Made by a program: the position numbers and the translations under genes
The notes under the pieces: generated by a model
Told to the model about the DNA's origin: nothing
Database searches by the model: none
What the model saw: the letters and a program-made list of their open reading frames with translations, nothing else
DNA from: Candidatus Krumholzibacteriia bacterium
Lineage (GTDB): Bacteria; Krumholzibacteriota; Krumholzibacteriia; LZORAL124-64-63
DNA length: 58,835 nucleotides
Assembly (NCBI GenBank): GCA_024763215.1
Contig: JANTFX010000008.1
Location: 1-58,835 of the forward strand
Direction of reading: 5' to 3'
Shown: positions 1-58,835 of the stretch, piece by piece
How the letters are laid out: each line of letters begins with the position of its first letter
Numbering within the stretch: the stretch's first letter is position 1

Positions 1-382
1 GGGTGGCCGGAGCGGCGGGCACGGGGCGGCGCACGCCCGGCTCGGCGGCCGGGGCATGGGCCTCGGGCACGGGCTCCGGGGCGGGGGCGTCCGGGGCGGC
101 GAACGAAGCCTCGGCGGCGGCGGCCTCGGCATCCTCGGGGGCCGCGCTGCCGTCGTCGATGACGATCACCACGTCGCCCACGTTGACGATGTCGCCCACC
201 TTGCCCTTGAGGGCCTTGACGGTGCCGCTGCGGGGCGACGGAATGGTCACGGCCGCCTTGTCGGTCTCGACGTCGAGCAGGGGCTCGTCCTCCCGCGCGG
301 CTTCACCCTCGGCGACGTGCCACTTGAGGATCTCACCCTCGGCGATGCCTTCGCCCAGATCCGGCAACTTGAATTCGTACAC
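1..382 (-). CDS. pdhC: Pyruvate dehydrogenase E2 (dihydrolipoamide acetyltransferase), N-terminal lipoyl domain, partial
   Basis: Only the first 127 codons are present; the gene runs off the left edge. It starts with GTG at 382, preceded by a GGAGGA site at 387-392 on the minus strand. The reading frame begins VYEFKLPDLGEGIAEGEI and contains the lipoylation motif VETDKAA with the target lysine at residue 42, the hallmark of a biotinyl/lipoyl domain. Residues after about 80 form an Ala/Pro/Glu-rich linker, as is usual between lipoyl and peripheral-subunit-binding domains. In the complex the swinging lipoyl arm carries the acyl group from E1 to CoA. It lies 45 bp downstream of the E1beta stop in the same direction, so it is the third gene of the operon. 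Whether the substrate is pyruvate or branched-chain 2-oxo acids cannot be decided from this fragment; PDH is inferred from E1alpha. Confidence 0.9.
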   Translation of the reverse strand, partial: MYEFKLPDLGEGIAEGEILKWHVAEGEAAREDEPLLDVETDKAAVTIPSPRSGTVKALKGKVGDIVNVGDVVIVIDDGSAAPEDAEAAAAEASFAAPDAPAPEPVPEAHAPAAEPGVRRPVPAAPAT

Positions 383-427
383 GGTGTCCTCCGCTGGCTG
401 GCGGCGGCCTGCAACCGCCGCGTCGGG

Positions 428-1408
428 TCAGAAGTCCAGGGTCTCGGCGATCCCTTGGGCGACCTTGTCCACACCGGGCAGGTAGCTTTTTTCCCGCCCG
501 AAGTATGGGGTCACGACATCATAACCGGTCAGGCGTTTCACGGGGGCCTCCAGGTACAGGAAGGCCCGGTCGTTGATCACGGCGGTGATCTCAGAGGAAG
601 GCCCGAAGCTGCGGGGCGCTTCCTGGACGACGACGCAGCGTCCGGTCTTGGCCACCGAAGCGGCGATGGTTTCATGGTCCATGGGGGCGATGGTCAGAAG
701 GTCGATGATCTCGATGCTCGCGCCGCGTTGCTTCTCGATCCTGGCCGCGGCTTTGAGGGCCGGCCGCATCATGGCGCCCCAGCTGATCAGGGTCAGATCC
801 GTGCCCTCCTGGACCACATGGGCCTTGCCGATGGGCAGGGTCTCCTCCTGCTCGGGGACCTCCTCCCGGAAGGCGCGGTACGAGTGCTTGGGCTCCATGA
901 AGAGCACCGGGTCGGGGTCGCGGATGGCGGCCAGGAGCAGGGCCCGGGCGTTGCGGGGGCCGCTGGGGATCACCACGCGGGCGCCGGGCTGGTGGGCGTA
1001 CATGACCTCGCGGCTTTCGCTGTGATGTTCCAGGGCGCGCACGCCGCCGCCGTAGGGCATGCGGATGACCATGGGCAAATTCAGCTGGCCCAGGGTCCGG
1101 GCCCGCAGGCGCGTCACGTGGGCCTCGAACTGGCCCATCATCATGTAGCTGAAACCCGAGAACTGCATCTCGCAGACGGGCTTGAGGCCGGCCAGGGCCA
1201 TGCCGACGCCGCTGCCGACGATGCCCGATTCGGCCAGCGGGGTATCCAGCACGCGCTTTTGCCCGAAGCGCTCGAGCAGGCCGTCGGTGGCCCGGAACAC
1301 GCCCCCGTCCACACCCACGTCCTGGCCCATGACCAGCACGCTGTCGTCGTTCGCCATCTCCTGGGCCAGGGCCAGGTTGATCGCCTGCACCATGTTGAGC
1401 TTAGCCAC
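428..1408 (-). CDS. pdhB: Pyruvate dehydrogenase E1 component, beta subunit
   Basis: This 326-residue protein has the normal length of the transketolase-like beta chain of heterotetrameric 2-oxo acid dehydrogenase E1. I place the start at GTG 1408, within the last codons of E1alpha and with a GGAAGGGGG site just upstream, giving VAKLNMVQAINLALAQEM. Family blocks seen are MGQDVGVDGGVF, TPLAESGIVGSGVGMA, EMQFSGF and the basic/aromatic YGGGVRALEHHSES segment; the C-terminal transketolase domain contains GAMMRPALKAA and the GYDVVTPYF end typical of this family. It pairs with E1alpha to decarboxylate pyruvate (or a related 2-oxo acid) with thiamine diphosphate and to acylate the E2 lipoyl group. 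The 8-bp overlap with E1alpha implies translational coupling. Confidence 0.92.
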   Translation of the reverse strand: MAKLNMVQAINLALAQEMANDDSVLVMGQDVGVDGGVFRATDGLLERFGQKRVLDTPLAESGIVGSGVGMALAGLKPVCEMQFSGFSYMMMGQFEAHVTRLRARTLGQLNLPMVIRMPYGGGVRALEHHSESREVMYAHQPGARVVIPSGPRNARALLLAAIRDPDPVLFMEPKHSYRAFREEVPEQEETLPIGKAHVVQEGTDLTLISWGAMMRPALKAAARIEKQRGASIEIIDLLTIAPMDHETIAASVAKTGRCVVVQEAPRSFGPSSEITAVINDRAFLYLEAPVKRLTGYDVVTPYFGREKSYLPGVDKVAQGIAETLDF

Positions 1409-2492
1409 GGGCGCCACCCCCTTCCAGGCCGGCGAGGAATTCCCGGCGTTGCGCCTCGATGTTGGGGTGAGCGGTGCCGTAGACGTGATCGAAAGGAGCG
1501 TCCAGGGGGCGTTCCTTGGGGGTCTCGAACTCCGCGACCGCGGCGTCCACCCGGGCCTTGACCTCGTCCAGGAGGGCCTGTTCCCGGTCCTGGTCCCATA
1601 TTTCCTTGTTTTCCAGGTACTTCCGAGTCCGCAGGAGGGGCTCCAGTTCCCAGGCCCGCTTCTCCTCGTCCTCGGTGCGGTACTTCTTGGGGTCATCGGC
1701 GGTGGTGTGCATCATCAGGCGGTAGGTGACCGCCTCGATCAGGGTGGGGCCCTCGCCCCGGCGGGCGCGTTCGATGGCCTCGCCCACGGCGACCCACACG
1801 GCCAACGGATCGTTGCCGTCGATCTGCACCACGGGCATGCCGTAGGCGATGCCCTTCTGGGCCAGGGTCTCGCTGGCGGTCTGCTGGGAGCGGGGAATGG
1901 AGATGGCCCACTGGTTGTTCTGGATGATGGTTACCAGGGGGGCCCGCCACACCCCGGCCAGGTTGAGCCCTTCGTGGAACCCTCCCTCGCTGGTGCCCCC
2001 GTCGCCGATGAAGGCCAGGGCCACCTCGCCGCTTTCCTTGTACTGGGCGGCGTAGGCGAGGCCGGCGGCGTGTTCGATCTGGCAACCGATGACCACGCTG
2101 GTGGGCAGGATTCGCAGCTCCTTGTCCGGCAACACGTTGCCTTCTTCCCAGCCGTTGTAATAGTCCAGGACCGCGGTCAGCGGTTCGCCGCGCACCAGGC
2201 GGCCGCCCAGCTCGCGGAACGCGCCCACGAACCAGTCCCCATCCCTCATGAGCATGGCCGCGGGGATGGATATGGCCTCCTGGCCGGCATTGGGCGGGAA
2301 GGTGCCCAGGCGCCCCTGTCGCTGGAGCTTGAGCATGCGTTCGTCCAGGGCGCGGGCCAGGCGCATCCAGCGGTACATCGCCAGCAGGGTGTCGGCCGGC
2401 AGGCCGGGGTCGAGCTTGGCGTCCGCGGTGCCGTCGGGGGCCAGGATCTGCACATGGGGTACGCTGAATTTCGCGATCTGTTTGCGGGGCAT
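1401..2492 (-). CDS. pdhA: Pyruvate dehydrogenase E1 component, alpha subunit
   Basis: A 363-residue thiamine-diphosphate dehydrogenase alpha chain. The TPP motif begins GDGGTSEG at residues 163-170 and closes with QNNQ at 191-194, the classical GDG(X~26)NN signature. QGRLGTFPPNAGQEA near residue 59 and the MHTTADDPKKYR loop resemble the E1alpha of Gram-positive-type PDH more than branched-chain E1, so I favour pyruvate as substrate; this rests on remembered family similarity, not a search. The ATG at 2492 has a GAGGA site upstream; an earlier in-frame TTG at 2540 would add 16 unsupported residues. It is the first gene of a minus-strand operon alpha-beta-E2. The 262-bp gap to the divergent ferritin gene should hold its promoter, but I could not identify convincing -35/-10 boxes. 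Confidence 0.92.
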   Translation of the reverse strand: MPRKQIAKFSVPHVQILAPDGTADAKLDPGLPADTLLAMYRWMRLARALDERMLKLQRQGRLGTFPPNAGQEAISIPAAMLMRDGDWFVGAFRELGGRLVRGEPLTAVLDYYNGWEEGNVLPDKELRILPTSVVIGCQIEHAAGLAYAAQYKESGEVALAFIGDGGTSEGGFHEGLNLAGVWRAPLVTIIQNNQWAISIPRSQQTASETLAQKGIAYGMPVVQIDGNDPLAVWVAVGEAIERARRGEGPTLIEAVTYRLMMHTTADDPKKYRTEDEEKRAWELEPLLRTRKYLENKEIWDQDREQALLDEVKARVDAAVAEFETPKERPLDAPFDHVYGTAHPNIEAQRREFLAGLEGGGARG

Positions 2493-2754
2493 GGAGACAT
2501 TCCTCGGGGTTGGGGCCGCCGGGCCGGCAAGGCGCAGCAAGCCCTGCAGCTGGGGCCGATCCGGCGTCCTGGGGGGCGGACAGCCGGTTTCAAGGGAAAA
2601 AACGGTGAATTACAGCCCGAATTCCATGCCAACATGATAGCAGGTGGGGCACGATTCGCAAATTCAGGATTTGCTGCTGGCCTCCCCGGCCGGGCTGGTC
2701 TTATCTTGTGGCGGTGAAGCCGATTCGACACCCATCCGCACAGGAGGCAGTTTC
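2493..2754. promoter_or_regulatory. Divergent intergenic region between pdhA and ferritin
   Basis: This 262-bp gap separates the minus-strand pdh operon from the plus-strand ferritin gene and must hold both promoters. I see the ferritin ribosome-binding site AGGAGG at 2742-2747 and no convincing sigma-70 boxes for either gene. No obvious Fur-box palindrome was recognised. Confidence 0.4.
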
Positions 2755-3276
2755 ATGCTCAGTCCCAAATTGCAGGACGCCCTGAACAAGCAGATCAACG
2801 AGGAGTACTACTCCAGCTACCTGTACACGGCCATGGTCGCCTACATGGAGGACCTGAACCTGGATGGTTGCGCCCACTGGATGAAGATGCAGGCCGAGGA
2901 GGAGCACCAGCACGCCCTGAAGATCTTCGACTACGTGGTCGAACGCGGGAGCAGGGTGGAGTTGCTGGAGATCCAGGCGCCGCCGAAGGATTGGGATTCG
3001 CCCCTGGCCGCCTTCAAGGCCGCCCTTGCGCACGAGCAGCACATGACCGCCAGCATCAACGCCCTGGCGGATCTGGCCCAGGAGGAGAAGGACCACGCCA
3101 CCAACAACCTGCTGCAGTGGTACGTGACCGAGCAGGTCGAGGAAGAGGCCAACGTCGATGATATCGTCAAGAAGATGGAGATGATCGGCGGCACCGGCCA
3201 CGGCTTGTTCATGATCGACCGCGAGCTGAAGTCCCGGCCCGCGCCCACGCCCCTGGCAGGCGAGGCGGGCGCCTGA
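2755..3276 (+). CDS. ftnA: Non-haem bacterial ferritin
   Basis: A 173-residue four-helix-bundle ferritin that would assemble into a 24-mer and oxidise and store iron in the cytoplasm. The start at ATG 2755 is set by AGGAGG 8 bp upstream; it gives MLSPKLQDALNKQINEEYYS, colinear with E. coli FtnA. Ferroxidase ligands are conserved at family positions: Glu17, Glu50, His53, Glu94 and Glu130. The C-terminal helix retains the GHGLFMIDREL segment, followed by a short Pro/Ala-rich tail. No haem-binding methionine typical of bacterioferritin was noted. It is monocistronic, with a strong hairpin at 3302-3333 behind it. Confidence 0.95.
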   Translation: MLSPKLQDALNKQINEEYYSSYLYTAMVAYMEDLNLDGCAHWMKMQAEEEHQHALKIFDYVVERGSRVELLEIQAPPKDWDSPLAAFKAALAHEQHMTASINALADLAQEEKDHATNNLLQWYVTEQVEEEANVDDIVKKMEMIGGTGHGLFMIDRELKSRPAPTPLAGEAGA

Positions 3277-3301
3277 GCGGGGATCGCGACGCCCGACAAG
3301 A

Positions 3302-3333
3302 AAACCGCCCCGGCCATGGGACCGGGGCGGTTT
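3302..3333. terminator. Bidirectional rho-independent-type hairpin
   Basis: A perfect 12-bp stem (AAACCGCCCCGG at 3302-3313 with CCGGGGCGGTTT at 3322-3333) and an 8-nt loop. A at the left base and T at the right base let it act in both directions between ferritin (plus) and the convergent lipoprotein gene (minus), although the U-tracts are short. Confidence 0.8.
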
Positions 3334-3354
3334 CTCTTGCCCGGGCCATGATGC

Positions 3355-4110
3355 CTATTCGGTCATGGGCTTGATCTTCAGACCCTTGCCGGAAAAGACG
3401 ATCTCCGGTTCCATGTCCTGGCCGGCGGTCATCATGTTCTCGGAATTGACCGTCCAGATGCAGGTGCGGCCCTCGGTGGTCGGGGCGTTGGTCGAGACGA
3501 TATCCCCGGGCACCGTGAATTCCATGCGGATATCCAGCTCGCCGATGGCGCTCATGAGCTTGCCCGCGGCCTCCATGGCCTTCTGCATCTTGGCCGGGTC
3601 CATATCATCGGCGCTCGGCGTGGTGGCTTCCTCGGCGGCCTCGGTGTCCTCGGCGGCGGGGAAATCATACTCCGTGGTGCGCAAAACCAGGTTGCCGTCG
3701 CCGGCGTCGAAGATACCGAGCCCGCCGTTCTGATCCTTGTCGCCGAGGGTCCGGTTCATGATGAAGGACAGGCCCTCCAGATCCTTGAAGGCCATCTCGA
3801 GGTTCAGCGTCTGGCGGCCGTCGACCTCGCCGCGCGAGAACTTGGTGATCTTGACGCCGTGCTTCTTGCCGGCTTTTTCCAGGTCGTCTTTCTTGATGTC
3901 GCTGAAGTCGGGCATCGACTGGCCGGAACCCATGTCCGAATCGCCCATGTCCTTGATGGCCTGGGCCACGGCCGGGCTGATGGAGAAGGTGAGGCTGGCG
4001 GTGCCCGATCCGTCCTTGTTGATGACGGTGGACGAATGCATCTGCATGCAACCGCCCAGGGCCGTCACGGCGGCGACCAGGAGCATGGTGGTCAGGAAGC
4101 GGAACTTCAT
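3355..4110 (-). CDS. Putative lipoprotein of unknown function
   Basis: A 251-residue protein with a clear lipoprotein signal: a basic start (MKFRF), a hydrophobic stretch, and the lipobox ALGGC placing the acylated cysteine at residue 21. The residue after Cys is Met, so an inner-membrane-retention Asp at +2 is absent. The mature part begins with an STVINKDGSGTASLTFSIS segment that resembles short secreted lipoproteins of the LppM type; this similarity is a suspicion only. A Glu/Ala/Asp-rich stretch lies around residues 150-170. No enzyme motif is visible. It is transcribed alone, toward the shared hairpin at 3302-3333. Confidence 0.8.
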   Translation of the reverse strand: MKFRFLTTMLLVAAVTALGGCMQMHSSTVINKDGSGTASLTFSISPAVAQAIKDMGDSDMGSGQSMPDFSDIKKDDLEKAGKKHGVKITKFSRGEVDGRQTLNLEMAFKDLEGLSFIMNRTLGDKDQNGGLGIFDAGDGNLVLRTTEYDFPAAEDTEAAEEATTPSADDMDPAKMQKAMEAAGKLMSAIGELDIRMEFTVPGDIVSTNAPTTEGRTCIWTVNSENMMTAGQDMEPEIVFSGKGLKIKPMTE

Positions 4111-4260
4111 GGTAATCCCCCTCGGGTTGGGCCAGGAAAAACAAGGCGCGATGAAGCGGTTCCTTGATGTTGGAGTCGGCTCATGCTAATGGATTCCTGA
4201 CACCGGCACAAGTTTCATCATCGGTCCCGGCGGCCATCCCGCCGGAGGGAAAGGGATATC

Positions 4261-5622
4261 ATGCACGACCCCACCCCCAAGCCGGCCTGCTTCAAGGCCT
4301 ACGACATCCGGGGCAAGGTGCCGACCGAACTCGACGGCGACCTGGCCTTCCGCATCGGTTTGACCACGGCGCGGCGGCTGGGCGGGCAGCGGTTCGCCGT
4401 CGGCAGGGATTGCCGGCTGAGCAGCGCCGAGCTGGCCGATGCGGTCATCAGGGGGTTGAACGCCGCCGGCGCCGATGTCCTGGACATCGGGCTGTGCGGG
4501 ACCGAGATGGTCTACTATGCGACCTACGCCCATGAACTGGACGGCGGCATCATGGTCACGGCCAGCCACAACCCCATGGACCACAACGGGATGAAGCTGG
4601 TCCGCGCGGGGGCGCGGCCCGTCAGCGGGGACAGCGGCCTCGATGAGATCGGCGCCGAAGCCCTGGCCTGCGATCCCGGGCCGGGCCCGCAGACCGGGAC
4701 GGTGGAGCGCCGGGATATCCTGGACGAGTACACCCGGGCGATCCTGGACCTGGCCGATACCGCCGCCATCGCCCCGCTGAAGATCGTGGCCAACGCCGGC
4801 AACGGCTGCGCAGGCCCGGTGGTGCGGTCCCTGGCCGCCCATCTGCCCTGCGAGTTCATCCTGGTCCACGAGGAGCCCGACGGGACCTTCCCCCACGGCA
4901 TCCCCAACCCCCTGTTGCCGGAGAATCGGGCCGACACCGCAGCGGCCGTCCGCAAGCACGGCGCCGACGTGGGGCTGGCCTGGGACGGGGACTTCGACCG
5001 CTGCTTCTTCTTCGACGAGCGGGGGGACTTCATCGAGGGCTACTACCTGGTGGGGCTGCTGGCGGCGTCCCTGTTGAAGGATCACCCTGGCGGCAAGGTC
5101 ATCCACGATCCGCGCCTGGTGTGGAACACCGTCGAGATGGTCAACGCGGCCGGGGGCGTTCCGATCATGAGCAAGACCGGCCACGCGTTCATCAAGGAGC
5201 GCATGCGCAAGGAGGACGCGGTCTACGGCGGGGAGATGTCGGCCCACCATTACTTCCGGGATTTCGCCTACTGCGACAGCGGGATGCTGCCGTGGCTGCA
5301 TGTGCTGGCCGAGATGTCGCGCCAGGGAAGGCCCCTGTCCGAGCTGGTCAGGCAACGCCAGGCCCTGTTTCCGGCCAGCGGCGAGATCAACCGCCGCCTG
5401 GAGGATCCCGCGGCGGCCATGGAGGCGGTCGAGGCCCGGTACGGACCGCTGGCAGAAGGCATCGACCGCACGGACGGCCTGTCCTGCGACATGGGCGACT
5501 GGCGCTTCAACCTGCGCCGGTCGAACACCGAACCGGTCCTGCGGCTCAACGTGGAAGCCCGCGCCGACCGGGACCTGATGCTGCGCAGGACCCGGGAGCT
5601 GTTGGCGATCATTGACCGCTGA
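4261..5622 (+). CDS. manB: Phosphomannomutase / phosphoglucomutase
   Basis: A 453-residue alpha-D-phosphohexomutase, the same length as the CpsG/ManB group. It interconverts hexose-6-phosphate and hexose-1-phosphate for nucleotide-sugar synthesis. The phosphoserine is Ser102 in TASHNP (100-105). The metal loop is DGDFDR (242-247). The sugar-recognition loop is GEMSAHHYF at 324-332, where GEMSAHHYF is characteristic of PMM/PGM rather than GlmM. The phosphate-binding C-terminal domain has RRSNTEP. Start ATG at 4261 is preceded by GGAGGGAAAGG. The last 14 bp overlap tail-to-tail with the histidine kinase gene. Mannose versus glucose preference cannot be told from sequence. Confidence 0.92.
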   Translation: MHDPTPKPACFKAYDIRGKVPTELDGDLAFRIGLTTARRLGGQRFAVGRDCRLSSAELADAVIRGLNAAGADVLDIGLCGTEMVYYATYAHELDGGIMVTASHNPMDHNGMKLVRAGARPVSGDSGLDEIGAEALACDPGPGPQTGTVERRDILDEYTRAILDLADTAAIAPLKIVANAGNGCAGPVVRSLAAHLPCEFILVHEEPDGTFPHGIPNPLLPENRADTAAAVRKHGADVGLAWDGDFDRCFFFDERGDFIEGYYLVGLLAASLLKDHPGGKVIHDPRLVWNTVEMVNAAGGVPIMSKTGHAFIKERMRKEDAVYGGEMSAHHYFRDFAYCDSGMLPWLHVLAEMSRQGRPLSELVRQRQALFPASGEINRRLEDPAAAMEAVEARYGPLAEGIDRTDGLSCDMGDWRFNLRRSNTEPVLRLNVEARADRDLMLRRTRELLAIIDR

Positions 5623-7561
5623 ACGGATCCTTGCCGGGCCTGCCGCGGCCGGGGATATTGCTGATGGAAGGATCCGGGCGCAGAGGGGCGGGCGGCTGCA
5701 GGGGCAGCTCGACCACGAAGCGGGTCCACTGGCCGGGCTCGCTGGCCAGCCGGATCGAACCGCCCAGCCGGTACAGGATGTCGTGCACGATGGCCAGGCC
5801 GAGGCCCGTACCGTAGCCGGCCGGCTTGGTGGTGTGGAAGAGGTTGAATATCTTGTCCCGGTCCTCGGACTTGATCCCGATGCCGTTGTCCTGGATACGC
5901 ACCGTGACCGAATTTGCCGAGAAGTTGGTTGTGATCTCCAGGACCGATTCGCGGTCCGGAACCTCGGCCATGGCGTCCAGGGCGTTCTTGATCAGGTTCA
6001 CGAAGACCTGCTCCAGCAGCATGGGATCGGAGCTGAAACGGGGGATCTTCGGTTCGAACAGGCGCACGACCCTGGTCCCTGATCTCCTTATCTCGACCCC
6101 CATCACGTAGAGGCATTCCTCGAGCAGATCGTTGAGGTCGATTTCCCTGATGCCGGGATCGGCCTTGCGGACGAACCCCAACAGGCTGTGGGTGATGGTC
6201 GTGACGCGCTGGACCTGGGCGTGCAGCCTGTGCATGGCGTTCAGCAGGAGTTCGCGGGAGGGGGCGTCCAGGCGGCCCATCTCGTCCTCGATGGTCTCCT
6301 CGACCATGCCGGCGATGGTGTCGATGACCGCCAGGGGGTTGTTGATCTCATGGGCGACACCGGCGGCCATCTGGCCCACGGCGGCCAGGCGCTCGGCCCG
6401 GATCAGGTCGTTCTTCAGGCGCAGCCGCGTGGTGATGTCGCGGCACAGGCAGACCATCTCCAGGGGTTTGCCGTCCGGCCCCTCGATGAGGGTCATGCTC
6501 ACGTCGCAGACCACCGGGTGCCCGTCCTTGCTGCGGAAGGGCACCTCGTAGCGGGTCGTGTGCCCGTCCTTCAACGCGGTCTGGAGCATCTCGCTGAAGA
6601 CCTCGGTCTGCACCAGGAGGTTGTGGGCCGCGGAGCCTTCCACCTCGCCGCCGGAAAATCCCAGGGAGTTTTCCGCACCGCTGTTGAAGGACAGGATATG
6701 GCCCTGGGGGTCGGTCAGGAAGATGATGTCGCGGCTGTTCTCCAGCACCTCCCGCAGGTACTTCTGCGTCTCGTTGAGCTGGACGTCGGCCTGCCGGCGC
6801 TTCTGCTCGCTTTCGAACAACTGGGTCATATCCTCGACCAGGCCGTACAGCCCTTCCACCAGCCCGTTCTCTATGATGGGGAAGAGGGTGACCTTGACGT
6901 GCACCTCGGCGCCGCGGATGGGCAACGAGCCGGTCGCGTGCAGGGTGCGGCGCATCTTGAGCGTCTCCTGCTCGATTCGGTGCAGCCAGCGGGCGCCCGA
7001 CCCGCCGAAGACGGTGAAGTTCCGCCGACCGATCAGGTCTTCCTCCCGGACCCCCAGCAGGCGCAGGGCGTGCCGGTTGACCTTCTTGAAACGCAGGTCC
7101 GCGTCCTTGATGTAGATGGCCAGGGAGGCCGTTTCCACGAACTGGTTCAGGCGCAGGCGGGTTTCCTTCAGCCGGAAGCTGTCCATGCGCAGGGCCCTGT
7201 TTTCCTCGACCAGCCGGATGACCCCCTGCAGCAGGGGCAGGTGGGGCGATGCCAGCAGGGGGGTGCCCGGTGGCAGGATACCGCGCAGGGCCGCGGCCAC
7301 GTCATCGCTGGCTATGGTCAGGACGGCCAGGTCCGGCCCCGGCCCCCGGCGCAGGTCCTCCAGATGGGTGCCGACGATGGGGATCCCGATCTGCCCGGCC
7401 AGTTCCTTCGTCCGGCCGTCGGGGCTGGGACCCAGGTCGATGCAGGCGATGATGTTCAGGTGCAGGAGTTTCGAGCGTGTGGAGAGGGCGGCCAGCAGGT
7501 TGCACAGCTCGGGACCGCTCCCGATCAGGGCCGTGGAGATATCAGTCCTGTTCGTATTCAC
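5609..7561 (-). CDS. PAS-domain sensor histidine kinase with Rossmann-like N-terminal region
   Basis: A 650-residue soluble kinase with no transmembrane segment. Residues 8-120 look like a nucleotide-binding/Rossmann-type fold (GSGPELCNLL near 14-23, alternating hydrophobic strands). Two PAS-like regions follow at about 140-250 and 270-380, the second with a PAC-type ending (EMVCLCRDIT). The dimerisation domain holds the phospho-acceptor His404 in GVAHEINNPL. The ATPase part has the N box (NLIKNALDA, 522-530), DNGIGI (558-563) and GTGLGLAIV. It starts with GTG at 7561, inside the response-regulator gene with a 20-bp overlap, so the pair should be co-translated. It probably phosphorylates that regulator. 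The nature of the signal is unknown; a cytosolic redox or nucleotide ligand is a guess based on the N-terminal fold. Confidence 0.9.
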   Translation of the reverse strand: MNTNRTDISTALIGSGPELCNLLAALSTRSKLLHLNIIACIDLGPSPDGRTKELAGQIGIPIVGTHLEDLRRGPGPDLAVLTIASDDVAAALRGILPPGTPLLASPHLPLLQGVIRLVEENRALRMDSFRLKETRLRLNQFVETASLAIYIKDADLRFKKVNRHALRLLGVREEDLIGRRNFTVFGGSGARWLHRIEQETLKMRRTLHATGSLPIRGAEVHVKVTLFPIIENGLVEGLYGLVEDMTQLFESEQKRRQADVQLNETQKYLREVLENSRDIIFLTDPQGHILSFNSGAENSLGFSGGEVEGSAAHNLLVQTEVFSEMLQTALKDGHTTRYEVPFRSKDGHPVVCDVSMTLIEGPDGKPLEMVCLCRDITTRLRLKNDLIRAERLAAVGQMAAGVAHEINNPLAVIDTIAGMVEETIEDEMGRLDAPSRELLLNAMHRLHAQVQRVTTITHSLLGFVRKADPGIREIDLNDLLEECLYVMGVEIRRSGTRVVRLFEPKIPRFSSDPMLLEQVFVNLIKNALDAMAEVPDRESVLEITTNFSANSVTVRIQDNGIGIKSEDRDKIFNLFHTTKPAGYGTGLGLAIVHDILYRLGGSIRLASEPGQWTRFVVELPLQPPAPLRPDPSISNIPGRGRPGKDPFSGQ

Positions 7562-8042
7562 GTCTCAGCTTTTCGCTCTCTTCGATGATGTCCCGGGGGG
7601 AAGTGGTCGAGCTCATCAGATCCGAAAGCCGGGTGTCGAACTCCTCCTGCATGTGACGCCGCCGATGCTCGGTTGCGGCGGTGATCAGGTCAAAGAGCTC
7701 CTCGAAATCGTACGGCTTCAGCAGATAGCGAAAGGCCTGCAGGCGCCCGGCTTCCCAGGCCGAATCGTGGCTGCCGTGGCCGGTGAGCATGATGATCTCG
7801 ATGAACGGCTGCAGCTCGCGCAACTTTTCCATGACCTGGATGCCGTCCATGCCCGGCATCTTCAGGTCCACCAGGGCGACGTCGAACGTCTGCCGCCCGG
7901 CCAACTCCACGGCGTCTTCGCCCGCAAGGGCGGTGGCAACCTCCATGCCCCGCTTGCGGAAGCGGTGGGCCAGGAAGGTGACCAGATCCTCTTCGTCATC
8001 GACGATCAGCAGCCTGATGGGATGTTCTTGATCAGCAGTCAT
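7542..8042 (-). CDS. Single-domain response regulator (receiver only)
   Basis: A 166-residue CheY-like receiver. The acidic pocket is Asp15/Asp16 (LLIVDDEEDL), the phospho-acceptor is Asp59 (VALVDLKMPG), and the switch residues are Thr87 and Lys109. The final 45 residues are a charged, probably helical tail (EHRRRHMQEEFDTRLS) without a DNA-binding, GGDEF or AAA domain, so output must be through protein contact or phosphorelay. I chose ATG 8042 because it begins the canonical receiver sequence; earlier in-frame codons add a low-complexity extension. It is translationally coupled to the kinase gene behind it. A candidate promoter with a perfect TTGACA box lies at 8079-8108. Confidence 0.9.
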   Translation of the reverse strand: MTADQEHPIRLLIVDDEEDLVTFLAHRFRKRGMEVATALAGEDAVELAGRQTFDVALVDLKMPGMDGIQVMEKLRELQPFIEIIMLTGHGSHDSAWEAGRLQAFRYLLKPYDFEELFDLITAATEHRRRHMQEEFDTRLSDLMSSTTSPRDIIEESEKLRREYEQD

Positions 8043-8078
8043 GATCTTCCCGGGGTTGGGGTGCCTGGTTGCGACGAC

Positions 8079-8108
8079 ATGATGGCCCCTGGCGGAGGGG
8101 GATGTCAA
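8079..8108 (-). promoter_or_regulatory. Candidate sigma-70 promoter for the response regulator-kinase pair
   Basis: On the minus strand, TTGACA (8108-8103) is followed after 18 bp by CATCAT (8084-8079), 4 of 6 matches to the -10 consensus. It lies 37 bp before the regulator start codon. The -35 match is exact, the -10 is weak. Confidence 0.4.
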
Positions 8109-8111
8109 GCG

Positions 8112-8133
8112 GGGGCCGGGTCGGCCCGGCCCC
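8112..8133 (-). terminator. Strong GC hairpin behind the M29-like peptidase gene
   Basis: A perfect 9-bp stem GGGGCCGGG/CCCGGCCCC with a 4-nt loop sits 12 bp past the peptidase stop codon. No U-tract follows, so it may be a weak or Rho-assisted terminator or an mRNA-stabilising 3' end. Confidence 0.5.
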
Positions 8134-8145
8134 ATCGGCCGCCGG

Positions 8146-9309
8146 TCAGGCCAGGCCCAGGAATTTCCCGTTCTCGATGATGGGCCGTTCGCGTCCGTTC
8201 CCGGCCAGGACCACCGACAGCACCTTAACCTGGGGTTGCAGCGCGGGTATGAACACCCGGTCGAGGTGGATCACGGCCTCGGGCGAGCTGAAATCACCCG
8301 GGCCGACGCTGCCGCCAAAATGGTCGCTGCGGCCGAAGGCGATGTGCAGGCCCAGTTTTTCATCGAGCAGGATGCTGCCGGTGGGCGCGAGCCCGAAATC
8401 CCCCAGGACCCCCAGGCCAAGTTCGGCCAGGTTGGCGTATGCCGGCTCCGCGACGATGCGGGCGGCTTCGCGAGCGCTGACGGGGCCGTCGGATATCACG
8501 GACACGGCGCGGTTCCCCTCGATCTCGTACAGCACGACTTCACCGTCGATTTCCACGGGCAGGATCCCCGCCGATCCGCTGGGATCGCCGGGCAGCTCCC
8601 CTTCGTAGGGAACGATGTAGGCCTCGCCCGAAGGCAGGTTGCCCGCGGACCCGTTGGCCGGCAGCAGGCCGCCGGAGGCGTGCCCTTGCCGGTGGCGCAG
8701 GTCCAGGTTCAGCAGGTGGACCCGGTCGGCGGCCCGGAAGCTGAACCGGGCGACCTCGGCCTCGTCGAGCTGGGATTTCAGCAGCATCACACGCCGGTTG
8801 ATCTCGCCGTAGTCGAGCTTGAGGGCCGGGATCATCGAGGGCAGGAACCCCGGCATGGTGGCGGCGCGGAAACCGGCTGGCCCCGTGCCGGCCGCGCGGG
8901 CCGCGACCTTCAAGGGCGCGGTTGCCGACAGCTCGGTCAGGGCGATGACGATGCTGTGGCCGGCGAACACCTCATCCAGCGGCAAGGCCGGCAGGGCCGC
9001 GAGGTCCCGCAGGTGATCCGGAACGGTGCCGGTGTCCCTGTGCATGACCGGCGGCAGGTCGGCGTTGTTGCCGCCTGCGTGCGGGTACCAGAACAGGGAG
9101 ACCGCATCCAGCCCCAGGTCGTCCGCGTGGGGCTCGAGCGCCTGGCGCCAGTCCGCGGCCAGGCGCCGGCGCTGATGCCAGTGGGGATTGTCCGGGAGGC
9201 GGTCGCCGGGCACATCGGCGATCAGGGCCAGCCCGCGGTCTGCCGGTCCGGGCTTGAACACCCTCCTGACGAGCAGCGAAAGTTCCTGGGGGGAAAGATA
9301 TTCACTCAT
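8146..9309 (-). CDS. M29-like metallopeptidase (thermophilic aminopeptidase T family) or related metal enzyme
   Basis: A 387-residue cytoplasmic protein. The C-terminal half carries the ordered blocks of the M29 family: NLPSGEAYIVP with Glu229, AELGLG with Glu296, LLDEKLGLHIAFG with His322, and VIHLD with His348 and Asp350, which would be the metal ligands by comparison with that family. The catalytic tyrosine expected shortly after the first His is not evident (the segment is GRSDHFGG), so it may be a divergent aminopeptidase or belong to the structurally similar dihydroxypyridine-dioxygenase branch. The N-terminal half is less conserved. ATG 9309 follows AGGAG with a 9-bp spacer. It lies upstream of, and in the same direction as, the two-component genes but is separated by a hairpin and a candidate promoter. 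Confidence 0.65.
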   Translation of the reverse strand: MSEYLSPQELSLLVRRVFKPGPADRGLALIADVPGDRLPDNPHWHQRRRLAADWRQALEPHADDLGLDAVSLFWYPHAGGNNADLPPVMHRDTGTVPDHLRDLAALPALPLDEVFAGHSIVIALTELSATAPLKVAARAAGTGPAGFRAATMPGFLPSMIPALKLDYGEINRRVMLLKSQLDEAEVARFSFRAADRVHLLNLDLRHRQGHASGGLLPANGSAGNLPSGEAYIVPYEGELPGDPSGSAGILPVEIDGEVVLYEIEGNRAVSVISDGPVSAREAARIVAEPAYANLAELGLGVLGDFGLAPTGSILLDEKLGLHIAFGRSDHFGGSVGPGDFSSPEAVIHLDRVFIPALQPQVKVLSVVLAGNGRERPIIENGKFLGLA

Positions 9310-9435
9310 GAGGCCTTGCTCCTGTACGGTGGCCAGGGTTATTGTTCTCCGGACAGGTATTCTAGCGAAAAATCGTGGCATTTGTGACGAAAAAAACGAC
9401 CGCCCCGGGTTCCGGTGCGGTCCGCGGGAGGATTC

Positions 9436-10806
9436 ATGGGTTCGGAGCGGGACACCAATCTGGCGCTATTCATCGATTTCGACAACGTGGCCCTGGGCGC
9501 CCGCGACGCGCGGCAGCGCTTCGATATCAAGCTGCTCATGCACCGCATCCTCGAGAAGGGCAAGGTCATCGTCAAGCGGGCCTACGCCGACTGGCACTAC
9601 TACAAGGAGCACATGAACTCCCTGCACGAGGCCGCCATCGAATTGATCGAGGTGCCCATGCCCAAGATCTCGGGCAAGAACAGCGCGGACATCAAGATGG
9701 TCGTCGACGCCATGGACCTCTGCTATTCCAAGCACCACATCGACACCTTCGTGCTGGTGACCGGCGATTCCGATTTTTCGCCCCTGGTCTCCAAGCTCCG
9801 CGAGAACGACAAGCGGGTCATCGGCATCGGCATGAAGAACAGCAGCAGCAAGCTGCTGATCGGCAACTGCGACGAGTTCATCTTCTACGATGACATCTAC
9901 CGCCAGACCCGGGGGCGGGTCACCCGGCCCGTGGTCGGGGTTTCGGGGGAAAAAGGCGAGCTGTTCGACTTCCTGGTCGATACGGTGCAGAGCCTGCTGC
10001 AGGAAAGCAGGGGCGTGCTCTACAGCTCGCTGATCAAGGACACCATGACCCGCAAGAAGCCTGATTTCAACGAGCGCGCCTATGGCTATTCCACCTTCGG
10101 CGATGTGTTGGAGGAGGCGCGCAACCTCGGCCTGCTCCAGGTGGAAAGGGACGCCAAGGCGGGGGGCACCTGGGTGGTGCAGGGCATGGGCAAAGGCGTC
10201 GCGAAGCAGGAAGCAGGCGGCCAGGGGACGGGCGAGCGCGCATCATCGTCCTCCGGTTCCAGCCGCTCCTCGCGGCGTCGCCGCCGGTCCTCGGACCGCA
10301 ACGGCCGTCGTGACCGCCAGGAGCAGCCTGCCGGCGGCAAGGAGCAGCCGGCCGGGGCCTCCGGGACCTCCGGGGCCGCCGCGCCCGCAGACACCGAGAA
10401 AGCCGTGAAGCATGATGCCGGCGCGGCGGACCGTCCGGCCGCCCCAGACAGCAAGCCCCAGACGCCCCCCCAGGATAAGCCCGCCGCTGCTGCCGAGGGC
10501 AGGGCCACCTCCGGCGCTCCGGAGCCGTCCCCGCAACCCGAAGGCGATGGGGCTCCCACCAAGAAGACCAGCGTGAAGAAGACCACCAGGAAGAAGGCGC
10601 CGGCCAAGAAGGCGCCGGCAAAGAAGACTCCTACCAAGAAGGCGTCCACCAAGAAGGCTCCCACCAAGAAGGCTCCGGCCAAGAAAACCACGGTGAAGAA
10701 GAAGACCGCCACCAAGAAGGCCGCAACGAAAAAGACGGCCACCAGGAAGAAAACCACCACGAAGAAGACCGCGAAGAAGGCAACCGCCCGCAAGAACCAG
10801 GATTGA
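9436..10806 (+). CDS. NYN-domain putative ribonuclease with LOTUS/OST-HTH domain and histone H1-like tail
   Basis: A 456-residue, three-part protein. Residues 8-155 form a NYN (LabA/DUF88, PIN-like) domain with acidic residues expected for metal-dependent RNA cleavage: Asp14 and Asp16 in FIDFDN, Asp91, and Asp111/Asp113 in VTGDSDF. Residues about 172-252 resemble an OST-HTH/LOTUS RNA-binding domain ([14 protein letters not shown] ... [13 protein letters not shown]). Residues 255-375 are low-complexity Ser/Arg then Pro/Ala/Glu-rich. Residues 376-456 are about 40 percent lysine in repeats such as KKAPAKKAP, like eukaryotic H1 or bacterial histone-like tails. Start ATG 9436 has GGGAGG at the right distance; an upstream GTG at 9415 does not. 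It is transcribed alone, divergent from the peptidase. Nucleic-acid binding is likely; target RNA is unknown. Confidence 0.85.
10566..10800 (+). repeat. Degenerate lysine-rich coding repeat (AAGAAG-based)
   Basis: Within the NYN protein gene, tandem units of about 12 to 15 bp encode KKAP, KKTP and KKAT-like steps. The units are in frame and vary at codon third positions, so they look selected at protein level. Confidence 0.7.
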
Positions 10807-10933
10807 CGCGGGCCGGATGATTTTTCTCAATCAGGACCGGTTTCTGCCGATCATGACCATGATAACGGAAGCAGGCTCCCCCACGATGCCTGCTCTGCCC
10901 CGATGGTGATGGACCCGGCAAGGGAGATCGGTC

Positions 10934-11320
10934 ATGTCCCTGGACTTTGCAACCTCTCATGATGTTCTGGACCTCAGCACGGCCATGTCCAACATGGACG
11001 GTGATGTGGAGCTGTTGCAGGAAATCGTCGCCATCTTCATGGAGACGTCCGCTGACCAGATCGAGACCCTGCGGGAGGCCATCCGGACCGGTGATGTCCA
11101 GACGGTGGCCATCGATGCCCACGGCATGAAGGGGGGCGCCTCGAATTTCTGCGCGGGGGCGTTCGTCGAGGCGGCCCTGGCCCTGGAGCTGCTGGCCAAG
11201 GGAGGCTCCCTCGACGGGGCCGAGGAGCTGCTGGAGACCATGGAGCAGCATCTGGAAGAGCTGCGGGAGGTCATCTCGGTGGTCAACTGGGAGGAGCTGG
11301 CGCGCAGCTGGCAGGGTTGA
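10934..11320 (+). CDS. Stand-alone histidine phosphotransfer (HPt) protein
   Basis: A 128-residue all-helical protein. The phospho-accepting site is His63 in DAHGMKGGASNF, the HPt consensus HxxKG(A/S)xxxG-like loop. It would relay phosphate between a hybrid kinase receiver and a response regulator. No hybrid kinase lies nearby; the receiver-only regulator at 7542-8042 is a conceivable partner but is 2.9 kb away on the other strand. ATG 10934 is preceded by AAGGGAGA. A good terminator follows at 11343-11373. Confidence 0.85.
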   Translation: MSLDFATSHDVLDLSTAMSNMDGDVELLQEIVAIFMETSADQIETLREAIRTGDVQTVAIDAHGMKGGASNFCAGAFVEAALALELLAKGGSLDGAEELLETMEQHLEELREVISVVNWEELARSWQG

Positions 11321-11342
11321 GCGCCCGGCGTCCGCATTCTGT

Positions 11343-11373
11343 CCGTCGGCCCTGCGGGGCCGGCGGTTTTTTT
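11343..11373 (+). terminator. Rho-independent terminator after the HPt gene
   Basis: A 10-bp stem with one G-U pair (CCGTCGGCCC / GGGCCGGCGG), loop TGCG, followed directly by seven T at 11367-11373. Confidence 0.9.
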
Positions 11374-11437
11374 ATGGGAGATCGCGGTGTGCTGCGGTAG
11401 TCTGAGGCCGGGCGCAGCAACCGTATCGGAGAACTCC

Positions 11438-12403
11438 ATGGTCACCCGCGATGACATCCTTCAGGCCGCCGAGAGAATCAGGGACAGGATCCACCGGACA
11501 CCCGTTCTTACCTGCCGGGCCATGGACAGGCTGATCGGGGCGCGCCTGTTTTTCAAGTGCGAGAATTTCCAGAAGGTCGGCGCCTTCAAGATGCGCGGCG
11601 CCTGCAACGCGGTGTTCAGCCTGGGCGAACAGGATGCGGCCCGGGGCGTCGCGACGCATTCCTCGGGCAACCACGCCCAGGCTCTTGCCCTGGCCGCCCG
11701 GATGCGCGGGGTCCCGGCCCACGTGGTCATGCCCGTCGGCTCCCCCGCGGTCAAGCGGGAGGCGGTCCTTGGGTACGGGGCGCAGGTCACCGACTGCGAA
11801 CCGACTCTCCAGGCCCGTGAGGAGACCCTGGCCGAGGTCGTGCGGAGCACCGGGGCTACCTTCATCCATCCCTACGACGATGAGCGGGTGATCGCGGGGC
11901 AGGGCACGGCGGCTCTGGAACTGCTGGACCAGGTCCGGGATCTGGATGTGGTGCTGGCGCCGGTGGGCGGAGGCGGGCTCCTATCCGGGACGGCCATCGC
12001 GTGCGCGGGAGCGGGCCGACCGCCCCGGGTCATCGCCTGCGAACCTGAAGGCGCCGACGATGCGGCCCGTTCCCTGGCCGCCGGGCGCATCATCCCCTCG
12101 GTCGACCCCGATACCGTCGCGGACGGGTTGCTGACCTCGCTGGGCGGGCTGACGTTCCCGATCATCCGCCGCCACGTCGAGGCCGTCTGGACCGTCCCGG
12201 ATCAGGACACCATCCGGGCCATGCGCCTGATCTGGGAGCGCATGAAGATCGTGGTCGAGCCCTCGGCCGCCGTGTGTATGGGCGCCTTGCTGGGCCGCTC
12301 CCGCGAGGTCGCGGGCCTGCGCGTGGGGATCATCCTCTCCGGGGGCAACGTGGACCTGGACCGGCTGCCCTGGGCGGTCCGGCAAGACGAACCGAAAGGC
12401 TGA
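11438..12403 (+). CDS. PLP-dependent threonine/serine dehydratase or serine racemase-like enzyme
   Basis: A 321-residue fold-type II PLP enzyme without the C-terminal ACT regulatory domain of biosynthetic IlvA, so it matches catabolic threonine dehydratase, serine racemase or hydroxyaspartate dehydratase lengths. The PLP lysine is Lys51 in GAFKMRGA, the substrate loop is HSSGNHAQA (74-82) and the phosphate cup is GGGGL (177-181). Expected reactions are deamination of Thr/Ser to 2-oxo acids and ammonia, or racemisation. It heads a tight plus-strand run: the thioesterase gene begins 6 bp after its stop. ATG 11438 has a GGAG site upstream. Substrate is not resolvable from sequence. Confidence 0.85.
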   Translation: MVTRDDILQAAERIRDRIHRTPVLTCRAMDRLIGARLFFKCENFQKVGAFKMRGACNAVFSLGEQDAARGVATHSSGNHAQALALAARMRGVPAHVVMPVGSPAVKREAVLGYGAQVTDCEPTLQAREETLAEVVRSTGATFIHPYDDERVIAGQGTAALELLDQVRDLDVVLAPVGGGGLLSGTAIACAGAGRPPRVIACEPEGADDAARSLAAGRIIPSVDPDTVADGLLTSLGGLTFPIIRRHVEAVWTVPDQDTIRAMRLIWERMKIVVEPSAAVCMGALLGRSREVAGLRVGIILSGGNVDLDRLPWAVRQDEPKG

Positions 12404-12409
12404 GCGAAC

Positions 12410-12856
12410 ATGGAGCACACCCTGCGGATCAAGGTGCGCGGATATCATTGCGATTTCTACGGGCATGTCAACAACGCCCGCTACCTGGAATTCCTGGAGG
12501 AGGCGCGCTGGTCCTATCTGGAGACAGGCCTGGACCTGCAGGAATGGAAGCGCAGGGGGCTGGGTTTCGTGGTCACGGCCGTGACCATCAGGTATCTCCG
12601 CCCCGCCGGCCTCAACACGGTGCTGGAGGTGCGGTCGCAGATGGCGGCCGTCGGCGAGCGCAGGGGCGTCATCAACCAGGAGGTGGCCGATACCGCGGAC
12701 GGCAAGCTCGTGGCCGCGGCCGAGGTGACCTTCGCGGTGGTGGACCTGACAACCGGCCGTGGTGTGCCCCTTTCCGGGGAGATAGCGGAAATTCTGGAAC
12801 ACGGCCTGGCCGGGCCGCCGGCAGGTGGCCCCGGTGACGACGGGGAGGAATCATGA
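12410..12856 (+). CDS. 4HBT-type acyl-CoA thioesterase
   Basis: A 148-residue single hot-dog-fold protein. The signature CDFYGHVNNARYLEFLEEAR at residues 14-33 contains the catalytic Asp15 and the HVNN turn of the 4-hydroxybenzoyl-CoA thioesterase/YbgC/FadM group. It should hydrolyse acyl-CoA or acyl-ACP thioesters in the cytoplasm as a tetramer or dimer. It lies between the PLP enzyme (6-bp gap) and the transporter gene, which starts within its stop codon (ATGA overlap). The specific acyl chain is unknown. The C-terminal 20 residues are Pro/Gly-rich and probably disordered. Confidence 0.88.
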   Translation: MEHTLRIKVRGYHCDFYGHVNNARYLEFLEEARWSYLETGLDLQEWKRRGLGFVVTAVTIRYLRPAGLNTVLEVRSQMAAVGERRGVINQEVADTADGKLVAAAEVTFAVVDLTTGRGVPLSGEIAEILEHGLAGPPAGGPGDDGEES

Positions 12857-14121
12857 GCGGAAAAACGGTGGCCGAGCAGGCCACCTGGAGGGAAAAGCTG
12901 CGCGCGGTGGGGCCGGGGATCCTCTTCGCCGGGGCCGCCATCGGCGTTTCCCACCTGGTCCAGTCCACCCGTGCGGGGGCCGGTTACGGGTTCACCCTGC
13001 TGTGGGCGGTGGTGCTGGTCCTGTTCTTCAAGTACCCCTTCTTCCAGTTTTCCCACCGCTACACCGTCGCGGCCCGGGAAAGCATGCTGCACGGTTACCA
13101 GCGCATCGGCCGCTGGGCGCTGGTCCTGTTCATGGTCATCGTTCTGGTCAGCGCGTTCATCACGACCGCGGCGGTGACCATCGTGACCGCGGGCCTTGCC
13201 GGAGCCTTGCTGGGGCTTGATGTTTCCTTGACCTGGCTGAGCCTGGGTCTGCTGGCCCTGATCACGGTGATCCTGCTGGGGGGGCGCTACGGCCTGCTGG
13301 ATATGGGCATGAAGATCATGGTGCTGGTGCTGGGCGTGCTGACCCTGGTGGCGGTCACCGTGGCCTTCGGCCATGGGGCGGTGGGGGACCCCGCCTGGCG
13401 GGATCCGTCGGTGTGGTCGGTGGGCGGGATGACCTTCCTGCTCGCCTTGATGGGCTGGATGCCCGCGCCCCTGGATATCAGCGTCTGGTCTTCCCTGTGG
13501 ATCCTGGAGAAGCACCGTGAAGATCCCACCATACCCGAACGGGCCGGCGCGCTGCTGGATTTCAACCTCGGCTACGGCGCCTGCGTGGTCCTGGCCATCG
13601 CCTTCGTGAGCTTCGGAGCCCTGGTGATGCACGGCACGGGGGTGGAATTTTCCGCCTCGGGCCTGGAGTTCAGCAAGCAGCTGATCAGCATGTACACCGA
13701 CACCCTCGGCGCCTGGACGCGTCCGGTCATCGCCCTGGTGGCGTTCATCACCATGTTCTCGACCACCTTGACGGTGATGGACGGCTACGCGCGCACCCTC
13801 GGCAGCGGCATCATGATCCTGGCCGACGCCGGGGACAAGCTGCGCAAGAAGCTGTACCCCTTGTTCCTGGTCCTGCAGATCATCCTGGCCGTGCTGATCA
13901 TCAGCCGCTTCCTGGGCGCCATGAAATCCCTGGTGGACATCGTGACCGTGACGGCATTTTTGGCCGCGCCCCTGGTGGCGGCGCTGAACTTCAGGGTGAT
14001 GTTCCTGCCTACGGTGCCGCAAGGGCAGCGCCTCGGCCGGGGCATGATCGCCTACTGCACGGCGGGGATGGTGTTCCTGGTCGGTTTCAGCCTGGTGTGG
14101 TTGAAGGTCCGCTGGTTCTGA
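12853..14121 (+). CDS. Nramp-family membrane transporter lacking canonical metal-binding motifs
   Basis: A 422-residue protein with about 11 predicted transmembrane helices and the LeuT-like Nramp framework: the first helix contains GPGILFAGAAIGVSHL (20-35) followed by a GAGYGFTLLW segment, as in MntH. However, the DPGN metal motif of helix 1 is replaced by GVSH (31-34), and the MPHN motif of helix 6 by MPAP (203-206). Manganese or iron transport as in MntH is therefore doubtful. Similar divergent Nramp-like proteins are, as I recall, widespread in Bacteroidetes but functionally unassigned. Translation is coupled to the thioesterase gene by an ATGA overlap, hinting at an organic or acyl-related substrate; that is speculation. 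Confidence 0.8.
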   Translation: MSGKTVAEQATWREKLRAVGPGILFAGAAIGVSHLVQSTRAGAGYGFTLLWAVVLVLFFKYPFFQFSHRYTVAARESMLHGYQRIGRWALVLFMVIVLVSAFITTAAVTIVTAGLAGALLGLDVSLTWLSLGLLALITVILLGGRYGLLDMGMKIMVLVLGVLTLVAVTVAFGHGAVGDPAWRDPSVWSVGGMTFLLALMGWMPAPLDISVWSSLWILEKHREDPTIPERAGALLDFNLGYGACVVLAIAFVSFGALVMHGTGVEFSASGLEFSKQLISMYTDTLGAWTRPVIALVAFITMFSTTLTVMDGYARTLGSGIMILADAGDKLRKKLYPLFLVLQIILAVLIISRFLGAMKSLVDIVTVTAFLAAPLVAALNFRVMFLPTVPQGQRLGRGMIAYCTAGMVFLVGFSLVWLKVRWF

Positions 14122-14171
14122 CGGCCGAGCGGCGCCAGGCGGGGCAGGTATGCGAGCCTTGACGATAGGAG

Positions 14172-14295
14172 CATGACCCCTTGTCCTCAGGGACGGAGGC
14201 CCCTGACATCGTGTCAGGGGCCTCCTCGGCTTTCCGGCCCTTCCGCCCTCCGTGGCTCACGGGCCTCCAAGACGCCCTGATGACAAGGGGTCATG
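14172..14295. repeat. Nested palindromic element (21-bp inverted repeats around a 13-bp hairpin)
   Basis: Outer arms at 14172-14192 and 14275-14295 are inverted copies of 21 bp with one mismatch (core ATGACCCCTTGTC / GACAAGGGGTCAT). Inside, 14195-14207 and 14213-14225 form a perfect 13-bp stem with a 5-nt loop. Further inside, ACGGAGG (14193-14199) and GGCCTCC (14262-14268) can pair alternatively. The element lies between two convergent genes. It could be a compound bidirectional terminator, a REP/REPIN-type sequence or a miniature transposon; no target-site duplication is visible. Confidence 0.75.
14195..14225. terminator. Perfect 13-bp GC-rich hairpin between convergent genes
   Basis: Stem GGAGGCCCCTGAC / GTCAGGGGCCTCC, loop ATCGT. 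It lies 73 bp after the Nramp-like gene. Only a short T-rich stretch follows, so intrinsic termination is plausible but not certain. Confidence 0.55.
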
Positions 14296-14323
14296 CCTCT
14301 CTCATCATGACCCTCATGCCTCT
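14291..14323 (+). repeat. 10-bp direct repeat TCATGCCTCT
   Basis: Two exact copies at 14291-14300 and 14314-14323, the first overlapping the right arm of the palindromic element. Confidence 0.5.
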
Positions 14324-14362
14324 TCCGCCTGGAAAGACCCGGCCGTCATAACCATCGGATCT

Positions 14363-15334
14363 TCAATCGCCACCCTGCACGAGGGGATCGAACGCCTCCT
14401 TGAGGCCGGCCTGGAGGGCGGCGACATCCTCGGGCGACCACTGCGCGGGATCTTCCCGCACGAAGGTCGTGCGGTCCTGGCGGTTGTCGAAGCGGCCCAC
14501 GGGCAGGTAGTAGACGCGGCCATCCTTCTCGACCTTCACGGTATCGGGCCGGTCGGATTGGTCCAGCAGCCATTGCATGTCGTCGCAGCCGTAATCCCCG
14601 TACATGACGGCCAGGGGCACGCCGTGGTGCAGGATGCTGCCCGGGTCGTCGGGATCGGTGCGGGCCTCGTTCTTGCGACGCGATTCCTCGGGGGTGACCC
14701 AGATGTACAGGATGCTCGCCTTGGACAGGATTTCCGGGCTCAGCTGGGCCAGGCTGTGGCGGTAGCCGAACGGCCTGGGCAGGGGCAGGGGCGAACCGTC
14801 GGCCCCGCCGCGGGCGAACTCGATGACCACCGTCTTGCCCTCGAGGGAGTCGGGGACTTCGGCCACCTTGGCGGCCAGGATCTCCGCCGCGTCGTCCTCC
14901 ACCGCAGCGGCGATTTCCGCGCACAAATCCGCCGGCAAGGAGGACAGGGCGGGGGCGCCGCCGGCCCGGTTGCGGGCCGCGTCGATGCGTTCGAAAAGCC
15001 AGGGCGCGGCGGCATCCGGGGCGGGTTTCCTGCCTGCGGCCATGTCCTGGTAATCCTCGTTGATGAGCTCGATCAGCGTCAGCCAGTCGATGGGGTCGCG
15101 GAAAGGCAGGGCGGGGGACAGGAAGAACAGCCCCTCGCGGCCGCGTGCGGTCAACTCGTCGGTGACCCGGCGCATGAAGTGGACATAGGGAAAATCGTCC
15201 AGCTGGACGGTGTGGCCGATGCCGAACTGGTCGTGGCACTCGGCGGGCGAAAGCGAGGCCAGATAGCGGCGGACCTCCGATTTTCCGCTGGCGGGCAGGG
15301 CCAGCAGGAGCAGCACATCTATGTGTTTGGACAT
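14363..15334 (-). CDS. Hypothetical P-loop protein
   Basis: A 323-residue cytoplasmic protein that I do not recognise. Its start is MSKHIDVLLLLALPASGKSE, where PASGKS (14-19) fits a Walker A/P-loop of the kinase type directly after a first beta-strand. A second short hydrophobic strand, KASILYIWVTPEESRRKN, is followed by basic residues that could form a lid, as in small-molecule kinases or adenylylsulfate kinase-like folds. The C-terminal part contains an FDNRQDRTTFVRE segment. ATG 15334 has AAAGGA upstream; an earlier in-frame ATG at 15364 has no such site. It stands alone, convergent with the Nramp-like gene and divergent from the secreted protease. Nucleotide-dependent phosphotransfer is inference only. 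Confidence 0.75.
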   Translation of the reverse strand: MSKHIDVLLLLALPASGKSEVRRYLASLSPAECHDQFGIGHTVQLDDFPYVHFMRRVTDELTARGREGLFFLSPALPFRDPIDWLTLIELINEDYQDMAAGRKPAPDAAAPWLFERIDAARNRAGGAPALSSLPADLCAEIAAAVEDDAAEILAAKVAEVPDSLEGKTVVIEFARGGADGSPLPLPRPFGYRHSLAQLSPEILSKASILYIWVTPEESRRKNEARTDPDDPGSILHHGVPLAVMYGDYGCDDMQWLLDQSDRPDTVKVEKDGRVYYLPVGRFDNRQDRTTFVREDPAQWSPEDVAALQAGLKEAFDPLVQGGD

Positions 15335-15401
15335 TTTCGGGTCCTTTCTCGTCGCGCGTGGCATGGGGACGTGGGGAAGATCTCCAGGACCAATATTCGG
15401 T

Positions 15402-15420
15402 TTGACGGCTTCTGCGTCAA
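15402..15420. promoter_or_regulatory. Small inverted repeat in a divergent promoter region
   Basis: TTGACG, 7-bp spacer, CGTCAA. It lies in the 217-bp gap between the P-loop gene and the secreted protease and could be an operator; each half also resembles a -35 box in the two opposite directions. Confidence 0.3.
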
Positions 15421-15551
15421 GAACGACGCCCGGCGCCCGGGTCGCAATACGATTTTTCCACCTTTGCGGTTCAGATCCCCGGTCACCGGCCGATCATGAC
15501 CACGAGAGGCTTCACGAGCCATGATCCAGCCCCCAGGTACGGAGGATAGCC

Positions 15552-17324
15552 ATGACCAAGTGGCGCATAACCATGAATTCCCGCCGGCGATGCCTGATGC
15601 TCCCGGCGGCGTGCATCCTGGCCCTGACGGCCCCCCTCGCTGGCTCTTCTGCCGCGCGTGCGGGTGCACCGGAACCTCATCTGGACCGATCCGCCGAGCC
15701 GGTTGCGGTGAGCAAGGCGTCGGTCTCCGGCGGAGGCTTTGTCGCCCCCGCTTTCCAGACGGCCCACTACGCCAAGGCGGTGGAGGCGAACCTGAGGCGG
15801 GAGAAATCCCTGCCTTCACGGTACGACGCCCGGGCCCTGGGCATGGTGACTCCGGTCAGGAGCCAGGGTGATTGCGGGGCCTGCTACGCCTTCAGCTCGG
15901 CGGCGGACCTGGAGTCGAAACTCATGCGCGCCGGGGATGGGGCGCATGACCTGTCCGAGGAAAGCATGAAGGACTGCAATTTCCAGGGGACCGGTTGCTC
16001 GGGAGGGAATCAGTTCCTGATCATGAACTACCTGGCCACCCACGGGGCCGAACTCGAATCCTGCGCGCCCTACGAGCCCCAGGACAACAGTTGCCCCACC
16101 GGTTGCGAATCCCGGTACACGGTCCTGGACTTCTCGGTGGTCTCGGGGTCGACCGTGGCCTCGACCGAGGTCATCAAGCAGTACCTCATGGACCACGGGC
16201 CCATCCACTCCACCCTGTTCGCCGGCGACGATTCCCATACGGCCTGGCGCGACCAGGTTACCGGTTATGACGGCACGGGCGCCCTCTACTACACGGGCAC
16301 CGAGCCGCCCAACCACTCCGTCCTGATCGTGGGCTGGGACGACACCATCACCCACGAGGGCGGCACGGGGGCCTGGATCGTCAAGAACAGCTGGGGGACG
16401 TCCTGGGGCGGAACCTGCGACTACGGGACCGAGCGCGGCTACTTCTACATCGCCTACGGCAGCGCGAGCATCGGGATGTACTCGTCCTTCGTGAAGGAGT
16501 TCATGACCAACTACGTGGCCAACGACCTGCTCTATTACGACGAGGGCGGCTACACCAGCGCCTTCGGGGGCCTGGGGACGGTCATGTGGGGGATGGAGTC
16601 GTTCACCGCTCCCCAGGACACCAAGCTGCACCGGGTGGAGTTCTGGACCAGCGATGCCACCACCGACGTGGATGTCTACGTTTACCGGTATTTCACCGGC
16701 GGGGCGCTCAGCACGTTGATGTATTCCAGCCTCGACAATTCCTTCGCCGAACCCGGCTACCACTACGTGCAGTTCGACGACCCGGTGCCCCTGACCGCGG
16801 GGGAGGAATTCCACGTGGCCGTCAGGTTCGAGAACCAGTCCTACGAATACCCCCTGACCGCGGACAACGACGGGCCGACCGACGCGGGGAAGAGCTGGTA
16901 CAGCTTCAACGGATCGACCTGGTCGTCCCTGGAACCCTACGACGTGGATGCGACCATCAGGGTGCGCACCAGCACCAACACCGTGCTGGCGACCGAGGAT
17001 CACCAGGGGCCGGGGGATGGGGATCCGGATGCGGGCCCGGTGCCCCGAGGGCTGAAGATCCGGGGAGCCTACCCCAACCCCTTCAACCCGACCACCACCA
17101 TCACGTTCGCCGTGCCCCGCCAGGAGGACGTCAGGGTGGGCATCTTCGATCTCCAGGGCCGGCGCGTGCGGCGTCTGGCCGCCGAGGTCATGCCGGCCGG
17201 TCCCCGCTCCCTGGTATGGGACGGTCTGGACGACCAGGGCGTGCAGGTGCCGTCCGGAGTGTACTTCTGCCGGGTGGAAGCTGGGTATGAGGTCAGGTCG
17301 ACCAAGCTGGCGGTGTTGAAGTGA
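15552..17324 (+). CDS. Secreted papain-family (C1) cysteine protease with C-terminal sorting-like domain
   Basis: A 590-residue exported protein. A signal peptide ends about residue 37 (MLPAACILALTAPLAGSSAARA). A short propeptide precedes the C1 domain (about 86-315): oxyanion Gln105, catalytic Cys111 in QGDCGACYAF, His255 in PNHSVLIVGW, Asn279 in VKNSWGTSWG. Residues 320-475 look like the beta-sandwich lectin-like domain that often follows C1 domains in bacterial secreted proteases. Residues 505-590 form a FlgD-like Ig fold with NPFNPTTT at 509-516 and ending VEAGYEVRSTKLAVLK, the type used as secretion or surface-anchoring tail in FCB bacteria. ATG 15552 follows GGAGGATAG. Transcribed alone; a long hairpin at 17356-17413 follows. 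Substrate proteins are unknown. Confidence 0.92.
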   Translation: MTKWRITMNSRRRCLMLPAACILALTAPLAGSSAARAGAPEPHLDRSAEPVAVSKASVSGGGFVAPAFQTAHYAKAVEANLRREKSLPSRYDARALGMVTPVRSQGDCGACYAFSSAADLESKLMRAGDGAHDLSEESMKDCNFQGTGCSGGNQFLIMNYLATHGAELESCAPYEPQDNSCPTGCESRYTVLDFSVVSGSTVASTEVIKQYLMDHGPIHSTLFAGDDSHTAWRDQVTGYDGTGALYYTGTEPPNHSVLIVGWDDTITHEGGTGAWIVKNSWGTSWGGTCDYGTERGYFYIAYGSASIGMYSSFVKEFMTNYVANDLLYYDEGGYTSAFGGLGTVMWGMESFTAPQDTKLHRVEFWTSDATTDVDVYVYRYFTGGALSTLMYSSLDNSFAEPGYHYVQFDDPVPLTAGEEFHVAVRFENQSYEYPLTADNDGPTDAGKSWYSFNGSTWSSLEPYDVDATIRVRTSTNTVLATEDHQGPGDGDPDAGPVPRGLKIRGAYPNPFNPTTTITFAVPRQEDVRVGIFDLQGRRVRRLAAEVMPAGPRSLVWDGLDDQGVQVPSGVYFCRVEAGYEVRSTKLAVLK

Positions 17325-17355
17325 TGGTGCCCGCAAGGGCCTGATCGCCGGAGAA

Positions 17356-17413
17356 AAGAAGAAATCCCGGTAATCCGCAGGCCACAGGCCGGGGACAACC
17401 GGGATTTCTTCTT
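17356..17413. terminator. Bidirectional terminator between protease and sdhB
   Basis: A perfect 15-bp stem AAGAAGAAATCCCGG (17356-17370) / CCGGGATTTCTTCTT (17399-17413) with a 28-nt loop. The A-rich and T-rich stem bases give a U-rich tail in both directions, fitting its position between convergent genes. Confidence 0.85.
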
Positions 17414-17425
17414 GTTACAGGCGCT

Positions 17426-18184
17426 CTACCCCTTGAGCGCCCCCTTGAGGTACTCCCTGCGCATGCGCGCGATGTTGCCGATGGAGATCTCCTTGGGGCA
17501 GACCGCCTCGCACTCGCCGTGGTTGGAGCAGTCCCCGAAACCCTCGGCGTCCATCTGCGCGATCATGGCCAGGGCGCGCCGTGCGCGCTCGGGCTCGCCC
17601 TGTGGCAACCAGGACAGCTGGCTGATCTTGGCGCTGACGAACAGCGAGGCCGAGGCGTTGGGGCACGCGGCCACGCAGGCGCCGCAGCCGATGCAGGCCG
17701 CAGCGTCCATGGCATGGTCGGCGTGGTCCTTGGGGATGGGGAACGCATTGCCGTCGGGGGCCGAGCCCACGTTCATCGTGACGAAGCCGCCCTTCTGCTG
17801 GATGCGGTCGAAAGCCGAACGGTCCACGACCAGATCCTTGATGAGCTTGAACGGCTTGGCGCGGAACGGTTCGACCGTGATGGTGTCCCCGTCCTTGAAC
17901 TGCCGCATGCGGATCTCGCAGGTGGTGCTGCCGGCGTGCGGCCCGTGGGCCACGCCGCCGATCACCATACCGCAGGTGCCGCAGATGCCCTCGCGGCAGT
18001 CGTTGTCGAACTCGATGGCTTCTTCGCCCTTCTGCACGAGTGTCTCGTTCAGGATGTCGAGCATCTCCAGGAAGGACATCTCGGGCAGAACATTCTCCAC
18101 GGTGTAATCGACGAACTTGCCCGAGGTCGCCCCCTGGGCCTGCCGCCAGATCTTCAGATGAATGGTCATTCCATTGTCACTCAT
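17426..18184 (-). CDS. sdhB: Succinate dehydrogenase / fumarate reductase iron-sulfur subunit
   Basis: A 252-residue subunit passing electrons from flavin to quinone. The N-terminal plant-ferredoxin-like domain binds [2Fe-2S] through Cys63, Cys68, Cys71 (CREGICGTC) and Cys89. The C-terminal domain has [12 protein letters not shown] and [12 protein letters not shown], providing [4Fe-4S] and [3Fe-4S] ligands. Last gene of the minus-strand sdhC-sdhA-sdhB operon, 15 bp after sdhA. This gene order and the sequence type match class B (Bacteroidetes, Bacillus, epsilon-type) enzymes. Confidence 0.94.
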
Positions 18185-18199
18185 GACACTGTCCTTCCT

Positions 18200-20128
<1,929 letters not shown>

Positions 20129-20130
20129 TA

Positions 20131-20817
20131 CTAGTGACCTCCCGGCATGGTGAAACTGGAGTCACCGGAGAAGTACATGTAAACGGGGATCACGAAGAAT
20201 CCGATGGCCATGATCACGGCGAAGACCAGGGCGAGCTTGGTCAGCAACGGCAGGTATTTGTCGTTGGTCCAGCCCAGGGACTGGAACGCGCTCCAGAAGC
20301 CGTGACGCAGGTGGAAGCCCAGCAGGACCATGACGACCAGCGTGAAGATGGTGAAACCGATCCCGCTGAAGGCGGCCGAAACCGTGGCGTAGAGGTTCTC
20401 ATGGCTGGGGTTGATCTTGAACAGGTAGATGTGCCCGATCACGAAGAAGATGATCAGGATCCCCGTGTAGATCATGGTGGTCGAGGACAGGGTCTTGCGG
20501 CTCTTGCCCCCGGCGTTCTTGGCGTATCGATACCCCTCGGTCCTGGCCTGCCGCCTGTCCGTCCAGGCCACGGTGATCGCCGCGATCATGTGGAACAGGA
20601 AGACGAAGACCATGACCACCTCGAAGGCGATGACGAACCAGCCGTAGAGGATGCTCTCGAGGAAATGGGCGTAACCATTGAATTGGGCAGGACCGATGAA
20701 GAGGGTGAGATTACCGATCAGGTGGGCGATGATGAACCCCATGAGGGCGAAACCCGTGATCCCGGTAATCACCTTCTTCCCGACCGATGACCAGGCAACC
20801 GAACCGTTTTCAGCCAT
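20131..20817 (-). CDS. sdhC: Succinate dehydrogenase cytochrome b subunit (class B, five-helix)
   Basis: A 228-residue membrane anchor with five hydrophobic helices at about 18-40, 60-85, 113-134, 152-172 and 193-215. Histidines suited to ligate two b haems lie in the helices (His32, His76, His129, His169/172). A single-subunit anchor with two haems defines class B complexes, which normally couple to menaquinone. It is the first gene of the operon; ATG 20817 has AGGAG upstream. Confidence 0.92.
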
Positions 20818-20874
20818 GGATCTTCATCTCCTGGATTTAAAGGTCAGGATGTGCTGTGTGAGCGGTGAGATTAG

Positions 20875-20903
20875 AACATAAGTTATGAAACTGGGCAGCA
20901 CAA
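20875..20903 (-). promoter_or_regulatory. Candidate promoter of the sdh operon
   Basis: Minus-strand TTGTGC (20903-20898), 17-bp spacer, TATGTT (20880-20875), about 57 bp upstream of sdhC in an AT-rich patch. Matches to consensus are moderate. Confidence 0.35.
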
Positions 20904-20979
20904 TATTTTGTCGATTATTTGACGGGTTCGTCTAAGTCCTTGTTGAAAAAGACAATCACTCTTGTCGGAGATGTTCCTG

Positions 20980-22131
20980 TCACGGTTTTTCCGCACAGGC
21001 GGCGAGGCAGATCGCATGCAACAGGGCCACCGCGCCGGGCAGGACCGCGTCGTTGAAATCGTAATCCTCGGCGTGCAGCGGGGGCTGGCCGGGGCCGCTG
21101 CCCAGGCCGAACAGGGCGCCCCGGCCCAGGGCCATCAGGCGGCCGAAATCCTCGGACCAGCGCAGGGGGCTTTCGGCGGGGGCGGTGCAGTCCAGGCCCA
21201 GATTCCCGGCGGCGCTTCTGACCAGGGCGACGGCCGCCGGGTCATTGACCACGGCGGGAAAATATTCCGGCCAGGAGATCCGGTGATCCAGTCCGTACCT
21301 GCCGGCTACGACCCTGGTCCTGTCCGCGGCGGCGTTCTTCAACTGGGCCAGGATATCGTCCTGATCCGCCCGCACCGTGGCCAGGATTTCCGCCCGGGCC
21401 GGCGTGACGCCGAAGGCCGCCTCGCCCAGGCGGCTGTGGACCACCGTGACCAGGGCCAGGTGGTCATCTCCCGGCAGATGATCGGGCAGGTTGATCAGGT
21501 CCAGGACCAGCTCCGCCATGGCCCGGTCGGGGCTGAGGCCCTGTTCGGGGTAGGCGGCGTGGCTGGTGCGGCCGGTCAGGGTGATGTCCAGCCCGCAGCT
21601 GGCGGCGCAGAACGTGCCCGGGGCGACCACCACCGCGCCCAGCGGATAGCCGGGCAGGTTGTGCAGGGCGAACACCCAGTCCGGCTGCAGGCCGGAAAAC
21701 CTCTCGTCGGCAAGGACCGCCTCGGCCCCGGCGCCGGTTTCCTCGGCAGGCTGGAACAGCAACCAGGCCCGGCCGCGTGGGGGGCGCCGCCGGCCCAACC
21801 GGTCGGCGACACCCAGCAGGGCGGCCATGTGGCCGTCGTGGCCGCACTTGTGGGCGATGCCGGGGGTGAACGAGGCGTGGTCGAGGTCCAGGGTTTCGGG
21901 AATGGGCAGCGCGTCCAGCTCGGCGCGAATCAGGACGGTGGCTCCATCGGCGGGGCCGCGGAATTCCGCCAACACGCCGTGGCCCCCGAGGCCGGTCAAC
22001 AGCAGGTCGGGGCCGCAGGAGGCCAGCTGCGCGGCGACGAAGGCGGCGGTGGCTTCCTCCCGGCCCGAAGGCTCGGCCAGGGAGTGCAGGCGTCGGCGCA
22101 GGCGGATCAGGTTCCCGGGGTTCCTAGCCAC
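20980..22131 (-). CDS. M20-family amidohydrolase (hippurate / N-acyl-amino-acid hydrolase type)
   Basis: A 383-residue dinuclear metal hydrolase. Metal-binding elements are Cys96 and His98 in HKCGHDGHM, the Glu130-Glu131 pair in PAEETGAG, and later HNLPG and HAEDYDFND. The family (IAA-Leu hydrolase, HipO, AbgA/B-like) removes acyl or aryl groups from amino acids or peptides. The GTG start at 22131 lies inside the preceding RND gene with an 8-bp overlap, so it is translated as the last gene of the efflux operon. That linkage suggests that the hydrolase acts on molecules handled by the pump, or conjugates of them; this is inference. Confidence 0.85.
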   Translation of the reverse strand: MARNPGNLIRLRRRLHSLAEPSGREEATAAFVAAQLASCGPDLLLTGLGGHGVLAEFRGPADGATVLIRAELDALPIPETLDLDHASFTPGIAHKCGHDGHMAALLGVADRLGRRRPPRGRAWLLFQPAEETGAGAEAVLADERFSGLQPDWVFALHNLPGYPLGAVVVAPGTFCAASCGLDITLTGRTSHAAYPEQGLSPDRAMAELVLDLINLPDHLPGDDHLALVTVVHSRLGEAAFGVTPARAEILATVRADQDDILAQLKNAAADRTRVVAGRYGLDHRISWPEYFPAVVNDPAAVALVRSAAGNLGLDCTAPAESPLRWSEDFGRLMALGRGALFGLGSGPGQPPLHAEDYDFNDAVLPGAVALLHAICLAACAEKP

Positions 22132-25100
22132 GGTCCGGTCCGATGTCCGCCGGGGGCGCGGCTTCGGGGCGGAATAACCTGCGCAGTTCCGCCCCCAGGG
22201 AGGCCAACCCCCAGCCCCAGCGTGTGAACGTCCAGTAGAAGACGGGCATCCCGCCCAGGATCAGCACGGTGCTGCTGGTCAGCCCGCCGATGGAACTCAA
22301 GGCCAGGTTCATCCAGATGTCCTTGCCGGCGGACAGATCCTGCTTGTAGAGCAACGGCAGCATGCCGGCGATGGTCGTGCCGCTGGTCAGCAGGATCGAC
22401 CGCATCTGGATGCGCACGCCGGAGGTGATCGCCTCGCGCAGGATAGCCCTGCGCTCGGGGCCGGGCAATCGCCACAGGTCCAGGCCGCCCAGGCGCCGTT
22501 TGTCCGGCACCAGGGACGGATCACCCTGCCGGGCGGCCACCGCTTCGCGCACCTGCAGGCGGAAGCGGTTGACCAGCAGGATGGCGTTGTTGACCACGAT
22601 GCCGAACATCAGGATCAGGCCGATCTTGGCCGAGGAATCGAACTCGCTACCGGTGGCCCAGAAGATGCCGACCACGCCCACCAGGGCCATGGGCACCGCC
22701 AGCAGCACCAGAAACGGCAGGAAGAAGCTCTCGAACATGGCGGCCAGGGCCATGCAGATGAACGCCAGGGTCAGCCAGAGGGTCTGCTTGAGCTCGTTGT
22801 TTTCCTCCTGGGTCATCTGCTGGCCGCTCATGTCCTCGACGGTGTAGCCGTAGGGCAACCGGATGCCGGCGATGATGTCCTTGAGGAAGCGGCGGCGCAT
22901 GCTGTCGGTGCCGATGTATTCCCAGGACAGCAGCATGCTGTAACGCTGGTCGTGACGATTGATGGAACTGACCTCGGGTCGTTGCTCGATGCGCACGATG
23001 TCGCCCAGGCGCACCTTCTGCCCGCGGACGGTTGTCAGGGTGCGGCCCAGGATCTGGTCGTAGGCGATCTCCTGGGCGTCGGCGAAGGTCAGCATCAGAC
23101 GTTGGTCCTGCCCGTCCAGGACCATGTGCCAGGGCTGTTCCACGCCCAGCAGACGCCGGATGTAGCCCATCACCTCGACCATGGACAACCGGTGGCGGGC
23201 CAGGGCGTCCCGGTCCAGGATCACCACCGTCTCATCGGTGGCGTTGCGGTCGAAGCGCTCGCCGCTGGTCAGGCGCGGGTCGCGCACGCGGCGGTTGCGG
23301 CTGAGCCGGGCCAGCACGCCGTCGGTCAGCCGCTTGAGCTCCTTGCTGTTGTACCCCACCAGGCGCAGGGTGGAATTGGCGTTGCCGCCGCCGCGTCCGC
23401 CCTTCATGTACGGATCCCCGAAGCCGTTGATCCAGATGAACATGCCGCCCATCTCCTCGGCCAGGGTGATCAGCTTGTTGCGGTACATCTGGGGGTAGAC
23501 GGTCGGCAGCATGTCGTCGTCGAACTCGATGTTGATCCAGGCGCGGTTGCCGAAGGCTCCGCTGCGCATGTGGACGCCCTCGGGCACCGGCAGCAGCTCC
23601 TGCTCGAACAGGGCGATGGTGGCGCTGCTGAGCTTGACGTCCGTGCCCACGGGGCGCTCGACGTAGACGACGATCTGTTCCTTGGGCTGGGGCCGCCAGA
23701 AGCCGCCGGTGCGGATCTTGTCCTTGAAGACGAAGCCGGTGCCCACGAACAGGCCCAGGATCAGGACCACCGGGATGTACCACAGGCGCAGGTGCCAGGC
23801 CGTTATGGTCTCGGCGTAGCTCACGAACACCCCGACCGCGCACAGCAGGGCTCCGGTTCCGAGGGTCCAGGGCAGCAGGTTGTCGGCGAAGGCCTCGCCC
23901 TTGATCAGCAGGGCGGCCGCCATCACCGCCAGGCCCAGGACCACCGTGCCCAGGCACCAGCGCCACAGCATGGACCAGCCGACCAGGCCGAATTCGTCCC
24001 CGCCTGCGCGGCTGCGTCCGAGTTCCTTGGCCGCCGGCCCGCGCAGGGCCACCGGGATCCAGCAGAAGGCCACGAAGATCGAGGCCAGCATGGCGATGCC
24101 CACGCTCACGGCCAGGGGGCGGTAGAAGAGGGAGAGCCGCTCGGTCATGAAGATGAACGAGAGGAAGGCCACCACCGTGGTCAACGTGGTGGCCATGATG
24201 GGGAAGGCCACCTCGCCGGTGCCGCCGACCAGGGCCCGGCGGACGCCGCTGCCGCGGGCGCCGGACAGCCGGCGGTGGATGGAGTCCAGCACGAGGATGC
24301 TGTTGTCCAGCAGCATCCCGAAGCTGACGGTCAGCCCGCTGATGGTGATGAAGTTCACCGACACGCCGAAGAAATAGAACAGGGTCAGGCAGATGACGAT
24401 GGCCAGCAGGATGGAGAAGATCACGATGCCCGTCAGCAGCACGCGGCGCAGGGCGATCGCCAGCATCACGAACAGCATGGCCAGGATGACCACCGAGCGG
24501 AGCACCAGCTCGCGCAGCTTGTCCTCGAGGTCCTTGCCCTCGTCCTGGTCGACCTGGAAGCTGACCGGGAACGGGGCCGCGGACTTGATCAAGGGCAGTT
24601 CGCCGCGCAGGCGGCGGCTGACGGAGATGGAATTGCGCCCGCTGCGCTTGGTGATGTTCAGGGAGACGACGTTCTCGCCGTTGATGCGGCTGTAGTAGGC
24701 GATGTCCTCGAAGTCGGGCTTCAGCGTGGCCACGTCCGACAGGCGGATGGTGCGTCCGCCCAGGGATTTCAGCTCGGCGCGCGCAAGAAGGGCCGAGGTC
24801 ACCGAATCCCTTACGCTGACGGTCAGCTGGTAGCCGCTGCGCCGCACGGGGCCGGCGGGCAGGATGTCGTCCAGGGACTGCAGGCGGCCGACGATGCCGT
24901 CGGCGGTCAGGCCGTAGCGTTCCATCAACTCCAGGTTCAGCAGGATGCGCAGCAAGGGACGGGCGCCGCCCCGGAGCTCGGCGTCCGCGACCCCTGGTAT
25001 GGCCAGGAAGCGGGGCACCAGCCAGGTCTCGGCGCGGTCGCGCAGCTCGTTCAGGGGCAGGGGGGAGATCAGGCTGACGGAGAAGAAATCCTCGGTGCGC

Positions 25101-25501
25101 AGTTCCTCGGGCACGTAGGGGCGGATCACGGGCTGGCCGGCCTGGGCGGGCAGGTTGCGCCGGACGGCGCCCAACCGTTCGGAAAGCTCCAGACGCGCGA
25201 ATTCCATCTCGGTGCCGCGCTTGTACTTGACCGTGACGGTGGAACGACCGTGCCGGGATTGGGAGTCGATGTCCTCGACCGCGTGGCACCCGGCCACCGC
25301 CTCCTCGATCGGCAGGGTGATCGCCCGCTGGATGGCGCTGGGGGAGGCCCCGTTCCAGCTCGTGATGATGGACAGCTCGGGCAGCTCGGTCTCGGGCATG
25401 GCCTCGATGTTGAGGCGGGGCAGGGCGTAGATCCCGGTGACGATCAGGGCGCAGAACAGCATCCAGGTGGCCACAGGATGATCGACGGCGAAGCGGATCA
25501 T
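22124..25501 (-). CDS. RND-family efflux permease, extended form
   Basis: A 1125-residue inner-membrane transporter of the AcrB/HAE1 superfamily, about 80-100 residues longer than usual. Helix 4 has FGMLLDNSILVLDSIHRR with Asp399-Asn400 at the proton-relay site, and helix 10 has FGIVVNNAILLVNRFR. Between helix 6 (ending about 485) and helix 7 (about 573-592) are two additional hydrophobic segments at about 515-533 and 542-562, which normal family members lack. Two large periplasmic porter regions are present. The start ATG at 25501 overlaps the upstream permease stop by 4 bp. Two different adjacent permeases with one adaptor recall MdtB-MdtC hetero-trimers. Substrate unknown. Confidence 0.9.
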   Translation of the reverse strand: MIRFAVDHPVATWMLFCALIVTGIYALPRLNIEAMPETELPELSIITSWNGASPSAIQRAITLPIEEAVAGCHAVEDIDSQSRHGRSTVTVKYKRGTEMEFARLELSERLGAVRRNLPAQAGQPVIRPYVPEELRTEDFFSVSLISPLPLNELRDRAETWLVPRFLAIPGVADAELRGGARPLLRILLNLELMERYGLTADGIVGRLQSLDDILPAGPVRRSGYQLTVSVRDSVTSALLARAELKSLGGRTIRLSDVATLKPDFEDIAYYSRINGENVVSLNITKRSGRNSISVSRRLRGELPLIKSAAPFPVSFQVDQDEGKDLEDKLRELVLRSVVILAMLFVMLAIALRRVLLTGIVIFSILLAIVICLTLFYFFGVSVNFITISGLTVSFGMLLDNSILVLDSIHRRLSGARGSGVRRALVGGTGEVAFPIMATTLTTVVAFLSFIFMTERLSLFYRPLAVSVGIAMLASIFVAFCWIPVALRGPAAKELGRSRAGGDEFGLVGWSMLWRWCLGTVVLGLAVMAAALLIKGEAFADNLLPWTLGTGALLCAVGVFVSYAETITAWHLRLWYIPVVLILGLFVGTGFVFKDKIRTGGFWRPQPKEQIVVYVERPVGTDVKLSSATIALFEQELLPVPEGVHMRSGAFGNRAWINIEFDDDMLPTVYPQMYRNKLITLAEEMGGMFIWINGFGDPYMKGGRGGGNANSTLRLVGYNSKELKRLTDGVLARLSRNRRVRDPRLTSGERFDRNATDETVVILDRDALARHRLSMVEVMGYIRRLLGVEQPWHMVLDGQDQRLMLTFADAQEIAYDQILGRTLTTVRGQKVRLGDIVRIEQRPEVSSINRHDQRYSMLLSWEYIGTDSMRRRFLKDIIAGIRLPYGYTVEDMSGQQMTQEENNELKQTLWLTLAFICMALAAMFESFFLPFLVLLAVPMALVGVVGIFWATGSEFDSSAKIGLILMFGIVVNNAILLVNRFRLQVREAVAARQGDPSLVPDKRRLGGLDLWRLPGPERRAILREAITSGVRIQMRSILLTSGTTIAGMLPLLYKQDLSAGKDIWMNLALSSIGGLTSSTVLILGGMPVFYWTFTRWGWGLASLGAELRRLFRPEAAPPADIGPDRG

Positions 25502-28500
25502 CCCTCGTGCTCCCGGTCGATGCGGCTGTGCAGCACCTCGTAGACCGTCGGCGTCAGGAACAGCGTCACCAGGGTGGCCACCGACAGGCCGCCGATGATG
25601 GTGATGGCCAGCGGTCGCTGCATCTGCTCTCCCGTGCCCAGGCCCATGCCCATGGGCACCATGGCCAGCACGGTGGTCAGGGTCGTCATCAGGATGGGCC
25701 GCAGGCGCAGGTTGCTGGCCCGGTAGATGGCCTCCCTGCAGGGGAGGCCCTCCTCGGTGCGCAGGCGCCTGATGGTGGCCACCTTCACGATGGCGTCGTT
25801 CACGGCGATGCCCAGCAGGGCGATGATGCCGATGAGCGAGATGATATTCAGGGTCTGGCCCGTGAGCTCCAGGGTGACCAGGGCGCCGGCCACGCCCACC
25901 GGCAGCACGGACGAGATGATCAACGGATCGAGGAACGATTCGAACTGGGCGGCCAGGATCATGTAGACCAGCAGCGCCGACAGCAGCAGGGCGTAGCCCA
26001 GGTCCCGGAAGCTGTCGTTGATCTCTTCCTGCTCCCCGCCGGTCAAAAAGGAGACGCCTTCGGGCACGTCCATGCCGTCCAGCACCGCGTGCACGTCCTT
26101 CCAGACGGCGGCCAGGCTGCGCTCACGCACGTCGCCGGCGATGGTGATCTGGCGGCGCTGGTCGCGGCGGACGATCTCGCGCACGGGGGTGTCCATGGTC
26201 TTGATTACGAACGAGCCCAGGGGCACGGTCTTGCCTCCGGCCACCTGCACGGGCGAGGCCAGGACCTTGTCCAGGTCGTAGCGGTCGTCACGCGGCAGGC
26301 GCACGGCGATGTCGATGCGCTGTTCGACCTCGTTGTAGGTCGTGGCGACGGTGCCCTGGATCCTGTCCCGCAGCTCGCGGGCCAGGGCGTCGGGCTCCAG
26401 GCCGTAGCGCAGCGCCAGCTCGCGGTCGATCTGCACCTCGACCGCGGGGTTGCCCAGCACCCGGTCCATGTCCACGTCCTGCAGGCCCTCGATGGCGCGC
26501 AGCCTGGGCAGCAGCGAATCGGCCGCCGCCAGGGCCTGCTGGTTCTTCTCCGCCACCACGCCCAGGGTAAACGGCGCCTCCCCGCTGGTGAGGATCTCGC
26601 GCAGGCCCACGCCCTCTTCCCGGTAGGTGAAGGTCGCCCCCTTTCTGGCGTTCAGGACCGGTTGCAACAGGGAGCGGACATGGGCCTGGTCCCTGCGGCC
26701 GTGGCGTGAGGGGCGCAGCATGACCCGGATCCGGGCGGTGTTGGGGGCGCTGTACTCCTTGAGGCTGGCCAGGGTCTTCTCCGTCACGCCGACCTGGGTG
26801 TAGACCACCGCGACCTCGTCCAGGGGCGCCAGGAAGGAGGCGATCTGCTCGGCCGCCGACCGGGTGACCTCCAGCGGGGTTCCGGCCGGCATCTCCATCG
26901 CCAGGGTGAAATCGCCGCGGGTGCGCTCGGGCATGAAGGTGAACGCCATGCGCGAGCCCAGGTAGCCGGCCACCCCGAGCAGCACCGCCAGGACCAGGAA
27001 GAAGGCCCCCTTGTGGTCCAGCACCCGCACGAGCAGGGCATGATAACGGCGGCGCAGGGCCTCGAAGCCCGCGGCCACGGGGCGGAATACGAGCGCGGGC
27101 CTGTCGCCCGGGGTCTTGAGGATGTGGGCCGAGAGCATGGGCTGCAGCAGCAGGGCGGCGAAGATCGAGACCAGCAGGCTGATGGTCACGGTCAGGGCCT
27201 GGTCGCGGAAGAACTCGCCGGCGATGCCCGGCACGTAGATCACCGGGAAGAAGACGGCCACGGTGGTCAAGGTGGCCGCGATGACCGGCGAGGCCACCTC
27301 GGCGGCGGCCGCGGCGCACAGATCGCCCACCGACGCCTGCCCGCTGCGTTCCTTCAGGTAGCGGTTGATGTTCTCGATCACCACGATGGAGTTGTCCACC
27401 AGCATGCCCGCGGCCAGGGACAGCCCGCCCAGGGACATGAGGTTCAGGCTGACGTGGGAAAAATGCAGGAAGGCGAAGGTCGTGATGATGGACACGGGGA
27501 TGGCCAGGCCCACCACCAGGGGGCTGCGCCAGTCCATCAGGAACAGCAGCAGCACCAGGAAGGCCAGCACCGCCCCGTAGATCAGCGAGTCCTGCAGGCC
27601 CTTGAAGCTCTCCTGCACGAAGTCGGCGTCGCGGTAGATGAAGGAGTAGTCCAGGTCCGGGTACTGGTCCTGGAGGATGCCCAGCACCTTGTCCACCTCG
27701 TCGGTGGCTTCGATGGTGTTGGCGCCCACCTCCTTGTAAAGGTGCAGCGAGACGACCTCGTCTACGCCGTCCAGGGTGAAGCCCTCGGGCTCGCGGATCC
27801 CGTCGCTTACCGTGGCGATATCCCCGATGGTCAGCTCGGTTTCGGCGGCGGGGATCTCGGTACGGCGGATCTCGTCCAGGTTCTCGAACTCGCCCAGAAT
27901 GCGCAACGGCAGGTGCAACGGGCCCTTGCGGATGCGGCCGCCGGGAAAGCTCACGTTGGCCACCCGCAGGGCCGTGGCCAGATCCTCCATGGTCAGCCCG
28001 TACAGGCGCAGCTTCTGGAAGTCGGGCTCGACGATGATCTCCCGCTCGGCGCCCCCGATGACCTCGGCCTGGCTGATGCCGTGGATCTGCTCCAGGGCGG
28101 GCTTGATCACCTCGCGGGCGAATTCGGTCATCTGCTTGAGCGGGTCGTCGCCGTGCAGGACCATGATGGCGATGGGGCGGGCGCCGGGATCCCAGCGCAG
28201 GATCAGGGGCCGGTCCGCGGCGGCGGGGAAGTCCTCGCGGTAGGCCACGCGGTCGATGGCCTCGCGCAGGTGCAGGTTCGCGAAATCCATCTCCGTGCCC
28301 CACTCGTACTGCACGGTGATGGTCGAGACGCCCTCGCGCGTCTTGCTTACGATCCGGCGCACGCCGGCCAGTCCGGTGATGACCTCCTCCAGGGGGCGGG
28401 TCACCAGGCGGGTCAGGTCGTCGGCGGGGGTGTCGGCGTAGTTGGTGATGACCGTCAGGTTGGGGTAGTTGATGGCCGGCAGCAGGTCGACCGCCAGGCG

Positions 28501-28587
28501 CTCGCGCGCTTTCAGACCGATGAGCACCAGGCCCGCGAAGAGCATGATGACGGCCACGGGACGGCGGACGGCGCTCCGGATGATCAT
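25498..28587 (-). CDS. RND-family efflux permease
   Basis: A 1029-residue AcrB/HAE1-type proton-driven exporter of normal length. Visible landmarks: N-terminal helix after MIIRSAVRRPVAVIMLF, helix 4 AGMLVDNSIVVIENINRY, helix 10 LGIAVNDAIVKVATIRR, and a large pore/docking region between. The AcrB lysine of helix 10 is not at its usual place, as in many HAE1 proteins with the NN/ND motif. It overlaps the adaptor gene before it and the extended permease after it by ATGA each, so all three are coupled. It likely forms a tripartite pump with the lipoprotein adaptor and an outer-membrane channel encoded elsewhere. Confidence 0.92.
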   Translation of the reverse strand: MIIRSAVRRPVAVIMLFAGLVLIGLKARERLAVDLLPAINYPNLTVITNYADTPADDLTRLVTRPLEEVITGLAGVRRIVSKTREGVSTITVQYEWGTEMDFANLHLREAIDRVAYREDFPAAADRPLILRWDPGARPIAIMVLHGDDPLKQMTEFAREVIKPALEQIHGISQAEVIGGAEREIIVEPDFQKLRLYGLTMEDLATALRVANVSFPGGRIRKGPLHLPLRILGEFENLDEIRRTEIPAAETELTIGDIATVSDGIREPEGFTLDGVDEVVSLHLYKEVGANTIEATDEVDKVLGILQDQYPDLDYSFIYRDADFVQESFKGLQDSLIYGAVLAFLVLLLFLMDWRSPLVVGLAIPVSIITTFAFLHFSHVSLNLMSLGGLSLAAGMLVDNSIVVIENINRYLKERSGQASVGDLCAAAAAEVASPVIAATLTTVAVFFPVIYVPGIAGEFFRDQALTVTISLLVSIFAALLLQPMLSAHILKTPGDRPALVFRPVAAGFEALRRRYHALLVRVLDHKGAFFLVLAVLLGVAGYLGSRMAFTFMPERTRGDFTLAMEMPAGTPLEVTRSAAEQIASFLAPLDEVAVVYTQVGVTEKTLASLKEYSAPNTARIRVMLRPSRHGRRDQAHVRSLLQPVLNARKGATFTYREEGVGLREILTSGEAPFTLGVVAEKNQQALAAADSLLPRLRAIEGLQDVDMDRVLGNPAVEVQIDRELALRYGLEPDALARELRDRIQGTVATTYNEVEQRIDIAVRLPRDDRYDLDKVLASPVQVAGGKTVPLGSFVIKTMDTPVREIVRRDQRRQITIAGDVRERSLAAVWKDVHAVLDGMDVPEGVSFLTGGEQEEINDSFRDLGYALLLSALLVYMILAAQFESFLDPLIISSVLPVGVAGALVTLELTGQTLNIISLIGIIALLGIAVNDAIVKVATIRRLRTEEGLPCREAIYRASNLRLRPILMTTLTTVLAMVPMGMGLGTGEQMQRPLAITIIGGLSVATLVTLFLTPTVYEVLHSRIDREHEG

Positions 28588-29876
28588 CGGCCGCCGCCTT
28601 CAGCGCCGGCGGCGAAGGCCCAGCGGTCGCGGGGGGGGACGTGCTTGCGGATCTTGATCTTGGCCTGATGGGCCAGGGTCAGGTGGTCGCTGACCACGAC
28701 CTCGTCACCGGCAGCGAGGGTGCCGCCGCTGTGCACGCCGGTGATCTCGACCCAGTCCTCGTTCTGCAGGCCGACATCCACGTACAGCCACTGGGCGCGG
28801 CCGTCGACGGCCTTGAACACCAGGGGCCGGTCGTCCCGGATCAGCAGGGCGTCCTTGGGCACCAGCAGGCGGTCGGGATAGACCACGCCGGCGATGCGGG
28901 CGCGCACGAACATGCCCGGCCGGAATTTCTCGTCGGGGTTGTCGAAGCGGATCAGGACCTCGCAGGTGCGGGTGGCCTGGTCCAGGGTGGGGCTGATGAC
29001 GTCCACCCGGGTCTGCAGGGTGTCCCCGGTGGCGGGGATCGCCAGCAGGACGGGCCGGCCGGGTTCGAGATCCCGCAGGTCCGCCTCCAGCACGTTGACC
29101 CGGGCCTCGAGCTTGCGGTTGTTGTAGATGGTGCAGACCGTCTGGCCGACCGTGGCCATCTCGCCCTGGACCACGGACAGCCCCTGGATGACCCCGGAGA
29201 ACGGCGCCTTGATCTCGGTGTACTCCAGGTTCAGGCGGGCCCTCTCCTCGGCCAGGCGCGCGTCGGCCAGGCCGGTGCGCTGCTCGAACACCGCGTCGCG
29301 GAACGCGCCCGCATGGAGGGCCTGCATCTCGGCCTCCAGCAGGCGGTTGCGGTACTCGTCCTCGGTCAGGGTCCCCTTGGCGCGCAGGGCCTTGAGCTCG
29401 TCGCGGCGCAGGGTGAAATCATGCAAGGCCGTGTGGTCGACCGTGAAGGTATCGGCCTCGGCGGCCATCTGGCTCAGGGCCTGCAGGTGCTTGTAGCGGC
29501 TTTCCTCCAGGGCGATCTCGTACTCGCGCGGGTCGATGCGGGCCAGCACCTGGCCGCGGCGCACGTGGTCCCCGTCCCTGACCTTCACGGCGATGAACTG
29601 CCCGGCCACCTTGGCCTTGATCACGGCCGACTTCGGCGTCTTGATGGCGCCGTCGGCGAACACCGACTGGACCAGGTCGCCGCGCCTGACAGGACCCACG
29701 TTGACCTTGATGGACTTTTCCTTCCGGGGCTTCTTCTTGACCTTGGTGCTGTCGGAAGTGGCGGTGCTGTCGTTGCCTGCGGCGGAGCTCGCCTGGTCGC
29801 CCTGCCGGCACCCGGCAAGGGCCAGAACCAGCAGCAGGGGCAACCAGAACCGGGGACGTGAATTTACCAGCAGCAT
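28584..29876 (-). CDS. RND efflux periplasmic adaptor (membrane fusion) lipoprotein
   Basis: A 430-residue HlyD/AcrA-type adaptor. The signal peptide ends in the lipobox LALAGC with Cys23. A lysine-rich spacer (KVKKKPRKEKSIKVN, about 46-60) precedes the barrel-sandwich half AGQFIAVKVRDGDHVRRGQVLARID, the alpha-helical hairpin (about 110-190), the returning lipoyl half (YTEIKAPFSGVIQGLSVVQGEMATVG) and the beta-barrel domain. It links permease and outer-membrane channel. No TolC-type gene is found in the window. First gene of the coupled efflux set; the propeller gene stop lies 26 bp upstream. Confidence 0.92.
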   Translation of the reverse strand: MLLVNSRPRFWLPLLLVLALAGCRQGDQASSAAGNDSTATSDSTKVKKKPRKEKSIKVNVGPVRRGDLVQSVFADGAIKTPKSAVIKAKVAGQFIAVKVRDGDHVRRGQVLARIDPREYEIALEESRYKHLQALSQMAAEADTFTVDHTALHDFTLRRDELKALRAKGTLTEDEYRNRLLEAEMQALHAGAFRDAVFEQRTGLADARLAEERARLNLEYTEIKAPFSGVIQGLSVVQGEMATVGQTVCTIYNNRKLEARVNVLEADLRDLEPGRPVLLAIPATGDTLQTRVDVISPTLDQATRTCEVLIRFDNPDEKFRPGMFVRARIAGVVYPDRLLVPKDALLIRDDRPLVFKAVDGRAQWLYVDVGLQNEDWVEITGVHSGGTLAAGDEVVVSDHLTLAHQAKIKIRKHVPPRDRWAFAAGAEGGGR

Positions 29877-29902
29877 GCGATACTCCCGCGTTGATCCCTC
29901 GA

Positions 29903-31117
29903 TCAGTTCAGAGTCAGACCGTAACAGATGACTTCCAGGGGGGTGGTCTCATCTTCACCGGAGTCTTGGCCGGCCACCGCCTGCTGGTTCAGGAAGGCGT
30001 CCAGGGCGCCCGTGATGATCAGGAGCCGACCGTCGCGCAGAACCTGGAGGCTGTCCCGCTGGGGGTCGTAGGAACCGGGCAGGGCCACCTGGCGCAGAAA
30101 CGTCCCCTGGCCGTCGAACACGTCCAGCACATCCCAGCAACCGCTCGGTGGGGTGTTGATGCCCGGGCTGGTCTGCACCCACAGCAGACCGTCATCGGTG
30201 CACCACATGCCGGTGATCACCGGGGGCTTGTCCTCCACGACGTACCGCCGGGGCGGCACGGGATAATTCCCGCCCACACCTTCGAGGATCTTGTGGGCCA
30301 CGGATTTCTGGTCGGATGTGCGGTCCGGAACCACCACCGGGCGTGTGAAGGCCAGGGTCGGGTCTTCGTCGGTGGTGTAGGCGGCGATGCGGTAGGCGTT
30401 GCGGTCTGCCGCCGCGTACACGGTTCCGTCGGCGGCGGCGGCGCAGCGGCTCCAGATGAAGTCCATGCCCGCTTCCGACAGTTCGAAATCATTGTAGTCG
30501 ATGATCGATTGCTTGGTGAGCAGCTCGTTGAGCTGGAGACCGTCCTGGTCGCACACCGCAAGGAAGTAGTCCTGGATGCTCTTGCCGGCCCCGGCGAAGC
30601 TCATGCGGATGCCTGCCAGCACCATGCCCCGGGGGTGGGGAAGGCCGCGCACCAGAACCACGAACTGGCCCCCGTCCGCCCCGGGTCTGGAATAGGTCAC
30701 ATCGCCGGCGGGGGTGCCGTCGCCATGGATGCGGACGATGCGGCCGGGAAAACCCTGCAGCAGGCAAAGGGTCCCGTCCGGAGCCAGGAGCATGTCACCG
30801 GGGCGGCGGATCTCGCCGGGACCGTCCCCCTCGCGGCCCAGGGTGGCCTTCATTTCTCCCTGAGCGGAGATGGCCACCACCCGGGACAACTGGCTGTCCA
30901 GCAGCAGGACGTCGCCCTGGGGATCGACGCGGGCCGAGGCGATGTTGCCGAAGAAAACCTCGTCATCATCGCCGCCGGCGCGCCACTGTTCCGTCAGAAG
31001 GGCGGTGGTCTGTCCTTGGGCCGGGGTGGCGGGGTTGTCCTTCAGCACCGTCCCGGTCTGGGCCGAAACCCCCGCCGCCAGCAACAGGTACAGGGCCATG
31101 ATCGCACGGATTTTCAT
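29903..31117 (-). CDS. Secreted 6-bladed beta-propeller protein
   Basis: A 404-residue exported protein with a short signal peptide (MKIRAIMALYLLLAAGVSAQ). NHL/6-bladed-propeller features include the DPQGDVLLLDSQLSRVVAIS blade and the diagnostic LGREGDGPGEIRRPGDM motif near residues 92-108, seen in Bacteroidetes 6-bladed propeller proteins. Cys residues are few. It is a paralogue of the next gene upstream and is separated from it by 21 bp. GGGGGAG precedes ATG 31117. Ligand or enzymatic role is not apparent. Confidence 0.8.
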   Translation of the reverse strand: MKIRAIMALYLLLAAGVSAQTGTVLKDNPATPAQGQTTALLTEQWRAGGDDDEVFFGNIASARVDPQGDVLLLDSQLSRVVAISAQGEMKATLGREGDGPGEIRRPGDMLLAPDGTLCLLQGFPGRIVRIHGDGTPAGDVTYSRPGADGGQFVVLVRGLPHPRGMVLAGIRMSFAGAGKSIQDYFLAVCDQDGLQLNELLTKQSIIDYNDFELSEAGMDFIWSRCAAAADGTVYAAADRNAYRIAAYTTDEDPTLAFTRPVVVPDRTSDQKSVAHKILEGVGGNYPVPPRRYVVEDKPPVITGMWCTDDGLLWVQTSPGINTPPSGCWDVLDVFDGQGTFLRQVALPGSYDPQRDSLQVLRDGRLLIITGALDAFLNQQAVAGQDSGEDETTPLEVICYGLTLN

Positions 31118-31138
31118 TGATCTCCCCCCTCGTGGTCC

Positions 31139-32389
31139 CTACTTGACGCGGTAACAGACGACCGACATGGGCTCGGCCTCCTCGTCCTCGTCCGTCGATG
31201 CGGAATTTGCGTTGAGCACGGCGTCCCAGAAGCCGGTGATCAGGAACACCCGGTCCCCGGCGAACATCAGGCGGTCGGCCGCAGGATCGCCCTCGCACTT
31301 GACGCCCACCTGGCGCACGAATTCACCCTCGGGGCTGAACACGTCGTAGACGGCGAAATACCCCGGTTGGGGCTCGAACATCTGGCGGCTGGGCAGCACC
31401 CAGATGTTGCCGTCCGGGGCCACGCGCAGATCCTCGACATCCTGCTCCCGGTCCTCGATTTCGGTGGGGGTGCCGGGGGGGAACTGGGCCGCCTGGGCCT
31501 CCATGATGGACTGGAACCGCTTGCGGACCTCCTCGGTTCGGGTCCACGACTCGTACTTGCGGTCGATGACCCGGTCCAGGGTCCCGTCGGGGTTGAAGAC
31601 GCTCAGGGCGTACTGGTAGCGGGGGATGCAGGCGATGACCTTGCCGTCGGGCGCCACATCCATGCGCCACCAGATGAAGTCGCTGTCCAGCTCACGGAAC
31701 TTGAAGTCCTTGTTGAATTTCCAGGTGACCGGGCGCTCGATGTAGGAGGCGGTCTGCTGCCCCTGCAGGTCATAACCGCGCAGGAAGAAGTTGCGGGTCT
31801 GGGTCATGGTCGACTGGTCCATGCTGATCTGGATGCCGCCCAGAACCAGGTTGCCGCCGGCGCCGCGGCAGTTGACCAGGGCCAGAAAACCGCCTTCGGT
31901 GGCGTCGCCCAGGTCGGGCTTGAACTCGCCGGCCGGCGTGCCGTCCAGGTTCAGCTTGACGATCTTGCCGGGGAAGATCTGCACCAGGCCCAGGGTGCCG
32001 TCGGGCATGAACACCATGTCGCCCGGCCGCGTGATCTCGCCGGGGCCGTCGCCCTGGCGGCCCAGGGTCCGGATGAATTCGCCGTCGGGGGAAAACACCT
32101 GCGCCTGGGAGAGCTGGCCGTCCAGCAGGTAGATATCACCATCCGGGGCGATCAGCACGCGGGAGATGACTCCCAGCAGGACATCCTCGTCGTCCTCGCC
32201 GCCGATGCGCCACAGCTCCTCTAGGTTCATGTCCTGCAGGCCGTCGCGGGGCGTGTCCCCGTTCCTGACGTGCAGCACCCCGTCTGCGGTCGTTTCCTGC
32301 GCGGCCCGGGCGCCGGCAGGCAGCAGCAGGATGCACAGCAGAACGGGCAGCCACCAGCGGGCGAAGCGGAGGGGTTTCAAGGTATTCAT
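31139..32389 (-). CDS. Secreted 6-bladed beta-propeller protein (tandem paralogue)
   Basis: A 416-residue exported protein with signal sequence MNTLKPLRFARWWLPVLLCILLLPAGARA. Its LGRQGDGPGEITRPGDM motif and blade spacing match the downstream neighbour closely, so the pair arose by tandem duplication, with considerable divergence since. I chose ATG 32389 because AGGAG lies 6 bp before it; an in-frame TTG at 32395 overlaps that spacing. Both copies end with a conserved CYxL/V-type strand (VVCYRVK versus VICYGLTLN). They sit between the orphan 742-residue protein and the efflux adaptor. Function unknown; propellers of this group are often surface or periplasmic binding proteins. Confidence 0.8.
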   Translation of the reverse strand: MNTLKPLRFARWWLPVLLCILLLPAGARAAQETTADGVLHVRNGDTPRDGLQDMNLEELWRIGGEDDEDVLLGVISRVLIAPDGDIYLLDGQLSQAQVFSPDGEFIRTLGRQGDGPGEITRPGDMVFMPDGTLGLVQIFPGKIVKLNLDGTPAGEFKPDLGDATEGGFLALVNCRGAGGNLVLGGIQISMDQSTMTQTRNFFLRGYDLQGQQTASYIERPVTWKFNKDFKFRELDSDFIWWRMDVAPDGKVIACIPRYQYALSVFNPDGTLDRVIDRKYESWTRTEEVRKRFQSIMEAQAAQFPPGTPTEIEDREQDVEDLRVAPDGNIWVLPSRQMFEPQPGYFAVYDVFSPEGEFVRQVGVKCEGDPAADRLMFAGDRVFLITGFWDAVLNANSASTDEDEEAEPMSVVCYRVK

Positions 32390-32512
32390 TTTCAACTCCT
32401 GGTTCGGGTAGCGTCGGGGGATCGTATCACACCCTTACTACCCGTGTGGGGGGAGGATATTCGGTTGCAGAGCAATCGTCACTACGGATCACCGGTATCC
32501 TGGTTACAATAA

Positions 32513-34741
32513 TTATCGGGCCGCGGGGGATTTGATGACCCACAACACCATGCGGTCCGCGGCCTGGGATAGGCTCAGGCCCCCCTGAACGGAAGTTTCC
32601 CCCGTCACCTGCCATCCCGATCTGCGCAATTGCGCCAGGATCGCCGGCCCCTGGCCGCCGTGCCCGGTTTCCAGGGGGAAGGCGACCCACGTCACCGGCA
32701 CCGGAGGGGCGGGGGTCAGGTGGGGGGCCAGCGCGGCGCCCGTCGCCCCGGGCCAGGGGTCCAGGCCCTGGCCGGCGAACACCAGGATCCGGGCGATGCG
32801 GCCGGGTTCGGCCATTGCCAGGGACAGCAGGGGGCCGGCTCCTCCGTCGATGCCCACGCCCAGGGCCCGGCTCGCTGCCAGGTAATCCAGCGCCCATGAC
32901 AGGCAGGCCCGGGCTTCGGCCTGCTCATCGGCCAGGGGCATGTTCGCCTGCGGGGCATGAGGCACCACGTAGACCGGGCGCCCATGGAAGTCCGGGCCGC
33001 TGGTCAGCTTGCCATGCTCGTGATTGCGCGCGATGCGGTCGATGAGGTACCCCTCGTGCCCGGCCGCCTGGTGCAGGACCAGCACCGGCAACAGGGGGGG
33101 CGCCTTCCGGGTCGAATCCGCGACGGCGGTCAGGTACAGGGTGCAGAGCCGGTCCTGCCCCCTGGGCCCCGGGTAGACCATGGTCACGGGACCGTGCTCG
33201 GGCAGGATCGATCCGGTGGCGGTGGCCTGGTTCAGCATGGATTGCAGATCCTGGACGGTCGTGGCGATGGGGCCGGGGTTGCGGCGCGTCAGATGCGCCG
33301 CCCGGGCCTCGGAGATGGATGCCAGCAGCCGGTCCAGGGTGGGCTGTTCCTGCTCCTTCACCCGGGCGATGCGTTGCCTCAGGTCCTGCTCCCAGCCCGG
33401 GGAAAACCGCAGCACCGACGTGCTCCAGGTGGCCTCGTCCCCGTCGGGGAAGCGCAGGCCCACATGCACGAGGTAGGCGCCGGTCTGCAAACCCCGGAAA
33501 TCGACCTGGCGGATCAAGGTGTTGACGCCCCGCTTGAGCGCGACGGGCTCCGAATGGGGTCCTCCGGGCAGCACCGAGTGGGTGGCAGGATCCTGGAACC
33601 CGAGGGTCAGCCTCGCCTGCCCGTCCCGGGCGCTGACGACGGTCAGCCGCAACCGCACCGGCTGGTCGCCGCTGATGGAATCCGATACCCGACCCATGAA
33701 GAGCTCGCGGTCCAGGGATTCCAGCTTGAAGGTCAGGGGCACGAAGCGGTGGCGGGCCGCTCGGGGGGCCCAGGCCCAGGGGTCGGGCATCAGGTAGGCC
33801 TTGGCATAGCCGTGGGTGCTGTCGCGGCGGACCTGGATGTTGATCCCCATGCGCTGGTCCGCAAGCGGATGGAAGGGCATGACCGCCTGCCAGGGGATGG
33901 AGAAGGTAAGGACGGCGCGGCCGTCTTTATCCCGGTCGAACTTGGGATCCATCTCGGTGATGCGCTGCCAGCGGCGGACACCCGGCAGGTACTGGGCGGC
34001 GGTGGGCCCGCCTTTCTCGAAGCCGGCGGCGAAGGTGAAGGTGTTGCCGCCGTCGAACGCGGCCGTGCTGTCGGGGATCGCCAGGGTCACCACCACGCCG
34101 GCGCCGCCGGCCCAGGGTGGCAGGCCCGAAGCGGCATAGTCGTCCCAGCCCTTGCCGGTGGTGATCCGTATCCGCAGGCCGGTCTGCAGCCAGCGCAGCT
34201 CGACCGTGGGGGCCAGGCCGCCGCCCTCGGCGGTATCCAGAATGGCCGCAGGTGACCAGGCGTCGTACCGGACGCGCAGGGCCCTGTTGCGGCTGAGGGC
34301 GGCCAGGCTGTTGGCCGCTTCGGCGTCCAGCCGGAAAAGCCGGGGGTCGTCGGCGACGCCCGTGAGGTCGGGATCCCGCAGGGCGAAGCCCATCTCGTCG
34401 AAGCCTGCGGCGAGGGCCCGTCTGAGGGTGGCCAGGGCCTGCCGGGCATCGCCCGCGCGGTTTTCCAGGCAGGCCTGGTTGTACAGCATCCGCTTGTCGC
34501 CGGGGTAACGGGTATTGAACGCTTCCAGCATGGTGCAGGCGTGGCGCCAGTCGCCGGTGCGCAGGGTGTCGAAGATGGCCTGGGCCGTCTTCTGCCGGGG
34601 CAGGGGATCGGCGGCGCGGGCCTGGCCGACGAAATCCGGCAACAGCAGGCCCAGCAGGATGACCGGCATGAGGATCACAACACGGGGGAAGGGGAGGGGG
34701 CGTGGCGGCAAAACGGAACCTCGTTTGGTGGCGGGGAGCAT
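32513..34741 (-). CDS. Large secreted orphan with TPR-like, CBM9-like and degenerate alpha/beta-hydrolase regions
   Basis: A 742-residue protein with a long signal sequence (hydrophobic core MPVILLGLLLPDFVGQARA). Residues about 47-135 look TPR-like (TLRTGDWRHACTMLEAFNTR, ACLENRAGDARQALATL). Residues about 150-350 resemble a CBM9/DOMON-type beta sandwich (WDDYAASGLPPWAG ... GRAVLTFSIPWQAV). The C-terminal third, from the KAPPLLPVLVLHQAAG strand on, resembles an alpha/beta hydrolase, but where GxSxG is expected there is GIDGG (630-634), so the nucleophile serine is missing and hydrolysis is unlikely by the usual mechanism. It is the first gene of the long minus-strand run. ATG 34741 has no good Shine-Dalgarno site, so the exact start is uncertain. 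Confidence 0.65.
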   Translation of the reverse strand: MLPATKRGSVLPPRPLPFPRVVILMPVILLGLLLPDFVGQARAADPLPRQKTAQAIFDTLRTGDWRHACTMLEAFNTRYPGDKRMLYNQACLENRAGDARQALATLRRALAAGFDEMGFALRDPDLTGVADDPRLFRLDAEAANSLAALSRNRALRVRYDAWSPAAILDTAEGGGLAPTVELRWLQTGLRIRITTGKGWDDYAASGLPPWAGGAGVVVTLAIPDSTAAFDGGNTFTFAAGFEKGGPTAAQYLPGVRRWQRITEMDPKFDRDKDGRAVLTFSIPWQAVMPFHPLADQRMGINIQVRRDSTHGYAKAYLMPDPWAWAPRAARHRFVPLTFKLESLDRELFMGRVSDSISGDQPVRLRLTVVSARDGQARLTLGFQDPATHSVLPGGPHSEPVALKRGVNTLIRQVDFRGLQTGAYLVHVGLRFPDGDEATWSTSVLRFSPGWEQDLRQRIARVKEQEQPTLDRLLASISEARAAHLTRRNPGPIATTVQDLQSMLNQATATGSILPEHGPVTMVYPGPRGQDRLCTLYLTAVADSTRKAPPLLPVLVLHQAAGHEGYLIDRIARNHEHGKLTSGPDFHGRPVYVVPHAPQANMPLADEQAEARACLSWALDYLAASRALGVGIDGGAGPLLSLAMAEPGRIARILVFAGQGLDPWPGATGAALAPHLTPAPPVPVTWVAFPLETGHGGQGPAILAQLRRSGWQVTGETSVQGGLSLSQAADRMVLWVIKSPAAR

Positions 34742-34799
34742 GGATTCTCATGATAATGTGGACCGTCGGTGGGGTCAAAACCCATCTGAGCGCGGGTTG

Positions 34800-34833
34800 T
34801 TCCCGTTGACGGGGTGTTTCCGTTGACGGGGTT
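34800..34833. repeat. Tandem duplication of a 17-bp unit upstream of phzF-like gene
   Basis: Units TTCCCGTTGACGGGGTG (34800-34816) and TTTCCGTTGACGGGGTT (34817-34833) lie head to tail in the divergent promoter region between the orphan secreted protein and the PhzF-like gene. Each contains TTGACG. Confidence 0.6.
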
Positions 34834-34860
34834 GAATCACCGGGCCGCCGGGTGTATGGT
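34832..34860 (+). promoter_or_regulatory. Candidate promoter of the PhzF-like gene
   Basis: TTGAAT (34832-34837), 17-bp spacer, TATGGT (34855-34860), 46 bp before the start codon. It partly overlaps the tandem 17-bp repeat, which could be an operator. Confidence 0.4.
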
Positions 34861-34905
34861 CCGGGTGCCACCGCACGCGATCATCTGGTCGAAGGAGAGG
34901 TCGTC

Positions 34906-35838
34906 ATGGCCATCGTTCCTTTCCACATCGTCGATGCTTTCGCCGACCGGCCGTTCACCGGCAACCCGGCCGCCATCATCCCCAACGCCACCGGTCTGAG
35001 CGAACAGGACATGCTCCGGATCACCGACGAGCTGTCCATGGAGGCCGGGTTCATCCTGCCGCCCGCGGTTGCCGGGGCCGACATCAGGCTGCGGTTCTTC
35101 ACCCAGCGGCGCGAGGCGGCCCTCAGTGGCCACGTCGCCATCGCGGCGTTCGCCTCCATGGCCGACCGCGGTTTCTACCGGGTTTCGCCGGCCGGCATGG
35201 ACCTCAAGGTGGAAACCGGTGCGGGGGTTCTGCCCGTGCATCTCGGCTTGCGTGAAGACGGCCACGTGCTGGTGACCCTGGATCTGCCCGCGCCCCGGTT
35301 CGGCGAACCGGTTTCGGCGGGGGAGCTGGCCTCGGCCCTGGGGGTCTCGGCGGTGTGTCTGGCGCACAAGGGGGCCGGGCCCCAGCGCGTGTCCTGCGGT
35401 TTCGACCAGATCGTGGTGCCGGTGTGCGAGAAGGATGTCATCCGCGGCGAGTTCCGCGACAGCGAGGCCATCGGCAAGCTGACCGACCTGCGCGGGGTGG
35501 GCGGCTTGACCCTGGTCTGCCCCTACACCCACAGCGACCAGGCCGATTTTTATTTGCGGTTCTTCCACCCGCGCCTCGGCGCCCAGGAGGACATCGCCAG
35601 CGGCACGAGCATGGGTGCGGCGGCCGCCTACCTTGTGCACAACAAGCTGGTGCCCATGAACGACGAGATCACCATCACCACCGAACAGGGCCACGCCCTG
35701 GGCCGGCCGACCCTGGCCCGGCTTCGGGTCAGCGCTCCCGAGGGCCGCATCACCAGGGTGCTGCTCGAGGGCACCGGCGTGGTGGTCATGCGCGGGTCGT
35801 TCCACTTCCCGAGCAAGGTGCTCAGGGCGCAGGGTTGA
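34906..35838 (+). CDS. PhzF-family isomerase/epimerase
   Basis: A 310-residue protein with the two-lobed diaminopimelate-epimerase fold of the PhzF family. The opening FHIVDAFADRPFTGNPAAI and the general acid/base Glu46 in SMEAGFIL are the family signatures; the second lobe has FFHPRLGAQEDIASGTSMGAAAAYLV. Family members catalyse hydrogen shifts; most chromosomal homologues outside phenazine clusters have no known substrate, and no phenazine genes are present here. ATG 34906 has AGGAGAGG. It converges with the LVIVD gene, with 3 bp between the stop codons. Confidence 0.9.
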   Translation: MAIVPFHIVDAFADRPFTGNPAAIIPNATGLSEQDMLRITDELSMEAGFILPPAVAGADIRLRFFTQRREAALSGHVAIAAFASMADRGFYRVSPAGMDLKVETGAGVLPVHLGLREDGHVLVTLDLPAPRFGEPVSAGELASALGVSAVCLAHKGAGPQRVSCGFDQIVVPVCEKDVIRGEFRDSEAIGKLTDLRGVGGLTLVCPYTHSDQADFYLRFFHPRLGAQEDIASGTSMGAAAAYLVHNKLVPMNDEITITTEQGHALGRPTLARLRVSAPEGRITRVLLEGTGVVVMRGSFHFPSKVLRAQG

Positions 35839-35841
35839 AAC

Positions 35842-38097
35842 TTACTTGACCATTGTCACGCGCCTTGTGGCGCTGAAATCACCTGCCTGCAACCGGACCA
35901 GGTACACGCCGGCACCCACGGTCCGGCCACGGTTGTCATCGCCACGCCATACCTCGCTGAACGATCCGGCCGGCATCTCGCGGCCTGAAATCAGAGTCTT
36001 GACCAGTTGCCCCCGCAGATCGTAGATGCGCAGATCGACCGCGGCAGGCTGGGCCAAGGCGAAGTGCAGGGTGGTCGTGGGGTTGAAGGGGTTGGGGAAG
36101 GCTGGATCCAGGACGATGCCGACCGGGGCCGCCGGGCCAACCCCGGAGACTGGCAGCAGGTCGTTGCGGAGGATTTGCAGGCCATACTCATAATCTGCGA
36201 CATAGGCGTAGCCGCCGCCGACTGCGACGCCTTTAGCAAAGCCATCCGTGTCAAAGAATCCCTGCTCGAAGGGAGCCGAAGGGTTTGTCACGTTGATGAT
36301 GCGCAGGCCATTGTAACCATCGGCCACATAGGCGTAACTGCCGCTGACTGCGACATTTTCTGCCTGGCCAGCGGTGTCTAGGAATCCCTGCTCGTAAGGT
36401 GCTGAAGGGTCTGTCACATTGATGATGCGCAGGCCGTCATCATCATCGGCCACATAGGCATAGCAGCTGTCGATTGTGACGCTCAAAGCCCTGTCAATCG
36501 AGTCAAAAAATCCCTGCTCGAAGGGTGCGGAGGGGTCTGTCACGTTGATGATGCGCAGGCCATCCGAATAATCAGCCACATAGGCGTAACCACCGCTGAC
36601 AGCGACACCCAAGGCATAGTTACCCGTGTCGTAGAACCCCTGCTCGAAAGGTGCCGAGGGGTCTGACACGTTGATAATACGCAAGCCACCATCCTCATCA
36701 GCCACATAGGCATAACTACCGCTGACCGCGATGCCAAAAGCAAAGCCAGCCGTGTCAAGGAATTTCTGCTCGTAAGGTGCTGAGGGGTCTGTCACGTTGA
36801 TGATGCTCAGGCCGCCATTTGCCACATAGGCATAGCTGCCGCTGACCGCGACGCCAAAAGCAAAGCCAACAGTGTCAAGGAATCCCTGCTCGTAAGGTGC
36901 TGAAGGGTCTGTCACATTGATAATGCGCAGGCCACCATACGCACCTGCAACATAGGCATAGCCGCCGCTGACTGCGACGCCCTCAGCTTGGTCACCAGTA
37001 TTAAAGGATCCCTGCTCGAAGGGTGCGGAGGGGTCTGTCACGTTGATGAAGCGCAGGCCATCATACCTGTCAGCCACATAAGCATAGCCGTCGCTGACTG
37101 CGACACCATAAGCCAGATCACCCGTGTCAAAGAAACCCTGCTCGAATGGTGCTGAGGGGGCAGTTACGTTGATGATGCGCAGGCCATCCGAATAATCTGC
37201 CACATAGGCAAAGCCGCTGCTGACTGTGACGCAATAAGCAAAGCCAACAGTGTCAAGGAATCCCTGCTCGTAAGGTGCCGAGGGGTTTGTCACGTTGATG
37301 ATGCGCAGGCCATCCAACTCATCTGCCACATAGGCGTAACTGTCGCTGACCGCGACACCCAAGGCCACGCTACCGGTATCAAAGAAACCCTGTTCGAAAG
37401 GTGCTGAGGGGTTTGTCACGTTGATGATGCGCAGGCCATCGAAACCATCGGCCACATAGGCATAGCCGCCGCCGACTGCTACATCCCAAGCCCAATCACC
37501 CGTGTCAAGGAATCCCTGCTCGCAAGTTGCTGCTGGATCTGCCACGTTGATGATGCGCAGGCCAAGGTCACCATCAGCCACATAGGCAAAGCCGCCGCTG
37601 ACCGCGACGCCGTAGGCCCAGCCATCGGTATCAAAGAACCCCTGCTCGTAAGGTGCTGAGGGGTCTGCCATATTGATGATGCGAAGGCCACCTTCCCCAT
37701 TGGCGACATAGGCGAAATCGCCTGCGATCGCGATGGCATTAATGGTACCCTGCATAGCCACTTTACCTTGTCGCATAGGTTGCCCAGGATTGGTGGCGTC
37801 CGCCACCTCCAAGTACCCCCCGTTGCCAAAGCACGCGAGATTCCCTTCCCTGGCTACGGTCTCACAAGGTCCCGTCGCCCAGGCTCCCATCCATGTGGCA
37901 TTTTCGCTGTCGCCGGTCTGCTTGTCGGGGGAGGGGTTTTTTGCGGCCTGGGCCCTGTCTGGTCCATGGAGATCATGGTGAGAAAAGGGCCGGTCCATAC
38001 CGGGTGTGGGGGGATGATGCTCTGGCACCTGGGCGACGACCAGCATCGGCAGCATGAGACAAATCACACCAGACAGGAGAAACACAACCTTACGCAT
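35842..38097 (-). CDS. Secreted LVIVD-repeat beta-propeller protein with C-terminal sorting-like domain
   Basis: A 751-residue exported protein. A signal peptide covers residues 1-22. Twelve near-identical units of 42 residues (one of 40) span 137-638, each of the pattern GLRIINVTDPSAPYEQGF...VAVSGGYAYVAD; a degenerate unit precedes them and a partial one follows. These are LVIVD repeats, which form beta-propeller blades; 12 to 13 blades is too many for one propeller, so two propellers or a superhelix are likely. Residues about 668-751 (NPFNPTTTLHF ... GAGVYLVRLQAGDF) are the same FlgD-like sorting/anchoring tail as in the C1 protease. ATG 38097 has GGAGG with 9-bp spacing. Probably surface-exposed; binding partner unknown. 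Confidence 0.9.
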   Translation of the reverse strand: MRKVVFLLSGVICLMLPMLVVAQVPEHHPPTPGMDRPFSHHDLHGPDRAQAAKNPSPDKQTGDSENATWMGAWATGPCETVAREGNLACFGNGGYLEVADATNPGQPMRQGKVAMQGTINAIAIAGDFAYVANGEGGLRIINMADPSAPYEQGFFDTDGWAYGVAVSGGFAYVADGDLGLRIINVADPAATCEQGFLDTGDWAWDVAVGGGYAYVADGFDGLRIINVTNPSAPFEQGFFDTGSVALGVAVSDSYAYVADELDGLRIINVTNPSAPYEQGFLDTVGFAYCVTVSSGFAYVADYSDGLRIINVTAPSAPFEQGFFDTGDLAYGVAVSDGYAYVADRYDGLRFINVTDPSAPFEQGSFNTGDQAEGVAVSGGYAYVAGAYGGLRIINVTDPSAPYEQGFLDTVGFAFGVAVSGSYAYVANGGLSIINVTDPSAPYEQKFLDTAGFAFGIAVSGSYAYVADEDGGLRIINVSDPSAPFEQGFYDTGNYALGVAVSGGYAYVADYSDGLRIINVTDPSAPFEQGFFDSIDRALSVTIDSCYAYVADDDDGLRIINVTDPSAPYEQGFLDTAGQAENVAVSGSYAYVADGYNGLRIINVTNPSAPFEQGFFDTDGFAKGVAVGGGYAYVADYEYGLQILRNDLLPVSGVGPAAPVGIVLDPAFPNPFNPTTTLHFALAQPAAVDLRIYDLRGQLVKTLISGREMPAGSFSEVWRGDDNRGRTVGAGVYLVRLQAGDFSATRRVTMVK
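36184..37689 (-). repeat. Twelve in-frame tandem repeats of about 126 bp
   Basis: The DNA encoding the LVIVD units repeats with a 126-bp period (one unit 120 bp). Conserved blocks such as the complement of CTGCTCGAAGG and GTTGATGATGCGCAGGCC recur in every unit, so the array can expand or shrink by recombination. Confidence 0.9.
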
Positions 38098-38143
38098 GAC
38101 AATAAACCTCCAATTAAACTAATCAGATAAGTGAGTAGAAAAG

Positions 38144-38173
38144 ATTTTACTTTGATACGCCGATCAATGTCAA
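38144..38173 (-). promoter_or_regulatory. Promoter of the LVIVD-repeat gene
   Basis: Minus-strand TTGACA (38173-38168), 18-bp spacer, TAAAAT (38149-38144), in an AT-rich region 47 bp upstream of the start codon. Exact -35 and 5 of 6 -10 matches make this one of the best promoters in the window. Confidence 0.65.
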
Positions 38174-38272
38174 ATTCATCGCTGGAGCATGGATAATAAT
38201 ATTTTATTATGCCCTGGAAATGTGTCTACCGTCCATTGGACAGGTGCAAGCTCTTGTTATGCAATATTCCGC

Positions 38273-38626
38273 TCATCTCTGACTAATTGGTTTGAGCGCG
38301 GATATCTCTTTCGCCCCCGAACTGTGCATAGCATGCCACAGGTCCCAATCCTGCTGCAAACCGAGCCAGAAATCCGCCGGCATCCCGAGAACTCTCGCCA
38401 GCCTCAGGGCCGTATCCGGTGTCACGGATCGGCGCCCCCTCACGATCTCATTCAAGCGTGGATAAGATACGCCCAATCGAATGGCGAATGCGCTCTGGGT
38501 CAACCCCAGAGGCTTCAGAAACTCCTCAATCAAAATTTCACCCGGGTGTGTCGGTGGGCGCTTCGACGGCAACCGCCGCCCTACCCGCGGATCAGTGGTA
38601 GTCCGCGATTTCGACTTCGTAGGCAT
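38273..38626 (-). CDS. higA: HigA-type antitoxin, XRE family
   Basis: A 117-residue DNA-binding antitoxin. After a basic N-terminus comes the HigA signature HPGEILIEEFLKPLGLTQSAFA, a helix-turn-helix (LGVSYPRLNEIVRGRRSVTPDTA) and WLGLQQDWDLWHA, typical of HigA/VapI proteins. The start at ATG 38626 has GGGAGG upstream and lies inside the toxin gene (35-bp overlap), giving the toxin-first order of higBA systems. It should neutralise HigB and repress the operon promoter. Composition is more AT-rich than flanking genes, fitting acquisition by transfer. Confidence 0.92.
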   Translation of the reverse strand: MPTKSKSRTTTDPRVGRRLPSKRPPTHPGEILIEEFLKPLGLTQSAFAIRLGVSYPRLNEIVRGRRSVTPDTALRLARVLGMPADFWLGLQQDWDLWHAMHSSGAKEISALKPISQR

Positions 38627-38885
38627 GTCTATCCTCCCATTCAAAACAGATCCGGTACTGCTGGTTGATCCGGATACTGTACTGGTTTTTTCGGTCACCG
38701 CGAAGGTGCTCCAGGCGATTCCCCGGTGGCACTGACAGCTCCCTCACCTCGCGAACGCGGTTGATTTGATCAAGCTTACGCCTGGCTATCGGCCAAAGTG
38801 AAGGGGGGCAGCATTGCCGGGCGGCTCGTGTGTCCACACCATCGAATACATGCTCGGTGCCTTTATCCCTGAATGACCGTATCAT
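38592..38885 (-). CDS. higB: HigB/RelE-type mRNA interferase toxin
   Basis: A 97-residue protein of the HigB (RelE/ParE superfamily) group. It opens with the canonical MIRSFRDKGTEHVF and ends with RINQQYRICFEWEDRHAYEVEIADYH, including the conserved Arg, Glu and C-terminal DYH of plasmid-type HigB (consensus MIKSF...DYH). It is expected to cleave mRNA on the ribosome. The start codon is within a few bases of the predicted transcription start, with no Shine-Dalgarno site. Antitoxin gene follows with overlap. Confidence 0.92.
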   Translation of the reverse strand: MIRSFRDKGTEHVFDGVDTRAARQCCPPSLWPIARRKLDQINRVREVRELSVPPGNRLEHLRGDRKNQYSIRINQQYRICFEWEDRHAYEVEIADYH

Positions 38886-38892
38886 GGGTCAT

Positions 38893-38921
38893 ATTATAAC
38901 GGTGCCTATTATTCGTGTCAA
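38893..38921 (-). promoter_or_regulatory. Consensus sigma-70 promoter of higBA
   Basis: Minus-strand TTGACA (38921-38916), exactly 17 bp, TATAAT (38898-38893): a perfect match at both boxes. With the usual 6-7 bp from the -10 box, transcription would begin at about 38886, immediately before the higB ATG at 38885, predicting a leaderless or nearly leaderless mRNA. Confidence 0.85.
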
Positions 38922-38945
38922 CCATATTTGCATAACTAAAGTTTA

Positions 38946-40160
38946 TTACCCCAGCACCAGATCCCTGGTATCCCGCGCGATCATCAGTTCCTCGTTGGTC
39001 GGCACGATCATGATCTTTACCCGCGAGCTCATCTTGGAGATGATGGCCTCGTCGTGGCGGGTGGCGTTCTTGAAGGGATCCAGGACCGCGCCGATGGCCT
39101 CCAGGCCACGGCAGGCCCACTCGCGCACCAGGGAGGCGTGTTCACCGACGCCGGCGGTGAAGATGATCGCGTCCACGCGCCCCAGGGCCACGGCGTAGGC
39201 GCCGATGTACTTGCGGATGTGGTAGGCGTAGACCTCCAGGGCCAGCCGCGCGCGGTCGTTGCCGTTGGCGTAGGCACGCTCGACGTCGCGCAGGTCGCTG
39301 CTGATGCCGCTGATCCCCAGCATGCCGCTCTTCTTGTTGAGCATCTGCTCCACTTCGGCCAGCTTCATGTCCAGGCGGCGGGCCAGGTAACCCACGATGG
39401 CCGGGTCGATGTCCCCGCTGCGCGTGCCCATCATCAACCCTTCCAGGGGCGTCAATCCCATGCTGGTGTCGATGGACTTGCCGCCGAGCACCGCGGCCAC
39501 CGACGCGCCGTTGCCCAGGTGGCAGGTGACCAGGTTCAGGTCGTCGACGTCGCGCTCGAGGATCTCGCCCGCGCGCAGGGTCACGTAGCGGTGGCTGGTG
39601 CCGTGGAAGCCGTAGCGGCGGATCTTGTACTTCTCGTACAGATCGTAGGGGATGGGGTAGATGTAGGCCCGGTCGGGCATGGTCTGGTGGAACGCGGTGT
39701 CGAACACGCCGACCATGGGCACATCCGGCATGACCTTCTGGGCGGCTTCGATGCCCGTGATGTTGGCCGGGTTGTGCAGGGGGGCCAGGGGGATGCATTC
39801 CTTCAGCGCGTCGATCACGTCCTCGGTGATGATCACCGAGCCCGAGTACTTCTCGCCGGCGTGGACCACGCGGTGGCCCACCGCGGCGACCTCCTGCATG
39901 CTGCCCAGGACGCCGTGGTCGGGATCGGTCAGGGCGCTCAACACCATCTGGATGGCCGCCGCGTGGTCGGGGATAGGCAGTTCCAGCCGGATGTCCTCGC
40001 CGCCGGCGGGGCTGTAGGTGTGGACGCCCTCGTCCTGGCCGATGCGCTCGACCAGGCCCTTGGCCAGCAAGGTCTCGCCGGACATGTCCAGAAGCTGGTA
40101 CTTCAACGAACTGCTGCCGCAGTTGATCACCAGCACGTTCATGGCCTGGGACGCGGGCAT
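38946..40160 (-). CDS. ackA: Acetate kinase
   Basis: A 404-residue kinase converting acetyl phosphate and ADP to acetate and ATP (reversible). Family signatures are MNVLVINCGSSSLKYQ near the start, the VGHRVVHAGEKY segment, RRYGFHGTSHRYV, and HLGNGASVAAV. ATG 40160 follows GAGAGGAA; a second ATG six codons in (40142) is the position at which many homologues start. It lies 13 bp after pta, so the two form the pta-ackA operon. Confidence 0.95.
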   Translation of the reverse strand: MPASQAMNVLVINCGSSSLKYQLLDMSGETLLAKGLVERIGQDEGVHTYSPAGGEDIRLELPIPDHAAAIQMVLSALTDPDHGVLGSMQEVAAVGHRVVHAGEKYSGSVIITEDVIDALKECIPLAPLHNPANITGIEAAQKVMPDVPMVGVFDTAFHQTMPDRAYIYPIPYDLYEKYKIRRYGFHGTSHRYVTLRAGEILERDVDDLNLVTCHLGNGASVAAVLGGKSIDTSMGLTPLEGLMMGTRSGDIDPAIVGYLARRLDMKLAEVEQMLNKKSGMLGISGISSDLRDVERAYANGNDRARLALEVYAYHIRKYIGAYAVALGRVDAIIFTAGVGEHASLVREWACRGLEAIGAVLDPFKNATRHDEAIISKMSSRVKIMIVPTNEELMIARDTRDLVLG

Positions 40161-40173
40161 GGTTCCTCTCCGG

Positions 40174-41166
40174 TCAGGCGGTCTGCAGGGCGGTGATGGC
40201 CGCCACGTTCACGATATCATCGACGCTGCAACCGCGCGACAGGTCGTTGACCCCCTTGGCCATTCCCTGCAGCACAGGGCCCACCGCCTCGGCGCCGGCC
40301 AGGCGCTGCACCAGCTTGTAGCCGATGTTGCCGGCGTCCAGGTCGGGGAAGATCAGCACGTTGGCACGGCCCGCGACGGGGCTGTCCGGGGCCTTGCTCT
40401 TGCCCACGGCCGGCACGATGGCCGCATCCAGCTGCAGCGGGCCGTCCACCACCAGCTCCGGAGCCTTTTCCCGCACCAGCCGGGTGGCCTCGCTCACCTT
40501 GTCCACGTCCGGTCCGCCGCCGCTGCCCTTGGTCGAGTAGCTGAGCATGGCCACCCTGGGTTCGAACCCGCACAGCCGGCGCGCGGTGGCCGCGGTCGCG
40601 ACGGCGATCTCGGCGAGCTGTTCGGCGGTGGGCTGGGGGTTGACGGCGCAGTCGCCGAACACCAGCTGGCCCTCATGGCCGAAGGGCCAGTCGGGCTTGA
40701 CCATGACGAAGCAGCTCGATACCAGGCTGCAGCCGGGGGCGGTGCCGATGATCTGGAACCCGGCGCGCAGGACGTTGCCGGTGGCGTTGACCGCCCCGGC
40801 GACCATGCCGTCGGCCATGCCCTTGCTGACCAGCATGGCGCCGAAGAACAGGGGGTCGTCCATGACGGTGGCGGCCTCGGCCTCGGTCATGCCCTTGTGC
40901 TTGCGCAGCTCGTGGTAGGCGCGGATGAACTCGTTGCGGTAGGTCGAGCGGGCCGGATCGATGATGCCGATGCCCTCGGCCGGGACGCCCAGCTCCTGCA
41001 GCTTGCCGGTGATGACGGCCTCGTCGCCCAGCAGGACCACCTTGGCGAAGCCCTCGTCGCGGATGATGCCCGCGGCCTTGAGCATGCGCTCGTCCCACGC
41101 CTCGGGCAGGATGATGGTCCGTTTCAGCTCGGCGGCCTTGCGCCGCAAACCCTGCACGAAATCCAT
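40174..41166 (-). CDS. pta: Phosphate acetyltransferase
   Basis: A 330-residue enzyme making acetyl phosphate from acetyl-CoA (reversible). It is the short Pta form without N-terminal DRTGG/AAA domains. Characteristic blocks are [58 protein letters not shown] and [25 protein letters not shown]. First gene of the operon with ackA; the Rrf2 regulator gene lies 139 bp upstream on the same strand. Confidence 0.95.
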
Positions 41167-41305
41167 GTTTTCGGCTCCCTGAAATAAGGAAACAAACCTT
41201 GAGGTTCGGAGGAAAAGTGGGTGGCGCCCCTCACCCTGTCAATGTATAAACATTTCCTCGGAAGGCAGGGAACAGACGGGGTCGGCGCCGGGTTTCGGGC
41301 GGCGG

Positions 41306-41761
41306 TCAACCTTGCTCGAGATCCGTGAGCTGGCTCAGCTTCATCTCGCCGGATTCGCGCATGGTCACCAGCAGGTCTGCCAGGGTGAAACTCTCCCAGA
41401 ATTCCTGCATCCGCCGGCTGAGCAGGGTCCAGATGGACCGGGTCAGGCAGTCGTCGGAGCGGTCGCAGACCTGAGGGTCCTCGACGCAGTCGACCAGGGA
41501 GGTGTGGCTGTCCAGGGCCAGGATGATTTCCCAGAGGTTGATTTCACCGGGGTCGCGGGCCAGGGTGTAGCCGCCCCGCACGCCCTTGCGGCTGCGGATG
41601 AGCCCGGCCTTGCGCAGGGTGCCTACCACCTGCTCGAGGTACTTGCCACTGATCTCCTGGCTCTCGCTGATGGTGCTGATGGGCACCGGATCACCGCCGT
41701 AGCAGTCGGCGATCTGCAGGATCGCGCGCAGGCCGTATCGAACCTTGGTGTTGACTTTCAT
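41306..41761 (-). CDS. Rrf2-family transcriptional regulator, IscR-like, with three cysteines
   Basis: A 151-residue winged-helix regulator. The N-terminal MKVNTKVRYGLRAILQIA and the wing KGVRGGYTLARDP are typical Rrf2. Cys92, Cys99 and Cys105 (C-X6-C-X5-C) align nearly with IscR's Fe-S ligands (92, 98, 104), while the IscR His107 has no equivalent, so a redox- or Fe-S-responsive switch is plausible. The 139-bp gap downstream contains the pta start region; the regulator could control itself, pta-ackA or the nifUS genes at 54289, which is inference. ATG 41761 has CAGGAG upstream. Confidence 0.85.
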   Translation of the reverse strand: MKVNTKVRYGLRAILQIADCYGGDPVPISTISESQEISGKYLEQVVGTLRKAGLIRSRKGVRGGYTLARDPGEINLWEIILALDSHTSLVDCVEDPQVCDRSDDCLTRSIWTLLSRRMQEFWESFTLADLLVTMRESGEMKLSQLTDLEQG

Positions 41762-41945
41762 GGGACCCAGCTCCTGGGGTTGAACCGGTAACCGGCGGCG
41801 ACAGCACTCTTAATTTCCCCAAATCTACACTGTTTTCCGGTCCAGGCAAAGCCATTGTTACCCGGATGGGCCTCTGCAGGTGGACATCCGGGGCTCCCGT
41901 GCTTATCCTGCGGTGAATTCATTCCGGTCTTCAAGAGGTGAAAGC

Positions 41946-42974
41946 ATGGATTCTCGGGCGCGCAAGGAATTTATCAGGTCATTGCCCCTGGCGGACATCC
42001 ACCGCCATTTCGACGGTTCGATCCGGCCCCGGACCCTCTGGGAGCTGTCCGAGAAGTACTACCGGGCGGTGCCGGGGCTGGACTACGAGCAGTTCCGCCA
42101 TTACCTGCAGTGGGACGACAGCCAGGACAGCACCCTGCTGGACTACCTGGACAAGTTCCATGTGCCTCTGCAGTACACCCAGTTCTACGACAACATCCGG
42201 CGCATCAGCTACGAGCTGGCCGAGGACGCGTACCGGGACGGGGTGCGTCTGCTGGAACTGCGCATGAACCCGCTGATCCACCGCCGGGCCGGTCTGACCA
42301 CCCGCCAGGTCATCGCGGCCACGCGCAAGGGGCTGGGCACCTTCGCGGCCGAGCATCCCGATTTCCAGACGGGGATCATCGTCATCGCCATGCGCAACCA
42401 CGGCGGCAACATGGCCCGCCTGCTGCTGCGCGAGGTCGTCGGCGAGCTGGAGGCGTACCACGACGGCATCGGCGTCATCGGCTTCGACATCGCCGGCCAC
42501 GAGGCGCCGTTTCCGCCGGTGCTGTTCACCGACGCGTACGCCCTGGCCGACCGCATGGGGCTGAAGAAGACCGCCCACGCCGGCGAGAGCGAGGGCCCCG
42601 AGCGCATCTGGGAGGCCCTGGACAACCTCGGACCCCAGCGCATCGGCCACGGGACCAGCGCGGGCCGGGATCCGGAGCTGATCAAGCGCCTGGCCGCCGA
42701 CGGGGTGTACGTCGAGGTCTGCCTGTCGTCCAACCTGCAGACCGGGGCGGTGGGATCCCTGGCCGACCACCCCCTGCCGCGCTTCCTGGAAGCGGGGGTC
42801 AAGGTGGCCCTGTGCACGGACAACCCCACCGTCAGCAGCACCAGCTTGTCCCGCGAGTACGAGCTGGCCATGACGACCTTCGGGTTCAGCGAGGACGACA
42901 TGCGCCGTCTGGCCAGGATGTCCTGCGCGGGCACCTTCCTGGCGGCCGGGTGCCGCTGCGCGGGGGGCGCCTAG
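41946..42974 (+). CDS. add: Adenosine deaminase-family amidohydrolase
   Basis: A 342-residue TIM-barrel deaminase. Zinc ligands and catalytic residues by family position: His19 and His21 (DIHRHFDGS), His211 and Glu214 (HAGES), His235 (IGHGT) and Asp292. The adjacent residue, normally Asp in the SDDP/TDDP motif, is Asn293 here (CTDNP). CLSSN at 259-263 is also typical. It would deaminate adenosine, or a related nucleoside such as aminofutalosine or a modified adenine. I use ATG 41946, preceded by AAGAGGTG; an upstream ATG at 41880 lacks a site. The gene is divergent from the Rrf2 regulator and 78 bp before the phosphofructokinase. Confidence 0.85.
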   Translation: MDSRARKEFIRSLPLADIHRHFDGSIRPRTLWELSEKYYRAVPGLDYEQFRHYLQWDDSQDSTLLDYLDKFHVPLQYTQFYDNIRRISYELAEDAYRDGVRLLELRMNPLIHRRAGLTTRQVIAATRKGLGTFAAEHPDFQTGIIVIAMRNHGGNMARLLLREVVGELEAYHDGIGVIGFDIAGHEAPFPPVLFTDAYALADRMGLKKTAHAGESEGPERIWEALDNLGPQRIGHGTSAGRDPELIKRLAADGVYVEVCLSSNLQTGAVGSLADHPLPRFLEAGVKVALCTDNPTVSSTSLSREYELAMTTFGFSEDDMRRLARMSCAGTFLAAGCRCAGGA

Positions 42975-43052
42975 CGGCTTGCCACCTGCCGGAGGCGGGT
43001 TTAGTTTCCCCATGGATTGATAGCGGATAACGGTTTCCCAGCGAGGTGGATC

Positions 43053-44216
43053 ATGAAGCGCAAGATCAAGCGGATCGCCATCCTGACCGGCGGCGGCGAC
43101 GTCCCCGGCCTGAACTCGGCCATGAAGCAGGTCGTCTGGCGCTGCAAGCGCGAGGGCATCGAGGTGCTGGGCTTCCGCCGCGGCTGGAAGGGCCTGAGCA
43201 GCTACCAGCCCGAACTCGGCCTGGAAGGCAACCCGGAATGGGTCACCAGGCTGAACTGGAATGATGTGCGGACCATCGACCGCAGCGGCGGCACGTTCCT
43301 GCACACCTCGCGCACCAATCCCGCCAAGGTGCGCGAGGCCGACATGCCCGAGCACCTCAAAAAAGAGGGCATGACCTACCCGGCGGACATCACCGACACC
43401 GTCGTGGCCAACCTCGAATCCCTGGAGATCGACGCCCTGATCCCCATCGGCGGCGACGACACCCTCAGCTACGCCGCCCGCCTGAACCAGGCCGGCTACC
43501 CGCAGGTGGCCATCCCCAAGACCATGGACAACGATGTCTACGGCACCGATTACTGCATCGGATTCGGGACGGCCATCACGCGCAGCGTCCAGGCCATCAA
43601 CGATCTGCGCACCCCCGTGGGCAGCCACGAGCGCATCGGCGTGGTCGAGCTGTTCGGCCGCAACAGCGGCGAGACCTCGCTGATCGCCAGCTACCTGGCC
43701 AACGTGGACCGCGCCCTGATCTCGGAGGTGCCCTTCGACGTCGAGCGCCTGTCCGAGATGGTCGTCAAGGACAAGGCGGCCAACCCCAGCCATTACGCCA
43801 TCATCACCATCAGCGAAGGCGCCACCACCGTCGGCGGCGAGATCTTCGAGACCGGCGAGACCGATGCCTACGGCCACAAGAAGCTGGGCGGGGTCGGCCT
43901 GTGGACCGCCGAGAAGATCAAGGAGCACACCGGGATGGGGGTGACGTACCAGCAGCTGGGGTATATGATGCGTTGCGGCGCACCGGACGCCCTGGACCGC
44001 ATGGTGGCCATGAACTTCGCAAACCTGGCCATGGACATGCTCCTGGACGGGGCCAGCGGACTGATGACCGTCCTGCAGGACGGCAAGTACACCACCGTGG
44101 GCCTGAACTCGGTCATCGAAGGGGTCAAGCGCGTCGATGTGGAGCGCTTCTACGACGAGAAGGAATACAAGCCCGTGATCAGGCGGGTCCAGAACCTGCC
44201 CATGTTCCTCAGATAA
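43053..44216 (+). CDS. pfp: 6-phosphofructokinase with pyrophosphate-type signature
   Basis: A 387-residue group III phosphofructokinase. The first glycine loop is [15 protein letters not shown] (10-24). The phosphoryl-donor loop is [11 protein letters not shown]: Asp136 stands where ATP enzymes have Gly (E. coli Gly104). PKTMDND places Lys156 where E. coli has Gly124. The Asp/Lys pair marks pyrophosphate-dependent enzymes in this family. The product would be fructose-1,6-bisphosphate, reversibly, with PPi as donor. ATG 43053 follows GAGGTGG. The glycosyltransferase-like gene starts 11 bp after its stop. Confidence 0.88.
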
Positions 44217-44227
44217 ACCGGAGGCCC

Positions 44228-45826
44228 ATGCGCCAGCGCGGTTTCTTCATGCTCCTGGCGGCGGTCGTGCTGCTCGTGGCCGCGGGCTTCGCCCTGCGCG
44301 GCTACATCACCGACGACACCTACATCCACCTGCGCTACGCCGAGAACCTCCTGCACCACGGCGAGTTCTCCTTCAATCCCGGCGAGCATTCCTACGGCGC
44401 CACGAGCCCCCTGTGGATCTTCGGCCTGGCCCTGCTGCTGGTGGCGGGGGTGGCGCCTCTGAGCGCGCCCTTCGTGCTGGGGGCCCTGTCGGCCCTGCTG
44501 ACGGTGGTTGTGGCCTGGGTGCTGCTGCGGCGGATGGATCTGCCTGCGAGCTGGCGGGCCGTGACCCTGCTGCTGATCACCTGCGATGTGTGGTTCCTGC
44601 GCTGGAGCTTCTCGGGTATGGAGACGCCCCTGGCCACGGCCCTGCTGCTGGTGCTGCTGGTGCCGGTGGTGCAGGAAGGGGGCCTGGCTCCCGGCGCGCG
44701 CGGCCAGCACCTGGCCTGGGGGGCGGCCGCCGGCCTGGCGGGGCTGGTGCGGCCGGAGTTCATGCTGATCGCGCCGCTGGCCTGGCCCTGGCTGGCGTGG
44801 GCCGGGCGCAAGGGTCGCAGGGCATCCGGATGGCTGCTTGACGGCCTGGCTGCCGCCGTGGGGTGGGCGCTGGTGGTCGGCCCCTGGCTGGGGTTCGCAT
44901 GGTGGTCGTTCGGGCGCTTGACACCAGGTACGGCCGCGGCCAAGAGCGCGGCGTTGACCTTGGCGCCGACGGTGGTGCTGGGGTATGTGAAGCAGGCGGT
45001 CGCGGTGCTGGCGGTGACCCAGGGCGCGGTGTGGCTGGGGGTGGTGGCGGTGGTGATCATCGCCGTGGCCGCGGCGGTCCGCCGCGGCGGTCATGCGGCC
45101 GGTCGTTTCAGCCGCGCCGAGGTGGCCCTGATCGGGGCGGTGCTGACCTGGTCGGCCGCGCTCACCGCCGGTTACGCCCTCAAGCAGGTGTGGATCATCT
45201 CACGCTACATCTGCCCGCTGGCCCCGGGCCTGTTGCTGGTCGCGGCCCTGGTCGCACGGCGCGCCGAGGGCTCGTTGGGCGCGGCATCCCGGCGGCTGCC
45301 CCGGGGTGTGTTGGGGGTGGCCGTGGCCGCGGCCGTGCTGGCCAACGGCTGGGTGTTCACGCGGCAGGTCATGCCCCACGCGCGGGATTTTCCGGCCGGG
45401 GTGCGTGAGTGCTACGTCGGCATGGGCCGGTGGCTGCACGACAACACCCCGCCCGATGCGGTGATCGCGGCCCTGGACATCGGCGCGGTGGGCTATGTGA
45501 GCGGGCGCAGGGTGATGGATCTGATGGGGCTGGTCAGTCCTGAAGTGCTGGCCGTCGGCCAGGACCTCGGATTTCAGGAAATGGTTTCCAGCGGTGCCTG
45601 GCTGGAGATTCCGGCCCGCCCGACCGGCGGCCCCCCGGACTACTTCATCGACCGCAGCGAGGGCCCGCCGCGCTGGGCGGGCCGCACGGTCCACGGGGTG
45701 AGTTTCGAACTGCTGGACACCTGTCAGATCCACGGCGTGGGCCTGCGCGAACCGCAGACCTGGACCGTGGCGCTTTACCGCCTGTTGGGGCCGGCCACGC
45801 GCACCAGGCCCTCGGCGGGGGGATAG
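44228..45826 (+). CDS. GT-C-type membrane glycosyltransferase-like protein
   Basis: A 532-residue protein with about 11 hydrophobic helices and a soluble C-terminal part (from about 390). After the first helix comes YITDDTYIHLRYAENLLHHG with Asp29-Asp30, the acidic pair in the first extracytoplasmic loop of GT-C transferases that use polyprenyl-phosphate sugars. SYGATSPLW is also characteristic of this group. The C-terminal segment (NTPPDAVIAALDIGAVGYVSGRRVMDLMGL) is shared by many such proteins. Acceptor and sugar are unknown. GGAGG precedes ATG 44228. Its last 52 bp overlap the convergent phosphatase gene, so the exact C-terminus is encoded opposite the phosphatase C-terminus. Confidence 0.8.
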   Translation: MRQRGFFMLLAAVVLLVAAGFALRGYITDDTYIHLRYAENLLHHGEFSFNPGEHSYGATSPLWIFGLALLLVAGVAPLSAPFVLGALSALLTVVVAWVLLRRMDLPASWRAVTLLLITCDVWFLRWSFSGMETPLATALLLVLLVPVVQEGGLAPGARGQHLAWGAAAGLAGLVRPEFMLIAPLAWPWLAWAGRKGRRASGWLLDGLAAAVGWALVVGPWLGFAWWSFGRLTPGTAAAKSAALTLAPTVVLGYVKQAVAVLAVTQGAVWLGVVAVVIIAVAAAVRRGGHAAGRFSRAEVALIGAVLTWSAALTAGYALKQVWIISRYICPLAPGLLLVAALVARRAEGSLGAASRRLPRGVLGVAVAAAVLANGWVFTRQVMPHARDFPAGVRECYVGMGRWLHDNTPPDAVIAALDIGAVGYVSGRRVMDLMGLVSPEVLAVGQDLGFQEMVSSGAWLEIPARPTGGPPDYFIDRSEGPPRWAGRTVHGVSFELLDTCQIHGVGLREPQTWTVALYRLLGPATRTRPSAGG

Positions 45827-47076
45827 CTCTCGGCGGGCAGCCGCTTGATGACCAGGACCGTGACGTCGTCTTCCAGGGGGGCGTCGTTTCCGAACTCCCG
45901 CACCTTGGTCATGATCGCGCAGGCGATGTCCTCGGCCGACTTGCCGAGCATGCCGCTCGCCAGATCGATTAAACCCTCGCGGCCGAATTCCCGCCGTCCG
46001 TCCGCGTCGGCGGGGCCGGTGCGGGCTTCCCGCTCGGTCACCCCGTCGCTGAACAGCACCATCACCTCGCCCGGGCGCAGGTTTACGTAGTTGCGCCGGT
46101 ACACCGCATCGGGCAAGGGGCCCAGCACCGGCCCGCCGGTCTTCAACTCGAACACCTCGCCGCCGGGGGTCAGGACCAGGGGCGGGCAGTGGCCGCCGTT
46201 GACGTAGATGAAGTTGCCGGTGTCTTCCAGCTCGCCGTAGAACATGGAGATGAAGCGGCTGGTCAGGCCGCTGCCATGGATCACCCGGTTCATGCGCCGG
46301 ACCGCGGCGGTGATCTTCTCGTTCTCGGTCTGGCCCATGCGCATGCCGATGATCACGTCCCGGGCCTGCAAAGCCGCGGGCAGGCCGTGGCCGCTGGCAT
46401 CGGCGATCATGATCGCCAGCACGCCTTCCTCGACCCGCTGCACGTCGTAAACGTCGCCGCCGACCTCCTCGGCGGCCCGGGTCACCGCCGCGATCTCGAA
46501 TCCGGCCAGCGCGGGGATGCGCGCCGGCAACAGGGAGGCCTGGATCGCCCCGGCCTGCTTCATCTGCGAAGCCAGGGCTTGCTCGCGCAGCTTCAAACCC
46601 ACGGCCGCGCGCAGGGTCTCCAGCAGCACCAGCAGCTCGTCCTCGCTGCCGTGGTGGCGGATGCCCAGGCTCAGGATGTAGGCCGGCTCGCGGCCCACCA
46701 GGATGGCCGCGGAATCCATGTCGCTGAATTGTGCCTCCAGCTCGGCGTCGAAGCCGGGTGTCTCCGGGGAGATGATGTAAAGGCGGTGCTTTTCGATCTC
46801 CTGGATGACCTTGTAGCTCTTGCTGACGGTCTTGCCCTTGATGCCGGGGCCGTGGCCGCTGACCGAGATGATCAGCTCGTAATCGTGCTCGCGCTCACGG
46901 TACAGCCGCCCGCTGACGATGCCCAGAGCGACCATGTCGTCGCTCTCGACCAGCAGGTGGACGATGTCCTCGAGCATCTTCTCGTTGCCCTCGGAGGCGT
47001 CGATCTCCGCCAGCAGCATTTCCACGTTGCGGAACAGTTTCTTGCCCAATGAACGCGCCTTTCCCTGTGAAATCAT
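45775..47076 (-). CDS. SpoIIE/RsbU-type PP2C serine phosphatase with N-terminal GAF-like domain
   Basis: A 433-residue soluble regulator. Residues about 35-165 resemble a GAF domain (LLVESDDMVALGIVSGRLY ... GREPAYILSLGIRHHG). A helical linker (EQALASQMKQAGAIQASLLP) leads to the PPM phosphatase with metal-binding acidic residues in EEVGGDVYDV (Asp208), IADASGHG (Asp226), FSDGVTE and DDVTVLVIK. Such enzymes dephosphorylate STAS anti-anti-sigma factors; none is encoded nearby. The ATG at 47076 has only a weak ribosome-binding site; a TTG at 47145 would add 23 residues. The gene ends 52 bp inside the convergent glycosyltransferase gene. Confidence 0.88.
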   Translation of the reverse strand: MISQGKARSLGKKLFRNVEMLLAEIDASEGNEKMLEDIVHLLVESDDMVALGIVSGRLYREREHDYELIISVSGHGPGIKGKTVSKSYKVIQEIEKHRLYIISPETPGFDAELEAQFSDMDSAAILVGREPAYILSLGIRHHGSEDELLVLLETLRAAVGLKLREQALASQMKQAGAIQASLLPARIPALAGFEIAAVTRAAEEVGGDVYDVQRVEEGVLAIMIADASGHGLPAALQARDVIIGMRMGQTENEKITAAVRRMNRVIHGSGLTSRFISMFYGELEDTGNFIYVNGGHCPPLVLTPGGEVFELKTGGPVLGPLPDAVYRRNYVNLRPGEVMVLFSDGVTEREARTGPADADGRREFGREGLIDLASGMLGKSAEDIACAIMTKVREFGNDAPLEDDVTVLVIKRLPAESYPPAEGLVRVAGPNRR

Positions 47077-47485
47077 GTGACCCGGGCCATTGCCCCATCC
47101 AAGCCTTCGTCCCCTTTGCCACCAAGCTAACACGGCGATGGCCAAGTCGGCCAGATGAAGCGAGAATTCTTGCCCATTTTGAACATTTCGGGACGGAGTG
47201 CATGACCACAGGGAATTGATAATGTTTTCAAAATAATGCCTCCCGGGGGATCAACATGCTGGAATTCGGGGGGTATTGGGCGATTGGCGGCTGTTTGGTG
47301 TGAGGGAGCCCTGCCCAACATGGTTGGGATTGAGACCGGAATTTTTTTGATGCGAAAACAGGATTAATGAAGTAGTTTTTGGGGCGGAGAACTGTTCGTT
47401 AAGTCCGTTATGTTGTTGTTTCTGTGCGGCTTACTTTGGTTTCGAAGGCCAGGATGCCGCATTTTGAATTCCGGGAGACCGCTTC
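47077..47485. other. Intergenic region, comparatively AT-rich, 409 bp
   Basis: Divergent gap between the phosphatase and the large secreted orphan. It holds a small hairpin CCCAAC-ATG-GTTGGG at 47314-47328 followed 13 bp later by a T-run at about 47342. No convincing gene, consensus promoter or RNA was recognised. Confidence 0.5.
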
Positions 47486-49903
47486 ATGAAGCCTCTTTCC
47501 TCTCTTCTGTCGATCTGTCTTTTCTTCACCCTCCAGGTCGGGGGGTGGGTCCCGCCATCGATGGCTTCCAGCCCTTTGGATCATCCGACGGGTGCGACGC
47601 TGTTTCCAAACAACCGAGAAATCCGCATGATATTGCCCCTTTTCGGTCAGACGGACTACCAGGCGGTCAAGAGTGAGCTGCGGGAGGTTTTTCCCTTCCA
47701 ATCGGAAAAGATTGATTACCTCGGCTTCCGGGACATGACCTTTACGGTGCCGGGCTGGCGGGACGCCTCCATCCTTGTGACTTGCCACCACGATGACAGT
47801 TCCGTCTGGAGGATCATTGTCAACATCCCCAAAACCTTCGACGGGACACCACCCTATCTTCAGCTATTCGGCTCGAGCTGGGACGAAGAACTGGAACTGG
47901 TTGAGAACCACATCGACAACCTCGAACTCGGCTATAGGAATGACGATACGACTCACGAATTCGTCAACAATCTGGAAAACGGACAGCTGAAATTGACCCA
48001 TCTCAACGAGCGTTACGAATGGAGGATCTTCATCCAGTACAAGGGTGACGGTCCCCTGAACCTGGACGACCCCAAGCTCCTGAAGTTCAGCGATTCGGTG
48101 GTCGGCGGCAACGCGACCGGGCTGAAACTCCTCAAGGATCCCCTTTCGGAGCTGGTCTTCCCCAACCATCCTGATCTGACGTTTCTGGTCCAGCAGCTCG
48201 GGCGCTCCAGTTCCCGTGACATGATCTACGAGTTTACCGAGCGCGTCGATCAGGCCGAGTATACAGGAATGGGTCTCAATGGATGGAGCCGTTCCGACCC
48301 TGATGTCTATGTGATCTTCAGCCTGGACGCGGCCGCGGAAAACTGGACCAAATTGTGGGTCAGCGCTCCGCTGCAAGGAACCCAGCCCAATCATTTTGGT
48401 CTGTTCCACCTGGATTGGTCCACCGAGTGCGGCGCCATGGAAAAAACCGGGCGCCTCGAAAAGGTTACCTGCGAGGAAACCCGGCATGTCTTTTCCAAGC
48501 ATCGCAATTACGAGATCACCCACATGGTGATCGACGGCAAGGAGACGGTGGAGGTCCGGCGGACGGACAATACGGACTTCGCCCAGGGCGAATGGAACCA
48601 GTTCGCGGTGGGCGGCTCGTTCCCCAAGACGATCGAATTCAAGGGGCCGCATCTGGAGGACGGGACGCCCCACGGGGCGATCCTGGCCAAATTCCCGCTG
48701 ATCGAGGGCGGTGGTCTGGTCGAGCTGGAGCTGGAGGTGGACCATGGGAAGGTCATCAACCCTCCCGAGCCCTATTTCGAGTTCAAGATTTCCAACAGGG
48801 GGCTCTACAAGGGACAGCTGGACCCGGACACGTGGGAGCCTCGCGGCATCGGCCGGTATGAAATCGATCAGAGCACCGAACACTACACGGACAGAATCAC
48901 CATCACCGGGGAATATTTCGAGGGCTTCCGCCAGCCGGATCTTTCCCGGCAATATGTGGTGGAAAACGCCACGCTGGACACTCCTTACCCCGGAACCCTG
49001 GTCCTGTGGAACCTGAAGGATTTGAAGATCGGCGCCGAACTTGCCTTCGAGGGCATGGCTCTGCTCTATCCTGATGCCGATCAACAGGAGAGATACGCCG
49101 GCTACTTCAGCATCGTTTCGCAGGGGGCCAACTGGCGCGATGACAGGTCCTACGCCAGCGGTAAGCACCTCTACCAGAAGCTGGTCGATGGCGAATGGCA
49201 AACGGTCGAAACCTCGACCTACGACATCATCGAGGGAACCATATCCGGGCGCAACTTCTATGGGGATTCTCCCAAGCCTCCCATGGATTACCAAAATCGC
49301 AACTTCTTCGGTTTCCCCCACCTGTATCAGTATTCAGATGCAAAGAAGGCCCAGTTCGTCGAGACGGTGCGCAATATCTTCGAGGCCATGAGTGTGCCCG
49401 GCAAGCCCATCGGGACCCGGCGATACCGGGTGCCGACGGAGAACTACATGGGTTATATGGGGGAGAACCGCAGCGAACCCAGCCTGCGTCCCAAGTTCGA
49501 ATTGCCGGGATTTGCCGGGTCCACCAAGTTCCACGCCTGGCGGAAGAAATGGTACCAGGTGGATTATGTGAAAATCATCCCGGATTTGAACGAGCAACCG
49601 ATCAGCGAAGAGGTGAACAAGGTGGTCATGGCCCTCATGGAAGCCTCCAGAGCCTACTTCGGGGACGAACTGGAGGCGGATCGGTTCATCCTTGATCGCG
49701 AGGGCAACCTTGGCCGTAGCCGCGTCCAGAACATGCGGCTGAATTTTGATGCCGGTGTGCAGTACCAGTTCGAGCAGAGTCGAAGGTGGGGCCCCTTCAT
49801 CACGGTTTTCGTTTATCGGGATCCGGAGAAGGGCAGAGGCCAGATCACGGTGTCGTTCCGCCAGACCTTCAAGGATCGTTCGGAATACGATAAATACGAT
49901 TGA
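47486..49903 (+). CDS. Large secreted protein of unknown family
   Basis: An 805-residue protein with a signal peptide of about 27 residues (MKPLSSLLSICLFFTLQ...PPSMAS). No other transmembrane segment, lipobox or sorting tail is visible. The mature protein is rich in aromatic residues and alternating beta-type segments with many charged residues (IEFKGPHLEDGTPHGAILAKF, DRITITGEYFEGF), suggesting a mostly beta extracytoplasmic fold. The last 130 residues, with YVKIIPDLNEQPISEEVNKVVMA, look alpha/beta. I recognise no catalytic motif. Codon usage seems less GC-extreme than the neighbours and the upstream region is AT-rich, so transfer is possible. GGGAGA precedes ATG 47486. It stands alone. Confidence 0.75.
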   Translation: MKPLSSLLSICLFFTLQVGGWVPPSMASSPLDHPTGATLFPNNREIRMILPLFGQTDYQAVKSELREVFPFQSEKIDYLGFRDMTFTVPGWRDASILVTCHHDDSSVWRIIVNIPKTFDGTPPYLQLFGSSWDEELELVENHIDNLELGYRNDDTTHEFVNNLENGQLKLTHLNERYEWRIFIQYKGDGPLNLDDPKLLKFSDSVVGGNATGLKLLKDPLSELVFPNHPDLTFLVQQLGRSSSRDMIYEFTERVDQAEYTGMGLNGWSRSDPDVYVIFSLDAAAENWTKLWVSAPLQGTQPNHFGLFHLDWSTECGAMEKTGRLEKVTCEETRHVFSKHRNYEITHMVIDGKETVEVRRTDNTDFAQGEWNQFAVGGSFPKTIEFKGPHLEDGTPHGAILAKFPLIEGGGLVELELEVDHGKVINPPEPYFEFKISNRGLYKGQLDPDTWEPRGIGRYEIDQSTEHYTDRITITGEYFEGFRQPDLSRQYVVENATLDTPYPGTLVLWNLKDLKIGAELAFEGMALLYPDADQQERYAGYFSIVSQGANWRDDRSYASGKHLYQKLVDGEWQTVETSTYDIIEGTISGRNFYGDSPKPPMDYQNRNFFGFPHLYQYSDAKKAQFVETVRNIFEAMSVPGKPIGTRRYRVPTENYMGYMGENRSEPSLRPKFELPGFAGSTKFHAWRKKWYQVDYVKIIPDLNEQPISEEVNKVVMALMEASRAYFGDELEADRFILDREGNLGRSRVQNMRLNFDAGVQYQFEQSRRWGPFITVFVYRDPEKGRGQITVSFRQTFKDRSEYDKYD

Positions 49904-50243
49904 GTTGTGTTGAAGGGCATCCGCTCCGCTCCGCGGCCCAGTGGGGAGGCTGATGTCCTTCCTGCCGGGCGCGTTTCAAGGTTCCGGGCATCGAAGATAA
50001 CACATGAATTTGGGATTGGCTCCCGGGAACCGGGCGCCGTACCGCACGTGCGGTACTTTTAGACGATTCAGGCGAAAAAACGCACCAGGACTAAAGCGAT
50101 GGTTTGGCACGGTCCGCGACGGTCCGCATTGGGCTGAGCCAGGGCATAGTGGACGCTGGAACCTTCCGCCCTTATCGTTCTATACTCCCGGTCCGCACGG
50201 CCCAGGCCGCGAACCCCATGATTCATCTGCGAAAGGATCCCCC
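49904..50243. other. Intergenic region with an 18-bp palindrome, 340 bp
   Basis: Gap before moxR. It contains the perfect palindrome at 50039-50056 and three copies of GGTCCGC (around 50117, 50127 and 50190). TATACT near 50192 could be a -10 box, but the matching -35 is poor. An open frame continuous with moxR covers part of it without any ribosome-binding site or conserved sequence; I see no gene here. Confidence 0.45.
50039..50056. promoter_or_regulatory. Perfect 18-bp palindrome GTACCGCACGTGCGGTAC
   Basis: An uninterrupted two-fold symmetric site about 190 bp upstream of moxR. It has the form of a dimeric-regulator operator, or it could fold as an 18-nt hairpin with almost no loop, as in palindromic repeats. 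Confidence 0.5.
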
Positions 50244-51223
<980 letters not shown>

Positions 51224-51227
<4 letters not shown>

Positions 51228-52120
51228 CCGATGCGTTGCTCAGCCCCGAGACCATCGGCAGCCTGGGCCGCCTGGATCTGATCGCCCGCCTGGTCGTCGA
51301 GGGCTTCCTCATGGGTTTGCACCGCAGTCCGTACCACGGCTTCAGCGCCGAGTTCGCCGAGTACCGCCAGTACATCCCCGGCGAGCCCGTCAACAACATC
51401 GACTGGCGGCTGTACGCCAAGACCGACCGCCACTACCTGAAGGTCTTCGCCGAGGAGACCAACCTGCGCGCGACCATCCTGGTGGACTGCTCGGCCAGCA
51501 TGAGCTACCGCAGCGACCCGAAGCTGCCCACCAAGCGTACCTACGCGGCCTGGCTGGCCGCGGCCCTGTCGTACCTGCTGCTGCGCCAGAACGACGCCGT
51601 CGGCCTGGTGACCTTCGACGAGGCGCCGCTGAACCGGGTGCCGGCCCGCTCGGTCAGGCGCCAGCTGTTCCAGGTGCTGAAGGTACTCGATGACCTGCCG
51701 GCCGGCAGCGGGACAAAGGTGGGCGCGGTGCTGCACCAGGTGGCCGAGCGGATCCCGCGCCGCGGGCTGGTGATCCTGTTGAGCGACCTGATGGACGACG
51801 CCGGGGCCATCATCGACGGTCTGAAGCATTTCCGTCACCGGGGCCACGAGGTGCTGGCCTTCCAGATCCTCGACCCCCGGGAGATCGACCTGGATTTCCG
51901 GGGCGAGGTGGAGTTCGAGGCCCTGGAGGAACCCGGCCGCAAGGTGCGCCTGGAACCGGGCCACATGGGCGAGGCCTACCGCCGCGATTTCGGCGCGTGG
52001 CGCGCCGATCTGCGCCGTGAAAGCCGCCGCCAGCTGGTGGATCTGGTGGAGATGACGACCTCCACACCGTTCGCCCAGGGGCTGGCCGCCTACCTCCAGA
52101 AACGCAGGCGGATGTCCTGA
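51224..52120 (+). CDS. DUF58 protein with VWA-like fold
   Basis: A 298-residue cytoplasmic protein. The DUF58 core is GFSAEFAEYRQYIPGEPVNNIDWRLYAKTD (about 39-68), followed by a MIDAS-like VDCSASMSY (87-95) and a VWA-type fold to about 215. It is the usual partner of MoxR ATPases. GTG start coupled to moxR, and its TGA shares one base with the ATG of the next gene (TGATG). Confidence 0.9.
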
Positions 52121-54243
52121 TGCCCTTGAGCTTCGTCAACCCCGCGTTGCTGTTCGGCGGCCTGGCGGCCGCCCTGCCGGTGATCATCCATTTCTTGAGC
52201 CGCCGCAAGGTGCAGCGGGAGAAGTTCAGCGACCTGCGCTTCCTGAGCGAGGTGCAGGCCCGCCAGACCCGGCGTCTGACCATGCGCCGCCTGTTGCTGC
52301 TGTTGCTGAGGGTGCTGGCCATCCTGCTGCTGACCCTGGCGGTGGCCGGGCCGCGCTGGGGAGGCCTGGGCGGCGGGCTGGCCGGCCACAGCGTGCTGAT
52401 GGTCATCGACACCAGCGCCAGCATGGGCACCCAGGAGGAATCAGGGACGCGCCTGGAACAGGCCGTGGCCGATTGCCGCCGCATGATCGGCATGCTGCCG
52501 GGGCGCACCTCGGTCCAGGTCCTGACCGCGGGCGCGGTGGTCAAGCCCCTGCTGGGCGACTGGCTGCCGGCCGGGGCCATGCCCGCCGACGCCCTGCGCG
52601 AGGTCACCGTCGACGGGGGCGTTTTCGACCTCGAGGCCGCACTCGACGAGGCGGTGCGGCAGGTCCGCGGCGCCCCGGGCAACGCGGTGGACGTGGTCCT
52701 GTTCAGCGACCTGCAGAAGATGCGCCGCCAGGCGGACCTGACGGCGGTGGCGGCGCGGCTGCAGGCCGAGCTGCCGGTGCGCATCCTCGTGCGGCGGACC
52801 GGGCAGCCCGTGGCCCAGGGGGGAGTTCTCGGCATCGACCTGCCGCAGCGCGTCCTGCGCCCGGCCGAGAACATCGCCGTGACCGCCCGGGTGATCCCCG
52901 ATGTTCCCGACCAGCCGTTCACCCTGGAACTCGACGGGGTCGATGTGGGCGAGGCGGTGGCCACAGGGCCGGCCGCGGGCGTCCATACCCTGGATTTTTC
53001 CCTCTCGGTGCCGGGCCCCGGCCTGCACCGGGGGCAGGTGCGCAAGCCGAGCGACCGCCTGCCGGCCGACGACGTGCGGCCGTTCATCCTGCGCGTGCCC
53101 CGGCGGCTGAAGATCGTGCTGGCCCACGGTGACGACCGCCCCGGCGACGGCCCCGGCGGACGCGGGGGCTGGCGCTTCGTACAACAGGCCCTGGATCCTG
53201 GTGGCATGGGGGCGCCGTTCGCGGTCGAGCCGGTCGATTCCCGGATGCTGGTCACCGGGAACCTGGACCAGGCCGCCGTGCTGGTCCTGGTGGATCCCGA
53301 CCCGGTGGGTCGCACTTCCCTGGAGGGCATCGAGGGCTGGGTGCGCGCGGGGGGCGGCGTGCTGGTGCTGGCCGGTGACCCCACCTTGGCTTCCTACCTG
53401 CAGCAGACCCTGCTGCCGGGGTTGGGTTTCAGCGGCGAGAAGGTGCGGTTCCGATCCCAGGAACAGGGCCTGGCCATGCGCTTGGTCAGCCGCGGCGACC
53501 CCTTGTTGAAGGACTTCGGCAAGGACGCCCTGGGCACCCTGGAGGATGTGCACTGGCGGCGGTGGTTCTCGCTCCAGGAGCAGGGCGCCCGCGTCCTGCT
53601 CGCCCTGCCGGGCGGCGACCCCCTGGTGTTTTCCCGGGACCTGGAGGCCGGGCGGGTGATGGTCATGGCCGGGAACCTGCTGCCCGAGGCCGGGGACCTG
53701 GCGGCCAGCGCCATGGCCCTGCCCTTGCTGCAGCGCATGGTCTCCTGGCTGGGCGCGCAGCCGGGCCTGTCGTCCGGGGACAACATCCTCGTGGGGCAGG
53801 AGGTCGTGCTGCAGCCGCCGGCCGGATGGGTTCCCGGCCCGGATTTGTCACAGATCATGGTCCGGTTGCCCGGCCAGGCCAAACCACGGCCCGCGGTCCT
53901 GGCCTGGCAGGGGACCCGCCCCGTGCTGCGGGGCGGTGTGGCCACCGAGCCGGGTTTCGCGGTCTTCACCGCCGCGGGCGATACCCTGGGCCTGGTGGCG
54001 GTCGCCATGGCGGGCGCCGAGTCCGGCGTGGCCCTGGAAAAGCCGGCCCACTGGCTTGGTACCCTCGCGGCGGCCGGCCTGGCCACCGCGGGCGACCTGT
54101 CGGGCGCGCCGGCCGGGCAGCTGGGCTCCCGGTTGCGCGGCCGCGATCTGAGGCCGTGGCTGTTCCTGCTGACGGCCATGGTGCTGATGCTGGAGCTCTA
54201 CCTCGGGCGCGGAACCTCCGCCGCGCGCGGGGACGCAGGTTGA
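52120..54243 (+). CDS. BatA-like membrane protein with VWA domain
   Basis: A 707-residue protein. The N-terminal BatA domain (MPLSFVNPALLFGGLAAALPVIIHFLSRRK) has a helix at 9-25 and a second at about 58-76. A VWA domain follows with MIDAS VIDTSASMGTQ (Asp97, Ser99, Ser101). The middle part resembles the extended Bat proteins found with MoxR in FCB bacteria and planctomycetes (VWA plus glutamine-amidotransferase-like region, VLVLVDPDPVGRTSLEGIEGWVRAGGG). A last helix (LFLLTAMVLMLELYLG) anchors the C-terminus. The operon lacks further bat/TPR genes, being directly followed by nifU. Confidence 0.88.
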   Translation: MPLSFVNPALLFGGLAAALPVIIHFLSRRKVQREKFSDLRFLSEVQARQTRRLTMRRLLLLLLRVLAILLLTLAVAGPRWGGLGGGLAGHSVLMVIDTSASMGTQEESGTRLEQAVADCRRMIGMLPGRTSVQVLTAGAVVKPLLGDWLPAGAMPADALREVTVDGGVFDLEAALDEAVRQVRGAPGNAVDVVLFSDLQKMRRQADLTAVAARLQAELPVRILVRRTGQPVAQGGVLGIDLPQRVLRPAENIAVTARVIPDVPDQPFTLELDGVDVGEAVATGPAAGVHTLDFSLSVPGPGLHRGQVRKPSDRLPADDVRPFILRVPRRLKIVLAHGDDRPGDGPGGRGGWRFVQQALDPGGMGAPFAVEPVDSRMLVTGNLDQAAVLVLVDPDPVGRTSLEGIEGWVRAGGGVLVLAGDPTLASYLQQTLLPGLGFSGEKVRFRSQEQGLAMRLVSRGDPLLKDFGKDALGTLEDVHWRRWFSLQEQGARVLLALPGGDPLVFSRDLEAGRVMVMAGNLLPEAGDLAASAMALPLLQRMVSWLGAQPGLSSGDNILVGQEVVLQPPAGWVPGPDLSQIMVRLPGQAKPRPAVLAWQGTRPVLRGGVATEPGFAVFTAAGDTLGLVAVAMAGAESGVALEKPAHWLGTLAAAGLATAGDLSGAPAGQLGSRLRGRDLRPWLFLLTAMVLMLELYLGRGTSAARGDAG

Positions 54244-54288
54244 TAATTGCTGGTTTTTATCTAGTTTTCAGCCTGAAAGGAGCTCCCC

Positions 54289-55188
54289 ATGTGGAACTAC
54301 ACCGATAAAGTCTTCGACCACTTCATGAACCCCCGCAATGTCGGCGAGATCACCGACCCCGACGGGGTGGGCGAGGTGGGGTCCATGGCCTGCGGGGACG
54401 CCCTGCGCCTGTCGTTCAAGCTGGGGCCGGACGGCCGCATCGTCGACGCCAAGTTCCAGACCTTCGGCTGCGGCAGCGCCATCGCCAGCAGCAGCGTGCT
54501 GACCGAGATGCTCAAGGGCAAGACCCTCGAGGAAGCCGCGCAGATCACCAACGAGGACATCGCCGCCGAACTGGGCGGTCTGCCGCGCGAGAAGATGCAC
54601 TGCTCGGTGATGGGGCGCGAGGCCCTCGAGGCGGCCATGATCGACCACTACAAGCGCCTGGGCAAGGGCGTGCCCTGCGATCTGCTGCACCGCGAAACCA
54701 TCCTGTGCCACTGCTTCCAGGTCAGCAAGGATACCGTCAAGCAGGCCATCTTCGATCACCGGCTCAAGGAGATCGAGGATGTGACCAACTATACCAAGGC
54801 CGGCGGTGGCTGCACCGACTGCCACCACGACATCGCCGATATGATCCGTGATTGCTGGGACCAGATCGAACGCGGCGAGGCCCCGCCGCCCAAGGGCCTG
54901 GTGGAGCTGACGGAATTGGCGCCGCCGCCCGGGGCCGCGCGCGAATCGGCCGCCGACCCCCGCCGCGAGCGCATCGAGGAGGTCCTGGCCCACGACATCG
55001 CCCCGGCGTTGCGCAACGACGGCGGGGACATCGAGCTGGTGCGGATCCAGGGCAACAAGGTGTTCGTCCGGTTGACCGGCAACTGCGCCGCCTGCCGGGC
55101 TTCCGACGCCACCATCAAGGGCTACGTGGAAGCCCAGCTGCGCGAGTTCGTCGACGAGCAGCTGGAAGTGATCGAGGTGAACAGCTGA
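54289..55188 (+). CDS. nifU: NifU-type Fe-S cluster scaffold, full length
   Basis: A 299-residue three-domain scaffold. The IscU-like part has Cys35 and Asp37 (ACGDAL), Cys61 (FGCGSA) and Cys105 (KMHCSVMG). The central [2Fe-2S] BFD-like domain has Cys140, Cys142, Cys175 and Cys178 (LCHCF, GGCTDC). The C-terminal Nfu-type domain carries CAAC (Cys266, Cys269). It receives sulfur from NifS, with whose gene it shares a base (TGATG), and delivers clusters to apoproteins. No nitrogenase genes are present, so a general NIF-type Fe-S assembly role is likely. ATG 54289 has AGGAG. Confidence 0.95.
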   Translation: MWNYTDKVFDHFMNPRNVGEITDPDGVGEVGSMACGDALRLSFKLGPDGRIVDAKFQTFGCGSAIASSSVLTEMLKGKTLEEAAQITNEDIAAELGGLPREKMHCSVMGREALEAAMIDHYKRLGKGVPCDLLHRETILCHCFQVSKDTVKQAIFDHRLKEIEDVTNYTKAGGGCTDCHHDIADMIRDCWDQIERGEAPPPKGLVELTELAPPPGAARESAADPRRERIEEVLAHDIAPALRNDGGDIELVRIQGNKVFVRLTGNCAACRASDATIKGYVEAQLREFVDEQLEVIEVNS

Positions 55189-56413
55189 TGAGCACCGAGG
55201 ACAAGAAGTTCAACCTGACCGAGGGTTTTCCGCAGCGTCCGGCCAAGGGCGTCTACTTCGACAACAACGCGACCACCCAGGTGGCTCCGGAGGTCGTGGA
55301 GAAGATGATCCCGCTGCTGCGGGACGTGTTCGGCAACCCCTCGAGCATGCACTCGTTCGGGGCGGCCGCGGGCGAGGAGGTCGCAGCCGCGCGGGACAAG
55401 GTGGCCTCCCTGCTGGGGGCGGGCGCCGCCGGCGAGATCGTCTTCACCAGCGGGGGCTCCGAGGGCGACAATCTGGCCATCGTCGGCACCCTGCACGCCT
55501 ATCCCGACAAGCGGCACCTGGTGACCACCGAGGTGGAGCACCCGGCGGTGCTGGGCCTGTGCCGGGATCTGGAAAAGCGCCACGGCTACGAGGTGACTTA
55601 CCTGGGTGTGGACGGCCAGGGCCGTCTGGACCTGGACGAGCTGCGGGCGGCCATCCGCGACGACACGGCCATCGTCTCGATCATGATGGCCAACAACGAG
55701 ACCGGGGTGCTGTTCGACAGCAACGCCATCGGGCAGATCGTCAAGGAGCGCGGCGCCGTGTTCCACGTCGACGCCGTGCAGGCGGCCGGCAAGCTGCCCG
55801 TTGACGTCAAGAACAGCCCCATCGACCTGCTGTCCATCTCCGGGCACAAGCTGCACGCGCCCAAGGGTATCGGCGCCCTGTACGTGCGCCGCGGCACCAA
55901 GCTGCGCCCCTTGATCCAGGGCGGCCACCAGGAACGGGGCCGCCGCGCCGGTACCGAGAACGTGCCCGGCATCGCGGGGCTGGGCGTCGCCTGCGAGCTG
56001 GCCGAGGCCGGCCGCGAGCACGAGAACACCGTGGTCCGCGCCCTGCGCGACCGGCTGGAAACGGGCCTGCTGGAGGCCATCCCCGACGTGCACCTGAACG
56101 GAGACCGGGAGCAGCGCCTGCCCAACACCTGCAACCTCAGCTTCCAGTACATCGAGGGCGAGGGCATCCTGCTGCTGCTGGACCGCGTCGGCGTGGCCGC
56201 CAGCAGCGGTTCGGCCTGCACCAGCGGCAGCCTCGAGCCCAGCCACGTGCTGCGGGCCATGGGCCTGCCGTTCACCCTGACCCACGGTTCCATCCGCTTC
56301 TCCCTGTCGCGTTACAACACGCAGGAAGAGGTGGACTACGTGGTCAAGGTCCTGCCCCCGATCATCGAACGGTTGCGCATGATCACCCCCTTCAACGCCG
56401 AGCGGGCGACCTT

Positions 56414-56417
<4 letters not shown>
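55188..56417 (+). CDS. nifS: Cysteine desulfurase, NifS/IscS type
   Basis: A 409-residue class V PLP enzyme that provides persulfide sulfur from cysteine. PLP lysine is Lys221 in SISGHKLHAPKG; the catalytic cysteine is Cys344 in SSGSACTSGSLEPSHVL, the long flexible loop of group I desulfurases. YFDNNATTQVAPEV and TSGGSEGDNLAI are also family hallmarks. A GHQERGRRAGTENV block is present. The start overlaps the nifU stop by one base; a much longer upstream reading frame is incidental. Confidence 0.95.

Positions 56418-58835
<2,418 letters not shown>

Follow-up and report, generated by a model that had tools for sequence, protein, structure and literature searches.

What does a transporter carry when it has the Nramp fold but lacks the side chains with which characterized Nramps hold their metal? 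The question is raised by a plus-strand gene at positions 12853 to 14121 of the window (by which we mean the whole stretch of DNA analyzed, 58,835 nucleotides from a Candidatus Krumholzibacteriia bacterium), and it touches both on how the Nramp fold gained its metal specificity and on what the Nramp-related proteins without the metal motif transport. The open frame, 422 codons long, was judged coding by a codon model, and profiles and the predicted fold mark its product (422 amino acids; P0001) as an Nramp-fold transporter of what we call the GVSH/GWMP subfamily.

The transporter gene is the third of three consecutive plus-strand genes. The first (11438 to 12403; 321 amino acids from the ATG at 11438) encodes P0003, a PLP-dependent dehydratase of the serine racemase/3-hydroxyaspartate dehydratase group that is nearest to the serine racemase structure 6lut; because its score against NF045641, the model for the beta-hydroxyaspartate dehydratase BhcB, is under the cut-off (461.1 bits against 550), we withhold the name BhcB. 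The second (12410 to 12856; 148 amino acids) encodes P0002, which profiles identify as a 4HBT_2 or YbgC/FadM-type acyl-CoA thioesterase: it passes TIGR00051 (YbgC/FadM) with 70.1 bits against a cut-off of 68.7, and among solved structures E. coli YbaW (1njk) is the nearest to it. As an earlier note on this DNA had claimed, the transporter begins within the thioesterase stop, in an ATGA overlap (12853 to 12856, plus strand). The same note put the transporter a few base pairs after the PLP dehydratase; a gap of that order (6 bases, from 12403 to 12410) does follow the PLP gene, but it is the thioesterase that lies beyond it, and the transporter is not directly adjacent.

That P0001 has the Nramp fold was borne out by an AlphaFold2 model built from 30 rows (mean pLDDT, 85.5; pTM, 0.85). 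Its best match in the PDB was DraNramp (6d91; Z 40.1, rmsd 3.1, 380 residues) and the next best was human NRAMP1, with EleNRMT at Z 33.0 and the amino-acid transporters SLC7A10 and AdiC at Z 32. As modeled, then, the fold is that of Nramp, while the sequence is far from canonical Nramps (13 to 16% identity to five canonical rows). Family models mirror this position. Against Pfam PF01566 (Nramp; gathering cut-off, 29.8), P0001 scored 26.9 bits, and in a six-frame search 29.3 bits, or 30.2 counting neighbors in frame; its full-length relatives exceed the cut-off. It does pass NCBIfam NF037982, "Nramp family divalent metal transporter" (59.2 bits; cut-off, 50), and would therefore be named a metal transporter. 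However, NF037982 also takes in MntH, a canonical Nramp (319 bits), as well as a protein from a sugar-acid cluster (115 bits), and it is too broad for telling function; the name "divalent metal transporter" is thereby placed on proteins for which it is unsupported.

DraNramp coordinates manganese through three side chains (Asp56, Asn59, and Met230) and two carbonyls (Ala53 and Ala227), with Glu134 and His232 belonging to a proton network and Thr228 lying in the outer gate (PMC10185341, in the part available). We paired DraNramp with P0001 by HMMER profile alignment and by MAFFT, which agree on helices 1 and 6. In helix 1, the codons for Gly31-Val32-Ser33-His34 (12943 to 12954, plus strand) align with Asp56-Pro57-Gly58-Asn59, so that GVSH does stand in place of DPGN, as had been proposed; the framework motifs GPGILFAG and GAGYGF, said to be intact, are indeed present at residues 20 to 27 and 42 to 47. 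In helix 6, the codons for Trp202-Met203-Pro204-Ala205-Pro206-Leu207-Asp208 (13456 to 13476, plus strand) align with Ala227 to Val233. Here the proposal had been that MPHN became MPAP (residues 203 to 206). The ligand side chains are absent, as it implied, but the register was two residues off (ATVMPH pairs with WMPAPL), and both alignments rule out that exact pairing. The corrected register leaves the conclusion unchanged but brings to light an acid at residue 208. All three side-chain ligands are missing, Asp56 being paired with Gly31, Asn59 with His34, and Met230 with Ala205; the other helix-6 pairs are Ala227 with Trp202, Thr228 with Met203, Val229 with Pro204, Pro231 with Pro206, and His232 with Leu207. 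P0001 thus has neither DPGN in helix 1 nor A/CxxMPH in helix 6, and where DraNramp has Glu134 in helix 3 it has Val108 (MAFFT) or Thr109 (HMMER).

These replacements are shared by a subfamily and are no oddity of one protein. Ser33, His34, Lys60, Lys154, Gly201, Trp202, Met203, Pro204, Asp310, and Arg314 are each found in 91 of 91 members, Ser33-His34 and Gly-Trp-Met-Pro among them; Gly31 is present in 90, and residue 208 is always acidic (Asp in 74, Glu in 17). Asp310 and Arg314, on the eighth core helix (codons 13780 to 13794, plus strand), form the subfamily's invariant acid/base pair. The 91 members come from four phyla and comprise 20 proteins from Krumholzibacteriia, 66 from Bacteroidota, 1 from Verrucomicrobia, and 4 from Gamma- and Betaproteobacteria. 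The Bacteroidota rows are made up of 51 proteins representing every match with E < 1e-100, picked per locus by motif pattern (all 51 passed), and of 15 from 20 further loci; near-duplicates (L047, L057, and L062) and proteins cut by a contig end (L059 and L061) were left out, as was L050, which is not one of those 20 loci, and at least one genome, a Tenacibaculum, is counted twice (as L049 and as L266). The count does not extend to weaker relatives such as L022/L023, the SH-like rows, and other groups. Full-length members (E < 1e-100) occur in 51 of 296 sampled Bacteroidota genomes, and of the 35 genomes in the Krumholzibacteriia family of the window, its own counted, 21 have the transporter, complete in 20 and truncated at a contig end in 1. 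A contig titled Gemmatimonadales (L036) bears the Krumholzibacteriia version of the locus, with a protein identical to L012 of G020, and the N. gonorrhoeae record L066 (NZ_CP119140.1; 2.17 Mb), although deposited as a plasmid, is probably the chromosome.

A decayed copy or a chance open reading frame is ruled out by homologues with invariant residues. Because the signature is unvarying across the 91 members, the GVSH branch is, judged by residue conservation, a constrained alternative site and not a decaying one. It could be a redrawn site for a divalent cation, in which His34, Met203, and Asp/Glu208, together with backbone carbonyls, would replace Asp56, Asn59, and Met230; on balance we find this doubtful. 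The invariant His34 and Met203 and the acid at residue 208 in all 91 members make shifted ligands conceivable, and histidine, methionine, and a carboxylate are typical metal ligands. Nevertheless, 90 of the 91 members have glycine in the place of the charged helix-1 ligand, and with the helix-3 Glu absent as well the site would carry less negative charge; Met203 pairs with Thr228, which in DraNramp is an outer-gate residue and no ligand (PMC10185341); and L022/L023, which retain Ser-His and Gly-Trp-Met-Pro, have Gly at 208.

Whether the metal motif was lost or was never there is a question of descent. Our tree holds 51 rows, among them five canonical Nramps (one a clade-B row), with NRMT sequences left out; it replaced an earlier tree with a single canonical row, in which long branches met. 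A split with 100/99 support sets the canonical Nramps, the "GPGT" rows, and PxpT on one side and the GVSH branch on the other, together with the SH-like rows, L022/L023, and the GSGEL rows. Long branches lead to PxpT and to the D. deserti row, and the placement of both is unsure. In both trees P0001 lies outside the canonical clade, which rules out motif loss within canonical Nramps. Nramp-related proteins without the metal motif have been described as a paraphyletic group, with the canonical motif arising later (PMC12873925), and are also covered by PMC9606685 and PMC10606218. The earlier note had held that the motifs were "lost"; given the position outside the clade and the later origin of the canonical motif put forward in the accessible part of PMC12873925, "never had" appears to fit better.

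Motif-less Nramp-related proteins are therefore already known in print, and GVSH/GWMP is, on its residue conservation, a real and well-conserved subfamily among them; our literature searches, in which papers were available in part, yielded no published description of it, and nothing tying Nramp to threonate, to DUF1537/acid sugar, or to this motif pair; on Nramp-related proteins as carriers of organic acids or carboxylates, the titles listed offered nothing pertinent. Set beside known systems, P0001 shares with the canonical Nramp/SLC11 proteins (MntH; DraNramp, EcoDMT, and BfraNramp) the LeuT/Nramp fold, the GPG start of helix 1, and the AGA-x-x-G framework, but differs from them in the residues, identity, and tree position given above. 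With NRMT it shares an Nramp-related fold and the want of a transition-metal motif; however, the NRMT signature as given in PMC8806188 (DxxG, and TxxA or T) is replaced in P0001 by GxxH and WxxA, with Gly31 for the Asp. The PxpT/YcsG group of 5-oxoproline transporters is likewise Nramp-related, and a homologue on a Klebsiella plasmid is without DPGN. PxpT/YcsG proteins nevertheless are 15% identical to P0001, have an IGPGF motif, fall on the opposite side of the tree, and adjoin pxpA and its partners, whereas no pxp gene lies beside the transporter in the window. Finally, the GPGT rows (L139, L173, L174, L183, L189, and L190) resemble P0001 in being PF01566-type proteins with no metal motif, yet in the 51-row tree they are much closer to the canonical Nramps; we infer that they correspond to the published "orphan" outgroup of Slc11 from the YN/VY/T substitutions of that outgroup, as far as it is set out in the part of PMC10606218 at hand. 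One of them (L139, in G043, 1459 to 2754) directly follows a frame that by eye resembles a hydantoinase/oxoprolinase subunit B, a context that fits 5-oxoproline or hydantoin transport.

Among the 24 genomes of the window's family that have both transporter and thioesterase, the 4-base overlap is found in 18 with an ATG or GTG start and in 5 more with TTG; in the other one (G028), an MgtC-family gene lies between the two. The overlap outlasts both the insertion of genes between PLP gene and thioesterase and a fall in thioesterase identity to about 45%. Thioesterase coupling, as the earlier note had it, thus holds within a single family of Krumholzibacteriia (23 genomes out of 24 once TTG starts are included), but it fails in the loci of other phyla. 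There (51 Bacteroidota loci and those of Verrucomicrobia, Photobacterium, Pseudoalteromonas, and Neisseria), tblastn detected no thioesterase homologue beside the gene and no close PLP homologue, the only PLP gene being a different, 24%-identical one in four Tenacibaculum-type loci. Instead, in 21 loci (20 from Bacteroidota, one from Verrucomicrobia) whose protein starts we inspected by eye, the gene just before the transporter encodes an ECF sigma factor in 19 and the gene just after it is lipA in 17; Pfam confirmation covers L042 only. HlyIII is downstream of the transporter in 21 of the 51 other Bacteroidota loci, the Verrucomicrobia neighbor is folE, and the Photobacterium, Pseudoalteromonas, and Neisseria loci have no consistent neighbor. 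In most of the Flavobacteriaceae loci read, L042 (5442 to 8107) being an example, the GVSH transporter stands between an ECF sigma factor gene, with which it often overlaps, and lipA.

The PLP gene is more loosely attached. Of the 24 stretches retrieved from the family genomes, 20 contain it (2 of the other 4 end at contig edges). Three genomes (G012, G021, and G033) have the order PLP-cupin-thioesterase-MgtC without a transporter, three (G008, G025, and G031) have a PLP gene with neither thioesterase nor transporter, and in all, nine genomes hold the PLP gene (E < 1e-100) with no transporter (G005, G017, and G029 in addition to these six; G029 at a contig end). The persistence of PLP genes and of the PLP-thioesterase pair without the transporter, and the loci of other phyla, rule out PLP coupling as a general feature; the idea that this neighborhood recurs across genomes must be given up along with the "lost" motifs, although the core point of the earlier note stands. 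As a separate observation, in L154 (G028) and L140 to L142 an MgtC-family gene either sits between thioesterase and transporter or fills the place of the absent transporter.

Two explanations of the gene row turn on these facts. In the first, the transporter would supply the PLP dehydratase with serine, threonine, or 3-hydroxyaspartate by importing one of these hydroxy amino acids, much as TdcC serves TdcB. The frequency of the PLP gene in the family, the closeness of its product to serine racemase and the BhcB model, and the resemblance of the P0001 fold to amino-acid transporters all speak for it. Even so, we think it improbable: nine genomes keep the PLP gene without the transporter, other genes separate PLP gene and thioesterase in several genomes, other phyla have no such PLP neighbor, and the thioesterase is left with no evident role. 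In the second, the gene order would be synteny that has simply been inherited and says nothing about function, and the transporter would be unrelated to both enzymes, engaged, for example, in ion or osmolyte transport. Consistent with this, surrounding genes such as the P-loop gene also keep their order in the family, and every other phylum has different neighbors; however, the exact 4-base overlap stays in place while the thioesterase diverges and other neighbors are inserted or lost, and to us this makes mere synteny an unlikely account.

We tentatively prefer to see P0001 as a LeuT-fold secondary transporter of the Nramp-related branch for which a small carboxylate, be it an organic acid or an amino acid, is a likelier substrate than a free transition metal, and we place the acid ahead of the metal, though not by much. 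The unwound centers of helices 1 and 6 (Gly31-x-Ser33-His34 and Gly201-Trp202-Met203-Pro204) would bind the carboxylate as in amino-acid transporters of the same fold, and His34, Asp/Glu208, and the Asp310/Arg314 pair would supply specificity and proton coupling. Within the Krumholzibacteriia lineage, the transporter would move, and most simply export, an acid freed from its CoA ester by the thioesterase. A carboxylate-binding GSG motif is familiar from APC transporters, and enzymes of the FadM type are acyl-CoA thioesterases. The absence of carboxylate and thioether ligands from the aligned site, and the likeness of the model to same-fold amino-acid transporters, plausibly support an acid; a thioesterase would release a free acid, and the overlap with its gene plausibly counts on the same side.

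Relatives furnish further evidence of both kinds. For the GSGEL sisters, three of the four loci read lie in sugar-acid clusters (the Roseomonas locus does not), with four-carbon acid sugar kinase/PdxA genes in two Streptomyces and UxaA in Rubrobacter, contexts that we take to be sugar-acid gene clusters; these sisters are distant, however, at about 21% identity to P0001. Among 16 plasmid loci with other Nramp-related genes, 5 have clear acid-catabolic neighbors, and the argument from them is only moderate because 11 have no clear acid gene. On five plasmids (L070, L164, L163, L167, and L071), genes labeled as divalent metal transporters of the Nramp family lie beside genes for four-carbon acid sugars, altronate (UxaA), pectin, and CoA-transferase/thiolase; the label may mislead here, and the products may be carriers of organic acids. 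Also weighing against an acid, the neighbors outside Krumholzibacteriia (ECF sigma factor/lipA, HlyIII, and folE) do not point to acids.

Published relatives without the metal motif disagree. PxpT, an Nramp-type protein of C. glutamicum, was shown genetically to be needed for growth on 5-oxoproline, which sets a precedent for the acid, and its authors left metal transport possible (PMC13274462, in the portion available); its homologue YcsG of B. subtilis is a reported manganese importer (PMC10448178), a point in favor of the cation, as is the demonstration by NRMT that the fold can switch metal (PMC8806188). So, too, are the MgtC-type gene adjoining in G028, the metalloenzyme genes lipA and folE close by in other phyla, and the outcome of a search of five genomes from beyond Krumholzibacteriia, three of which (G080, G081, and G083) have the GVSH protein as their sole PF01566 match. 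On the other hand, the window's own genome already holds FeoB and a ZnuA-type binding protein for metals, and in G002 and G028 a canonical Nramp coexists with the GVSH transporter.

Extending the carboxylate reading, one could suppose that the whole branch bearing the "Nramp family divalent metal transporter" name is an APC-type carboxylate carrier with a His/Trp-Met-Pro/Asp-Arg site, and that the Krumholzibacteriia unit is a translationally coupled thioesterase and exporter that expels the acid of a CoA ester; this is speculative, and we regard it as somewhat unlikely. The question of substrate is directly testable, since the invariant signature is sharp, relatives occur in tractable organisms (Tenacibaculum, Photobacterium, and Pseudoalteromonas), and in one lineage an enzyme gene overlaps the transporter.

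Immediately downstream, at 14120 to 14347, lies a large imperfect inverted repeat with 73-nucleotide arms (74% complementary) and a perfect inner 14-bp hairpin, whose folding z-score is -8. Parts of it are matched at 77 to 91% identity in 8 other places in the genome, and it is a copy of a dispersed palindromic (REP/MITE-like) element, one that probably ends the operon transcript. Beyond it, on the minus strand (14363 to 15334), is the gene for a 323-amino-acid protein with a P-loop-like start (LALPASGKSE) and no Pfam or NCBIfam match, which adjoins the locus in several relatives. Upstream of the three-gene row, the plus-strand frame at 9436 to 10806 encodes an NYN-domain protein with a long Lys/Ala tail resembling histone H1.
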